DNA of 64,000 nucleotides. Origin: Phlebopus portentosus (lineage: Eukaryota > Basidiomycota > Agaricomycetes > Boletales > Boletinellaceae). Both the position numbers and the translations under genes were made by a program. The stretch covers positions 186,001 through 250,000 of the forward strand of contig JAYXKI010000006.1 in assembly GCA_037892935.1 (NCBI GenBank), given 5' to 3'. Positions within the stretch are counted from its first letter, which is position 1; the number at the start of each line of letters is the position of its first letter. The notes beneath the pieces are model-generated. The model had not been told where the DNA came from, did not search any database, and was given only the letters and a program-made list of their open reading frames with translations. Positions 1 to 64,000 of the stretch are shown piece by piece.

Positions 1-213
1 TATCTACTTATATAGACTTTGGGCACGGGAAAGGTCTACCCTAATGGGAAGTCACATGACAAGGAATGGGATGATTAGTGAGCGTGATAGAACATTGTGG
101 AATGTTCCGGCAAAAGGATGAATAAGCGCATAAGAAAAATAAAAGAAAAGAAAAAGAATATTAAAATAAATGATGATGTCAGAAAAGAAAAGGAAAATGT
201 TCGAGTCCTTACA
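1..213 (-). repeat. 3' LTR of element A (cut by window edge)
   Basis: Positions 1-213 match 6196-6408 with a single mismatch. The LTR ends at 213 with ...CCTTACA on the plus strand, which is the TGTAAGG start of the LTR in element orientation. The TATA-like box of the LTR is at 7-14 (CTTATATA, reverse strand). Confidence 0.95.
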
Positions 214-228
214 TCACCCCCCCTTCAA
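214..228 (-). promoter_or_regulatory. Polypurine tract of element A
   Basis: On the minus strand the bases next to the 3' LTR are a run of A and G ending in seven G's followed by TGA. This is the expected plus-strand primer site. It is also coding: it encodes the last residues Lys-Gly-Gly and the TGA stop of pol, so the stop codon directly abuts the LTR. Confidence 0.8.
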
Positions 229-3200
229 GGTTGGGCGTCCCGACCAACCACATAAGCCTTCTGAGGACGTGAACTTGTACAGCGCTCGCAGGCTTTGTCG
301 AGGTATCGTTAACTTCCTTGGAGCTCCAGGATGTTTGCGATAGAATTCTTGAATTGACTCCTGCGCATTATCCTTGACGTCGGATTCTGGCTGCCAAGTC
401 GCTTCCTCATATCCAACCCACTTGACCAGGAATTGGAGCTTGCCTCGATGCAGACGCGAGTCGAGTATTTCTTCAACCTCGTACTCTTCCTGCTCATCAA
501 TGATCACTGGCGGTGGTGGAGGTGGTTTCTTCTGCAATTCAAAGGACGGTTGGACGGCTGGTTTGAGCAAGATCTCATTGAAAACTGGATGGACCTTCTT
601 CCAGGTCTTCGGTAGTTTGAGTCTGTATGCGCTTGCGCCAACCTTTTCCACTACCTCAAAGGGACCGAACCATTTATCATCCATCTTCTTCGTCGGTCGG
701 ATCGTCTTGATATTTCGTCCATCTAAGAAGACTTTCTGCCCTGCCTCATAGGTAATGGACTTCCCAGCATGGCGGTCGTAGAAACGCTTCATGTCTTCGT
801 TTGCTTGGGTTAGGTTACCTTGAACGAGTTCGTGCACCTCCTTGACATGTTTGGCAAATTCTTCTGCCGACAGGTTTGATGATGCCGTTCCAACCCCCGT
901 GAAGTCTAAGGGGTGCATTCCCGTATTGACGAAGAAGGGAGATAGCTTTGTCGCTGAATGTTCACGATTGTTGTATGCGAATTCTGCGAGGGCCAGCCAG
1001 TCCGCCCAGTCCGACTGCCGATGGTTGACGTATAGCCGCAGGTATTGTTCTAGTTCCTGATTAACCCGCTCTGTCTGTCCGTCAGTTTGTGGGTGATACG
1101 CTGTCGATGGGTTGCCTTCAATGTGGAGGAGCTTGTACAACTCCTTCATCATCTTTGTGTCGAATTGCACCCCTCGGTCATGAATGATCTTCCGTGGTAG
1201 TCCGTGTAATCGGAAGACGTGGTCTCTGTAGATCCTAGCCATGCCTTCCGCCGTTAACTTTGTCGTTGTTGGAATTGCATGGATTTGTTTGCTAAAGTGA
1301 TCGACCACTACGCAAATCGCATTGAACCCATTCGATTCTGGCAACTCTCCGATTAGGTCGACCGTGACAATCTGCCATGGCGCCTCCGGCACCTCATTAG
1401 GGTGCAAAACCTTTGCTCTCGTTGTCCTTAGAGCCTTCGTCCGCTGACAACGATCACACCCCCGCACGTACACCCGCACATCTGCACTCATCCTCGGCCA
1501 CCAGTACCTGCGTGCTATCAGCTGGATCGTCTTTGTTGCTCCTGGATGTCCTGCCAGGGTCGAGTCATGGTGTTCCTTCATGACGTCCTCTCTGATGCTC
1601 GCTGGTACATATAGTCGGCGGCCCTTTCTCCACATGTCCCCTCTCTTCTCGACGTCCTTCGGCCTCACTCCCTCGTCCTCTTGTCTCTGCGCTTCCACGA
1701 CCTTTTCAACGAGTACTTCTCTTGACGTCTGAACCATTCCTCTAACCAGCCATTCCTTCTTGATGAAAGTCACGTTCTCATTATCGCGCTCGCCCTTGTC
1801 ATAATCTGCCCGGCGTGACAACAGATCCGCTTTTCCCAACGTCTTTCCGGGTTTATGGACTAGCGTGAAATCAAACTCAGCTAAATCGAGTCGCCAACGA
1901 GCTTGTCGACGATTTAACTTCTGCGGCGATCAGAAGTACGTTAGATTTGCATGGTCTGTCCATACCTCAAAAGGTTGGTTAGCTCCCTGGAGATATTGTC
2001 GCCATTCCTTTAGGGCTTGAACGATGGCGAGCATTTCCTTGTCGTAAATCTCATAGTTTCGCTCTGCCTCTAGGAATGTTGACGACCGATAAGCGATCAC
2101 CTTCCATTTACCGTCTTGTTTCTGGAGAAGGACTCCACCAGTCGCAAAGTCCGACGCATCTGCTTCTACACGGAAAGGGTCCTCGTTGTTGGGTATCGCT
2201 AACACGGGAGGACTACTCAAACGACGCTTCAATTCCTCAAACGCTGCCTGCTCATCTTCGCCCCATTTCCATTCCACCTTACCCGTTAGGGTAGTCAAGG
2301 GTTTGACGACCGAACTGTAATCCTTAACAAAACGTCGCAACCAATTTCCTAATCCCAGGAATTGTTGCAGTTCGTGGACGTTCCTTGGGACTGGCCAGTC
2401 CTGTACTGCCGCCGTCTTCTTGGGATCCATTCGAACTTCGCCATTGCCAATAATGTGCCCGAGGTACTTGACTGTATCAACTTCGAACTCGCACTTCTGC
2501 GGCTTTAGGAAAAGTCTGTTTTGGCGAAGGATCTCAAAGACTCGTTTGGTGCATCTACGGTGTTCTTCTAGATCATTCGAGAAGATGAGAATGTCATCGA
2601 GGTAAATGATGACGATACCCTCATGAATTAGCTCCCGAAAGATGTCATTCATAAAGCCTTGGAACGTCGCTGGCGCATTACACAAGCCGAAGAACATGAC
2701 TGTGGGTTCAAATAAGCCTAGATTTGTCCGGAACGCTGCCTTCCACTCGTCTCCTTTGCGAATCCGGATGTTGTAGTATCCCCAACGAACGTCGAGCTTC
2801 GTGATGTACCTTGCATCCTTAACCTTGTCGATGAGCTCATTTATCAGTGGCAACAGGTATTTGTTCTTGACCGTTCCTTCATTGAGCTTTCGATAGTCTT
2901 GGATTGCTCGTAAGCTCCCATCCTCTTTCTTGATAAAGAAGAATGGTGATGCCATTGGAGACTTCGACTGTCGGATACGTCCTGACGCTAGGTTTTCCTC
3001 AATGAACTCCCTCATCGCTTCTTGTTCTTTTGGCGATAACGGGTAAACCTTGCAGTCACTGGGTTTGAAATCCGGTTTCAGGTCAATAGCGTGGTCCCAC
3101 GTTCGGTGGTTTGGTAAGCGTTCGAACGATTCCTCACTAAAGACGTCGGCGTATTCCTCCAGGTAAGGTGGCCATTTTGCCGCTTCCTTCATCCGCACAT

Positions 3201-3963
3201 TCCTCACAAACTCTTCATCTATCTCCTCGCTCGACAGTGGCGACTCACATTCATCAGGGCAACGGGTGAACTTAACTGTTCCTAACCTCCAATCAATCTC
3301 AGGATTATGCTTCGTCAACCAGTCATGTCCGAGGAAGATGTTGCTTGACGCTAAGGATGTCACTGCCAGTCGAATCTCTTCCTCGTGTTTTCCAAAGAAC
3401 ATTCGTACGACTACGTATTCCTTGATCAATCCAGCCTCGTTGCTTGTTCCGTCAGCATTGAAGACTGGTCTAGGCCGAATGTACCTTTGGGTGGGGAAAC
3501 CATACCGTTTGACAAAACCTTCATCGATGCATGAGCCCGTGCACCCTGAGTCGATCAGTGCATGAGCATCAATGAAGTTTTCCTCTTCGAGTAGGGGGTT
3601 CGACAAGTCTACTTCGTCATCACCTGCTACCTTTGGGTGTACGATGCTAACGAAGGCGTCTAACTCCTTTCCTCCCGCCCGTCGCACGAACTGATCTGCG
3701 TCCACAATGCCCTCGCGCCATACCTCAGCCGCGCGTCTGCCTACTACATCCCACACTGCTTCAGTGACGTTCACCTGAGCAACAACGTTCTCGCGGTAAG
3801 GTGCTTCCGCCACAACCTCATTTTTTATAGCGGTTTGATTCCGCTCTTCCTCTCTCAATTCGCCTGCTTGCGCATCTGTTCTTCTGACAAATAAATCTTC
3901 ATAGACTTCGAAGTCATCGTTGTCATCTTCAGATTCATCTGGCAGTACGTCGGTAAGGATCTT
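214..3963 (-). pseudogene. pol of element A: protease, RT, RNase H, integrase, chromodomain; one in-frame UGA
   Basis: This single open frame runs from just after a stop at 3964-3966 and is broken once, by TGA at 1930-1932. In order it holds a retropepsin with LIDSG, a reverse transcriptase with YLDDILIFS, RNase H (EADAS, TDHANLTYF), the HHCC integrase zinc domain (C128 and C131 of the second segment), a DDE core (D161, D221, E257 of that segment; 35 residues between the last two), and a C-terminal chromodomain with LVKWVGYEEATWQP. The UGA falls where related elements have Arg in the motif after NLTYF, so it looks like a CGA-to-TGA change. Without readthrough the product stops inside RNase H and lacks integrase. 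All other catalytic residues are present. Confidence 0.9.
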
Positions 3964-4079
3964 TCAAAGGATGAAACCGTCACTGGTATTCGCATCTTGA
4001 TATTGTACAACAGGACGATTATATTTTAACGAGTCCAACGAAAAGAGTCCTTTAGGAGACCGACCAGTCGTTCCGACGT

Positions 4080-5534
4080 CTACGCCTGGTCTTCTGGAAA
4101 ACCCTCACCTTCTATGAGTTCTTCCAGCTCAGCGGGTACCGCTCGTACATCGACGTCGTCGTCCTCTTCGAAGAAGGATTCTTTTGCTTGGCCGAGTTCC
4201 TCGAAGAGCGCCTTCCTGTCTGCTGGGACGAAGGCTGCGATGATGGCACGTATTGCTTCACGACCTCGCGGGCATTCCCTGATGTAATGGCCCACCTGAC
4301 CGCACTTGTAACAAGCACGTGTATGACGTGCCTGGTTCATCATCACCTCCATGGGTTGTCCTAAGCCTCCATACGTTACTCCTGTAGCATCACGACGATC
4401 TTGAGCAGGGGGTATGAAAGGACGGGCTGCTTGTTGAGGCGGCATAAAACGTCTCATTGGTGGTGTCGGAGCTGGTTTCATCGCTGTCGAACTAATTGTC
4501 TTTCTCCGACGTTCAGCCATCAGGTCCCTGATTTGGCGCTCGACCCTGTCGACCTTGACGGCGGCTTTCTTGAACTCTTCATACGACGTCGGTTCATTGG
4601 GCAATCTCATGACCCCTTCCACAACCTTCGGGTTTAGCGCCCTCTTCAGGCGACTCATCAACCATTCGTCGTGTGCCTCTGTTGCTAGGCCAGCATCCAC
4701 TCGACAAATGTCAAACTTGTTGAAAAACTCATCGGCGTTGAGGTCTCCTTGGTACATTGCATCTAGTCGTTCGAAGGCCTTTTGGGATCTGGCAGGGTCA
4801 TCGAACGAAGTGTCCAGCTTCTTTAAGAAGGCGTCCCAGGCGTCCGTGAACGTCAGGTTGCCGTCTGCGTCGACTGCTCCACTGGTGTAACTCTCTGCCC
4901 AGCGAGCCGCAGCACCACTCTTCATGTACGACAGGGCGAACATAATCTTACTCTTGTTCGTCCTGAACTCTGACTCAGATGCGTAGATGTAGAGGCGCAG
5001 CTCTCGCTTGAAGTCCACATAATCGTGTTCACCATCGAAGTCTCTTGGTTTGGCGATGTGGACCTTCTTCGACACCTTTGATCCTTGGTTCGCACCTTCG
5101 CCTGCAGCTTGGAGCGCTAGTGCGACCGCCGTCGCAAGATCAGTCATCGTTTTCTTCGATAATGACATCTCGTGTTCTTCTTCTTCTTCTTCATCTTCTT
5201 CACTCGGTATAAGCGGCGCTGGTTCTCGGAACTTTCCAAACACCGGAGAAGGCTCAACAGTGGGGGCCAACGCTTGGGTGGTCAAACCCGATGGTTCTGG
5301 TAAGGGGGCCGTTGGTTGCGTCGGAGTAGGAGGTGAGGGCTCGTCTACGTCGTCTTCTTGTTTCACTCTCCAGTGGATGGACCTTCCTTCCCTCTGGGAG
5401 TACCACCTCTTGGCAGTCTCGTCCCACCAGGCGCCGAAGACTTGATTTCCTGCTCTGACGATATAATGTCCCCGCGAGGCGCTCCACCTAGAGTTCGCAG
5501 GGAGGGCCGCTCGTTGCTCGTCAGTTAGCTCCAC
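4080..5534 (-). CDS. Gag of element A with an ATG-less N-terminal extension
   Basis: This is the nucleocapsid/capsid polyprotein of the retrotransposon. A CCHC zinc knuckle (CYKCGQVGHYIREC, CX2CX4HX4C) lies near the C-terminus and a capsid-like helical region lies in the middle. The open frame extends upstream to about 5632, but its first ATG is at 5168-5166, giving a protein starting MSLSKK. The coordinates here begin at an in-frame GTG. The upstream part looks like real protein (a Trp/Tyr-rich patch followed by a Pro-rich and then a Glu-rich stretch). Gag and pol are separate frames: gag stops at 4080 and pol opens at 3963. How pol is expressed is not evident. Confidence 0.85.
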   Translation of the reverse strand: MELTDEQRAALPANSRWSASRGHYIVRAGNQVFGAWWDETAKRWYSQREGRSIHWRVKQEDDVDEPSPPTPTQPTAPLPEPSGLTTQALAPTVEPSPVFGKFREPAPLIPSEEDEEEEEEHEMSLSKKTMTDLATAVALALQAAGEGANQGSKVSKKVHIAKPRDFDGEHDYVDFKRELRLYIYASESEFRTNKSKIMFALSYMKSGAAARWAESYTSGAVDADGNLTFTDAWDAFLKKLDTSFDDPARSQKAFERLDAMYQGDLNADEFFNKFDICRVDAGLATEAHDEWLMSRLKRALNPKVVEGVMRLPNEPTSYEEFKKAAVKVDRVERQIRDLMAERRRKTISSTAMKPAPTPPMRRFMPPQQAARPFIPPAQDRRDATGVTYGGLGQPMEVMMNQARHTRACYKCGQVGHYIRECPRGREAIRAIIAAFVPADRKALFEELGQAKESFFEEDDDVDVRAVPAELEELIEGEGFPEDQA

Positions 5535-6201
5535 CTTGATAGGCTGGGGGTGGAACGGGGATCGGGATGCTGTTCGGGCGGGACCGACTTCGGATAACCG
5601 GCTCGTCTTTGAAATTGATGACTAAACGAAAGGCTCCGAGGTAGATAATGAAGGAGATACTTGTCGACGACTGGACTCTATGCGTTACCCACGAGAAGGT
5701 TTGATGGGAGTTCCAGAGAAGGGTGATTCGGAGCGCCACGGTGATGTGATTGGTTGATACTTCGGGTACTATTGGGTCACGTCGGAGTCAATCGGACTTC
5801 GACGGGCAAGATAGGGGTTTGTTGTCTGCACGGTAGGAACCGGGTTTCGTTCGATGTCGTCCTTCGAAGATATACTTCAGGGGACACGTCACAGGCGAGC
5901 GCTCGACGACAACGGAATCGGGCGTGAGCCAGAGGTAGGTCTTTCTATTATGTTAGGCGGACGGCTCAAGGACTGAGTCGAGGCAGGCCAACACAACAAC
6001 AAACAAGCGTGGATGAGATAATCCCAAACGCGTCGCTCAGGTCAAGACAGCTAAGACGAGGCTTAAGTCCAGACCGTCGAACGCTAGGTCGCAGTGAAGG
6101 TAAGTAGAATTCAGCAAACTAATAATACAAGAGTAGATACCTAGGTCGCAGTGAAGGTAAGTAGAATAGAAAGACAAGGAACGAAAGAGTCAAACTATCT
6201 A
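5169..6201 (-). promoter_or_regulatory. ATG-free leader of element A, with primer-binding region
   Basis: From the TATA box at 6202-6209 down to the gag ATG at 5168 the minus strand contains no ATG in any frame (I checked every line for CAT on the plus strand). The 5' LTR ends at 5951. A TGGCTCACGCC sequence about 20 bases inside could be the tRNA primer site, but its distance from the LTR is larger than usual, so I am not sure. The last ~120 codons before the ATG are open in the gag frame. Confidence 0.6.
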
Positions 6202-6408
6202 CTTATATAGACTTTGGGCACGGGAAAGGTCTACCCTAATGGGAAGTCACATGACAAGGAATGGGATGATTAGTGAGCGTGATAGAACATTGTGGAATGT
6301 TCCGGCAAAAGGATGAATAAGCGCATAAGAAAAATAAAAGAAAAGAAAAAGAATATTAAAATAAATGATGACGTCAGAAAAGAAAAGGAAAATGTTCGAG
6401 TCCTTACA
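5951..6408 (-). repeat. 5' LTR of element A
   Basis: This is a 458-bp LTR reading TGTAAGG...CCTAACA on the minus strand. A TATA box (CTTATATA on the plus strand) is at 6202-6209. The last half contains two imperfect copies of a CTACTTACCTTCACTGCGAC-like motif, at 6083-6109 and 6140-6166 (reverse strand). The flank next to the LTR start is TCGG (ATCGG if five bases) in element orientation. Confidence 0.88.
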
Positions 6409-8437
6409 CCGATCTGGCCGCCAGAGCCGTGACTTTCCAGCGTTTTGCTTCCCGATCACGCGCCTCCCGAGCTGCCTTACGCTTTGCAGCTACAGCCCTG
6501 CCCTTCGTGGCTAGACTACAGCCCTTCACCTGCTTCAAGCACGGAGCGCAGGTCCTCTGTGGAAGACCCACGCAATCACGGCCATGCTTCTGGCACTGGT
6601 CGCACGGAACCTGATGACAAATGCGCCCATCGCTCAATCGTTCATCACCATTGTCGTTGTCGTTGTCGTCGTCGTCATTATCATTGTTGTCACCACCAGA
6701 ACCACCACCATTAGCCAGAATCCTAGAAGGACCAGCCTCAGGTTGAGAAGATGCTCGTCGTGCCAGAGAAACGCATCTCGCTTGCATTTCGACAGTTTCG
6801 CGCAGAACAGCAGCAGTACCGCTATTGTTGTTGTTGTTGTTGCTGTTGTTGTTGTTGCTCGCAGTATTGAGAGCCTGAATCTCTTCAAGGCTTGCGTCTG
6901 CCTCAAACGGCTCATTCGCCTCCATTCCCACATCACCGATATCCATTCCTCCATCGCCTGGACTCATGACAACGGAGTCTTCTCCCCGATGACCAGGAGG
7001 GGGACTCTCAGGACTTTCCTGAATCGCAGGAGTCTCCTCGTTCGAGTCCACCACTTGTCGAACACCACGAACACGGCGAGTCCCTGCATCCAGCCATCAT
7101 CGCATGTTGGCCTCAATTTCGGCAGCCATCCGGGAGATTTCGGCGCATTGAGCAGTGCGTTCTTCTTCTTCTCGTCTTTCACTCTTGCGAAGCTCAATCT
7201 CGAGCATTGTAGGTTCGAGTGAGGTTAAGGGTGTAGAATGGCTAGCCCCTTCCAAATGTTCTGCTCCGGTTTCGAGCGTTTCGACCAGTTCCGCGACCTC
7301 TCCATCCTCAATTGTTTCGCCAGTTTCGACCTGGAGAGGAGCGGAATCAACCTCCATTGGACTATCGACATCCTGAGGCAGCATTTGATGTTGCTGCTGT
7401 TGTTGTTGTTGCGGAGGAAATTGTTCAGGCAACATTGGTTGTTGCTGCTGTTGTTGTTGCAGTTGAGGAAGAGGTTGAGAAGGTTTAGACAGCACTTGTT
7501 GGGATCGTTGTTGTTGCTGTTGTTGTTGTTACGTTTCGGATTCCTGAGCACGGACGAGTTGACAGAGCTGATGACGAAGGATGGAATAGCCATAGTATTC
7601 CCAGAGGAGCCGGACCATTCTCAATTTCACCCTGTCGATGCGAAGGATGTGCCCTGCACGAAGGTGTTGTTGCTCGATATCCTCCCAATATTCGAATGCT
7701 TGCTGTAGGAAGGATTAGATGGAGATGATAGATAAGAAGAAGTACCTACATGACTCCGGACAGCTTCGTCTCGCGTGTAGTCCGTGTTGCCGGTGAACCT
7801 CGCCATTTGGTGGAACTTGGAGCTCTCCACTCTCACGTTCTCGAGAGCCTTTTCGATGTCAGGGCGTGGTTTCGGGAACATTGGAGGGAACAATTCGCCC
7901 AAGAAGAACCCACGAGTTGAATCGAACGAGGCAGGATGGAATGGAACCCTGCGTCTGCGGAAGAAAGCTCGTCGTTTGGTCTCCATCCTGGCATACAATT
8001 CCCGTCAATCGTAGTACAGCGTCCGTAGGAGAGCGTCCATGTCGCAGTAGTTGGAGTATGCCGTCTCCGACTAGACTTCTTTCGTTCCTTTGGGACGGAC
8101 TTGCTCCAACGCTTCCTTCTGTGCCTGTCGAATTTCGTTAACAAAAATTCTTGATTAGAGTGCGCGGTTTACGCACCGTGGTTGCCTTCCACCCATCCAT
8201 CAAAGATTCCATCACCAGATTCGTCAACCACCGAACCGTCATTGAACCTGTAGGCGCGATCCATTCGACCGGTTTTGTCTTATCTGGCAGAATTACCGTC
8301 GTGACGCTATGGTCTAGTTCATCCATTGCCGACCTGGCCAAGGCGACGTCTGCCTCGAATTTCACAACCGCTGCCTTCCAGTCGTCATCGGAGTTGATGG
8401 GTCCCAAGAGCGCGACGACTTCTTCGGAAGTGAACAT
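6409..8437 (-). pseudogene. Antisense Zn2Cys6 gene of B1, truncated by element A
   Basis: This is a three-exon gene on the strand opposite to B1. Exon 1 is 8437-8177 (ATG, product starts MFTSEEVVALLGP), intron 8176-8125, exon 2 8124-7750, intron 7749-7703, exon 3 from 7702 until element A cuts it at 6408. Both introns are GT-AG and in phase 0. Exon 3 encodes a Gln-rich stretch, a Glu-rich predicted coiled coil, Asn and Asp runs, and a cysteine cluster CX2CX6CX7CX2CX6C at about 6604-6518, followed by a Lys/Arg-rich helix. It is broken by TAA near 7533 (CAA in other copies) and TGA near 7103 (CGA in other copies). The function is unknown; the cluster fits fungal Gal4-type DNA-binding domains. 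Confidence 0.8.
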
Positions 8438-8565
8438 GTTGGAGAATGAAGAAGAGATGACAGCGGAAGAAAATTTGGACGCGACGCATTATGCTTCGAA
8501 ACTCCCACGCGTCGGATTGAGATGGGAGTGACCGCGGATGGTCACTATTTCATGAACCTGGGAGA

Positions 8566-10195
8566 TGAAGAGTAAGTCTGAGGCTTGGGAACGTACGGAG
8601 TCGTTATGACCAGTTCCGCGGTGTTCCAACTGGTTTCGCTCGGTTTCGACTGGTTTCGATCGAACAAGTAGACTTAGCAAGAATGCCATAGTCCAGATGG
8701 CACGTGCACCGTTCTTTGATCAGCCATCAAGACGGGAGAATCACGGCATCAAGTTTGCATGCGTCGATCACAAGTCTCTGGACCTCGGATCCGCATTCCA
8801 GACAAAGAGATTTGACCCTGCAACCTCGTCCTCAGTCCCTCTCCTTTGTTAAACATCGCAGACTTACTTTGTCAGGCTAGCCAGAGCCCTTCCGAGTCAT
8901 TTCCCCGAGTTCCGCTTCGTTCCACTCAAATAGACCCAGTTCCGAAGGTTTCGCACATATTCTGACCTTTCTATATGCGTCCCCTTTAATCCATTATGCT
9001 CTCGTTCCAGACATGCTTAGTATTGTTTCTTTTGACCTATGTGTCCCTTAAACCATTCATATGCGCTCCTCTCCTTTGTAGATAGCAATATGCGTTCCCT
9101 TTTCTTTATGACGTAGGTTCTCTGACCGCTGGGAGGCTCAGTCTTGGACGTTTAGTATAAATATAGCACGACTCTCGTAGTAGAGAGACAGCTTTGTCGG
9201 AGCTGAGAGGGGAGCTTAGCTTACAGTTCTCACATCGTCCCAAAAGTCCCTCGACCTCCAGTCTACTTGTCCGTAGTGGACTCTCTCGTCTCTATAGTCT
9301 AATATACGATATTTCGTGTTCTGTACAGTCGATCGGTGATCTCTCTTTGCAGCAGAGCCGTTCGTATGTTCGTATAGTTCGCTGTGATCGTACAAAGGCT
9401 CCTCTTACTTCTCTCACCCGAACCGAAACCTCCTTACGTGTTCCAAACCGTTTCGCCCGGTTTTGCTCGTAACCCAGTTACTCTGCGTGCCGCTCGCATT
9501 TGGTCTCGCAACACCTTCTCCTCTCCATTGTCGTCAGGAAAGGACACCATATCACCCCTTTCCTCTTGACTTTCCACTCTCCGCTTCCTCAAGACCAGCC
9601 CGGTGCTATTCCGCATCGTTTCGATTGGAAACGGTCAGTTTCATCGTCCCACACATATCCGTCGATTCTCTCAGTCCCCTTCCATCATCGTTTCACACCT
9701 CCATCCCTCGCATCACATTTCGACACACTCAGCAATTGTCCTTCGTCCATTGAATCGTGTTTCGAATCATTACGCCGCGTTCCAACACTTTAGACTACGA
9801 GTGAGATCGGCTGCAGTTGCTTACCAGTGTGTTAGCACAGTCGATTAGTCACGTTTGGGTTGGTGGTTCGACTAGCGTAGCTTAGTTAATTTAGTTCTTG
9901 TGCCTTGGGTTAGTCGGCTTTAGTCCAGAGCTCGCAGCTGAGCCGGAGAGTCGATTTAGCCTTTGCACCGCCACCATCGATCTCGGGAGAAGCCTACCCT
10001 CGGAATTCCTCCTCGAGCGCTTCCCTCATATCCCCGGTTCTCACCAAGCCCTTCCATTGTATATCCCTATTTCCCTCCGCTCCTTCGTGCCCTTAGCTCG
10101 GGTGTAACTCTCTGCTGACCGCTTGAAGGTATTCTAGGGCAGCCCCTCGAACTATACACTCCCTGTCCGGCATCAGAACGTCCACAGGAGTTTCA
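8566..10195 (+). repeat. 3' LTR of element B1 (1630 bp)
   Basis: The LTR reads TGAAGAGTAAG...GGAGTTTCA. A TATA box (TATAAATA) is at 9156-9163. It is preceded by a short segment (8438-8565) between the start of the antisense gene and the LTR, ending in the purine-rich GGGAGA next to the LTR. Homologous LTRs are at 10196-10555, 19361-20991, 50900-52528 and 56993-58621. Confidence 0.9.
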
Positions 10196-10555
10196 GCGGA
10201 ACGAAGAGGAACTCGGGGAAATAACTTGGAAGGGCTCTGGCTAGTCTGACAAGGTAAGTCTGTGAGGTTTGACAAAGGAGAGGGACTGAGGACAAGGTTG
10301 CAGGGTCAAATCTCTTTGTCTGGAATGTGGATCCAAGATCTGGAGACTTGTGATCGATGCATGCAAACTCGATGCCGTGATTCTCCCACCTTGATGGCCA
10401 ATCAAAGAATGGTGCACGTGCCATCTGGACTATGGCATTCTTGCTAAGTCCACTCGTTCGAGCGAAACTAGTCGAAACTGAGGGAAACCAGTCGGAACAC
10501 CACGGAACTGGTCGTAAGGACTCCATATGTTCCCAAGCTTCAGACTTACTCTTCA
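10196..10555 (-). repeat. Fragment of the 3' LTR of B2
   Basis: This is the reverse complement of the first ~360 bp of the B-family LTR. Its start (TGAAGAG on the minus strand) is at 10555. It is interrupted at 10195/10196 by the B1 insertion, whose 3' flank is GCGG (AGCGG if five bases). Confidence 0.88.
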
Positions 10556-10683
10556 TCTCCCAGGTTCATGAAATAGTGACTGTCCGCGGTTACTCCCATC
10601 TCAATCTGACACGTGGGAGTTTCAAAGCATAACGTGTCATGTCCAAATTTTCTTCTGCTGTCATCTCTTCTTCATTCTCCAAC

Positions 10684-12978
10684 ATGTTCACTTCCAAAGA
10701 AATCATCGCGCTCTTGGGACCCATCAACTCCGATGACGACTGAAAGGCAGCGGTCATGAAATTTGAGGCAGACGTCGCCTTGGCCAGGTCAGCAATGGAT
10801 GAACTAGACCATGGCATCATGACGGTAATTCTGCCAGATAAGACAAAACCGGTCGAATGGATCGCGCCTACAGGTTCGATGACGGTATGGTGGTTGACAA
10901 ATCTGGTGATGGAGTCTTTGATGGATGGGTGGAAGACAACCACGGTGCGTAAACTGTGCACTCTAATCAAGAATTTTTGTTAATAAAATTTGACAGGCAC
11001 GGAAGGAAGCATTGAAGCAAGTCCGTCCCAAAGGAATGAAAGAAGTCTGGTCGGAGATGGCGTACTCCAACTACTATGACACGGACGCTCTCCTACAAAT
11101 GCTGTACTATGATCAATGGGAATTTTATGCCAAGATGGAGACCAAACGACGAGCTTTCTTCTGCAGATGCAGGGCTCCATTCTATCCTGCCTCATTCAAT
11201 TCGACTTGTGGCTTCTTCTTGGGCAAATCGTTCCCTCCAATGTTCCCGAAACAGCGCCCTGACATCAAAAAGGCTCTCGAGAATGTGAGAATGGAGAGCT
11301 CCAAGTTCCAACAAATGGCAACGTTCACCAGCAACACAGATTACACGCGAGACGAAGCTGTCCAGAGTCACGTAGGTACTTCTTCTTGTCTATCATCTCC
11401 ATCTAATCCTTCCTACAGCAAGCATTCGAATATTGGGAGGATATCGAGCAATGACACCTTTGTATAGGGCACATCCTTTGCATCGACAAGGTGAAATTGA
11501 GAACGGTCCAGCTCCTCTGGGAATATTATGGCTATTCCATCCTTCATCGTTGGCTCTATCAACTCGTTCGTGCTCAGGAATCCGAAATGCAACAACAACA
11601 ACAGCAACAACAATGATCCCAACAAGTGCTGTCTGAACCTTCTCAACCTCTCTCTCAACTGCAACAACAACAGCAGCAACAACCAATGCTGCCTGAACAA
11701 TTTCCTCCACAACAACAACAACAGCAGCAACATCAAATGCTGCCTCAGGATGTTGTTTGTCCAATGGAGGTTGATTCCGCTCCTCTTCAGGTCAAAACTG
11801 GCAAAACAATTGAGGATGGAGAAGTCATGGAACTGGTTGAAACACTCAAAACCAGAGCGGAACATTTGGAAGGGGCTAGCCATTCTACACCCTTAACCTC
11901 ACTCAAACCCACAATGCTCGAGATTGAGCTTCGCGAGAGTGAAAGATGTGAAGAAGAGGAACGCACTGCTCAACACGCCAAAATCTCCCGGATGGCTGCC
12001 GAAATTGAGGCCAACATGTGACAATGACTGGATGCAGGGACTCGCTGCGTTCATAGTGTTCAGCAAGTGGTGGACTCGGACAAGGAGACTCCTGCGATTC
12101 AGGAAAGTCCTGAGAGTCCTCCTCCTGGTCATCAGGGAGAAGACTCCATTATCATGAGTCCCGGCGATGGTGGAATGGATATCGGTGATGTGGGAATGGA
12201 GGCGAATGAGCCATTTGAGGTGGATGCAAGCCTTGAAGAGATTCAGGCTCTCAATACCACAAGCAACAACAACAACAGCAACAACAACAACAATAGCGGT
12301 ACTGCTGCTGTTCCACACAAAACTGTTGAAACACAAGCGAGACGCATTTCTCTGGCACGACGAGTGTCTTCTCAACCTGAGGCTGGTCCTTCTAGGATTC
12401 CGGCTAATGGTGGTGGTTCTGGTGGTGACAACAATGATAATGACAACGATGATGATGACACCGATGAACAAATGAGTGATGGGTGCATTCGTCATCGGGT
12501 TCTATGCAACCAGTGCTAGAAGCATGGCCGTGATTGTGTGGGTCTTCCACAGAGGACCTGCGCTCTGTGCTTGAAGCAGGTGAAGGGCTGTAGTCTAGCC
12601 ATGAAGGGCAGGGCTGTAGCCATGAAGCGTAAGGCAGCTCGGGAGGTGCACAATCAGAAAGCAAAACGCTGGAAAGTCACAGCTCTGGCGGCCAGATCGG
12701 TGGGTGGTCATGTCGAGCATAAAGTTCTGTAGTGGGAGGTCGGGGAATCTGAGCTGCAGTTTGTGCTGGCACAGATGGATCATTGGGACAAGGTCCTGTC
12801 CTGAATGCTGAACAAATTCAGTGTCCTTGTAGCGCAGGCGCACACCGATCACCATCTGCTGCTCGAGTTGGCTGGGGTGAAGACGGGGGAAGGTGAAGAT
12901 GAGGAAGAGGAAGAGGAAGATAGAGAGGAAGTGGAGAGGGTTTGTCAGTTGAAGGGGAAAGGTAGGGCTCAGGAATAG
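10684..12978 (+). pseudogene. Antisense Zn2Cys6 gene of B2, multiply broken
   Basis: It has the same three-exon plan as in the other B copies: exon 1 10684-10944, intron 10945-10996, exon 2 10997-11371, intron 11372-11418, exon 3 11419-12978. Exon 1 encodes MFTSKEIIALLGP and related sequence. Exon 3 encodes poly-Gln, a Glu-rich coiled coil, an Asn run, an Asp run, and the cysteine cluster near 12500-12590. Stops include TGA near 10741 (TGG in other copies), several CGA-to-TGA in exon 3, and a TAG in the cluster (CAG in other copies). It is convergent with the B2 integrase end at 13427. It is not functional as it stands. Confidence 0.8.
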
Positions 12979-13426
12979 AGTATAATTGTTGTGTATGCTC
13001 TATGTCCTGGTCAGACTTTTGTAAAATAGAAAAAGAAAAGGACAAAAGAAAAAGAAAAATAACTTGTACTGTACATAGTTGTTTTTATAGTTAATTTATA
13101 CAATTTTGTTTCAGTTTTTGTGAATTTTCATGTGATTGAGCGAGACTGAGTGATGACTAGAAGAATAGACCAAGGAATTCAAGAAATAGGATGAAGGAAA
13201 CTGATACAAAGTGAATTGAGGTGTTTTGCCATTGTTCCGCTGTTTTGAATAGTGAAACTGTGCGGAACTGCGTATTAAGTAAAAGTACACGCGTTAGATC
13301 CTATAGTGGATCATGCTAGCAGAGATGAAACTATAGAAGGAGAATTGGGAGATTAGAATTGATCAGAGGCACAGAGAGAGAGCGTCGGAAATAAATAAGG
13401 AGCATATATGAAGGGAAATGAGTGAT
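12979..13426. other. Intergenic gap between convergent antisense gene and pol of B2
   Basis: About 450 bp hold A-rich stretches just after the antisense gene stop, where both convergent transcripts must end. The same spacer recurs at 55932-56378 and 62022-62470. I see no open frame shared by the copies. Confidence 0.6.
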
Positions 13427-14932
13427 TTAATCAGAATTTTGGGACTCATCATCAGGGAATTTCTCTGGCGAATCTTCTATTTTGGGTATGTCATCATCTT
13501 CATCCGATCTAATGAGCTTGGTCATCAGAATGGTCAAATGTGAATGTGGGAAGTACAGAACCAGGTGAAATGCGGCTACTCTGAGTTTTGACACCGCTCC
13601 ATCGAGTTCGGCGACGATATACGAACTGCCTTGGGTGCGTCGAACTACCATGTAGGGGCCTAAATAGCGGGGTTTTGTTTTACAATTGAGTTCCATCTTG
13701 ATACACGTGTTTTGCAGGAGTACAAGGCTTCCTGGCTGAAAGTCATAGTCCTTGATTCTATGCTTCTCCACCTCTATGAACTGCTTTGCGTATGCATGCC
13801 TTGCATTCATGACGAGTTTTGCAATGCGATCCAACTCTTCTGGACACTTCTGGAGTTGTTTCGCACATATTACGATGAGTTCTGATGTTGTAACTGGTGA
13901 ATCGAGCAGCGGTGCTAGGTATGTTGCTTCTGTGAGGTTGAAGGGCAAAACTGCTTCGACTCTATGGGCCATGTAATACAGGGACATTTCTGTCGCTCTG
14001 TTGATCGTGATTCTTTCTGCCCAAAATACCGAGTCAGCGTGATCACTCCAACGCTTGTCATTACCGTCTGCAGCTTTAATCAAGGCTTCCTGTACGTTGA
14101 AATGTCTGTGTTCAACTAATCCATTTGTGTGTGAGTTGTATGATGAAATCCTAATGTGGTTGATGTGATACCATGTCTTCAAGTAATCTAGCGCAGCAAC
14201 AAATAGTGTGCCGTTATCCGTAACGAGTTTGGGGCATGCTCCATATTGACACAAGAGGTTCTGGAAGATAAACTGGCCTACAGTCTTACTAGTTTCTTCA
14301 CGAAGAAGTCTAAATTCAGGATACATGGTTAGCGAACAACGCGCATGCATGATATACCAGAATCCACTCGATTTCGGCATGACCTTCAAATCAATATGTA
14401 TGCATTGAAACAGAGGGGCTACCTCTGGTATGTTTGGCAGGATAAGAATATTCTTCATCTGGCATATCTGGCACTTATAATAGGTGTGCATGAAATACTT
14501 CACATCCTGTCCTAATGACAGCCACCAAAATCTCTCTAGCAGTTGCATTCGAGTGCAGAAAATTCCTTTGTGTCCTAGATTGTTGTGAGCTTGCTTAACT
14601 AGGTCCCATCTGTGTTTCGCTTCTATTATGACTTGGTGCCGGCTGTTCCGCGCCTTTCTCCACAGACAGCCTCCCTTCACAAAGAAGTCAGCCGCGTACC
14701 TGATTAGCTTCACATAGCCACTATCGCTAAGATTGTCTGGGCATGTGAGATGCGTGATTAGCTTCGTGACATCAGCTAAGTGGCTATCCTTCCTTCTCAC
14801 AGATTCCATAGAAGGAAACAGGTTTCCGGTCACTGTTTCGCTAGGTGTTCTGCTCTGTTGCGCTACTTGGTATGTCAAAACCAGCTCTTCTATCGCAAAT
14901 CCGTACATCTCGTCTACCCAGTCTTTGTACAT
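13427..14932 (-). pseudogene. Integrase and pol C-terminus of B2 (open segment)
   Basis: This ~501-codon open segment covers the end of the RNase H linker and the integrase. It shows an HHCC zinc domain (HNNLGHKG, then CQIC), a DDE core with HIDLKVMP, VTDNGTLF and a Glu in GLVEHRH, and the GPY/F-type C-terminal domain (RYLGPYMVVR). The protein ends in an acidic tail (…PDDESQNSD). It is the minus-strand equivalent of the last half of the D pol protein. Upstream pol is broken, so no full polyprotein can be made. Confidence 0.85.
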
Positions 14933-16939
14933 TTCATCAGGAGGGGGGTCTTCTTCAGCTGCTCTTTGTCTGGATAAACCATCGGTGCATCAGAAATCCA
15001 TGGCTGGGATGTGTCTAAGCTTGAAACTGAAGAGAAGGATACCTGCAATCCATCTGTTAATGGTTGCATTGGGCTGCAGGTTGGGATTGTTGATCATCCC
15101 CTTGATGTATGCTGCATCCATTTCGACTACTAGATTCCGGACTCTGATGAGATACAGTCGCATCGCGTGCAATGCTCGAAATAAGCTGTATAACTTGATT
15201 TTCGGCTGTGAATACGATGCCTGGGTCTGATTCCAGTTAATAGAACTGAATCAATTGATCCTTCACCTTCCATCCGAGTGCTCTTGTCCTAAATACCAAC
15301 CAACTCCAATAATAGATGAGTCTACCACCAAAATTACTTCATTATCTGACACATAGTCGATTGTGCACAGCGCCGGGCAAAGTATAATTGCTTGCTTTAG
15401 TTCGTCCATTGCATTCTGTTCTTTGTCTGTCCACACAAAAATCTGGTTTTTCCTTGTCATGCGGTACAATGGGCGAGCGAGTTTCGAATAATCCTTGACA
15501 AAAATCCAAAGGACTCCTACCGTTCCCAGAAATCCTCTGACTTCTGTCAGCATTCTACGTGGCGTCCAATCTCATATCTTCTGCACTTTTGAATTGTCTG
15601 GCTCGCATCCCTGGTACGTCAACTTGTGTCCAACAAATACAGCTGACTCCACACACGGCACCAACTTCTTCCCTGAAAACGTTCCTCCTATGGCCTTCAT
15701 TTGTTGCAAAATTCTGTTCACATTGCATATATGCTCATACATGAAATGACAAATCTCAGAGTTTCCTGGTATGGTCTTGTACGAACTGTCTGGTAACTCG
15801 TATCGTGATTTTGGATCTAAACCGGGTGCATTATCTGTGAAAGGGTTCGTAATGTGCGGAATCTTGTCCTGAAGGATAAAGGCTACGTCATTATGCATAA
15901 TCTGCAAGGAATTGGTGTATCTCATTGGTAGAACCGTCATTCGAAATGTTCCCAAGGGTGTCTAGAATGTAGTAAGATCTCGTGAGTGTTCGTCAAGCTT
16001 CCTTTGGTCAAATGCAATGAATAAATCCAACTCCGTGTAACAAGCTCGTCCTCCACTGCTCTCCGTGATCATTTCAACGTTCGGTGGTACTGCCGAGTCC
16101 TTGACCGTAACCGCATTAAGATCCTGCAAGTCGATAATGGATCGTAACGCTTCCTTGTCTTTCTTTACCAAGCAAAACCATCTGGATCGATATGACGAAT
16201 TCGACGGTTCAATAACCCCATTGCAAATCTTCTCTCGAATTAGTTCGAGGGCCTTGTCATGAATTCCCGGGGGAATTGGAATGCTCTTGTGCTGCCACGG
16301 TATATGCAGTATCGTGGGAATGTGTATCGGGTCAAAATACGTCAGATCAAGTGTTCCGTGTTTGGATTCGGTCCATGCTAACACTTCTTTCTGCAACATA
16401 ATTAGATTCTTCACTAATAACCTCTCCACTGGCCACAGAAAGGTATTCTCGTCGATCTTCAGTGCTTCCATCCTTTCGGCTGTTACACGACCCGTGGGTT
16501 CGAACAGCTTCAGTACAACTGGCATCTCAGGCATCCCTCTCAATGGATCCGGATGCTGCCTTTGTACAATCCTGTACTCTTCTGGAAGGACTCCCGGGAT
16601 TGGCCTGACTTTCTGCGCTACTCATTTATAAGCCATTACTGCCATGTCTTCTTCTTCTGGGGTTTCTAAAACACATGAATGATATGACCGTTCTTCTTTG
16701 TCAGTAGTATAGCAATTTTTGTTTAATAAATAAGGCAATCGTTGGTTGAAAAGAGATGGGATCATATGTGAAATAAATTTAAAATCATAAGAAAATACCT
16801 GAACCGGCAATTGGTCACTACCATTATCGTCTTGCTGATTTCTCTCAATCAGTTCCTTGACACTTGCAGAAAACCCTTTGGAAGTGGTCCTCGCGCAATC
16901 GTTCAAATCCCAGTGGCCACTTTGCTTTGCTTTCTGCAA
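14933..16939 (-). pseudogene. RT and RNase H of B2, broken by several stops
   Basis: Segments at 14990-15172, 15263-15553, 15572-15955, 15962-16543 and 16622-16939 align in order to the D pol protein. Recognisable parts are the RT fingers and palm (WFCLVKKDKEALRSIIDLQD, then GTFRMTVLPM), the degraded catalytic box, the primer grip and tether, and RNase H (LVVDSSIIGVGWYLGQE). In-frame stops and small shifts separate the pieces. The conserved start of this frame (KGFSASVKELI) overlaps the end of the protease frame, as in D. Confidence 0.8.
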
Positions 16940-17310
16940 TTGTCAGGTCCGTTAAGGTGATATATTGGTCACCTGATGTGTAATCCTTCATTTTGCACTC
17001 TGTAATAGCAAAAAACAGTCTCCCCAGCAAAGCCTGGAAGGGAGCATTCAGAATGACTTGCACTTGGAGTGAAACATCAATCCCAGCTATTGTGAACTTC
17101 GCGTTAGAGATCATGCCAATGGTAGATGACCTAGCTGCATCTGCTGTCTCAAGGATCATTCCTTTGTTAGGGGACAGTGGTATCTGAAGCTTCTCTCATA
17201 CGTCTTCACGGAGCAGACACACTACAGCTCCCTGGTCAAGCACACATTTGACTTCCAGGGTGTCTTCAATCAATGCGCTAATGGTCCTGAGAGGCATGGA
17301 TGCCTCTGTG
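16845..17310 (-). pseudogene. Aspartic protease of B2
   Basis: It encodes VKCVLDQGAVVCLLRED, then after one stop (TGA where D has TGG) the flap and C-terminal parts (FTIAGIDVSLQV, APFQALLGRLFF). The motif is D-Q-G, not the usual D-S-G or D-T-G, and is the same in element D. Here gag C-terminus and protease are in one frame. Confidence 0.75.
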
Positions 17311-19300
17311 GCAACACCTTGTCCACTGAGCGCCAGTATTTCTTCTGTTGAAAGTGTTTTGCCTGTTTTGACTTGTTCTGATGTGAAATGCCCAACTTGC
17401 AATGTAAGTGAATCATCCATGACCTCACCATATTTGACTTCTGCCGCATTGTATCTTTTCGCCATCGTCAACTCCTTCATCTGTTTCCTAACATCCGGGG
17501 TGATTGAGAGGAGTTCACTTTGACTGATGGTGATAGGGGTATTGAGGGTACAAGTCAGAACGTTGGAGACTATGCTTGAGTCTTCTATTGGTATGATGTA
17601 TTTATACTAGGGTTGTGATTTCTTGGTAATGTCATCCTGCTGCAGTGACTGAAGTGACCTTGTCGAGGGCCGTGTGCCACTTGGTGGCGCGGGCTGCGGT
17701 TTTGCCTGCGCCTTCTTATAAGGCTGAACTCTAGGAATCTCTACGCCATTGGGCTTCATTCTTCATCCACCAGCTGCCTTCTTCTTCACCTCGTTAATCA
17801 AAATCTCCAAATGTTTGATGTCATAGTTTTCCTGCTCATCCTGATCTACTTTGTTGTGACTATATGCGTATGCTGGACCAGCTTGATGACTATATGTGGG
17901 CATGACTGACTCAACCATCCCTTCTGTGTGTGTCGCCGGGGCTTTAGCATGAAAGCTATCAATTCATTCTTTGAGATTGTTCCCCAGTAGCAACCTCATA
18001 ATGAGACCACTGTTCAGCAACACAATCCTTCCATCTGGGCTCCTAACGCACTTTCCGGCTTGGATGTACTCGAGAACCTTCGTACATGATTGAATATAGT
18101 GTCCTGCTTCGCTGCAGAAGTTGCAAACTGGGTTTTGTGGGGTTTCGCTGTGTTCCACCCCTGGTCAATGCGGAATGTTCCCTTTGCTCAGGGCATCAAG
18201 TGTAACCTGGAAACTCTTCAATGTATCCATTACCTTGGTCAAATCCACTTCTTCCTTCTTCATGATACTTGTTGAAACTTCTCCGGTAGCTTGGGGTGGA
18301 AAGTTACTGCCGAAACTCCCCACAATCTTTCCTCCCAGCACGAAATTCGAATGCTTGAGCATGTCCTTAATCTTGTAGGGCATAGACGAATCATGGTCTG
18401 GTAGCTTGATCTCGATACGATGAATGAGTGCCTCTCTAAGGTCTCCTGTAATTCCCATCAGGAACATCTCATCAGCTTGGGACTCTAAGATCTTTCCATT
18501 CATTATAAGATACTTAGAGCACCTGACAAATTCTCGATGATATTCGCCTAGGTCTTCTCAGTTCTTGATCCCTTTCTTCACCCATTCTATGACCAAATGC
18601 TCCAGTTCTCCCTTGGAGTAGTGTTTCCCTGCCGTGAGACTTGGGTATAGTGCTATAATCTCTCTCTTCACCGTCTCCACATCAGGGTTCGGGTCGTTAA
18701 TCTGGTTAGTAATCTCCCAAAGTTCTGCGACGTCGGTCTTTGCATAATACAAGAACTTCCGGACGTGATCTCTATTATTCCATGCGGCCTGTCTTGCAAT
18801 CTCTGCCATGTCTTCGAAGAACCTAGGGAGTTTCTTTGGTTCTGAGCCGTCAAATGTAGGGGCATGTTTGTCCCCATGCAAGGGCGGCTGGTACACCATT
18901 GCGGTTTGTCGATTGGTTAGTTGTTGTAATACATTAGCGTTAGCAGACAGACGAGCTATTACTGCTGCATTGCTGGCTAAGATCTGTCGAGTTCCAGTAG
19001 GTAGTTGGTAATTGGTAGGCAGGCTGGCTAGTCTGCTTGGTGATCCTGGGGTGAAAACTGGCACAGATGAGAGGTTGGGAAGTTCTAAATCAGCGATGGT
19101 AGATGGGAAATGATCTAGGGAATCGGTGTTGGAAGGAATGGCGCTAACGGATTGTCGCAAGGGTGTTTCACTGTGTTTCGCATTTTCTATAGCAGAACGT
19201 AGGTTGCAATTGACAATCCTTGGCCTTTGAGTCGGTGGCAAAACCTGATGTTCTACAGGGACTCGAGCGGATTGGCTACGTGTAACTCATCTGCTAGACA
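17311..19300 (-). pseudogene. Gag of B2, broken
   Basis: Pieces at 18558-19241, 18165-18503, 17964-18158 and around 17311-17480 align in order with the Gag of D and B4. They include the TRSQSAR-PV N-terminal motif, the capsid region (HGDKHAPTFDGSEPKKLPRF; LYPSLTAGKHYSKGELEHLV), and a CCHC zinc knuckle (CNFCSEAGHYIQSC). Several in-frame stops separate them. The N-terminal part upstream of the Met in TAMVYQPP lacks an ATG start, as in D. Confidence 0.8.
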
Positions 19301-19340
19301 AATTTGGCGGGGTATTCATAATAGTTGGACAGTGAAATCC

Positions 19341-19358
19341 CCCTCACCGGGGGCTCCA
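19341..19358 (-). promoter_or_regulatory. Primer-binding site of B2
   Basis: On the minus strand TGGAGCCCCCGGTGAGGG starts two to three bases after the 5' LTR end at 19361. The equivalents are at 40705 in D and 58624 in B4. Confidence 0.75.
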
Positions 19359-19360
19359 CT

Positions 19361-20991
19361 TGAAACTCCTGTGGACATTCTGATGCTGGACAGGGAGTGT
19401 ATAGTTCGAGGGGCTGCCCTAGAATACCTTCAAGCAGTCAGCAGATAATTACACACAAGCTAAGGGCATGAAGGAATGGAGGGAAATAGGGATATACAAT
19501 GGAAGGGCTTGGTGAGAACTGGGGGATGTGAGGGAAGCACTCGAGGAAGAATTCCGAGGGTGAACTTCTTCCGAGATTGATGGTGGCAGTGCAAAGGCTA
19601 AATCAACTCTCCAGCTCAGCTGCGAGCTCTGGACTAAAGCTGACTAACCCAAGGCACAAGAACTAAACTAACTAAGCTACACTAGTTGAACCACCAACTT
19701 GAACATGACTAATCGACTGTGCTAACACACTGGTAAGCGACTGCAGTCAATCTCACTCATAGTCTAAAGTGTCGGAACACAGCGTAACAATTCAAAACAC
19801 AATACGATAGATGAAGGACAATTGCTGAGTGTGTTAAAATGTGATGCGAGGGATGGAGGTGCAAAATGATGATGGAAGGAGACTGAGAGAATCGAAGGAT
19901 ATGTGTGGGATGATGGAACTGACCATTTCCAATCAAAACAATGTAGAACAACGCCGGGCAACAACTTGAGGAAGCGGGGAGAGGAATGTCAGGAGGAAGG
20001 GGGTGATATGGTGTCCTTTTCCGACAACAATGGAGAGTAGAAGGTGTTGTAAGACCAATGCGAGCAGCACGCAGAGTAACTGGGTTATGAGCGAAACTGG
20101 GTGAAACAGTTCGGAACACGTAAGGAGGTTTTGATTTGGGTGAGAGAAGTAAGAGGAGCCTTTATACGATGACAGTGAACTATACAAACACACAAACAGC
20201 TCTACTGCAAAGAGAGATCACCGATCGACTGTACAGAACACAAAATGTCGTATATTAGACTATAGAGATGAGAGAAGTCCACTACAAACAAGTAGACTAG
20301 GGGTCGAGGGACTTTGAGATGATGTGAGAACTGCCTAGCTAAGCTCCCACTAAGCTCCCACTAAGCTGTCCCTCTACTACGAGAGTTGTGCTATATTTAT
20401 ACTAAACGTCCAAGACTGAGCCTCCCATCAGTCAGAGAACATACATCATAAAGAAAAGGGAATGCATATCACTATCTACAAAGGAGAGGAGTGCATATGA
20501 ATGGTTTAAGAGACACATAAGTCAAAAGAAACAATACTAAGCATGTCTGGAACGAGAGCATAATGGATTAAAGGGGACGCATATAGAAAGGTCAGAATAT
20601 GAGCAAAACCTTCAGAACTGGATTTCTTTGAGTGGAACGAAGCGGAACTCAGGGAAATGACTCGGAAGGGCTCTGGCTAGCCTGACAAGATAAGTCTGTG
20701 AGGTTTGACAAAGGAGAGGGACTGAGGACAAGGTTGCAGGGTCAAATCTCTTTGTCTGGAATGCAGATCTGAGATCTGGAGACTTGTGATCGACGTGTGC
20801 AAACTCGATGCCATGATTCTCCCACCTTGATGGCTGATCAAAGAACGGTGCACGTGCCATCTGGACTATGGCGTTCTTGCTAAGTCCACTCGTTCGAGCG
20901 AAACCAGTCAAAACCGAGCGAAACCAGTTGGAACACCACGGAACTGGTCATAATGACTCTGTACGTTCCCAAGCTTCAGACTTACTCTTCA
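19361..20991 (-). repeat. 5' LTR of element B2 (1631 bp)
   Basis: It reads TGAAGAG...GGAGTTTCA on the minus strand. The TATA box is at 20394-20401 (TATTTATA on the plus strand). The flank right of 20991 resembles part of a tRNA gene. Confidence 0.9.
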
Positions 20992-21017
20992 ATGGTTAGA
21001 GCAGCGGATTTTGAAAC
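20989..21017 (+). other. tRNA-like fragment cut by the B2 LTR
   Basis: The bases right at the B2 border read CAATGGTTAGAGCAGCGGATTTTGAA across the junction. This matches the D-arm and the 5' half of the anticodon arm of common eukaryotic tRNAs; the loop CTTTTGAA-like piece would carry a UUG anticodon. No matching 3' half (anticodon stem, T-arm, acceptor) follows. It could be the remnant of a tRNA gene or tRNA-derived repeat, or a coincidence. Confidence 0.3.
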
Positions 21018-21059
21018 TGTCAAATTAGTTTTGCATGTTGACATATGTCACAGGATGAG

Positions 21060-24000
21060 ATATATTCTCGGCTAATAGTATGATTGCTTTACAAGCTCTA
21101 TGGTCTTTTCTGCTCCTGGGTAGCCTGTGAGCTTGTAGTCATGGCACCTTTGGATTAGCAATACTTTTAGGTTGACAGATGGCAGAACATATAATGTATT
21201 GGTTACATAGTGCAAGCTATTCCTGTAACTGTAGCCATTGCTCTTCTTGATTACTAATATTTTCTTCTTAGCCTCCTTGGTATTGTAATGTCTCTTGATC
21301 ATTCAAATAATTAGATCAGAGATAGTGACCATTTCTGTTTCTAGCCTGTATAGACCATTGATCTCAGTTCGTCGCAATGTCTGCTACTCAATCATATTGG
21401 GTGGTAGCAAGGTAACTTCTAAGTTATCCTTGTCTTCTAGCATATAATTGGCTCATTGTGATAGTGCATCTGCCTGATTCTTCTTGCCTGGCCAATGGAG
21501 AATCTTGAAGTTATATCGTAATAACTCTAGTGCCCATCTCACTTGACATCTTGTTAGATTCTACACTGTCATGAAGTATTAGAGGTTTGCATGATCACTT
21601 CGGATGGTTATTGGTTTCTTTCAATAAGTGTCTCCATTGTCCAAGTGCTTCCATGATTGCTAGCATCTCTTTGTTATGTGTTGGATAATTTTGTTGAGCA
21701 CTTGTTAGTGTCTTTGACATGAAACCTAAAGGTCTCAGTTCTCCTTGGTCATCTTGTTGTTGTAAGACTGCACCAACCGCTACATTGGATGCATCAGTTT
21801 CTAATTTATATAGTTTGTCTGGTTTTGACATTGCCAATGTCACTTCGGTTTTGAATGCCTTCTTAATACTTTCAAAAGCTTTGTCCTGTGCTTCTGTCCA
21901 AATGAACTTGTGACCCTTCTTGATAAGTTTGCCAATAGGTGTGTATAAATTGGCATAATTTCTAATGAATCTCCAGTAGAAGTTGCAAAAGCCTTAGAAC
22001 TTTCAGATCTGTCATTTCATCTTTGGTGTTGGCCATTCTCATATCGCTTTGAGTTTATAAGGATTTATTTGGATGCCTTTTGTTCTTACTACAAATCCCA
22101 GATAGTCGAGCTGGGTTTGGAGGAAGTGACATTTCTTAATTTTGAGACAAATGTTGAGTTCTCAGCATTTCTGTAGAATTGCCTGAGGAGTGTCCAGTGC
22201 TCCTCTTTGGTTTGCACTTGGCCAATGAGGTTATCTAGGTAGTTTAGTGCCTCTTCTGTTCTGAGCCAATATTCAAAGTTGTCATTCATAAATCATTAAA
22301 ATACTGCAGGTGAGTTTTTCATTCCAAACATCATAACCTTCAGCTTGTAGACTGCATTGCCAACTTGAAATGCTGCCTTCCATTCATCTTCTTCTTGAAT
22401 TCTCAGGTTGTTGTATCCTGATTACATATCGAGGGTAAAGAAGAATTTTTCTTTCTCCAGTTTCTCTAGTAGAATGCTTATGATCAGTATTGGATATGGA
22501 TCTGATACTGTCACTTTATTGATGTCTTGATAATTAGTTACTGCTTGTGCTCCTCTGTCTTTCTTTCTAATAAAGAAGACTGATACTGCTATCGGACATG
22601 GTTCATATGAGTGAACCTTCTCGATCTATCCTTTGTCCAGTAATTCTTGGACATAGGCATTGAGTGCTGCCTGCTCTTCTCATGTGAGCTTGATAATAGG
22701 CCTCAGTTTCAGTAATAGTACTCCTTTCTTGAGGTTTATCATCATATCCCATTTTGTATGCTTGGGTAACCTCCTTGATCTGTCTGGATCAAATACATCT
22801 GCATAGTCTGCAATTTGCTTTGGTAGAAGTTTTTGCCAATCCTGTTTCTCTGTGCTGAGTAATCCTTCTGCAGCTGCCTTCTACTGTGAATACTGCTGTG
22901 ATACTAAACTCATTTTGTTCAATGGTTGTGAGACTTGGTTCTGCTATCTTGGTGGCCAATTTCATTTAAGGTCTAGCTCTAGCTTTTCAGTGAGCTCTTC
23001 CTTTCTGATAATGGTAATTGATTAATCAGTTGTTCTGAGCCTTTCAATGTCTAGTGGCTCTATATCATGCATAGGAGTGTCTTCTATTATCTCCTGCTCA
23101 TCTTGCATATCAATATTGCTATTCTCGTCTGTCCATCTTATATGCTTCAGTGTGGGAGTTGCTTCTCTGAGTGGTATTGGTCTTGGTGTCCAATTCTGCT
23201 TCATTCCTGCCATTCATCTGTCATAATATTGTTCCTCTGGTAGATGTGTACTAGTTGTTATCTCAGGGTCTTCCTTTGGTACTGGCTGGATTTATTCACC
23301 ATCTGGTTTCTTCTGTTCCAGTGGTATTGCATTACCATTCTGATTCTATATTTGATTCTTTCAATCAGTTTCAGGATTGACTTTGGCCAAATAGTCAATG
23401 CCTAGAATCACTTGATCCTGTCCTATAGTTGCTACTGCCAGTATTTGTAGCTGCAGTTTAGGTCCATCAAAGATTAATGGGTTAGGGCTTCCACCGGCAT
23501 TATTCAGGGGTCAAGAGTAATCAAGCCTCTTCTTGAAGAGGTTATGGTGTCGTACCAGGCTGAGGTGTCCTCACTTTGCTTGCCATAGTACTTTGGCAAT
23601 TTGATACTATGTTTAGAGAGTTGTGTCTGAAGAGTTTATAGTTGCATCTCCAGGATCTGAACTTTCTGGTTGGTGGTTGACATGATCATATGTGATTATA
23701 GGCACTGCTGGTGGTAAATATGTTAAACCTTTGCAACAAGTATGGGTTTATTGCTCATGATGACTCCTTGTCTGATGATACTGTTCTATCAGAAGTATGC
23801 TCTGTTCGATGATGTAGCTCTCAGATTCATTGAGCTTCCTGTCTGAGATACTCTGCGTGCTCGAGTATGCTCCTTACAGTACTTTCTATTGTCTATACTA
23901 ATGCAATCATGTCAAGTAGGCTTGTTGACTTGATTCAACTATTCATCCTAGTGTCAGAAGTGCTTCACATAAGTTGCTAATGTCCTCTGCAATATTTGGT

Positions 24001-24474
24001 GTCGATTGAATAATTCTTGTGAGTTCTATAGTTGCTGTTTCAACTGCTTAGATGTATTGCTCATGAGCGCTAAGTGTAGAGTGTAAACATCCTATCTCAT
24101 CTTAAACTACTGATATCTCTGTGGTGACTTGTTGGCTTAGGAGTATGACTGATTGATCTAGTGAATTATCGTTTTAATGCAGTGTTGCTACTTGAGCTCC
24201 TAGTCCATTGGTGTTAATCTCAAGTGCTTCAAGTCACTCTCCAACTGCAGTTGTGTATGCTCCACTCAGCGGATTGTTATTTGCCTGAGCTCTTGCTTGA
24301 CTAGTTTATAGTCCTTCGAGTTGTACTATTCTCTCTCATAGAGATAGTATTATTGGTGGATATTCATTGTCTGTTTGGGTGGCAGTTCCTCAAAGAATGT
24401 CTCTATCCAATTCCAATCTCACTATCCTTCCTTGGATATAATTCAGTCTGCTATCCTGGTGCGATCCTGATTGT
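21060..24474 (-). mobile_element. Decayed AT-rich Ty3/Gypsy element
   Basis: Short minus-strand segments keep pol signatures in order. They are an integrase zinc-domain piece (CHDYKLTGYPGAEKTIELV, 21072-21302), RNase H (ETDASNVAVGAVLQQQ, 21595-21843), the end of RT (YLDNLIGQVQTKEEHW, 22089-22289), RT fingers around 22380-22560, and the end of the protease (QDQVILGIDYLAKVNPETD near 23370-23470). No frame stays open beyond about 80 codons and T/A content is high, as expected after long C-to-T decay. The part 23500-24474 probably held gag, but I recognise nothing firm in it. Clear LTRs of this element were not found. Confidence 0.75.
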
Positions 24475-24665
24475 AAGGACATGAACATTTTCCTTTATTT
24501 TCTTATATCATCATCCATTTTATTCATACCTTTCTTTTACATTACTAATCCTCTTTTACTAATCTCATTCACTCTATCATGGCTTATTTATCTTCAGTTA
24601 TTAGTTATGACTAAACCCGTTCCCTCCGACTATGACGCTCACTAATCACTCTACTCCTTTGCATC
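24475..24665 (+). repeat. First half of an A-related LTR, split by element C
   Basis: It starts TGTAAGGACATGAACATTTTCC and follows the A LTR in order (ACGCTCACTAATCA motif near 24630). It stops where the terminal repeat of element C begins at 24666. The second half resumes at 32468 in the same orientation. Confidence 0.75.
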
Positions 24666-24683
24666 AGGAAATCAGTCCATTTG

Positions 24684-25290
24684 AGTTATTAATGGATAGT
24701 GAGTTATAACACCATAGTAGTTCATAGTAGTGCATAGTATACTATAGTAATATATAGTAATATATAGATACATATAGATAGTATTCTATAGTAATGCATA
24801 GTATATAGATATGAATAGCAATTAATAGTATCACATAGTTTGATACCTCTGTATAGGGCCTGGTAGACAGTTATAGGTAATAGTTCAAAGAAGTATATAG
24901 CTGTTTATAGTGGTGAGCAATTCATAACAGTATTTAGATAGCAATAGAGGTTAGTAATATATAGTCAATATATGATTAGTTATATATAGTAATATAGTAA
25001 TATATAGATGCATATAGATGATATCCTATAGTAACATATACTACATAGATATAAATAGTAATCAATAGTAGTATATTGTCTGATATCTCTGTATAGATCC
25101 TAATAAATAGTTATAGTCCATAGTTTAAAGAAGTATATAGTTGTTTATAGTGGTAAACTGTCTATATTACTGGATAGAGATTAGTAATACATAGTCAATA
25201 TATGACTAGTAATATATAGTAATATATAAATGCATATAGATGATATTCTATATCAATATTAGTACATAGTTATGAATGGTAATCAATCAC
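24684..25290. repeat. Subterminal TATAG-rich repeat array of element C (left end)
   Basis: Imperfect reiterations of ATATAGTAATATATAG and CATATAGATGATAT-like units appear three or more times (24710-24800, 24950-25040, 25190-25260), separated by about 230 bp. A related TATAG-rich array is at the other end (32040-32450). There is no gene here. Confidence 0.6.
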
Positions 25291-25729
25291 TGCATATTGG
25301 AGATTCTTAACACATGCCTGTGTAGCTGAATGTACCCAAGATAAGGAAATCTACACAAAAATCTGTCTTACATCACACAGAAAATTTGTGTAGAACAAGG
25401 TACATTAGGTACACAAATATATGCATTTCTGTGTAGATCACCTAACATAAATGTCTGTATAGTTTCGTCTAGCTGACATGGTGTTTGATTAGGTTTTGAA
25501 AGTTGATATACAAGAACTGGACTAGATTTGCATAATAGAACTATGTAAATCTACATAGATCTACATGAGCCAGTGCCAGTATTTGACGGGCTTAGATTCA
25601 TTTTGACATGTTGTCCTCTTTGTCTCTTGCCACCACTGTCATGCCACTCTTTTCACCCTCAGCACCTACAAATCATCTCCATCCCTGCTTTATCCTCCTC
25701 ATTCATGACTGTTTTACAGCACCGTCACT
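25291..25729. other. Unassigned interior of element C
   Basis: This AT-rich sequence has two near copies of a TGTGTAGA/ACACAAAT-like phrase around 25320-25460. I recognise no coding region. Confidence 0.4.
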
Positions 25730-26490
25730 GAGGCTGTCATCACTATTCTTGCTTACTTTAACAACTCGCAATGTCAGGCGACACCAGTGTTATCTCTAGC
25801 CTCAACTTCTTCTAACTCATCAATGAACCCACAGTGGCTGCTATCATGTATGGTCTTGACAAGAAGCTCTAAGGCAAGTGCAATGTCCTCATTTTTGACC
25901 TTGGTGGAGGTACCTTTGATGTATCACTCTTGACCATTGAGGAGGGTATCTTCGAAGTTAAGGCGACTGTCAGCAATAGTCACTTGGGTGATGAGAACTT
26001 TGACAATCACCTTGTAAACCACTTTATTCAGGAGTTCAAGTGCAAGAACAAGAAGGGTATGTAATTTAAGTCATTCTGATAGCATATGATCATGGTATTG
26101 ACACTGATTTTCTTAGATCTTTCATTGAACCCTTGTGCTCTTTACTGACTCCATACCACTTGCAAGCGTGCGAAGTGTACACTGTCATCAGCAGCACAGA
26201 TGACCATTGGAATTGATTCACTCTATGAGGGTATCAACTTTTACATCTCAATCACCCATGCACAATTCGAGGAGTTATGCCAAGATCTCTTCCGGTCTAT
26301 GCTTGAGCCTGTTGAGAAGGTTCTCTGGGACTCCAAGGTTGATAAGTCCAATGTACATGAGATGGTCCTTGTCGGAGGTTCCACCCATATCCTCTATATT
26401 GTCAAGCTCTTTTCTGACTCCTTCAACAGCAAGGCGCCATGCAGGTCTGGCAACCCAGATGAGGCTGTCGCGGATATCTACATAGTAACT
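25730..26490 (+). pseudogene. HSP70 fragment 1 (captured, with intron)
   Basis: This is a piece of a cytosolic HSP70 chaperone gene. Recognisable parts in order are [50 protein letters not shown] (ATPase phosphate-binding region), FEELCQDLF and [20 protein letters not shown], then LVGGSTHI. An intron (about 26057-26116) interrupts KNKK and DLSLNP. Stops and frameshifts are scattered through it. It lacks the N-terminus and the substrate-binding domain. Retention of the intron shows that the piece was picked up as DNA, not through an RNA copy. Confidence 0.8.
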
Positions 26491-26519
26491 TGATGGAGAA
26501 ATGTATTGATTTTTTGGCA

Positions 26520-27175
26520 CATACTGTCATCACTGGAGACCCAAATCTAGAACTGGACGAAGTTGCCGCACTGAAGAGCATCATCATGCCTCTCACGTAC
26601 CAAGAAAGAGGTTAGTAGGAAGAGCATCTTGGTTGATGTGTGATTTAAAATTGTTTGACAGTGACTCTGTACAATATCGCGTACTTATAAGAGCTCGTGC
26701 AGAATGGATCGAGAGAATACCCTCAAGTGCAATATGTGATTCAAGATACTGGAAAGCATATAGATCTTTGGTACAATAAGCATATGAATGTCTTTCTTCA
26801 GTATCAACATGGTTATATCATCTTCAACTGACAGCCATCATTGCACAAGATGTCTATGGTGTGTCTCCAGGTCTGACTAGTGCCCTATTTGAGTGCATAC
26901 CCAACCTATATATTCATGTCTGAACTCTGACCAATTTTATGCAGGCTTTCATCTCAATCTTTCTGTCACTCCTCTGTACAATGCCGGCTTCTATAGTGAT
27001 GAATAAACATGTAGTATGTTGTATCGCTTTCGCTTTGTGTTATTGTCTCTGATCTCTGTGTGGCATTTCCCAGAGCGAGGAGACTGGGGCCAAACTCAGT
27101 CAAATAGTGTGGGTTGCCAGGCAGATCATTTTGCTCCAAGCGAACAAGATTGTTGGCTGCTATCCTCAAGGGCGA
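26520..27175 (+). pseudogene. RPB1 (RNA polymerase II largest subunit) fragment, captured
   Basis: Translation gives VITGDPNLELDEVAALKSI, then after a GT-AG intron (about 26611-26660) VTLYNIAYL and VIQDTGKHIDLWYNK. Further pieces are QPSLHKMSM, LNLSVTPLYNAGFYSDE and QSEETGAKLSQIVWVARQIILLQANK. These match the RPB1 block that in the family carries the catalytic NADFDGDEMN loop; here that loop reads NAGFYSDE followed by a stop, so the metal-binding residues are lost. The strand is the same as the HSP70 pieces. It is clearly a non-functional captured segment. Confidence 0.75.
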
Positions 27176-27560
27176 CACCTCGGAGAAGACCTAAGACCCC
27201 TTCTTGCTCGATGTCGCTCCTCTGTCGCTTGGTATCGAGACCACTGGCAGTGTCATGACTGCATTTATCAAGCATAATATGACTGTCCCAATGAAGAAGT
27301 CAGAGATCTTCTTGACGTATGCCGACAATGATTCAAGGAGCTGTGCCAGGATCTCTTTCATTCCACGCTTAAGCCTGTTGAGAAGATTATCCGGGACTCC
27401 AAGATAGACAATTCCAATGTACACAAGATCATCCTCGTCAATGGTTCTACCTGTATACCCCGAATTGTCAAGTTCATGCCTGACTTCTTCAACAGCAAGG
27501 AGCCATGCAAGTCTATCAACCCAGATGAGACTGTTGTGTACGGTGCCACCATCTGCTAAG
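27176..27560 (+). pseudogene. HSP70 fragment 2, internally deleted
   Basis: It begins DTSEKT-like, then [19 protein letters not shown] and [16 protein letters not shown], which is the start of the HSP70 substrate-binding domain. It then jumps back to [18 protein letters not shown] and [14 protein letters not shown] of the ATPase domain. The order is scrambled relative to a normal HSP70, so two pieces have been joined. It ends at a stop near 27560. Confidence 0.75.
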
Positions 27561-28212
27561 CTTGCATGTATTTTGATAATTTCTAATCAAATATAATTAT
27601 AAATTGGTCTGAAAGCGGAAAACAAAATTTCTAACTGTTGAGGCAGCAGAGCCTGTTAACAAAGCAGAGAGTAAATATATGCAGGCCTACACATAGAGAT
27701 GTAGGTCATGTATGCATATCTATATGTATGTACAACCTATTTCATCTAGATGGTCCGTGCTAAACCAGTGCTGGTTATACATTTGCAATTTAATACGGAT
27801 CTCGTGTAGATGATGTACAAAGCTAGTGTAGTCATGGGTTACATGACCTACCCAAATACACACCTCCTAAGAGTAAGAGCAACAGATGCGTACACATCCG
27901 AGTTTTTGAAGACTTTCCCACAATCACATGATAGAGTTAAATAACACCTTAAATATAGTACAGTACTTTCTGGTTATGCTGACCTTCTGAGCTTGCTTTG
28001 TTTACATCAGGCAGCTTTAGAAAGTGCTATAATGATATAAATTTAGGTTCAATTTTATCAAGATTTGTTTGTTATCATTAGGACTTGTGAACATGGGGAG
28101 CATCAATCTTGTCTTTTTTTTTCGGTCTTACCCTTTTGTTGCACGTGACAAAGTTGACTTTGCAACTCGCAACTCACACAAGTCACATCCCTCCTTCCCC
28201 ATCCTCACCTCC
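27561..28212. other. Unassigned interior of element C
   Basis: About 650 bp lie between the HSP70 piece and the Argonaute C-terminus. I see no open frame or motif that I recognise. Confidence 0.4.
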
Positions 28213-31200
28213 TTACTGCCCTCGACCGGTGACATCACCTTGCATATGCTTGACTTGCCAGTAGGCTGGCAGTTTCAGGCTCACACCCTTCGTTGATGCT
28301 GACCACAGGTATAAGATTTCATTGATGCCTTGCTGTAGGGTGTTGGGAGATAACTTCTTGTCATTATGGAGGACAGTGTAGTGAACTGCACGAGCGATAC
28401 CTTGCATGCCTGCATGAGCCTGCAAAGAGAAATCGTAGTCATAAATGCTCATCATGCCCTGGTCTATGCTCGTTTCCACCATAGAGCACAAGGTCTTGTC
28501 AGTCGTCGTGATGTGCAGGATGCGTCTGATGAACTTCAGTGACTTCACGGAGACTCGGGCATTTGCCAGAGATTGCTCTCGAGCTGTACGCAACGGTTTC
28601 ACAATTCAGCAAGACAATGGACCAATAGCTATCGAGTCTCACGAACGATGTACACGTTTTCATATCCTTTCACTCTATCTCATGTACGACGTACCTACAT
28701 TTGATCGAGCTTTGGAGATCCAGCAGCTTATGAACTGTGAGTCCTCAACCTTGCCGTCAAGTTGTTGTCTGGATCTTTACGCCTGCAAAAGCTCTGCTGT
28801 CTCTAAAGGAGTTCTGTGACAATCAAAGAGGAAAGGCTGAATCACCTAACAAATTGGAGATGTGTGTATACCGTTGTCTCAGCCTCATCCATGACCAGCA
28901 CAAACGAAATGACAGACCTCCACCACATATTGCCAGCGACCTAGCCTTCCAGCTTATATCCCGTTTCCGCAGTGAAGTCCAGGCTGCCACAGTCCGATCA
29001 CGAAGACTTCAAAGCTCAGAGTCAATGGGGCTGCCATGCAAACATTTGCCGAACTAGCGACCACCACTGACGGTCGTCAACATCATTGACACTTGTTTGA
29101 CAGGCAGCCTCAGGAATATGCAAGTTCCAGTGTTTTCGTACAGCAACTCAAGAAACTGTATAGGGGCATTTCAAACTTAGGATCGTCTGCGGCTGGGGTA
29201 GAACTGAGTCTGATGACCTTTGCTACAAGTGATGTAAGTCAACTTTGGTTTGTATTTCTTCAGTTCACCGAATGCTTCGTTCAGCTGCTTGATCTCGGTG
29301 GCCATTACCCACACGTGCTGGCCGTCTGAAATACTGGCACGGAATATAAGGATCCGTTCAGGGAATGAGCCCATGCTTTGATGGTAGTTCTTTAAGCATT
29401 CCAGAATCATACCACGTAAGTTTTCAACTGTCTATGAATAGCTGCATCAGGCGCCTGCATAATAGCATAAAAATGAGAGCTCACCTCTTCTTTTACTCCC
29501 TGAAGGGAGACACTTGCATGGCACTTTCTGAAGTTCACGTCGCACGACACCACGACCGCTGCAATACCAGGCGCGCCCTTGACCGCATTCCCACCCGGCT
29601 TAATCACATCGAACCCGACCACCATCGTGTTTGCCAGCCATTTCAGAGAAGCAGGCTCCAGCCGATGGTTGACCCCACCGAGCTTTGTGTTAACCTTGAG
29701 CGCGAGATTCAGCAGATACTGATCGTGGCCCTCCTTGTCGAGCATGTTCTCAATGAGGCCAATCACGGACTGGAAGTCCTGGCTGACGTCAAAGTACCGG
29801 TGGAGTCCCACATAGATATGCTTATTTTTGTTTGACATGAGGGCAAGAACTATTTGGGGCCTGCCTGGCAGCGATTTGAACAACCTTGATACTTTGTCCA
29901 CATCCTCATTACGGTATGGATCCTCTCGACTTGGACGGCGGAGCTGCAGGACCTGCATGATGAAGTCCGAGTTGACGTTCATTCCACGTGCGTGACATTT
30001 TCCGATCAGAGCCTTCACCGCCTCGTGCACCTGCACCTCGAGCGAGCTGTCGGACTCTTCTATATTCCCATCCTTTAAGACCACAACTGCAAGGCGTTTA
30101 AGCTCTGCAAGCCTCGCAAACTGAATGCCACGCGCCGTCCAAGATCCATTGACAATTTGTGCACGGCCCGAAGGATAAATCACCAACGGTGCGCGGAGAA
30201 TGCGAGCTGCAACAACAGCCATATTTGTCGAGATTTTGATTCCGAAGCTGACCATCGGAGGTGTGCCCTCCTCGAAGCCTAGGAGACGGAGACCCTTGAT
30301 AGTGATTGTCTGTGTGTGACCGGCTGGCGTCTTGTTGTTTGCAGCACACAGGGCTGCACTCTCCCCAGACTTCAGCTCACCTGTGAAAAGGGTCCCTGGT
30401 ACAATCTTGCACAGCTCGGCTGGTACGAAAATGTCCTTGCCCTCTTTCCCGACATTCACCACGGGCAGGTCATCTGCATGGCAGAGTGTGATGTGGAACT
30501 CTGTGCGATAGTCAGCACGATTCCTATTCGATCCACGGATGACTTACTTTTCTGGAAATATTCCTCCACTGTGATATTGCCGAATTTTTCACTCTGGATC
30601 TTTGTCCATCTCACCGTACCGGGTCCAATTGCCTTCACGGTGTTGCGCCTATCGTACCCGAGGTAACTTGTAACTACCCTCATATTACCAAAGAATTTCT
30701 GAGGTACGGCACCGCGAGATTGCTGCATGAACTCGCGCAGCGCATCGGCCATGCTTCGCGGGATGTGGAATGCGCTCATGCACGTATTCACGCTGACCAT
30801 GAGGGACTTGTGAACTGGACGGACAGAAGCGAAGAAGCCATTGACGACCTTGATGCTAGGGTGAGTAGGCACGCCCGTATCCGCATTGGGGTCGAAATAG
30901 TATGCATCCTTAGTGAGTGCGCGAAAACCAGTGTGAGCGGCATGCGCCATAACGATCAGGTTGAAGGCCGAGATGATAGGTGCAGGATCGTAGTCGGGAT
31001 TCTCACCACGTAGGTACCTGTTGAAGAAAGAAGTCAGTATCACTATTAGATTACGGTCGAAGGGCAAGCCTTACCCAGCGAGGTCCGCTGATTTAAGAGG
31101 ATTAGGTCCGACAAGTGTGACAAAGTACGGGATATTGTGCGTGCGTGCGCCCAGTTCCTCGGATGATGGGGCCAGTGCCATCACCGTGACCTGAAAGTTT

Positions 31201-31313
31201 TTCGGCAGCGGCAGCTTTGCGACAAGGCGACCGACGCTATCATGTGCAATGCCCTGCACGTTCTGCGATAGTTCCTGAGACTGAGCAAATTCGGCAACAA
31301 TGTGCCTGCGCAA
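28213..31313 (-). pseudogene. Argonaute pseudogene, left copy
   Basis: Argonautes bind small RNAs and silence targets. On the minus strand, in order: an N-terminal piece (31313-31075), intron 31074-31018, linker and PAZ domain, intron 30547-30501 inside PAZ (EYFQK, then EFHITLCHADDLPVVNVG), the linker 2 motif (LRLLGFEEG), MID (LAVVVLKDG), and PIWI with NTKLGGVNHRLE and VGFDVIKPG (first catalytic Asp). The second catalytic Asp is lost: family RDGVSEGQ reads RASISDGQ near 29330. A frameshift lies near 29407. The C-terminal PIWI end (YDYDFSLQAHAG, then VHYTVLH with the His) is at 28213-28560, separated by about 600 bp of foreign sequence. The N-terminus is replaced by a duplicated PAZ-upstream piece. 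Confidence 0.85.
28603..29176. other. Foreign segment inside the Argonaute PIWI domain
   Basis: This ~570-bp segment separates two parts of PIWI that are adjacent in the family. A plus-strand open frame (28737-29057) has no similarity I recognise. It may be an insertion or another captured piece. Confidence 0.35.
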
Positions 31314-31439
31314 GTCGACGGCCTCCTAGGTACGGCACTGCAAGATTACTGCATGAACTCGCGCAGTGCATTGGCCATGCTGTGTGGGACATGGAATGCA
31401 CTCATGCACATCTCCAGGCTGGTGCTGAATGGACCTGTA

Positions 31440-32040
31440 AGGTAATTGGCTCCTTATGTTGAGCCACCGAATTGTGGATGTGTACGCATCCACATTCTGA
31501 ACCGTCTCTCACCTTGCAGATTGCAATGGCTTCAGGCCACTTCATTACCTTTTCTTTTAATTGTTGTTCTGGCTGTTGGGAGGTCTGTGGTTCTTGGATA
31601 CCTCTGTCCCTGTTGCAGCGGGCAGCCCAGGTGTAGAGGCAGTATGTTGAGTGCTGCTGAACCTGTGCACTTAGCCAGGGTGGCACCTATTATACTGTGG
31701 CTGTTTGCTAGCCAGCTGGAGGTGTGCTATGCACTGCTGAACCTGTGCCACTTAGCTGGGGTGGCGCTAGTGCACTCTGACCTTGTGTTAACCAGTTTGG
31801 GCCTTGAAGCCAGTGGAAGTTCCTTTGTCCTGTCAACAGTGTCTAGTGTTAACACTTTTGACTATTTATTATCTCCGACAAGTAGCATTGGTCTATATTA
31901 GTATAGATGTATATGAGTGTACGCCTAGCTCACATAGATTCTGTAGTAAGCTGTACATGTAATTAGTTACATGCTTGTATGGGTCTGTAAGTAGTATACT
32001 ATCAATATATTTAAATTTAATAAAAATTAAATATGTTCTC
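31440..32040. other. Non-coding part of element C between Argonaute and the terminal array
   Basis: It is present in both copies (36290-36900 in the other). It includes a near-duplicated ACCTGTGCACTTAGC-type phrase (31655-31680 and 31740-31760). Frames here are not preserved between copies in a way that suggests a protein. Confidence 0.45.
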
Positions 32041-32366
32041 TGATATGCTCGTGGTCTCTAATAAGTGCTATCTATGATAATATATGACTATCTATATCTT
32101 TAATATGCTATGACAATATATCACCTATAAGAACTATCAACTATAAGCATCTAGTATCAGCTATAAACTCATACTAATTACTATAAGGCACTATGCACTA
32201 TGCGCTAGTAGCACTATAAATCTGTATCAATTGCTACAGGTTGCTATATATTATGCACTATTCATCTCTTTCTAGTACTATGAATAAATATTAACTATAG
32301 CATCTATACACTGTTACAGCCCTCTATATAGTAGGGGGTCACGATAAATCACTATGGACTACTAAC

Positions 32367-32400
32367 CTACTATAGGCTGCTATATAGCAGCCTATAGTAG
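32367..32400. repeat. Perfect 34-bp palindrome near the right end of element C
   Basis: A fully self-complementary sequence has TATATA at its centre (outer bases CTACTATAGGC / GCCTATAGTAG). An identical palindrome is at 35920-35953 in the second copy. It lies 67 bp from the terminus and could form a hairpin or bind a dimeric protein. Confidence 0.8.
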
Positions 32401-32467
32401 TGAGTAGCTATGAGTAGCTATGGGTAGCTATGGGTAGCAGTGGATAATTTGGACTGTTTTCCTGATG

Positions 32468-32765
32468 GCCTGATATGTGACTTCCTATTAGAGTAGACCT
32501 TTCACGTACTCAAAGTCTATATAAGTAGATAGTTTGACTCTTTCATTCCCTTGTCTTTCTATTCTACTTACCTTCACTTCAACATAGGTATCTACTCTTG
32601 TATTGATAGTCTATAGAATTCTACTTACCTTCACTTCGACATAGTGTTCGACAGTCTGGACTTAAGCCCTGTCTTAGCTGTCTTGACCAGAGCGATATTT
32701 TCAGGTTTAACTTGATTATACTTGTTTGTTATTGTATTGGCCTGCCTTGACTCAGCCTCTGAGCT
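32468..32765 (+). repeat. Second half of the A-related LTR split by element C
   Basis: It continues the A LTR from ATGTGACTTCCTATTAG through the TATA box (TATATAAG near 32519) and both CTACTTACCTTCACTT-type motifs, to CTGCCTAATATAATA near 32765. It differs from the LTR of A mostly by T for C. Confidence 0.8.
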
Positions 32766-34351
32766 GTCTGCCTAATATAATAAAATGTTAGAGGTGTAGG
32801 TCTGGGGTTACACCAGTTTCAATCCTTTTGCCTAAGCAGTGGTATGTTGTGCAGAGGTGATCTATCTACCCACATTTAGCTGTATCACGCGGTCCCCTTA
32901 CTATCCTTCCTAGTTGCAGTCCTGGTAAGGGATGCTTTCAGAGACAAGATAGAGTAAGAGCAGATTGGGATTTCCAAGAGGTATAGTAGTACAAAGCACA
33001 CAATGGATAGTGTGGTAAGACACTATTGCTGTGTGTTAAGAGGATCGAAAGATGGGGGAAAGAGGGCCTACTTCTAATGCTATTTATGCTTTTTAGATAA
33101 TTTATTTTCCGTCCTATTTCTTGCTCATCTTCTCTCCACTTTACTCCACCTTGCTCCATCTTGCTCCACTTCTCTCCACCATTACATCACTTCCTTTGTC
33201 ATTCTGCTCCACTGAGCACCACTTTGCTTCAATGTATCTCCACTATGACGGAATTCTATGGGGTTGCTGACTGAGACAATAGAGGTGCTGTTCTAGTATG
33301 GAAAGCTCTACTGTCAGTGCTCTATTATGACATTGATTCCATCACCAGGTGGGATTATAGCTCTTGGTGTAATGTAGGCAGCTCGATATGTAACTCTTCA
33401 CTGTTCATCTTGTGGTCCGAAGGGTGTAAGTACAACTCACACATCAGTATTGAGATGTTGGGTTGGTGTAGAGTATGGTCCAATGCATACCATGAACTGT
33501 ATGAGTTCCGCTGGGGGATGCAGTTGTGTTCGAGTGACTAACTATGCTTTGCCTGGAAGTCGGATGTTGCAAATGTATTGCCATATCCTTCGTTGGAGTA
33601 CCAGTTGTAGTTGCTTAGTGTCCAGGTTTGCATTCCTTGGTAAATAAAGGTTCACCTGTACTGTAGAGGCTGGACATGAATTATGCAGCTCTGGTTTGTA
33701 CCATCCTAGTATCCTCCAAGTTATCAGGTCTGCAGCTCGAGGGGTTCAAGTTGTAACAATAAGTTCTTCATGTCGCTTGGGTACTATAGGATTTGGTGGA
33801 TTAGCATGTAATACTTCTTGTGTGTGACATTAGACTTCAATCTGGCAATCACGTGTTTCACTTGTAGTATGACATACTGTGAAGTATATCTCATAAAGGA
33901 CTATGTACACTCGGACACAAGTCTGACAGTGCTGGAATGTCAGTGATGTCTCCATTGGGCTCAGATTAGCCTTTAGACTTTAGTCATTAGGCATTAGACT
34001 TTGGTAGTTGTGTTCTAGACTTCTTGGGCTTCTAGTAGTTTTGATTGCTTCTTGACTTCTTTTGATCAGGTCAGATTGGGAGTTTGGTCGGTGGTGTTAA
34101 GGTGACAGTCAGCAGTAATAAGTCAGCAGTGGTAACTACCAGTCAGCAGTGTTAAGTAGTCCACGGGGTTACGTACTTGTAGTGTGCTTCTTAGGCATCC
34201 ATATATTGTCATTGATGCCCATGACTATTGCCTTGGTTGCATTAACAGTAGTTTGGCTCTAGTGACTGCTAGACTGTTACTAGTCACATTTGGAATTCTG
34301 ATCCTGTTGATCTGCCAATCATGTTAATCTTGATGTGAGTTTTTGAGCGGA
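32766..34351 (-). repeat. Possible LTR of an unidentified element
   Basis: The right edge looks like an LTR border: on the minus strand a G-rich purine tract (34352-34375) is followed by TGAAAGGATCC at 34351. The left edge is not defined and no second LTR is seen. The interior has no recognised gene; 33120-33190 has reiterated TTGCTCCAC/TCTCCAC units. Confidence 0.25.
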
Positions 34352-34375
34352 TCCTTTCACTACCCCCCTCCTAAG

Positions 34376-35394
34376 ATGAACTTTTGGAGAAATGTTCATC
34401 CTAATCTGTGAGAAAGCTCAGATAAAGGAGTTGCTTAGTGATAATTGATGTTGCTATCAAACCATTATCATCACTGCCCAGTTATGTCCAAAGTTGCCAC
34501 TGTCTGCATTGTTTTCATTGCCCTTGTCGCAATTTTTGGTGTGAATCTTTGAATTCTAGATTGCAGAAGGTGTAATGAGGTGAGTTCTCTTGCTTCTGCC
34601 TGCAGGTTGTAGTTGCTGATAGTCCCATAGGAGAACAATTATGAGATGTAATTAGTTCCTAATGATAGAACTGCAGAGATTCAGCAGCATGTCAACTGCA
34701 TTTTCCCTGACCCTGATGCACCTTCTAATTCGGCTGAAGCTGTCGATAAAGCAGGTATTTCAGCACAGGAAAGTTGTGAGAAGGGTGTTTGAGAAGTCAT
34801 CAATTTTTGAAGGGTGGTGGGAAGAGATGTGAATGTGAAATGTGAAATATGCATCATGTAAAAGATTATGATGCAATTGAAAGTGATAGGAAAGAAAAAG
34901 TCATAAAGTCATTACTGAATGAGTTTTATGTTGCTTTGGAAGTAGCTTGCCTGGTGTATTGACTGGGTAAGGGGTGATGTTTAACTAACCCAGTGCACAG
35001 AAATATGTTCACCTATGGTTCACCCACCTCCAAAGGGGTTTTTAGAAAAGTAAAATATAGTCGGAGTGCCTATTGGCTCCTCTTCCTCTGCATAGAAGAT
35101 AAGAAAAGGGTGCATAATGCACCATGTATCACTGGCATGCACAAGAAGTGCAACAGTTGATAGTTGGTTAAACCAAGTAGGCATAAACTGCCCATCAACT
35201 TATTCACAACTCGGCATTTCAGTAAATATAGTGAATAAATACTATAGCGAGTTGGGAATGATGGTTGCATAAAGGCATAATTTGGTCGGATGTGACCATA
35301 GATATTATAGAAAGAATAGAATGCATACTTGACCATGTCAGGTCATGATATGGGAAAGGGGTTGCATAAAAGAATAATGAAAAGCTTGCATAGA
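34376..35394. other. Unassigned spacer
   Basis: I see no conserved domain, RNA gene or repeat match within the window. Frames are short on both strands. Confidence 0.4.
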
Positions 35395-35733
35395 TTATAG
35401 TTCTTCACTCTCAGGTATGATTTCCTGTGAGTTCATCAGCGTAGGTGATGGTTCATTAGCCTTGTCTGAATCATCTGAATCAGTTTCATCTGATGAACCA
35501 AATTTTTCATCCTGCTCTATGATAGTGAGCATGTTGTCTGGCAGGTAGATCTCACTTGGATACTGATAGATTGTGATCATCATATCCTCCATCATCAGAT
35601 GTCTCATTGCCTGTAGTCTTTCCCTTGCTTCCTCTTCTTGCTCATTGAGTTTCATAAGGTATTGTGGATCGTAGTTGACTATCCTTCCTTCGACTAGGTG
35701 GTGTGTGATATCATCGATTGACAGACCATTCAC
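35395..35733 (-). CDS. Hypothetical fragment with acidic C-terminus
   Basis: This 112-codon open segment encodes a Glu/Arg-rich helical stretch (residues ~27-45) and a very acidic, Ser-rich tail. The frame upstream is interrupted by a stop near 35757, so the start is not certain. I do not recognise the protein. Its position upstream of the putative purine tract at 34352 would suit the end of a retrotransposon polyprotein, but there is no domain to support this. Confidence 0.3.
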   Translation of the reverse strand: MNGLSIDDITHHLVEGRIVNYDPQYLMKLNEQEEEARERLQAMRHLMMEDMMITIYQYPSEIYLPDNMLTIIEQDEKFGSSDETDSDDSDKANEPSPTLMNSQEIIPESEEL

Positions 35734-35862
35734 TTGGCCTGTAGACCATCTGGCTCAAATGAGCTCCTGGTATGTAGTACCTTTGTAGTACTTTGTCATG
35801 TTGAGTACCACCATAAACTGCATGGCATGGGAAGCGTAAAAGGCTGTCTGATCAGCTAGGTA

Positions 35863-38800
35863 CATCAGGAAAACAGTCCAAATTATCCACTGCTACCCAT
35901 AGCTACTCATAGCTACTCACTACTATAGGCTGCTATATAGCAGCCTATAGTAGGTTAGTAGTCCATAGTGATTTATCGTGACCCCCCTACTATAGAGAGG
36001 GCTGTAACAGTGTATAGATGCTATAGTTAACATTTATTCATAGTACTAGAAAGAGATGAATAGTGCATAATATATAGCAACCTGTAGCAATTGATACAGA
36101 TTTATAGTGCTACTAGCGCATAGTGCATAGTGCCTTATAGTAATTAGTATGAGTTTATAGCTGATACTAGATGCTTATAGTTGATAGTTCTTATAGGTGA
36201 TATATTGTCATAGCATATTAAAGATATAGATAGTCATATATTATCATAGATAGCACTTATTAGAGACCACGAGCATATCGGAGAACATATTTAATTTTTA
36301 TTAAATTTAAATATATCAATAGTATACTACTTACAGACCCATACAAGCATGTAACTAATTACATGTACAGCTTACTACAGAATCTATGTGAGCTAGGCAT
36401 ACACTCATATACACCTATACTAATATAGACCAATGCTACTTGTCGGAGATAATAAATAGTCAAAAGTGTTAACACTAGACACTGTTGATAGGACAAAAGA
36501 ACTTCCACTGGCTTCAAGGCCCAAACTGGTTAACACAAGGTCAGAGTGCACTAGCACCACCCCAGCTAAGTGGCACAGGTTCAGCAGTGCATAGCACACC
36601 TCCAGCTGGCTAGCAAACAGCCACAGTATAATAGGTGCCACCCTGGCTAAGTGCACAGGTTCAGCAGCACTCAACATACTGCCTCTACACCTGGGCTGCC
36701 CACTGCGACAGGGACAGAGGTGTCCAAGAACCACAGACCTCCCAACAGCCAGAACAACAATTAAAAGAAAAGGTAATGAAGTGGCCTGAAGCCATTGCAA
36801 TCTGCAAGATGAGAGATGGTTCAGAATGTGGATGTGTACGCATCCACAATTCGGTGGCTCAACATAAGGAGCCAATTACCTTACAGGTCCATTCAGCACC
36901 AGCCTGGAGACATGCATGAGTGCATTCCATGTCCCACACAGCATGGCCAATGCACTGCGCGAGTTCATACAGTAATCTTGCAGTGCCGTACTTAGGAGGC
37001 CATCGACTTGTGCAGGTACATTGTTGCTGAATTTGCTCAGTCTCAGGAACTGTCACAGAACATGCAGGGCATCACACATGATGGCGTCGGTTGGCTTGTC
37101 ACAAAGCTGCCACTGCCAAAAAACTTTCAGGTCATGGTGACGGCACTGGCCCTGTCATCCGAGGAACTGGGTGCATATATGCACAATATCCCATACTTTG
37201 TCACACTTGTCGGACCTAATCCTCTTAAATCAGTGGACCTCGCTGGGTAAGGCTTGCCCTTTGACCATAATCTAATAGTGATGCTGACTTCTTTCTTCAA
37301 CAGGTACCTATGTGGTGAGAATCCCGACTACGATCCTGCACCTATCATCTCGGCCTTCAACCTGATCGTTATGGCGCATGCCGCTCACACTGGTTTTCGC
37401 GCACTCACCAAGAATGCATACTATTTCGACCCCAATGCGGATATGGGCGTGCCTACTCACCCTAGCATCAAGGTCGTCAATAGCTTCTTTGCTTCTGTCC
37501 ATCCAGTTCACAAGTCCCTCATGGTCAGCATGAATACGTGCATGAGCGCATTCCACGTCCCGTGAAGCATAGCCGATGCGCTGCATGAGTTCATGTAGCA
37601 ATCTTGCAGTGCCGTACCTCAGAAATTCTTTAGTAATATGAGGGTAGTTACAAGTTACCTCGGGTATGATAGGCGCAACACCGTGAAGGCGATTGAACCT
37701 GGTATGGCAAGACGGACAAAGATCTAGAGTGAAAAATTCGGCAATATTACAGTGGAGGAATATTTCCAGAAAAGTAAGTCATCCATGGATCGAATTGGAA
37801 TCGTGCTGACTATTGCACAGAGTTCCACATCACACTCCGCTATGCAGATGACCTGCCCATAGTGAATGTCGGGAAAGAGGGCAAGGATGTTTTCATACCA
37901 GCCGAGCTGTGCAAGATTATACCAGGGACCCTTTTCGCAGGTGAGCTGAAGTCTGGGGAGAGCGCAGCCCTGTGTGCTGCAAACAACAAGACGCCAGCTG
38001 GTTACGCACAGACAATCACTATCAAGGGTCTCCGTCTCCTAGGCTTTGAGGAGGGCACACCTCCGATTGCCAGCTTCAGAATCAAAATCTCGACAAATAT
38101 GGCTGTTGTCGTAACTCGCATTCTCCCCACACCATTGGTGATTTATCCTTCGGGCTGTGCACAAATTGTCAATGGATCTTGGATGGCGCATGGCATTCAG
38201 TTCGTGAGGCTTGCAGAGCTTAAACGCCTTGCAGTTGTGGTCTTAAAGGATGAGAATATAGAAGAGTCCAACAGCTTGCTCGAGGTGCAGGTGCGTGAGG
38301 TGGTGAAGGCTCTGATCAGAAAATGTTATGCACGTAGAATGAATGTCAACTCAGACTTCATCATGCAGGTCCTGCAGCTCCACCATCCAAGTTGAGAGGA
38401 TCCATACCGCGATGAGGATGTGGACAAAGTATCAAGGTTGTTCGAATCGCTGCCAGGCAGGCCCTAAATAGTTCTTGCCCTCATGTCAAACAAAAATAAG
38501 CATATCTATGCGGGACTCCACCGGTACTTTGACATTGGCCAGGACTTCCAGTCCATGATTGGCCTCATCAAGAACATGCTCGACAAGGAGGGTCATGATC
38601 AGTATCTGCCAAATCTTGCACTCGAGGTTAACACAAAGCTCAGTGGGGTCAACCATTGGCTAGAGCCTGCTTCTCTGAAATGGCTGGCAAACACGATGGT
38701 GGTCAGGTTTGATGTGATTAAGCTGGGTGGGAATGCGGTCAAGGGCGCGCCTAGTATTGCAGTGGTCGTGGTGTCGTGCAACGTGAACTTCACCCCAGTG

Positions 38801-39010
38801 CCATGCAAGTGTCTCCCTTCAGGGAGTAAAAGAAGAGGTGAGCTCTCATTTTTATGCTATTATGCAGGCGCCTGATGCAGCTATTCATAGACAGTTGAAA
38901 ACTTACGTGGTATGATTCTGGAATGCTTGAAGGACTACCGTCAGAGTATGGACTCATTCCCTGAACATATCCTTATATTCTGCGCCAGTATTTAGGATGG
39001 CCAGCACGCG
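35863..39010 (+). repeat. Right arm of the large inverted repeat (Argonaute)
   Basis: This arm is complementary to 29315-32467. If transcribed through the ~3.4-kb spacer, the two arms could fold into a long double-stranded RNA. Confidence 0.85.
37008..39000 (+). pseudogene. Argonaute pseudogene, right copy
   Basis: This is the same gene piece as the left copy. It has an N-terminal part (37008-37246), a 57-bp GT-AG intron (37247-37303), linker, PAZ, intron near 37771-37817, linker 2, MID and the first part of PIWI (NKHIYAGLHRYFD, VRFDVIKLGG). Extra stops absent from the left copy include TGA near 37563 and 38394 and TAA at 38465. The catalytic Asp that is Ala in the left copy is Ala here too, and the frameshift after KTYVV is shared, so both lesions predate the duplication. 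The PIWI C-terminus is missing. Confidence 0.8.
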
Positions 39011-39354
39011 CAGATAAGGACGTGTTCATGCCAGCAGAGCTGTGCAAGATTGTCCCAAGAACCTTTTCGCCAGTGACCTCAAGTCTAGGGAGAGCACGGC
39101 CCTATATGCTGCAAACAACAAGACGCTAACTGGCCATGCACTGAAAATCACCATGAAGGACTTCTGTCTTCTAGGCTTTGAGGAGGGCGCACTTCCAATG
39201 GCCAGCTTCGCTATCAAAATTTTGGCAAGTATGGCTATTGTCATGACTTGTGTTCCACCTGCACCATCGGTGGTTTATCCTTCAGGCTGCACACAAGTTG
39301 TCAATAGATCTTGAACAACGCATGACATCCAGTTCGCAAAGCCTTCAGAGCTTA
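39010..39354 (+). pseudogene. Third Argonaute fragment, 5' part (split by element D)
   Basis: It covers the end of PAZ (MPAELCKIVP) through linker 2 and VVYPSGCTQVVNRS to the start of MID (ELKR-equivalent). The sequence resumes at 50848 after element D with LAVVVLKDG. It is broken by several frameshifts. Confidence 0.75.
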
Positions 39355-39359
39355 AACGT
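39355..39359. other. Target-site duplication of element D (left)
   Basis: AACGT here recurs at 50843-50847. If the LTR is taken as TG...CA, the duplication is the four bases ACGT. Joining the two flanks restores the Argonaute sequence seen in the other copies. Confidence 0.85.
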
Positions 39360-40701
39360 TGTAAGAAGCATCGACACGCTAGGTCCGAGATCGCGCACGT
39401 GACACGTGTTCCGCGGTGATCCGCATCGTAACAGCGGAACTCGGTGCGGATCGATTCGATTCGAAGTGGAACGGACTACTGTAGCCTCTCGCACTCGACC
39501 GCTGCGTAGGAAGAACCTTCGGACGCTCGAGCCACCCAGTCGAAAACTTACAAAGGCTGACTTAGCTAGCTCGTCTTACTAAACCCAGGCACGAGAGGTA
39601 AATTGAAGGATCCGCAATCGGCCCCCGACACCTCCCAAGTTTCGACCCGACGCGACGCACTCCGGCTTTTCCCCTTTTTGAGTCCCATATGCGTTCATAT
39701 TTTGTTTTGTTCCTTATGATTCTTATGCTCATTATTCCGTGTGCGCTCACATTTCGTATTATGCTCTATGGTCATTATCTCGCCACCTTCCAGATATGCT
39801 CACCTCGTACTTTGTTCCCGTGTGTTCCCTTATGATTTTCACTTCCGATTTCCTTTCGTTATGCTCCCTGACGCTCCGATGGCTCAGGTTCGGACAAAGT
39901 TATAAATAGGCGAGCAACTTGTAGTAGGAGCCCAGTTTTAGCCCGGAGAGTTTTAGCAGAAAACAGTTTAGCTCGGGCTTGAACCCACTTTAGCTACAGT
40001 CGAGACCAATTCGACTCTTCCTGTACTCTCCTCGACTCTATCTCCCACAAATACACGATAGTTCTGTCTCATACGCCTCGAGTCTCCTGCTCTGCAGTCG
40101 TACCCGAGCCCAGTGTGATCAGTTCAACCCGTGTTGAAGTCGGAGACCCTCATCTCTCCTCCCTACGCCCCTACGCGAGGTCTCACTTGAGTCCCTTGCG
40201 TATCGCTTCGTTCCGCGTCGTATCGCTCCGTTTCGCTTCGTAACCCACCGAAACCCGTCGTAACTCGTCGTAACCCGTTATATCGTGTCGGATCCTCGAA
40301 AGGATCACCTTCGAATCGTCAGCGCTTAGGGGAAGTCCTTCTCTAAGCTTCGTCTCATCGTCTTCCGCCTTCAGGGTTCGAATCCATCGAGGGATTACCT
40401 GTGAGGACATCGATTACCTTCGCACCGCCACCGCCGATCCCCCCTTGCTTCGACTTCTCCCGCCTTGCTTCTTCGCCTATCTCCTTTAATCCAATCCCCC
40501 CCTCGCATACATCCAGCCGCCTTCAATCCCATTTCTCCTCCATCCCTTCCGGAACTGCTCCGGAACCCAGATCGACGCATCAGCCCTTCTCTAGTTTTCC
40601 CCCCAAAGATCACCCTTCTCTTTCCCACTCGTTTTAATCTTACCGAACAGCCCCCAAGAACTGTGACACTCCTCAGCTATCAGACAGTGCAAAGGAGTTT
40701 C
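39360..40701 (+). repeat. 5' LTR of element D
   Basis: It reads TGTAAGAAGC...GGAGTTTC(A). The TATA box (TATAAATA) is at 39901-39908. No ATG occurs between the TATA box and the LTR end. Confidence 0.95.
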
Positions 40702-41243
40702 AAGTGGAGCCCCCGGCGAGGGGGGAAATTCACTGTTCGTCCAAAACGAGTAACCAAACTCCAGGTAGTACTCGGACTACCCGAAGCCAATCAGCCCGTA
40801 TCCCCGTAGTTCACCAAGCCTTACCCCAAGTCACACCTCGGACACCTAGGCAGAGGGCAAGCGCTAGAAGCACCACAGCATCGTCGCTAAGTTCTTCAGT
40901 AATTCAACCTTCACCTCTGACCGAGTCCAGTACCCTACCATCGTTCGAGCCGTCGGCCGAATCGTCTCCTTTTAGTTTCCAAGAAACCGATCTACCTACC
41001 GAATTCTCCGAGCAAGAATCCTCGTCGCCTGAGGATATCACTGTTCGACTCGATTACCCAGACCCCGCTAGGCTCAGACAGCCTCAAACCTCCAATCAAG
41101 CGATCCAAGTCGATCCGCTTGTGCAACAGTCGCAACCAAGCGGATTAACTCTCGCTCACCACCTCCAAGGACTGGGAAGTAACCTGCAGATCCTTAACCA
41201 ACTTCAGACCAATTATCAGCAGTTGCAGCGTATATCGAACCAG
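39909..41243 (+). promoter_or_regulatory. ATG-free leader of element D
   Basis: From the TATA box to the first ATG at 41244 there is no ATG in any frame over 1335 bases, where about 20 would be expected by chance. The gag frame is open from 40638, so about 200 codons precede the first ATG. A GTGAGG at 40401 could be a splice donor. Confidence 0.8.
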
Positions 41244-42884
41244 ATGGCTGCGGTTAGACCACCTCTTCGAGGTGACAAGAGAGCACCAGTATTCGACGGT
41301 TCCGATCCGAAGGAACTGTTCCGCTTCTTCGACGACGTGGATGCGATCGCAATAGATTCCAACTGGGATGCGTCGACTACCATCAGACGTGGGTACCTGT
41401 ACTATGCGAAGACTGACGTTGCAGAAGTATGGGAGACCCTCCCCGAAGTTTCTGCCGCCCCTGCGAGTGTCGGAGATTTCAAAACGGCCGTCAAGAAGCT
41501 TTATCCAAGTTTGGCAGACGGCAAGAGATACTCTAGGGGCGAATTGGAGCAGTTCATCGCCGAATGGGCCGAAAAAGGTATTCACACCAGAGATGAATTC
41601 GGCACTTATCATCGCGAGTTCCTACGCAGAGCCAGGTATCTAGTTGCCAGCAACAAACTTACCGAGAACGACTCGAAATTCGCGTTTCTTCGAGGCATTT
41701 CTGGCCAGACTAGGAAGGATGTCCTGCAAAGGCTCGAAATCAAGGACCCGGACCACGAGAGGGGCGACCCCTACGACATCGAGAAAGTAGCAAACACAGC
41801 TATGTACATTCTTTCGGGATCCGCAGTCGATCAGATCGGATCCGACCCGATGAGCGGCGGAACGAGCGCAACGATGAGCGCGTCGTCGGGAGGACATGGA
41901 ATGACCGTCAAGAAGGAAGAAACGGACTTGAGTAAAGTTTGGGAAACGCTGAAGGGTTTTCAGGTAACACTGGAATCGCTCACTAGAGGCCAGGGCCCTC
42001 GAATCGCAACAGGTCCGCAACCGGCCCCATTGGCTCGCACGCCCGGATGTGCGTTCTGCAGCGATCCCGGCCACTTTATAAGGTCGTGCCCGAAGGTACT
42101 CGAGTATATCCAGGCCGGAAAGTGTCTACGTGACTCGAACGGACGAGTAGTCATGCCAAACGGAGCCTTCGTATCAAGTAGGGTTTCGGGCCGGAACCTG
42201 ATGGAGCGAATTGACAACTTGCTAAAGCCGAACCCGTCACATCCAGTCAACATCATCGAAGTCGCCGAGCACCCGGGAACCCCGGCCGAGCCGATAGCAT
42301 CAGCTATGCTCCAGGAAATCGGCGAGGATCAGACAGAAGAGACCGATTACGAAGTAGAACGTTTAGAAATCTTGCTCAACGAGGCAAAGAAGAAAGCGGC
42401 GACTGGTAAAAGGCAGAAGTTCGACGGAGTAGTCATTCCGACAAAAGTGGGACCGCCGGGAAGAGGGGCTTCGAAGGCGCAGCAGTCGCCACCCCCTATT
42501 CCTAAGTCCCCGGCGGTTTCACGTTCGTCACCGCAGCGGGATGATATTAGAAAACCCTCGAACCCCCAACCCCAATACCGCTACGTAGTCCCCGTTGAAG
42601 ATTCTAACGCTGTCTCTAACGTGCTCACTCGGACGCTCGACACGAGCATTACGCTTAGCCAAAGGGAACTGTTATCGATCGCCCCCGAACTACGAAAGCA
42701 ACTAAAGGAACTCACTACCGCAAAGAGATATAACGCTGCCGATGTGAATCTCGTCGAATCGCCGAGTTACGCCATGCAACTGTGCGGAACCGCATCGCAA
42801 CAACCTGAGGACTCGATTCTGTCCATCGGAACGTCGGGAGTGACCGCGGAAGCAACTCTCCCCTTCGTACGATTACAGCCGTAG
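40704..42884 (+). CDS. Gag of element D
   Basis: This is the capsid/nucleocapsid protein. The open frame begins after a stop at 40635-40637. The coordinates start at a GTG inside the primer site, but the first ATG is residue 181 (41244, MAAVRPPLRGDKRAPVF). Residues 1-180 are Ser/Thr/Pro/Gln-rich, and the TRSQSAR-PV motif there is conserved in B2 and B4, so this part is probably translated. The capsid-like region covers ~185-370 and a CCHC knuckle starts at Cys449 (CAFCSDPGHFIRSC). The C-terminal ~100 residues (KELTTAKRYNAADV) are also conserved. The frame ends at TAG, 42882-42884, and overlaps the protease frame, which lies at -1. Confidence 0.88.
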   Translation: MEPPARGEIHCSSKTSNQTPGSTRTTRSQSARIPVVHQALPQVTPRTPRQRASARSTTASSLSSSVIQPSPLTESSTLPSFEPSAESSPFSFQETDLPTEFSEQESSSPEDITVRLDYPDPARLRQPQTSNQAIQVDPLVQQSQPSGLTLAHHLQGLGSNLQILNQLQTNYQQLQRISNQMAAVRPPLRGDKRAPVFDGSDPKELFRFFDDVDAIAIDSNWDASTTIRRGYLYYAKTDVAEVWETLPEVSAAPASVGDFKTAVKKLYPSLADGKRYSRGELEQFIAEWAEKGIHTRDEFGTYHREFLRRARYLVASNKLTENDSKFAFLRGISGQTRKDVLQRLEIKDPDHERGDPYDIEKVANTAMYILSGSAVDQIGSDPMSGGTSATMSASSGGHGMTVKKEETDLSKVWETLKGFQVTLESLTRGQGPRIATGPQPAPLARTPGCAFCSDPGHFIRSCPKVLEYIQAGKCLRDSNGRVVMPNGAFVSSRVSGRNLMERIDNLLKPNPSHPVNIIEVAEHPGTPAEPIASAMLQEIGEDQTEETDYEVERLEILLNEAKKKAATGKRQKFDGVVIPTKVGPPGRGASKAQQSPPPIPKSPAVSRSSPQRDDIRKPSNPQPQYRYVVPVEDSNAVSNVLTRTLDTSITLSQRELLSIAPELRKQLKELTTAKRYNAADVNLVESPSYAMQLCGTASQQPEDSILSIGTSGVTAEATLPFVRLQP
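40705..40722 (+). promoter_or_regulatory. Primer-binding site of element D
   Basis: TGGAGCCCCCGGCGAGGG starts three bases after the LTR. A tRNA with a 3' end CCCTCGCCGGGGGCTCCA would pair. That implies U at the discriminator position, which is typical of tRNA-Cys; the tRNA identity is an inference. Confidence 0.7.
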
Positions 42885-43306
42885 TGGAGGACGCGATGGA
42901 AGTGGAGTGCGTACTCGATCAAGGCGCAGCAGTGTGTCTGATTAGGGAAGACGTTTGGGAAAAACTTCAAGTGCCCCTATCACCGGACCAGAGCACGACC
43001 ATCGAGATGGCGGACACAGCGAAGTCGGCCACCGTAGGACTAATCCCGAACGCCAAGTTTACGATAGCCGGGATTGATCTTTCCCTGCAAGTGCATGTCG
43101 TTCGTCAGGCGCCGTTTCAGGCGCTACTCGGACGACCCTTCTTCGCAGTAACCGAATGCGAAACCAAGGATTATACCTCGGGAGACCAGCATATAACGCT
43201 ATCAGACCCCAACGACAGGAATCGACATAGCAAGGTCGCGACTGGAATTCGGAACGTGTTGCGCAACGTTGCGCAACAGGGTTTTCAGCAGACGTCAAGG
43301 AACTGA
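42861..43306 (+). CDS. Aspartic protease of element D
   Basis: It processes the polyprotein in the virus-like particle. The frame lies -1 to gag. Homology with B2 starts at PLRTITAVVEDAMEVECVLD, within the last codons of gag, and the frame opens at 42809. The catalytic motif is L-D-Q-G-A (Asp codon 42917-42919) in place of the usual DSG/DTG. A flap-like FTIAGIDLSLQVHV and the ILG-like ALLGRPFFAV follow. It stops at TGA 43304-43306, seven codons past a GGGTTTT slippery sequence. With B2 the gag-protease joint is in one frame, so in D either frameshifting or a one-base loss occurred at CTCCCCTTC. Confidence 0.8.
43279..43285 (+). promoter_or_regulatory. -1 ribosomal frameshift site, protease to RT
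   Basis: GGGTTTT is in the exact X_XXY_YYZ phase of the protease frame (G GGT TTT). RT lies in the -1 frame (GGG TTT TCA) and is homologous to B2 (GFSA-VKELI) from this point on. The protease stop follows 18 bases after the heptamer. Confidence 0.75.
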
Positions 43307-46300
43307 TACTAAGACGTCAGCGAGACGTAGGCGATTATTCATGTTCAAGCCTCAACAATACGTTTTCTATCTATTCTATTGATGTTTCCGACGCTTTCAC
43401 CTCTCTATTTAGTAACCAGCTTCGGAAGCTGATGAAAGACCCAATGCGTTTCGCTACTGACTATTCAAATCGACCTTATAGATCATGTATTCTAGAGACC
43501 CCGGACGACGACGACCCGGCGGTACTCATGTACAAACGCGTCGCTCAGAAAGTACGGCCCGTCCCCGGGGTACTACCAGAAGAATTTCGGATCGTTCGAA
43601 GGAGGCATCCGAACCCGCTCGAAGGACTGTCCGAAATACCAAAGAAACCGAAACCGTTTACGCCCATAGGCAGACTTACGAAGGAGCGGTTTGAAGCCCT
43701 CAGGATTGACGAGAATCAGTTCTTATGGCCCGAAGAAAGGCTGCTAGTGGCTAACCTACTTATGCTGCAGGAAGGAGCACTAGCGTGGACGGAAGCGGAA
43801 CGGGGTAGTTTCGATGCGCAATACTTCGATCCGATTCGCATCCCGACGGTACCGCATGTACCGTGGGTACACAAGAACATACCTATTCCTCCGGGTATTC
43901 TCAAGCGTACCATCAACCTGATTCGTGAGAAAATCAAGAATGGAGCCATTGAACCGTCTAACTCCTCGTACCGATCACGATGGTTTTGCCTAGTCAAGAA
44001 AGATGGAGTCTCCCTTCGATTTATACTCGACCTGCAAGACATGAATGGCGTTTCCGTCCGAGACTCAGCCGTTCCGCCGAATATAGAGACCATTGCGGAG
44101 CGTTGCGGCGGACGAAGTTGTTATTCGAGCCTCGATTTCTATGTGGCTTTTGACCAGCGAGTTCTAGACGAACGCTCTCGAGATCTCACGACATTTCAGA
44201 CTCCCTTGGGAACGTTCAGAATGACGGTTCTCCCGATGGGATACACGAATTCCCTTCAGATTATGCACAATGACGTCGCTTTCATCCTACAAGACGAGAT
44301 TCCGCACTGTACCGATCCGTATGCAGACGATTCGCCCGGATTAGGTCCCAAAACGCGCTACGAACTCCCGGATGGCTCTTACGAAACCCTGCCAGAGAAT
44401 CCAGGGATTAGGCGATTTATTTACGAGCATATATGCGACGTAAATCGAATTTTGCAGCGAGTCAAGGCAGTGGGAGGGACGTACTCAGGAAAGAAAATGG
44501 AGATCGGCGTTGAGTCAATCGTATTTCTCGGACACAAACTGACATATTATGGACGAGAGCCAGACGAATCGAAAGTCCAGAAGGTCAGTGACTGGCCGCC
44601 ATGCCGATCCGTAACCGAAGTCAAAGGATTCCTCGGAACAGTGGGAGTCCTGCGAATTTTCATTAAGGATTTCGCCAAGATAGCACGCCCCCTCAATCGA
44701 CTCACTCGGAAGAACAACATTTTCGATTGGACAGACGAAGAACAGGAATCAATGAACGAGTTGAAAGAAGCGGTCATTAGGTGTCCAGCTCTATGCGCAA
44801 TAGACTATCAATCGGAACTCGAAGTTGTACTTGCGGTGGATTCGTCGATTATCGGAGTAGGATGGTATTTGGGTCAAGAACACGTAGATGGACGAAGAAG
44901 GATTAATCGCTTCGGTTCCATAAACTGGAATGCCACGCAAGCAACATACTCCCAACCGAAAATCGAACTTTATGGACTATTTCGTACGTTACACGCCATG
45001 CGACTATATCTCATCGGAGTGCGCAAGCTTGTCGTAGAAATGGACGCAGCATACATCAAAGGCATGATTAACAACCCGGACTTACAACCAAACGCTACGA
45101 TCAACCGCTGGATCGCCGGGATACTTCTATTCGACTTCGAGATTCGCCACATCCCGGCGGCAAACTTCAAATGCACCGACGGACTTTCTCGACGACCCCC
45201 GGCACCCGAAGATCCACCTCCGGACAAAGGATACGAAGAGTGGATAGACGACACGTATGGATTCTACATCGAAAACCCAGTTACGACGTATTGCGCAGAC
45301 TTACGTGCGCGCAACCAAACGAAACGACTCCCATCGAGCCCTGGAAATGCGCAAGCAACTCTCGGATCAGTAGGATACCTCGAGGGCTCGAACAGTAAAC
45401 GCCGGAAGGGAAACGGCAGCTCTGACTTCCCGAAGATGACTGACATCGCGTTGACCTTGTTTCCCAGCTCCGAGAGAGCTAACCCGAAAGATGCTCGCTT
45501 GGATCACGTCAAGAGCTTCTTGATCGGCCAGAAGCGACCGGATCAGTTAGACGATCGTGGCTATGCAGCGCTGATCAGGTACGCGGCAAATTTCTTCGCT
45601 AGAGACGGACGTTTGTGGAAGAAGGTGCGGAACGGACGACACCAAGTCGTAATCGAACCGGAACGCAGATGGAACCTCGTAAAGCAAGCGCATGACGATC
45701 TAGGCCACAAGGGAGTATACTCTGTTCGAATTCGACTCCTGGAACGATTTTGGTGGCCTACCCTCGGTCCAGACGTCAAATACTACGTGCGCACCTGTCA
45801 TGAGTGCCAAGTTCGCCAGACGAAGAACATTCTAATTCCCCCGGTCGTACCAACAATACCATCGATTTTCCAGCGCATACACATCGACACCAAGGTAATG
45901 CCGAAGTCTGGAGGATACCGGTACATCGTACAAGCCCGATGCGCTTTATCCGGTTACCCCGAATTTCGACTCTTGCGCGAAGAAACCGGCAAAGCGATAG
46001 CCCAGTTCATTTTCCAAGACCTCCTTTGCAGATACGGCGCTTGTCCCGAGCTCGTAACAGATAATGGGAAACCGTTCATCGCAGCACTCGATTACCTCAA
46101 GAATCGATATCACATCAATCACATACGCATCTCAGCATACAACTCTCGCGCTAATGGAATTGTAGAAAGACGCCACTACGATGTGCAGGAAGCCCTGATA
46201 AAGGCTGTAGACGGTAATGACAAACGATGGAGCGACCAAGCTTACTCAGTATTTTGGGCAGAAAGAATCACCATCCAGAAGGCGACCGGAATGTCCCCGT

Positions 46301-46872
46301 ATTACATGGTACACGGAGTAGAGCCTATTCTACCTTTCGACCTCGCAGAAGCCACGTACTTAGCCCCCCCGGTCGATACGCCTGTTCCGACTGCGGAACT
46401 CATCGCAACTCGCGCGAAGCAGCTCCAGAAGCGTCCTGAGGAACTGGATCAAATCGCCAGATTAGTTTCCGATGCCCGGCATGCATACGCGCGACAATTC
46501 GAAGAGATCAACAAGGCCAAAATCAAAGACTACGATTTCCAGCCAGGACGACTCGTATTGTTGCGAAATACGCGCATCAAAATGGAACTTAATCGCAAGA
46601 CGAAGCCCCGATACCTAGGACCCTACGTGGTGGTACGCAAAACAAAGGCCGGTTCATATGTCATTGCGGAACTCGACGGATCAGTCTCGAAGATCCGAGT
46701 AGCTGCGTTTCGCCTGATTCCTTACTTTCCTCGTTCGAATCTCTCTGTACCCGTTACTAAACTCGTAAACGCAGCAGATGACGAACTCGAGGACGACGCC
46801 AACCCCCCAATCGAACCAGAAGAAGACGACGTTTCCGACGCCCAGTCGGAATCTCAAAACCTCAACTTATAA
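43279..46872 (+). CDS. pol of element D: reverse transcriptase, RNase H, integrase
   Basis: It copies element RNA into DNA and integrates it. It is entered by -1 frameshift at 43279-43285; the first in-frame ATG is at 43432 and residue numbers here count from it. RT has SRWFCLVKKD, DLQDMN, FRMTVLPMGYTNSLQ and the catalytic box YADD at 297-300. RNase H has AVDSSIIGVGWYLGQE, KIELYGL and EMDAAYIKGM. Integrase has an HHCC finger (HDDLGH, then CHEC near 788), a catalytic Asp819 (HIDTKVMP), Asp877 (VTDNGKPF) and Glu912 (GIVERRH; 34 residues between the last two by my count, one fewer than usual), and a GPY/F tail (RYLGPYVVVR). The end is acidic. There are no stops. The related copies B2, B3 and B4 are broken. 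Confidence 0.93.
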   Translation, partial: GFSADVKELILRRQRDVGDYSCSSLNNTFSIYSIDVSDAFTSLFSNQLRKLMKDPMRFATDYSNRPYRSCILETPDDDDPAVLMYKRVAQKVRPVPGVLPEEFRIVRRRHPNPLEGLSEIPKKPKPFTPIGRLTKERFEALRIDENQFLWPEERLLVANLLMLQEGALAWTEAERGSFDAQYFDPIRIPTVPHVPWVHKNIPIPPGILKRTINLIREKIKNGAIEPSNSSYRSRWFCLVKKDGVSLRFILDLQDMNGVSVRDSAVPPNIETIAERCGGRSCYSSLDFYVAFDQRVLDERSRDLTTFQTPLGTFRMTVLPMGYTNSLQIMHNDVAFILQDEIPHCTDPYADDSPGLGPKTRYELPDGSYETLPENPGIRRFIYEHICDVNRILQRVKAVGGTYSGKKMEIGVESIVFLGHKLTYYGREPDESKVQKVSDWPPCRSVTEVKGFLGTVGVLRIFIKDFAKIARPLNRLTRKNNIFDWTDEEQESMNELKEAVIRCPALCAIDYQSELEVVLAVDSSIIGVGWYLGQEHVDGRRRINRFGSINWNATQATYSQPKIELYGLFRTLHAMRLYLIGVRKLVVEMDAAYIKGMINNPDLQPNATINRWIAGILLFDFEIRHIPAANFKCTDGLSRRPPAPEDPPPDKGYEEWIDDTYGFYIENPVTTYCADLRARNQTKRLPSSPGNAQATLGSVGYLEGSNSKRRKGNGSSDFPKMTDIALTLFPSSERANPKDARLDHVKSFLIGQKRPDQLDDRGYAALIRYAANFFARDGRLWKKVRNGRHQVVIEPERRWNLVKQAHDDLGHKGVYSVRIRLLERFWWPTLGPDVKYYVRTCHECQVRQTKNILIPPVVPTIPSIFQRIHIDTKVMPKSGGYRYIVQARCALSGYPEFRLLREETGKAIAQFIFQDLLCRYGACPELVTDNGKPFIAALDYLKNRYHINHIRISAYNSRANGIVERRHYDVQEALIKAVDGNDKRWSDQAYSVFWAERITIQKATGMSPYYMVHGVEPILPFDLAEATYLAPPVDTPVPTAELIATRAKQLQKRPEELDQIARLVSDARHAYARQFEEINKAKIKDYDFQPGRLVLLRNTRIKMELNRKTKPRYLGPYVVVRKTKAGSYVIAELDGSVSKIRVAAFRLIPYFPRSNLSVPVTKLVNAADDELEDDANPPIEPEEDDVSDAQSESQNLNL

Positions 46873-47447
46873 ACACCATTCAGTTCTGATACCTTCCATG
46901 CAAACCACTGACATTCTTCTTCTATTAGATCCCTTCGATTATTCGTTTCATTTCATTCCTCTCCCGATTTTCCTCTCAATTTTTCCTTCCTTCGAATTAT
47001 TCGCGCTCAACCGCATTTAGACCCTCGGAAAAGTGTTCGCGCAAACCGAGATACGCGTTCAACCGCGTGTTCACCTTCATGCGCTCAGTTGCGAATCGCA
47101 ACCCGGCGTAGCGCTGCGCAAAACAGCGCAACTAGCTTATTTTTCTCTCAGTCCTTTCGACTCAATAATCACCGCTTATTTTCTCTAATCTCTCATTTTC
47201 TCATATCTCAATCCTCATTCTTCCATTATTCTTCGACCTCGCCTCATTTACCTTCACCCCAAACGTCAAAACCGCAAACAAAAATTCATAACATTCAAAA
47301 ACGCACAAAAACTATATATACAAAAGTTCAAATTATTTTTTTCTTTTTCTTCTTTTTCTTTGTTTTTATTCGTCCCATGAGGGGACACTAGACGAAAAGC
47401 GTCGTTTTTGACGCACTCTACCCCCACCTCCTCACTCCTCTTACTCC
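46873..47447. other. Gap between convergent pol and antisense gene of D
   Basis: Pyrimidine-rich sequence includes a T/C tract at 47333-47368. Both transcripts must end here. I see no gene. Confidence 0.6.
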
Positions 47448-49368
47448 TTACTCTTCCTCCTCACCCCTTACCACCCTTCCTAGCGCACTGGTCTCGGCCA
47501 GCATCTCCTCCGCTAGGTTGCGCAGTTGATCCGCAGCGCGGAACAACACGCGCGCGCGCCTCTCCAAGGCCGCCATCCGGAAATGGACGGCGCTCTCGTC
47601 CGTCCCGGCGACCAACTCCTCGATGTCACTCACCTCGAGGACAGGCGCAACCGGCATCCTCAGCACCTGCGCCGTTGCGCGCTGACGAGCTTCGCGCGTC
47701 TCGCGTTCCACCTGCTCGTTCCGCAGGCGACGCGCAGCCCTCCCGTGCGTAGCCAGCTCGCATCGCCGCCTGGCCTTCGTGCGGCAGTAATCACAGGCCT
47801 GCCCAGGGAAACCCTCACAGACCCGGCCTGTCCTCGCGCACCTCTCACACCCCTCATCATGCACGACCCAGCCACCAGCAGACGAATTGCTGCTGCTGCT
47901 GCTACTGCTGCTGCCGTCCCCGCCATCGCCTTGGCTTCCCTCATCCTCTTCCATTCGTTCTGCACTCGGAGACTCGCTCGCAGCCGGAGGATTGCTGTTG
48001 CTGCTGTTGCTCTCGCTGACAGCACCGTCCGGAAGAAAGAGGGGCGCTTCGTCAAAAGCCCCAAAGTCGTCATCTCCAGCCGGACCCCCAGAAGAGAAAC
48101 CGTTGGCAGCAGAAGGAATGTTGCTGCTGCTGTTGTTGCAGTTCCCCTCTACCGACTCCTCGTCGCTCGAATAATCGACAATCCGAGGCCGCTTCGTGGG
48201 CCTCTCATCTCTCTCGCGATCCGAAGACGGCGACGGAACCCTGACCGCGCTTGCCATCTTCTCCAGCTCGCTCAAGTACGAAACTCGGTCCGCACGATCC
48301 TCCAGCTCGCTGATGACGGACTCCCGCTCCACCTGACTCAAGTCTTGACGACCCAGCAGCGTCCTGAGGGCAGACTCGGTCAATTCGGATATACCCGACG
48401 AAAAGGGGCCCGATCCGCCGAGATGCGCGTCGGAACGCAGCGCAACGAGGGCGTCTGCGGCTTTGACCGAGCACGGGCAGCACTTCTCCTCATACGCAGT
48501 CCAGCACCGCAGGGCCTCGTGGACGTGACTCTTCAGCGGCGCTGAGAGGAGGATTCCCCGGATCTCCGCCCAAGCGAGCCACCCGAATTCGGTCCAGACG
48601 TCGTCAATCTCCGTGCCGGGAGGACGACGACCGACCCAAAACATCCGCCATAGCTAGAAGTTCAACAGTTAGCAAGATTTGAAGAAGAAGCGAGAATGAG
48701 CACTCACCTGGTCCAGATCGATCTTCATGACCGTGTTCTCCAGCTCGTCCTTCCTTTCGTCGAAATGGCCAACCAGTGGCCGTAGCAGATCGCGGTGACG
48801 ACCGATCGCCCCTTCTAGACCGGTCAAACCCGCGCGCCATTGCTGAACGTAGACTTCGGTGTCCGGCTTCGAACGCTTTTCGTCCTCGAGGTACGAAGCC
48901 TTGAGCGCATCGAGCTGGTCGCAGTTGATGTTGAGGGTTGCGCAACGATCCGCAAGCGCAACCACGCTTTCCGCCCAGAAACGCGCGGCATACGGCGGCC
49001 ACATCAAATCGATGGGCACCCACTCGGGCCGAAGGTCCTCGAGTCTCTTTCTCGCAGTCTATGAAGTTCAGGAAGTCGGAACGGAACGAAGAGAATAGAT
49101 GAAGACAGAAAAGAAAGCGCACCTGGATCTCACGCATTTCCTCCGCCCTCTCAACGGACTGCGCAACGGTCATCCTCACGAACCGTCTCTGATCCACGTC
49201 CTCGTGCAAACGCTCGATGACCTGGACCTGGTTTCCGACACCGTAAAGCCACGTATCGCTGAACACGAAGCCCTCCGCTGAGACAGGGATCTCGTCGAAC
49301 AGCGGCTGTTGTTGCTGCTGTTGCGGTTGTTGCTGTTGTCGCTGTTGTTGTTGCTGTTGATAGGACAT
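47448..49368 (-). CDS. Antisense three-exon gene of element D: 600-aa Zn2Cys6-cluster protein
   Basis: The exons are 49368-49123, 49058-48708 and 48653-47448, with GT-AG introns of 64 and 54 bp, both phase 0; the spliced frame is 601 codons with stop. The start is the ATG beginning MSYQQQQQ. In order: poly-Gln (residues 4-22), two helical exons with a Trp-rich patch (PEWVPIDLMWPPYAARFW), a basic likely nuclear signal (RPTKRPRIVD, ~350), Ser/Asp/Glu-rich low complexity, then cysteines at 468, 471, 478, 486, 489 and 497 (CX2CX6CX7CX2CX7C), then an Arg-rich helix and a predicted coiled coil. The spacing fits the fungal Gal4-type binuclear zinc cluster, but the cluster is near the C-terminus, where Gal4-type proteins usually have it N-terminal. 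It may regulate the element or its host; this is inference. Confidence 0.85.
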
Positions 49369-49502
49369 GACGGAGAGAAGAGAGGATAGATGAACGGAAC
49401 GCGTCGCGAACCGCGTTTTACGCGTCAAGAATCTAGAGACGCCGAGTCTAACCCTATTGGGAGTGTGACTGCGGACAGTCACGATTTCAAGAAACCGGGA
49501 GA
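49369..49502. promoter_or_regulatory. Upstream region of the antisense gene and polypurine tract of D
   Basis: Only 134 bp separate the antisense ATG from the 3' LTR, so its promoter probably lies partly in the LTR. AAACCGGGAGA at 49492-49502 adjoins the LTR and is the likely purine primer tract. A TGACTGCGGACAGTCA-type inverted repeat at 49467-49482 (GTGACTGCGGACAGTCAC) recurs next to the LTRs of B copies. Confidence 0.5.
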
Positions 49503-50842
49503 TGTAAGAAGCATCGACACGCTAGGTCCGAGATCGCGCACGTGACACGTGTTCCGCGGTGATCCGCATCGTAACAGCGGAACTCGGTGCGGATCGATTC
49601 GATTCGAAGTGGAACGGACTACTGTAGCCTCTCGCACTCGACCGCTGCGTAGGAAGAACCTTCGGACGCTCGAGCCACCCAGTCGAAAACTTACAAAGGC
49701 TGACTTAGCTAGCTCGTCTTACTAAACCCAGGCACGAGAGGTAAATTGAAGGATCCGCAATCGGCCCCCGACACCTCCCAAGTTTCGACCCGACGCGACG
49801 CACTCCGGCTTTTCCCCTTTTTGAGTCCCATATGCGTTCATATTTTGTTTTGTTCCTTATGATTCTTATGCTCATTATTCCGTGTGCGCTCACATTTCGT
49901 ATTATGCTCTATGGTCATTATCTCGCCACCTTCCAGATATGCTCACCTCGTACTTTGTTCCCGTGTGTTCCCTTATGATTTTCACTTCCGATTTCCTTTC
50001 GTTATGCTCCCTGACGCTCCGATGGCTCAGGTTCGGACAAAGTTATAAATAGGCGAGCAACTTGTAGTAGGAGCCCAGTTTTAGCCCGGAGAGTTTTAGC
50101 AGAAAACAGTTTAGCTCGGGCTTGAACCCACTTTAGCTACAGTCGAGACCAATTCGACTCTTCCTGTACTCTCCTCGACTCTATCTCCCACAAATACACG
50201 ATATCTGTCTCATACGCCTCGAGTCTCCTGCTCTGCAGTCGTACCCGAGCCCAGTGTGATCAGTTCAACCCGTGTTGAAGTCGGAGACCCTCATCTCTCC
50301 TCCCTACGCCCCTACGCGAGGTCTCACTTGAGTCCCTTGCGTATCGCTTCGTTCCGCGTCGTATCGCTCCGTTTCGCTTCGTAACCCACCGAAACCCGTC
50401 GTAACTCGTCGTAACCCGTTATATCGTGTCGGATCCTCGAAAGGATCACCTTCGAATCGTCAGCGCTTAGGGGAAGTCCTTCTCTAAGCTTCGTCTCATC
50501 GTCTTCCGCCTTCAGGGTTCGAATCCATCGAGGGATTACCTGTGAGGACATCGATTACCTTCGCACCGCCACCGCCGATCCCCCCTTGCTTCGACTTCTC
50601 CCGCCTTGCTTCTTCGCCTATCTCCTTTAATCCAATCCCCCCCTCGCATACATCCAGCCGCCTTCAATCCCATTTCTCCTCCATCCCTTCCGGAACTGCT
50701 CCGGAACCCAGATCGACGCATCAGCCCTTCTCTAGTTTTCCCCCCAAAGATCACCCTTCTCTTTCCCACTCGTTTTAATCTTACCGAACAGCCCCCAAGA
50801 ACTGTGACACTCCTCAGCTATCAGACAGTGCAAAGGAGTTTC
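49503..50842 (+). repeat. 3' LTR of element D
   Basis: It is identical by eye to the 5' LTR apart from a 2-bp deletion near 50203. The TATA box is at 50044-50051. It is followed by the AACGT target duplication. Confidence 0.95.
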
Positions 50843-50847
50843 AACGT

Positions 50848-50899
50848 CTTGCAGTCGTGGTCCTAAAGGATGGGAACATGGAAGAGTCCGACAGCTCGC
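50848..50899 (+). pseudogene. Third Argonaute fragment, 3' part
   Basis: It encodes LAVVVLKDGNMEESDSSL of the MID domain, directly continuing 39354 if element D is removed. It is cut at 50900 by the 3' end of the B3 LTR. Confidence 0.8.
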
Positions 50900-52528
50900 T
50901 GAAACTCCTGTGGACGTTCTGATGCCGGACAGGGAGTGTATAGTTCGAGGGGCTGCCCTAGAATACCTTCAAGCAGTCAGCAGAGAATTACACCCAAGCT
51001 AAGGGCACGAAGGAATAGAGGGAAATAGGGATATTCAATGGAAGGGCTTGATGAGAACTGGGGAATATGAGGGAAGCGCTCGAGGAAGAATTCCGAGGGT
51101 AGGCTTCTCCCAAGATCGATGGTGGTGGTGCAAAGGCTAAATCAACTCTCTGGCTCAGCTGCGAGCTCTGGACTAAAGCCAACTAACCCAAGGCACAAGA
51201 ACTAAACTAACTAAGCTACGCTAGTCGAACCACCAACCCGAAAGTGACTAATCGACTGTGCTAACACACTGGTAAGCGACTGTAGCCGATCTCACTCGTA
51301 GTCTAAAGTGTCGGAACGTGGCATAATGATTCGAAATGCGATACAATGGACGAAGGACAATTGCTGAGTGTGTCGAAATGTGATGCGAGGGATGGAGGTG
51401 CAAAACGATGATGGAAGGGGACTGAGAGAATTGAAGGATATGTATGGGTCAATGGAACCGACAGTATCCGATCGAAACGATGCAGAATAATGCCGGGCTG
51501 GACTTGAGGAAGCGGGGAGAGGAATGTCAGGAGGAAAGGGGTGATATGGTGTCCTTTCCCGATGACAATGGAGAGGAGAAGGTGTTGCGAGACCAAATGC
51601 AAGCGGCACGCAAAGTAACTGGGTTACGAGCAAAACCGGGTGAAATGGTTTGAAACACGTAAGGGGGTTTTGATTCGGGTGAGAGAAGATAGAGAAGCCT
51701 TTATACGATGACGGTGAACTATACAAATGCACGAACAGCTCTACTGCAAAGAGAGATCACTGATCGACTGTACAGAACACAAAATGTCGTATATTAGACT
51801 ATAGAGATAAGAGAGTCCACTATGAACAAGTAGACTAGAGGTCGAGGGACTTTGAGACGATGTGCGAACTGCAAGCTAAGCTCCCACTCAGCTCCGACTA
51901 AGCTGTCCCTCTACTACGAGAGTCGTGCTATATTTATACTAAACGTCCAAGACTGAGCCTCCCAGCGGTCAGAGAACCTACATCATAAAGAAAAGGGAAT
52001 GCATATCACTATCTACAAAGGAGAGGAGTGCATATGAATGGTTTAAGGGACACATAAGTCAAAAGAAACAATACTGAGCATGTCTGGAACGAGAGCATAA
52101 TGGATTAAAGGGGATGCATATAGAAAGGTCAGAATATGTGCAAAACCTTTGGAACCGGGTCTCTTTGAGCGGAATGAAGCAGAACTTGGGGAAATGACTC
52201 GGAAGGGCTCTGGCTAGCCTGACAAAGTAAGTCTGCGATGTTTAACAAAGGAGAGGGACTGAGGACGAGGTTGCAGGGTCAAATCTCTTTGTCTGGAATG
52301 CAGATCTGAGATTCGGAGACTTGTGATTGATGCATGCAAACTCGATGCTGTGATTCTCCCATCTTGATGGCTGATCAAAGAACGGTGCACATGCCATCTG
52401 GACTATGGCATTCTTGCTAAGTCCACTCGTTCGAGCGAAACCAGTCGAAACTGAGCGAAACCAGTTGGAACACCACAGAACTGGTCGTAACGACTCCGTA
52501 CGTTCCCAAGCTTCAGACTTACTCTTCA
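50900..52528 (-). repeat. 3' LTR of element B3 (1629 bp)
   Basis: It reads TGAAGAG...GGAGTTTCA on the minus strand. The TATA box is at 51931-51938 (reverse strand). The sequence 52529-52608 is the short stretch between LTR and antisense gene seen in all B copies. Confidence 0.9.
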
Positions 52529-52608
52529 TCTCCCGGGTTCATGAAATAGTGACCATCTGCGGTCACTCCCATCTCAATCCGATGCATGGGAGTTTTGAAG
52601 CATAACGC

Positions 52609-53601
52609 TGAAACGTGTCTGCTGGCTCTGAAGGCCAACTGACAGTCTGAAGGTCTGAGTTTGACCTCTGGGGGTCAACCAGATGTGTACAATGTAAGAG
52701 GGAGTGTCTAAAATGTGAGGAGTGTATGCTGGTGTCAAGGGGAATGGCTTAGAGAAGGGGGAAACAAAATACAAAAGGGTGTCGTGTTGAAAGTGTAGTC
52801 TGAGCCACCTACTCTGAGGTCAAAAACTAGCTAGCTAAGTCGATGATGTAAAATAAGAGATCAAAAGCACTCGTCGACACGATCCTAACAGATCAAGAAT
52901 CACAATGAATGGATAAGAAATGAGGGAGATACAGACTGAACAAGATATCGGAAAACTGTCGTAAAATCGGAACTTGGCAAAATGAAGCGGAACTCTGCGG
53001 AACTCGTGGATGAAAATACTCGAAGATGCAGAACGATGAGACGAATCGAACGAATGCTGGACCGAGGTGATCGGTGGAGAACTGATGGAGATATAGCAAA
53101 ATTGACGATCTGCTGGGCTGGAGTATATGCACAACTGGTGCAACTGTCGGAACTGGACTGGAACTCGAGGGAACAGACTAAGACGAAGCTGGGAGACTAG
53201 GGAACTTGACTGGAGATGATATGAGTCGAAACTGGGGCGTTCTGGGGCTCCCTCTTTTCATTAGAGCGGCACAGGAGGCTTATATACAGTAGTGAGCCAC
53301 CCATACAACAAAGGCTCGAAACATGATTCAGGAAGATAAATAAGGAAAGAAACCAAATAAAATGTAAATATGGACATCCAACCAAGTCATCTGCATCACA
53401 GCCTGTCGCCTGAAAGGGGTAGACAATAGAGAGTGAGGCTGGATGGAGGGGAACAGAAGGCTGCTGAACCGTAAATGCACAACCTACTGATCCACACTGC
53501 AGATCCTTCCACATATGGTCAAGGTCGATCGTTCTGATGATCGGCATGTCAGATTGTCCAAATAGAGTAGATCCAAGCTCAAATCCGCAGGTATCTCTAC
53601 A
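52609..53601 (-). repeat. Solo LTR of another family inside B3
   Basis: This ~993-bp insertion is missing from the same place in B1 and B2. It is flanked by ACGC repeats (52605-52608 and 53602-53605; AACGC if five bases). On the minus strand it reads TGTAGAGATACC...ACACGTTTCA, with TG...CA ends, so it is most likely a solo LTR. No long open frame is inside. Confidence 0.75.
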
Positions 53602-53653
53602 ACGCGTCACGTCCAAATTTTCTTCCGCTGTCATTTCTTCTTCATTCTCCAAC

Positions 53654-55931
53654 ATGTTCACTTCCGAAGAAATCATCGCGCTCTTGGGACCCATCAACTC
53701 CGATGACGACTGGAAGGCAGCAGTTGTGAAATTCGAGGCAGACATCACCTTGGCCAGGTCAGCAATGGATGAACTAGACCATGGCATCACGACGGTAATT
53801 CTGCCGGATAAGACAAAACCGGTCGAATGGATCGCGCCTACAGGCTCGATGACGGTATGGTGGTTGACAAATCTGGTGATGGAATCTTTGATGGATGGGT
53901 GGAAGGCAACCACGGTGCGTAAACCACGCACTCTAATCAAGAATTTTTGTTAACGAAATTCGACAGGCACGGAAGGAAGCATTGGAGCAAGTCCGTCCCA
54001 AAGGAACGAAAGAAGTCTGGTCGGAGATGGTGTACTCCAACTACTGCGACACAGACGCTCTCCTACAGACGCTGTACTATGATCGATGGGAATTTTATGC
54101 CAAGATAGAGACCAAATGATGAGCTTTCTTCTGCAGACGCAGGGTTCCATTCCATCCTGCCTCATTCGATTCGACTCATGGGTTCTTCTTAGGCGAATTG
54201 TTCCCTCCAATGTTCCCAAAACCACACCCTGACATCGAAAAGGCTCTCAAGAATGTGAGAATGGAGAGCTTTAAGTTCCAACATATGGCAAGGTTTACTG
54301 GCAACATGGATTACACGTGAGACGAAGCTGTCCGGAGTCACATAGGTACTTCTTCTTGTCTATCAACTCCATCTAATCCTTCCTACAGCAAGCATTTGAA
54401 TATTGGGAGGATATCGAGCAACAACACCTTCGTGCAGGGCACATCCTTCACATCGACAAGGTGAAATTGAGAACAGTCCAGCTCCTCTGGGAATACTATG
54501 GCTATTCCATTCTTTGTCGTCGGCTCTATCAACTCGTTTGTGCTCAGGAATCCAAAACGCAACAACAACAACAGCAGCAACAACGATCCCAACAAGTGCT
54601 GTCTGAACCTTTCTCTCAACTGCAACAATAACAGCAGCAACAACCAATGCTGCCTGAACCATTTCCTCCGCAACAACAACAACAGCAGCAACATCAAATG
54701 CTGCCTCAGGATATCGATAGTCTAATGGAGGTTGATTCCGCTCCTCTTCAGGTCGAAACTGGTGAAATGATTGAGGACGGAGAAGTCATGGAACCGGTTG
54801 AAACACTCGAAACCGGAGCGGAACATTTGGAAGAGGCTAGCCGCTCTACACCCTTAACCTCACTCGAACCTACAATGCTCGAGATTGAGCTTCGCGAGAG
54901 TGAAAGACGAGAAGAAGAAGAATGCGCTGCTCAACGCGCCGAAATCTCCCGGATGGCTGCCGAAATTGAGGCCAACATGCGACGACGACTGGATGCAGGG
55001 ACTCGCTGCATTCGTGGTGTTTGGCAAGTGGTGGACTCGGATGAGGAGACTCCTGCGATTCAGGAAAGTCCTGAGAGTCCTCCTCCTGGTCATTGGGGAG
55101 AAGACTCCATTATCATGAGTCCAGGCGACAGCGGAATGGATATCAGTGATGTGGGAATGGAGGCAAATGAGCCATTTGAGGCAGACGTAAGCCTTGAAGA
55201 GATTCAGGCTCTCAATACTGCAAGCAACAACAACAACAGCAACAACAACAACAACAATAGCGGTACTGCTGCTATTCCACGCGAAACTGTTGGAAACGCA
55301 AGCAAGACGCGTTTCTCTGGCACAACGAGCATCTTCTCAACCTGAGGCTAGTCCTTCTAGGATTCCAGCTAATGGTGGTGGTTCTGGTGGTGACAACAAC
55401 GATAATGACGATGACGATGGTGACAAACGATTGAGTGATGGGCGCGTTCGTCATTGGGTTCTGTGCAACCAGTGCCAGAAGTGTGGCCATGATTGCATGG
55501 GTCTTCCGCAGAGGACCTGTGCTCCATGCTTGAAGCAGGTGAAGGGCTGTAGTCTAGCTATGAAGGGCAGGGCTGTAGCTGCAAAGCATAAGGCAGCTCG
55601 GGAGGTGCACAATCAGAAAGCAAAACACCAGAAAGTCATGGCTCTGGCAGCCAGATCGGTGGGTGGTCGCATTGAGCATGAAGCTCTGCAGCAGGAGGTT
55701 GGGGAATCTGAGCTGCAGTTCGTGCTGGTGCGGATGGATCACTGGGACAAGGTCCTATCCTGGATGCTGAATGAATTCAGCGTCCTCGTTGCGCAGGCAC
55801 ATGCGGATCGTCATCTGCTGCTCGAGTTGGCTGGGGTGAAGACTGGGGAAGGTGAAGACAAGGAAGAGGAAGATAGAGGGAAAGTGGAGAGGGTTCGTCA
55901 GTCGAAGGGGAAAGGTAGGGCTCGGAAATAG
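53654..55931 (+). pseudogene. Antisense Zn2Cys6 gene of B3
   Basis: Exon 1 is 53654-53914 (open; MFTSEEIIALLGP), intron 53915-53966, exon 2 53967-54341, intron 54342-54388, exon 3 54389-55931. Lesions are AAATGATGA in exon 2 (CGA to TGA), loss of the second donor (GTAGGT in B1 and B2 reads ATAGGT), TAA in the Gln run, and a frameshift near 55290 after the Asn run. The cysteine cluster (CNQCQKCGHDC, then CAPCLKQVKGC) and the basic C-terminus are preserved in the last frame, which stays open from about 55194 to the stop. Confidence 0.8.
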
Positions 55932-56378
55932 AGTATAATTGTCGTGTATGCTCTATGTCCTGGTCGGACTTTTGTAAAATAGAAAAAGAAAAGGACAAAA
56001 GAAAAAGAAAAATAACTTGTACTGTACATAGTTGTTTTTATAGTTAATTTATACGATTTTGTTTCGGTTTTTGTGAATTTTCGTGTGATTGAGTGAGACT
56101 GAGTAAAGACTAGAAGAATAGATCAAAGAATTCAAGGAATAGGATGAAAGGAAACTGATACGAAGTGAATTGAGGTGTTTCGCTGTTGTTCCGCTGTTTT
56201 GAACGGCGAAACCGTGTGGAACTGTGTATTAAGTGAAAGTACACGTGTTAGATCCTATAGTGGATCACGCTAGCAGAGACAAAACTATAGAAGGAGAATT
56301 AGAAGATTAGAATTGATCAGAGGCAGAGAGAGAGAATCGGAAATAAATAAGGAACATCTGTGAAGGGAAATGAATGAT
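55932..56378. other. Gap between convergent antisense gene and pol of B3
   Basis: This is the homologue of 12979-13426. A-rich sequence follows the antisense stop. There is no gene. Confidence 0.6.
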
Positions 56379-56992
56379 TTAATTGGAATTTTGGGACTCA
56401 TCGTCAGGGAATTTCTCTGGCAAATCTTCTATTTCAGATATGTCATCATCTTCGTCCGATCCAATGAGCTTGGTCACCGGAACGGTCAAATGTGAACACG
56501 GGAAGTACGGAACCAGGTGAAATGCTGCTACTCGGAGTTTCGAAACTGCTCCATCAAGTTCGGCGACAATATACGAACCGCCTTGAGTGCATCGAACTAC
56601 CACGTAGGGGCCTAAATAGTGGGGTTTCATTTTACGATTGAGTTCCATCTTGATACGCGTGTTTTGCAGGAGTACGAGGCTTCCTGGCTGAAAATCGTAG
56701 TCCTTGATTCTATGCTTCTCCACCTCCACGAACTGCTTCGCGTATGCATGCCTTGCATTCATGACGAGTTTTGTAATGCGATCCAACTCTTCTGGATGCT
56801 TCTGGAGTTGTTTCGCACATATTACGATGAGTTCCGATGTCATAATTGGCGAATCGAGCGGCAGTGCTAGATATGTTGCTTCTGCGAGGTCGAAGGGCAA
56901 AACCGCTTTGACTCCATGGGCCATGTAATACGGGGACATTCCAGTTGCTCTGTTGATCGTGATTCTTTCGGCCCAAAATACTGAGTCAGCGT
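56379..56992 (-). pseudogene. Integrase C-terminus of B3, cut by B4
   Basis: It encodes the last part of integrase: MSPYYMAHGVKAVLPFDLAE, the GPY/F motif (HYLGPYVVVR) and the acidic tail. It ends at the B4 LTR (56993), whose 5' flank is GCGT (AGCGT if five bases). Confidence 0.85.
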
Positions 56993-58621
56993 TGAAGAGT
57001 AAGCCTGAAGCTTGGGAACGTATGGAGTCATTACGACCAGTTCCGCGGGGTTCTGACTGGTTTCGCTCAGTTTTGACTGGTTTCGCTCAAACGAGTGAAC
57101 TTAGCAAGAACGCCATAGTCCAGATGGCACATGCACTGTTCTTTGATCAGCCATCAAGACGGGAGAATCATGGCATTGAGTTTGCACGCGTTGATCACAA
57201 GTCTCCGGACCTCGGATCCATGTTCCAGACAAAGAGATTTGACCCTGCAACCTCGTCCTCAGTCCCTCTCCTTTGTTAAACATCGCAGACTTACTTTGTC
57301 TGGCTAGCCAGAGCCCTTCCGAGTCGTTTCCCCGAGTTCTGCTCCGTTCCACTCAAAGAGACCCGGTTCCGAAGGTTTTGCACATATTCTGACCTTTCTA
57401 TATGCGTCCCCTTTAATCCATTATGTTCTCGTTCCAGACATGCTTAGTATTGTTTCTTTTGACCTATGTGTCCCTTAAAACCATTCATATGCACTCCTCT
57501 CCTTTGTAGATAGTGATATGCATTCCCTTTTCTTTATGACGTAGGTTCTCTGACCGCTGGGAGGCTCAGTCTTGGACGTTTAGTATAAATATAGCACGAC
57601 TCTCGTAGTAGAGGGACAGCTTAGTTGGAGCTGAGTGGGAGCTTAGCTTACAGTTCTCACATTGTCTCAAAGTCCCTCGACCTCTAGTCTACTTGTTCGT
57701 AGTGGACTCTCTCGTCTCTAAAGTCTAATATACGATATTTCATGTTCTGTACAGTCGATCGGTGATCTCTCTTTGTAGCAGAGCCATTCGTACATTCATA
57801 TAGTTCGCTGTGATCGTACAAAGGCTCCTCTTACTTCTCTCACCCGAACCGATACCTCCATACGTGTTCCGAACCGTTTTGCCCGGTTTTGCTCGTAACC
57901 CAGTTACTCTGCATGCCGCTCGCATTTGGTATCGCAACACCTTCTCCTCTCCATTGTTGTCGGGAAAGGACACCATATCACCCCTTTCCTCTTGACATTC
58001 CACTCTCCGCTTCCTCAAGTCCAGCCCGGCGCTATTCCGCACCGTTTCGATTGGATACGGTCAGTTCCATCGTCCCACACATATCCTTCGATTCTCTCAG
58101 TCCCCTTCTGTCATTGTTTTGCACCTCCATCCCTCGCATCACATTACGACACACTCAGCTATTGTCCTTCGTCCATTGTATCGCGTTTCGAATTGTTACG
58201 CCGCGTTCCAACACTTTAGACTACGAGTGAGATCGGCTGCAGTCACTTGCCAGTGTGTTAGCACAGTCGATTAGTCACTTTCGGGTTGGTGGTTCGACTA
58301 GTGTAGCTTAGTTAGTTTAGTTCTTGTGCCTTGGGTCAGTCAGCTTTAGTCCAGAGCTTGCAGCTGAGCCGGAGAGTCGATTTAGCCTTTGCACCGCCAC
58401 CATCGATCTCGGGAGAAGCCTACCCTCGGAATTCCTCCTCAAGCGCTTCCCTCATATCCCCGGTTCTCACCAAGCCCTTCCATTGTATATCTCTATTTCC
58501 CTCCACTCCTTCGTGCCCTTAGCTCGGGTGTAACTCTCTGCTGACCGCTTGAAGGTATTCTAGGGCAGCCCCTCAAACTATACACTCCCTGTCTGGCATC
58601 AGAACGTCCACAGGAGTTTCA
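56993..58621 (+). repeat. 5' LTR of element B4 (1629 bp)
   Basis: It reads TGAAGAGTAAG...GGAGTTTCA. The TATA box is at 57584-57591. The primer-binding site TGGAGCCCACGGCGAGGG starts at 58624. Confidence 0.92.
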
Positions 58622-59082
58622 AGTGGAGCCCACGGCGAGGGGGATTTCACTGTCCAACCATTACAAATACCCCGCCAAATTCGTCTAGCAGACGAGTTAC
58701 ACGTAGCCAATCTGCTCGAGTCCCTGTAGAACATCAGGTTTTGCCGCTGACTCAAAGGCCTAGGATTGTCAATCGCAATATACGTTCCGCTGCGGAAAAT
58801 GCAGAACACAGCAAAACACCCTTGCGACAATCTGTTAGCGCCATTCCTTCCAACACCAATTTCCTAGATCATTCCCCATCTACCATCGCCAATTCAGAAC
58901 TTCCCAACCTCTCATCCGTGCCAGTTTCCACCCCAGGATCACCGAGCAGACCAGCTAGCCCGCCTACCAATTACCAACTACCTACCGTAACTCAACAGAT
59001 TTTAGCCAGCAACGCAGCGGTAATAGCTCGTCTATCTGCTAATGTAAATGTATTACAACAACTTACAAATTGACAAACTGCA

Positions 59083-60159
59083 ATGGCGTACCAACCGCCC
59101 TCACGTGGGGACAAACGTGCCCCAATGTTTGACGGCTCAGAACCAAAGGAACTCCCTAGGTTCTTCGAAGACATTGCAGAAATCGCAAGACAGGCCGCAT
59201 GGAACGATAGAGATCACGTCCGAAAGTTCTTGTACTATGCGAAGACTGACGTCGTGGAACTTTGGGAGACTACCAACGAGATTAACGACCTGAACCCTGA
59301 TGTGGAGATGGTGAAGAGAGAGATTATAGCTCTATACCCAAGTCTCACGGCAGGGAAACGCTACTCCAAGGGAGAACTAGAGCATTTGGTCGTAGAACGG
59401 GCGAAGAAAGGGATCAAGAACCGAGAAGACCTAGGCGAATATCATCGAGAATTTGTCAGGCACTCTAAGTATCTTATAACAAATGGAAAGATCTTGGAGT
59501 CCCAAGCTGATGAGATGTTCCTGATGGGAATTACAGGAGACCTTAGAGAGGCGCTCATTTGTCGTATCGAGATCAAGCTACCAGACCACGATTCGTCTAT
59601 GCCTTACAAGATTAAGGACGTGCTCAAACATTCAAATTTCGTGCTGGGAGGAAAGATTGTGGGCAGTTTCGGCAGTAACTTTCCACCCCCAGCTACCAGA
59701 GAAGCTTCGACAAGTATCGTAAAGAAGGAAGAAGTGGATTTGGCCAAGGTAATGGATACGTTGAAGAGTTTTCAGGTTACGCTCGATGCCCTGAGCAAGG
59801 GGAACGTTCCGCATCGACCAGGGGCGGAACGCAGCGAAACTCCACGAAACCCAGTTTGCAACTTCTGCGGCGAAGCAGGACACTATATTCGATTGTGTAC
59901 GAAGGTTCTCGAGTACATCCAAGCCGGAAAGTGCGTTAGGAGCCCGGATGGAAGGATTGTGTTGCCAAACGGTGGTCTCATTACAAGGTCGCTACCGGGG
60001 AATAATCTTAAAGAACGAATTGATAGCTTTCACGCTAAAGCTCCAGCAACGCACACAGTAGGAATGGTCGAGTCGGTCGCACCCACATATAGCCATCAAG
60101 CTGGTCCAGCGTACGCATATAGTCACGATGAAGAAGATCAGGACGAGCAGGAAAACTAG
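59083..60159 (+). CDS. Gag of B4, C-terminally truncated
   Basis: It starts at the ATG equivalent to Met181 of D Gag (MAYQPPSRGDKRAP) and stays open for 358 codons. It has the capsid region (LYPSLTAGKRYSKGELEHLV, HREFVRHSKYLITN) and a CCHC knuckle (CNFCGEAGHYIRLC). It stops soon after the internal deletion begins, so ~100 C-terminal residues and the protease are lost. The upstream in-frame part (from about 58700) is broken by TGA at 59072-59074 (CGA in B2). Two upstream ATGs (59042, 59049) precede the start. Confidence 0.8.
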   Translation: MAYQPPSRGDKRAPMFDGSEPKELPRFFEDIAEIARQAAWNDRDHVRKFLYYAKTDVVELWETTNEINDLNPDVEMVKREIIALYPSLTAGKRYSKGELEHLVVERAKKGIKNREDLGEYHREFVRHSKYLITNGKILESQADEMFLMGITGDLREALICRIEIKLPDHDSSMPYKIKDVLKHSNFVLGGKIVGSFGSNFPPPATREASTSIVKKEEVDLAKVMDTLKSFQVTLDALSKGNVPHRPGAERSETPRNPVCNFCGEAGHYIRLCTKVLEYIQAGKCVRSPDGRIVLPNGGLITRSLPGNNLKERIDSFHAKAPATHTVGMVESVAPTYSHQAGPAYAYSHDEEDQDEQEN

Positions 60160-62021
60160 GACAAGAGCACTCGGATGGAAGGCGAAGGATCAATTGTTTC
60201 GGTTCTATTAACTGGAATCAGACCCAGGCATCGTATTCACAGCCAAAAATTGAGTTATACAGCTTATTTCGAGCATTGCACGCAATGTGACTGTATCTCA
60301 TTGGAGTCCGGAATCTAGTAGTCGAAATGGACACAGCATACATCAAGGGGATGATCAACAATCCCGACCTGCAGCCCAATGCGACCATTAACAGATGGAT
60401 CACAGGTATCCTTCTCTTCAGTTTCAAGCTCAGACACATCCCAGCAGCCGATTTCCGATGTACCGATGGATTATTCAGACGAAGAGCAGCCGAAGAAGAC
60501 CCCCCTCCTGATGAAACGTACGAAGACTGGGTAGACGAAACATACGGATTTGCGATAGAAGAGCTGGTTTTGACATACCAAGTAGCGCAACAGAGCGGAA
60601 CACCTAGCGAAACAGCGACCGGAAACCTGTTTCCTTCTACGGAATCCGCGAGAAGGAAGGATAGCTGCTTAGATGACATCATGAAGCTAATCACGCATCT
60701 CACATGCCCAGACAATCTTAGCGATAGTGGCTATGCGAAGTTAATCAGGTACGCAGCTGACTTCTTTGTGAAGGGAGGCCATCTGTGGAGAAAGGTGCAG
60801 AACGGCCAGCACCAAGTCGTAATAGAAGCAAAACACAGGTGGGACCTAGTCAAGCAAGCTCACGACGATCTAGGACACAAAGGAATTTTCTGCACTCGAA
60901 TGCGACTGCTGGAGAGATTTTGGTGGCTGTCCTTAGGACAGGACGTGAAGTATTTCGTGCGCACCTGTCATGAGTGCCAGATACGCCAGACGAAGAATAT
61001 TCTTATCCCACCGAACGTACCGGAGGTAGCCCCTCTGTTCCAACACATCCATATTGACTCGAAGGTCATGCCGAAATCGAGTGGATTCCGATATATCGTG
61101 CATGTGCGTTGTTCGTTAACCGCGTATCCCGAATTTAGACTTCTTCGTGAAGAAACTGGTAAGACTGTAGGCCAGTTTATCTTCCAGAACCTTTTGTGTC
61201 GATACGGAGCATGCCCCGAACTCGTTACCGATAACGGCACACCATTTGTTGCCGCGCTAGATTACTTGAAGATGCGGTATCACATCAACCACATTCGGAT
61301 TTCATCATACAACTCACGCGCAAATGAATTAGTCGAACGCAGACATTTCGACATACAGGAAGCCTTGATTAAAGCTGCAGATGGTAATGACAAGCGTTGG
61401 AGTGATCACGCTGACTCGGTATTTTGGGCAGAAAGAATCACGATCAACAGAGCAACAGGAATGTCCCCGTATTACATGACCCATGGAGTCAAAGCAGTTT
61501 TGCCTTTTGACCTCGCAGAAGCAACATACCTGGCACCGCCGTTCGATTCGCCAATTACGACGTCGGAACTCATCGTAATACGTGCAAAACAACTCCAGAA
61601 ACGTCCAGAAGAGTTGGATCGCATTGCAAAACTCGTCATGAATGCAAGGCATGCATACGCGAAGCAGTTTGCCGAGGTGGAGAAGCATAGAATCAAGGAC
61701 TATGACTTTCAGCCAGGAAGCCTCGTACTCCTGCGAAACACGTGTATCAAGATGGAACTCAATCGTAAAATGAAACCCCGCTATTTAGGCCCCTACGTGG
61801 TAGTTCGACGCACTCAAGGCGGTTCGTATATCGTCGCCGAACTTGATGGAGTGGTTTCGAAACTCTGAGTAGCAGCGTTTCGCCTGGTTCCGTACTTCCC
61901 GCGTTCGCATTTGACTGTTCCGGTGACCAAGCTCATTGGATCAGACGAAGATGATGACATACCCGAAATAGAAGATTCGCCAGAGAAATTCCCTGACGAT
62001 GAGTCCCAAAATTCCAATTAA
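60160..62021 (+). pseudogene. RNase H and integrase of B4
   Basis: After the deletion the frame enters at the RNase H motif GQEHSDGRRR. TGA near 60288 (CGA in D) blocks it. Then 60327-61868 is open for 513 codons with the RNase H end, HHCC zinc domain (HDDLGHKG, CHEC), DDE core (HIDSKVMP, VTDNGTPF, ELVERRH) and the GPY/F motif (RYLGPYVVVR). A second TGA near 61866 (CGA in D) removes the last ~50 residues, including the acidic tail ending at 62021. Confidence 0.85.
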
Positions 62022-62470
62022 ATCACTCATTTCCCTTCATATATGCTCCTTATTTATTTCCGATTCTCTCTTTCTCTGCCTCTGATCAATTCTAATCTTC
62101 CAATTCTCCTTCTATAGTTTCGTATCTGCTAGCGTGATCCACAATAGGATCTAACACGTGTACTTTTACTTAATACGCAGTTCCGCACGGTTTCGCCGTT
62201 CAAAACAGCAGAACAATGGTGAAACGCCTCAATTCACTTCGTATCAGTTTCCTTTCATCCTATTCCTTGAATTCTTTGATCTATTCTTCTAGTCTTCACT
62301 CAGTCTCACTCGATCGCACGTAAATTCACAAAAACCGAAACAAAATTGTATAAATTAACTATAAAAACAACTATGTACAGTACAAGTTATTTTTCTTTTT
62401 CTTTTGTCCTTTTCTTTTTCTATTTTACAAAAGTCCGACCAGGACATAGAGCATACGCGACGATTATACT
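62022..62470. other. Gap between convergent pol and antisense gene of B4
   Basis: This is the homologue of 12979-13426 in reverse orientation. A T-rich run at 62388-62421 lies just downstream of the antisense stop. There is no gene. Confidence 0.6.
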
Positions 62471-63973
62471 CTATTCCCGAGCCCTACCTTTCCCCTTCGA
62501 CTGACGAACCCTCTTCACTTCCCCTCTATCTTCCTCTTCCTTATCTTTACCTTCCCCCGTCTTCACCCCAGCCAACTCGAGCAGCAGACGACGATCTGCA
62601 TGCGCCTGTGCTACGAGGACGCTGAATTTGTTCAGCATCCGGGACAGGACCTTGTCCCAGTGATCCATTCACGCCAGCACGAACTGCAGCTCAGATTCCC
62701 CGACTTCCCGCTGCAGAGCTTCATGCTCGACGCGACCACCCACCAATCTGGCCACCAGAGCCGTGACTTTCCGGCGTTTTGCTTCCCGATCGTGCGCCTC
62801 CCGAGCTGCCTTACGCTTTGCAGCTACAGCCCTGCCCTTCGTGGCTAGACTACAGCCCTTCACCTGCTTCAAGCATGGAGCGCAGGTCCTCTGCGGAAGA
62901 CCCACGCAATCACGGCCACGCTTCTGGCACTGGTCGCATGGAACCCGATGACGAACGCACCCATTGCTCAATCATTTGTCACCATCGTCGTCGTCGTCGT
63001 CATTATCGTTGTCGTCACCACCAGAACCACCACCATTAGCCGGAATCCTAGAAGGACCAGCCTCAGGTTGAGAAGACGCTCGTTATGCCGGAGAAACGCG
63101 TCTCGCTTGCGTTTCGACAGTTTTGCGTGGAACAGCAGCAATACCACTATTGTTGTTGTTGTTGTTGTTGCTGTTGTTGTTGTTGCTCGCGATATTGAGA
63201 GCCTGAATTTCTTCAAGGCTTGCGTCCGCCTCAAACGGCTCATTCGCCTCCATTCCCACATCACCGATATCCATTCCGCCGTCGCCTGGACTCATGATAA
63301 TGGAGTCTTCTCCCCGATGACCAGGAGGAGGACTCTCAGGACTTTCCTGAATCGCAGAAGTCTCCTCATCCAAGTCCACCACTTGCCAAACACCACGAAT
63401 GCGGCGAGTCCCTGCATCCAGCCGTCGTCGCATGTTGGCCTCAATTTTGGCAGCCATCCGGGAGATTTTGGCGCGTTGAGCAGCGCGTTCTTCTTCTTCT
63501 CGTCTTTCACTCTCGCAAAGCTCAATCTCGAGCATTGTAGGTTCGAGTGAGGTTAAGGGTGTAGAATGGCTAGCCCCTTCCAAACGTTCCGCTCCGGTTT
63601 TGAGCGTTTCGACCGGTTCCGTGACCTCTCCGTCCTCAATCGTTTCACCAGTTTCGACCTGAAGAGGAGCGGAATCAACCTCCATTGGACTATCAACGTC
63701 CTGAGGCAGCATTTGATGTTGCTGCTGCTGTTGTTGTTGCGGTTGAGAGAAAGGTTCAGACAGCACTTGTTGGGATTGTTGTTGTTGCTGTTGTTGTTGT
63801 TGCATTTCGGATTCATGAGCACGAACAAGTTGATAGAGCTGACGATGAAGGATGGAATAGCCGTAGTATTCCCAGAGGAGCTGGACCGTTCTCAATTTCA
63901 CCCTGTCGATGCGAAGGATGTGCCCTGCACGAAGGTGTCGTTGCTCGATATCCTCCCAATATTCAAATGCTTG
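62471..63973 (-). pseudogene. Antisense Zn2Cys6 gene of B4, exon 3
   Basis: Exon 3 starts at 63973 after an intron acceptor (63974-63979) and ends at a stop at 62471; exons 1-2 lie outside the window. It encodes poly-Gln, a Glu-rich coiled coil, an Asn run, an Asp run, the cluster CDQCQKRGRDC ... CAPCLKQVKGC, a basic helix, and a Lys-rich C-terminus. Stops at about 63083 and 62669 (TGA for CGA and CGG) break it. The open part 63083-63901 still spans the acidic and Gln-rich regions. Confidence 0.8.
63716..63805. repeat. CAA/CAG (poly-Gln) microsatellite in the antisense genes
   Basis: This run encodes poly-Gln on the minus strand. Equivalent runs are at about 7390-7535, 11586-11735, 54558-54690 and, in exon 1 of D, 49306-49357. 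Poly-Asn (AAC) runs lie near 6825-6860, 12262-12296, 55222-55260 and 63150-63188. Confidence 0.8.
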
Positions 63974-64000
63974 CTGTAGAAAGGATTAGATGGAGTTGAT

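Follow-up and report, generated by a model that had tools for sequence, protein, structure and literature searches.

A predicted spliced antisense gene for a putative zinc-cluster protein recurs, with a candidate palindromic operator, in two families of Ty3-type retrotransposons in one fungus

An antisense accessory ORF that lies between pol and the 3' LTR of an LTR retrotransposon is known as an aORF-3R, a name given by Vicient and Casacuberta. For one fungal gene of this kind, brtn, the source is said to be Zhao et al. (2011). In the accessible parts of four papers, brtn is an antisense gene of Boty-like elements in Botrytis cinerea (PMC8365987, PMC7264820, PMC4227169, PMC5987419), and the excerpted text of one of them counts it among the antisense genes between pol and the 3' LTR (PMC7264820). 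An initial sequence-only reading of the locus described here had named antisense extra ORFs in this position as established for some plant Ty3/Gypsy lineages (Tat group), and the accessible text of two papers agrees (PMC7264820, PMC11963269); according to the same excerpts, the Grande protein is nuclear and TRP28 is predicted to bind DNA (PMC7264820, PMC11963269). The functions of antisense accessory genes in LTR elements are called unknown in the available portion of PMC7264820, and the extra ORFs of rotifer elements are, as far as the excerpt of PMC5408684 goes, different kinds of ORF. The sequence-only reading also knew of no established fungal case with a Zn2Cys6 product. The open-access literature searched, which lacks most subscription journals, likewise gave us no zinc-cluster version of such a gene in an LTR element of a fungus, but fungal antisense accessory genes as such are already known from brtn. 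Hence, the kind of gene is not new, and the zinc-cluster version with a palindrome that we describe is a variant of it.

The window, i.e. the whole stretch of 64,000 nucleotides analyzed (C6:186001-250000, where C denotes a contig), is recorded under Phlebopus portentosus, and the genome searched comprises 38.4 Mb in 23 contigs. The window contains an LTR retrotransposon, element D (Table 1), whose LTRs are 99.85% identical over 1344 alignment columns and which is flanked by a 4-bp ACGT duplication read from the sequence (39356-39359 on the left and 50844-50847 on the right). D is a young element and, because of the order of its pol domains, of Ty3 type. It has LTRs, gag and then RT, RNase H and integrase, the arrangement by which Ty3/Gypsy elements are recognized; the RNase H and the integrase zinc-binding domain of its pol both scored above their Pfam cut-offs, and the RT slightly below its own (26.9 bits, cut-off 29.6). 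No chromodomain matched the D pol at E<=1. After the 5' LTR, from 40705 onward, there is a primer-site-like sequence, TGGAGCCCCCGGCGAGG; at three near matches to the complement of this site, ARAGORN (run with the bacterial code) found no tRNA. Immediately to the left of D there is an Argonaute-like frame (ArgoL2, 37862-38395), which is accompanied by a 79% repeat (37927-38226 and 39059-39358). The reading frames surrounding the ArgoL2 piece are disrupted, as would be seen if an Argonaute gene had decayed or been duplicated.

Table 1. Features of element D, in coordinates of the window
Feature	Position	Strand	Basis or remark
5' LTR	39360..40702	+	TG..CA ends
gag-like ORF, 726 aa from GTG	40704..42884	+	DUF4100 above cut-off; CCHC knuckle below cut-off
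pol, 1146 aa	43432..46872	+	RT, RNase H, integrase zinc-binding domain, Ty3 order
Antisense gene, exon 3, 401 codons + stop	47448..48653	-	S/N-rich acidic stretch, six-cysteine cluster, helices
C-terminal 145 aa: cysteine cluster, then long helices	47451..47885	-	AlphaFold2 mean pLDDT 83.4, pTM 0.39
Antisense gene, intron 2, GT-AG, phase 0, 54 nt	48654..48707	-	copies compared
Antisense gene, exon 2	48708..49058	-	spliced reading
Antisense gene, intron 1, GT-AG, phase 0, 64 nt	49059..49122	-	copies compared
Antisense gene, exon 1, polyQ N terminus	49123..49368	-	spliced reading
52-nt block: palindrome, purine-rich stretch (PPT), LTR edge	49458..49509		85% identical between D and family 2, E 7e-9
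18-bp palindrome, candidate operator, antisense strand GTGACTGTCCGCAGTCAC	49465..49482		97 nt upstream of the antisense ATG
3' LTR	49503..50843	+	LTR-LTR alignment

Between pol and its 3' LTR, D carries a gene on the minus strand with the ATG at 49368-49366 and the stop at 47450-47448. The sequence-only reading had proposed this gene, with two phase-0 GT-AG introns and a product of 600 amino acids, and its coordinates proved exact. Our search of the genome identified at least 19 copies that match the gene over its whole length or almost so, as well as one that matches from base 185 on (40 of 52 candidates were scored). When we compared 20 D copies (L001-L008 and L042-L053, L001 being the window's own), GT-AG was kept at both introns in every one and the full frame was intact in 12, while five were frame-shifted, two had one stop, and the start of L048 was not judged. 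The same reading had said that it would fall if the frame were a host gene captured once and absent from other D-like elements. The gene recurs at no fewer than 20 near-full D copies and in a second family of the same genome, so a one-off capture is not what we found. Judged by these sequences, it is a recurrent accessory gene with predicted splice sites rather than a lone frame.

The second family (family 2) came from a search with pol, which in this family is 76-78% identical to that of D in the first half and 73-75% in the second. Exon 3 of the D gene gave 61 distant genome matches at 24-33% identity (best E 6e-12), all of which overlap family-2 gene matches; the other 43 exon-3 matches are D-type pieces with 54-100% identity, part of which were read in context. 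In the three family-2 copies read (C1, C4, and C9), the gene lies antisense just past pol. For the copies on C9 and C1, the predicted splicing gives 724 and 730 amino acids; their introns measure 52 and 47 nt, are all in phase 0, and match those of D in place and phase. In the third copy, exon 1 and intron 1 agree. The D and family-2 antisense proteins are only about 25% identical and have the stretch ARK.LE..RP, after intron 1, in common. Given the much higher identity of pol, the antisense gene either diverges at a far higher rate or has been exchanged. With family-2 exon 3 as a query we obtained at least 95 genome matches (84 of 118 candidates scored), and among the 95 matches listed at least 20 cover the whole query without a stop. 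The cysteine motif is the same in all 15 distant copies inspected (12 fetched, plus those on C1, C4, and C9).

Further pieces of family-2 antisense genes are present in the window at 6404-7096, 55191-55931, and 62669-62971. The D-type pieces with 54-69% identity, located at C4:298591, C10:1593908, C18:970814, C11:1506068, and C18:832040, may by their divergence belong to a third, older branch. Both families occur in dense clusters (C6:75-502 kb, C8:1.43-1.72 Mb, C4:2.42-2.46 Mb, C12:220-266 kb, and C14:361-479 kb); these could be centromeres or silent regions of another kind.

In a search of about 5.8 billion proteins, relatives of the antisense protein came only from Sanghuangporus (S. sanghuang, S. 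weigelae, S. baumii, and S. vaninii), all of them annotated as hypothetical; the search needs shared 5-residue words and for the most part scored only those candidates with the highest number of them, and distant fungi could be missed. The closeness of these proteins to the D product points to Sanghuangporus for the window as well. The S. sanghuang protein P0001 (577 aa) runs unbroken across the two predicted junctions, and a piece of 23 residues from within exon 1 is absent from it. A sequence search of the PDB with the antisense product gave no match. A TFIIA match of the relative P0003 was dismissed, as it lay below the cut-off and on low-complexity sequence, and a DUF7283 match stayed below its cut-off.

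We next consider selection on the frame. Naive dN/dS among D copies was 0.35 in the gene frame versus 0.93 and 1.06 in the shifted frames, and in a six-frame comparison of exon 3 the wobble-matched opposite frame was also low (0.43 and 0.46). CpG transitions account for 351 of the 538 differences in ten D copies, a pattern that biases the naive ratio so that it overstates constraint and that points to CpG methylation of older copies. We compared N/S with a CpG-aware neutral simulation, counting each change once and running 2000 simulations. Relative to neutral, N/S was 0.80 for 19 D copies (7 of 2000 simulations as low), 0.82 when L051 was omitted (79 of 2000), 0.64 for family-2 exon 3, and 0.60 for pol (0 of 2000 for each of the latter two). 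The CpG-aware values pooled over copies were 0.66 for D, 0.53 for family 2, and 0.45 for pol. Among the older D copies, the four that are intact gave 0.70, a value that 4 of 500 simulations reached or undercut. Stops were not depleted in D (7 versus 6.3 expected) or pol (16 versus 15.7 expected) and were fewer in family 2 (4 versus 8.3 expected, 98 of 2000 as low). Corrected for CpG, family D shows weak constraint at the level of sequence, and better evidence comes from the preservation of frame, introns, and cysteines across the families.

The product had originally been read as carrying a Gal4-type Zn2Cys6 cluster. The cysteine spacing on which this was based, CX2CX6CX7CX2CX7C, is borne out at residues 468, 471, 478, 486, 489, and 497. 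The six cysteines align in 11 of the 12 antisense proteins compared across families (L050 is without the third), with a spacing of 2-6-7-2-7 in D and 2-6-7-2-6 in family 2, and both spacings fall within the Zn2Cys6 consensus CX2CX6CX5-12CX2CX6-8C. The pattern thus stands, but the native sequence fails the Pfam profile Zn_clus (PF00172, cut-off 21 bits): the whole 600-residue D product gave no match at E<=10, four whole relatives gave none at E<=1, and native D fragments reached 8.8 (50-aa cut) to 9.3 bits. In a native D fragment it was to the second half of the profile that the first cysteine triplet aligned, suggesting that the order of the triplets is swapped. Exchanging the triplets raised the score from 9.3 to 21.4 bits in D and from 13.7 to 15.6 bits in family 2, and took S. 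baumii and S. vaninii from no match to 14.9 and 12.5 bits, respectively; D alone among these four proteins passes the cut-off, by 0.4 bits. Two of 20 cysteine-fixed shuffles (ten of swapped D and ten of swapped family 2) matched Zn_clus, at 12.6 and 13.0 bits. Swapped family 2 and S. baumii exceed every shuffle, and swapped S. vaninii is below the best one. The native family-2 fragment spans both halves of the profile and at its 13.7 bits is also above all shuffles; as family 2 is nearly as good native as swapped, the swap stands out for D-type proteins only. On these profile scores, an order-swapped cluster is likely in D-type proteins.

AlphaFold2 modeled the full-length D product poorly (mean pLDDT 41), so that a fold can be assigned to only a minor part of it. 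In the model of the C-terminal part (Table 1), the cysteine blocks have a mean pLDDT of 84-94 and there is a helix at each CX2C. The sole PDB match found by Foldseek at E<=10 was Pho7 on DNA, a weak match (E 9.3, prob 0.12) that serves as a pointer only; we take Pho7 to be a Zn2Cys6 protein. A viral structure library yielded 25 matches (best E 1.8), none of them convincing. Residues 352-356 of the D product, TKRPR, presumably resemble a nuclear signal, which adds little.

With low-complexity repeats and weaker pieces up to E 1 set aside, the DNA similarity past pol between D and one family-2 copy is confined to the block with the palindrome (Table 1), 244 nt at the pol end (78%), and two parts of the LTR, namely an internal piece of 23 nt (91%, E 5e-4) and the terminal 54 nt (74%, E 0.006). 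The palindrome pattern GTGACNGTCCGCNGTCAC occurs at 87 sites in the 38.4 Mb, 63 of them exact and 24 with one mismatch, while the reversed control pattern has no site in the same sequence at up to one mismatch. An antisense-gene match follows on the same strand within 2.5 kb at 84 of the 87 sites (three are without one), and the gene is accordingly found with most copies rather than with one or a few, as expected of an aORF-3R. All 58 family-2 palindromes lie 825-827 nt before the exon-3 match, and 22 of the 26 D palindromes lie 95-98 nt before the gene match. Among the exact sites, 17 have T..A arms, and each of these is at a D gene; of the 46 that remain, 41 have C..G arms and 5 are mixed, and not one coincides with any of the 23 D positions checked. 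The difference between the families in the palindrome arms is symmetric, and the palindrome is kept. Because both arm positions are CpG, deamination on two strands is a simpler source of this difference than selection for a symmetric change. Allowing up to three mismatches, the window has palindrome-like sites at 8528, 10576, and 52549 besides D's own, which go with the further family-2 gene pieces, and the LTRs of D have none. Two ACGCGT words stand between the palindrome and the ATG in both families (window 49370-49450; family-2 leader, L066), and we take them to resemble the MluI cell-cycle box.

The reading that we prefer, tentatively and at somewhat below even probability, is that D encodes its own nuclear Zn2Cys6-like regulator, which would use a private operator to control the antisense promoter and the adjoining LTR. 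The antisense protein would enter the nucleus, a step proposed by analogy, and its six cysteines would fold as a Zn2Cys6-like cluster, in D probably with the halves swapped. It would dimerize via the long C-terminal helices, and the dimer would bind the palindrome, which lies between the ATG of the antisense gene and the 3' LTR, and from there control both the promoter of that gene and the chromatin at the neighboring LTR. The most likely outcome would be that young copies are kept active against CpG-directed silencing by the host and that the protein limits its own dose. Since the CpG decay suggests that the host marks the copies, an anti-silencing role like that of VANC appears reasonable as an analogy. 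We are doubtful about a private switch, in which a spliced antisense gene for an order-swapped Zn2Cys6 protein would act with a family-specific palindromic operator, the protein (about 25% identity) and the operator (symmetric base change) co-diverging while pol stays at 73-78%, and by which each family would control only itself and escape silencing, as a fungal counterpart of VANC or HBZ.

The location of the palindrome outside the LTR body counts against a regulator, and it could be used in reverse transcription. This is the main rival: the palindrome would be a hairpin of the sense-genome RNA or a primer-site element by the PPT, needed for packaging or for priming of the plus strand, and would have no relation to the antisense protein, whose site of action would be elsewhere. 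Its 7-bp arms and 4-nt loop could fold as RNA, each element has one site, and the conserved 52-nt block in which the palindrome lies also contains the purine stretch and the edge of the LTR. The near-fixed spacing between palindrome and gene in both families speaks for a link to the gene, although a site kept near the LTR would show the same spacing, and on balance we regard this rival as unlikely but worth serious attention. A role of the protein as a nucleic-acid chaperone or tether, which would accompany the pre-integration complex and steer where it inserts, would fit the D pol without a detected chromodomain (E<=1) and the clustering of the palindromes, whose median nearest neighbor is at 23 kb versus a random mean of 97 kb (0 of 1000 as low, for the sites outside C2, C7, and C12, which carry 14 of the 87). 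However, clustering could arise by selection against insertions elsewhere, and a particle protein would not require an antisense gene, and we consider this role improbable. Antisense RNA is discussed as a retroelement regulator in the excerpted text of PMC7264820, and the antisense transcript itself could act, as double-stranded RNA against the element, with the protein incidental; yet open frames, intron phases, and cysteines are kept across families at about 25% protein identity and N/S in family 2 is below neutral, which makes this explanation very unlikely. We give next to no weight to a recently captured host gene or a chance open frame, in favor of which nothing was found, as all 61 distant exon-3 matches overlap family-2 gene matches and the gene is present in two families and four species. 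A single or recent host capture is contradicted by the recurrence in D copies and the second family, and a chance frame was dismissed in view of the intact copies, the kept splice sites, and the second-family homologue.

With a conserved cysteine cluster, a single conserved candidate site, and many young copies in one fungus, the function of the antisense gene is directly testable. If the preferred reading, a self-encoded regulator, is true, a fungal retroelement brings its own sequence-specific regulator, and the two sister families are a natural test of the co-divergence of protein and operator.

Overall, D resembles several described systems in part. As excerpted, brtn of the Boty elements is likewise an additional antisense gene in a fungal gypsy-type element, but one of an ascomycete, for which the available text mentions neither a zinc cluster nor introns; the likeness drawn here is one of description. 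Plant Grande gene23, Retand TRP28, and RIRE2, as described in the accessible text, share with D the position and orientation of the gene and a long region between pol and the 3' LTR, whereas the D product differs from these plant ORFs by its six-cysteine cluster and two introns. The 600-residue product had no Pfam match to TRP28 (PF04195) at E<=10, in a search whose HMMER filters drop most weak matches. Gal4-type Zn2Cys6 proteins have a similar cysteine spacing, a helix per CX2C, and rear helices that could pair; however, native D fails the Pfam cut-off, its triplets seem swapped, and its cluster is near the C terminus. In its possible role, the D protein resembles the anti-silencing protein VANC of the Arabidopsis VANDAL transposons, which, according to the excerpt of PMC5735166, is encoded by the element, acts on specific sequences of its own kind, and coevolves with its targets. 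The targets in Arabidopsis are often tandem repeats, as far as that excerpt describes them, whereas D has one palindrome per element. VANC provides a functional analogy for the D protein rather than a family to which it belongs.
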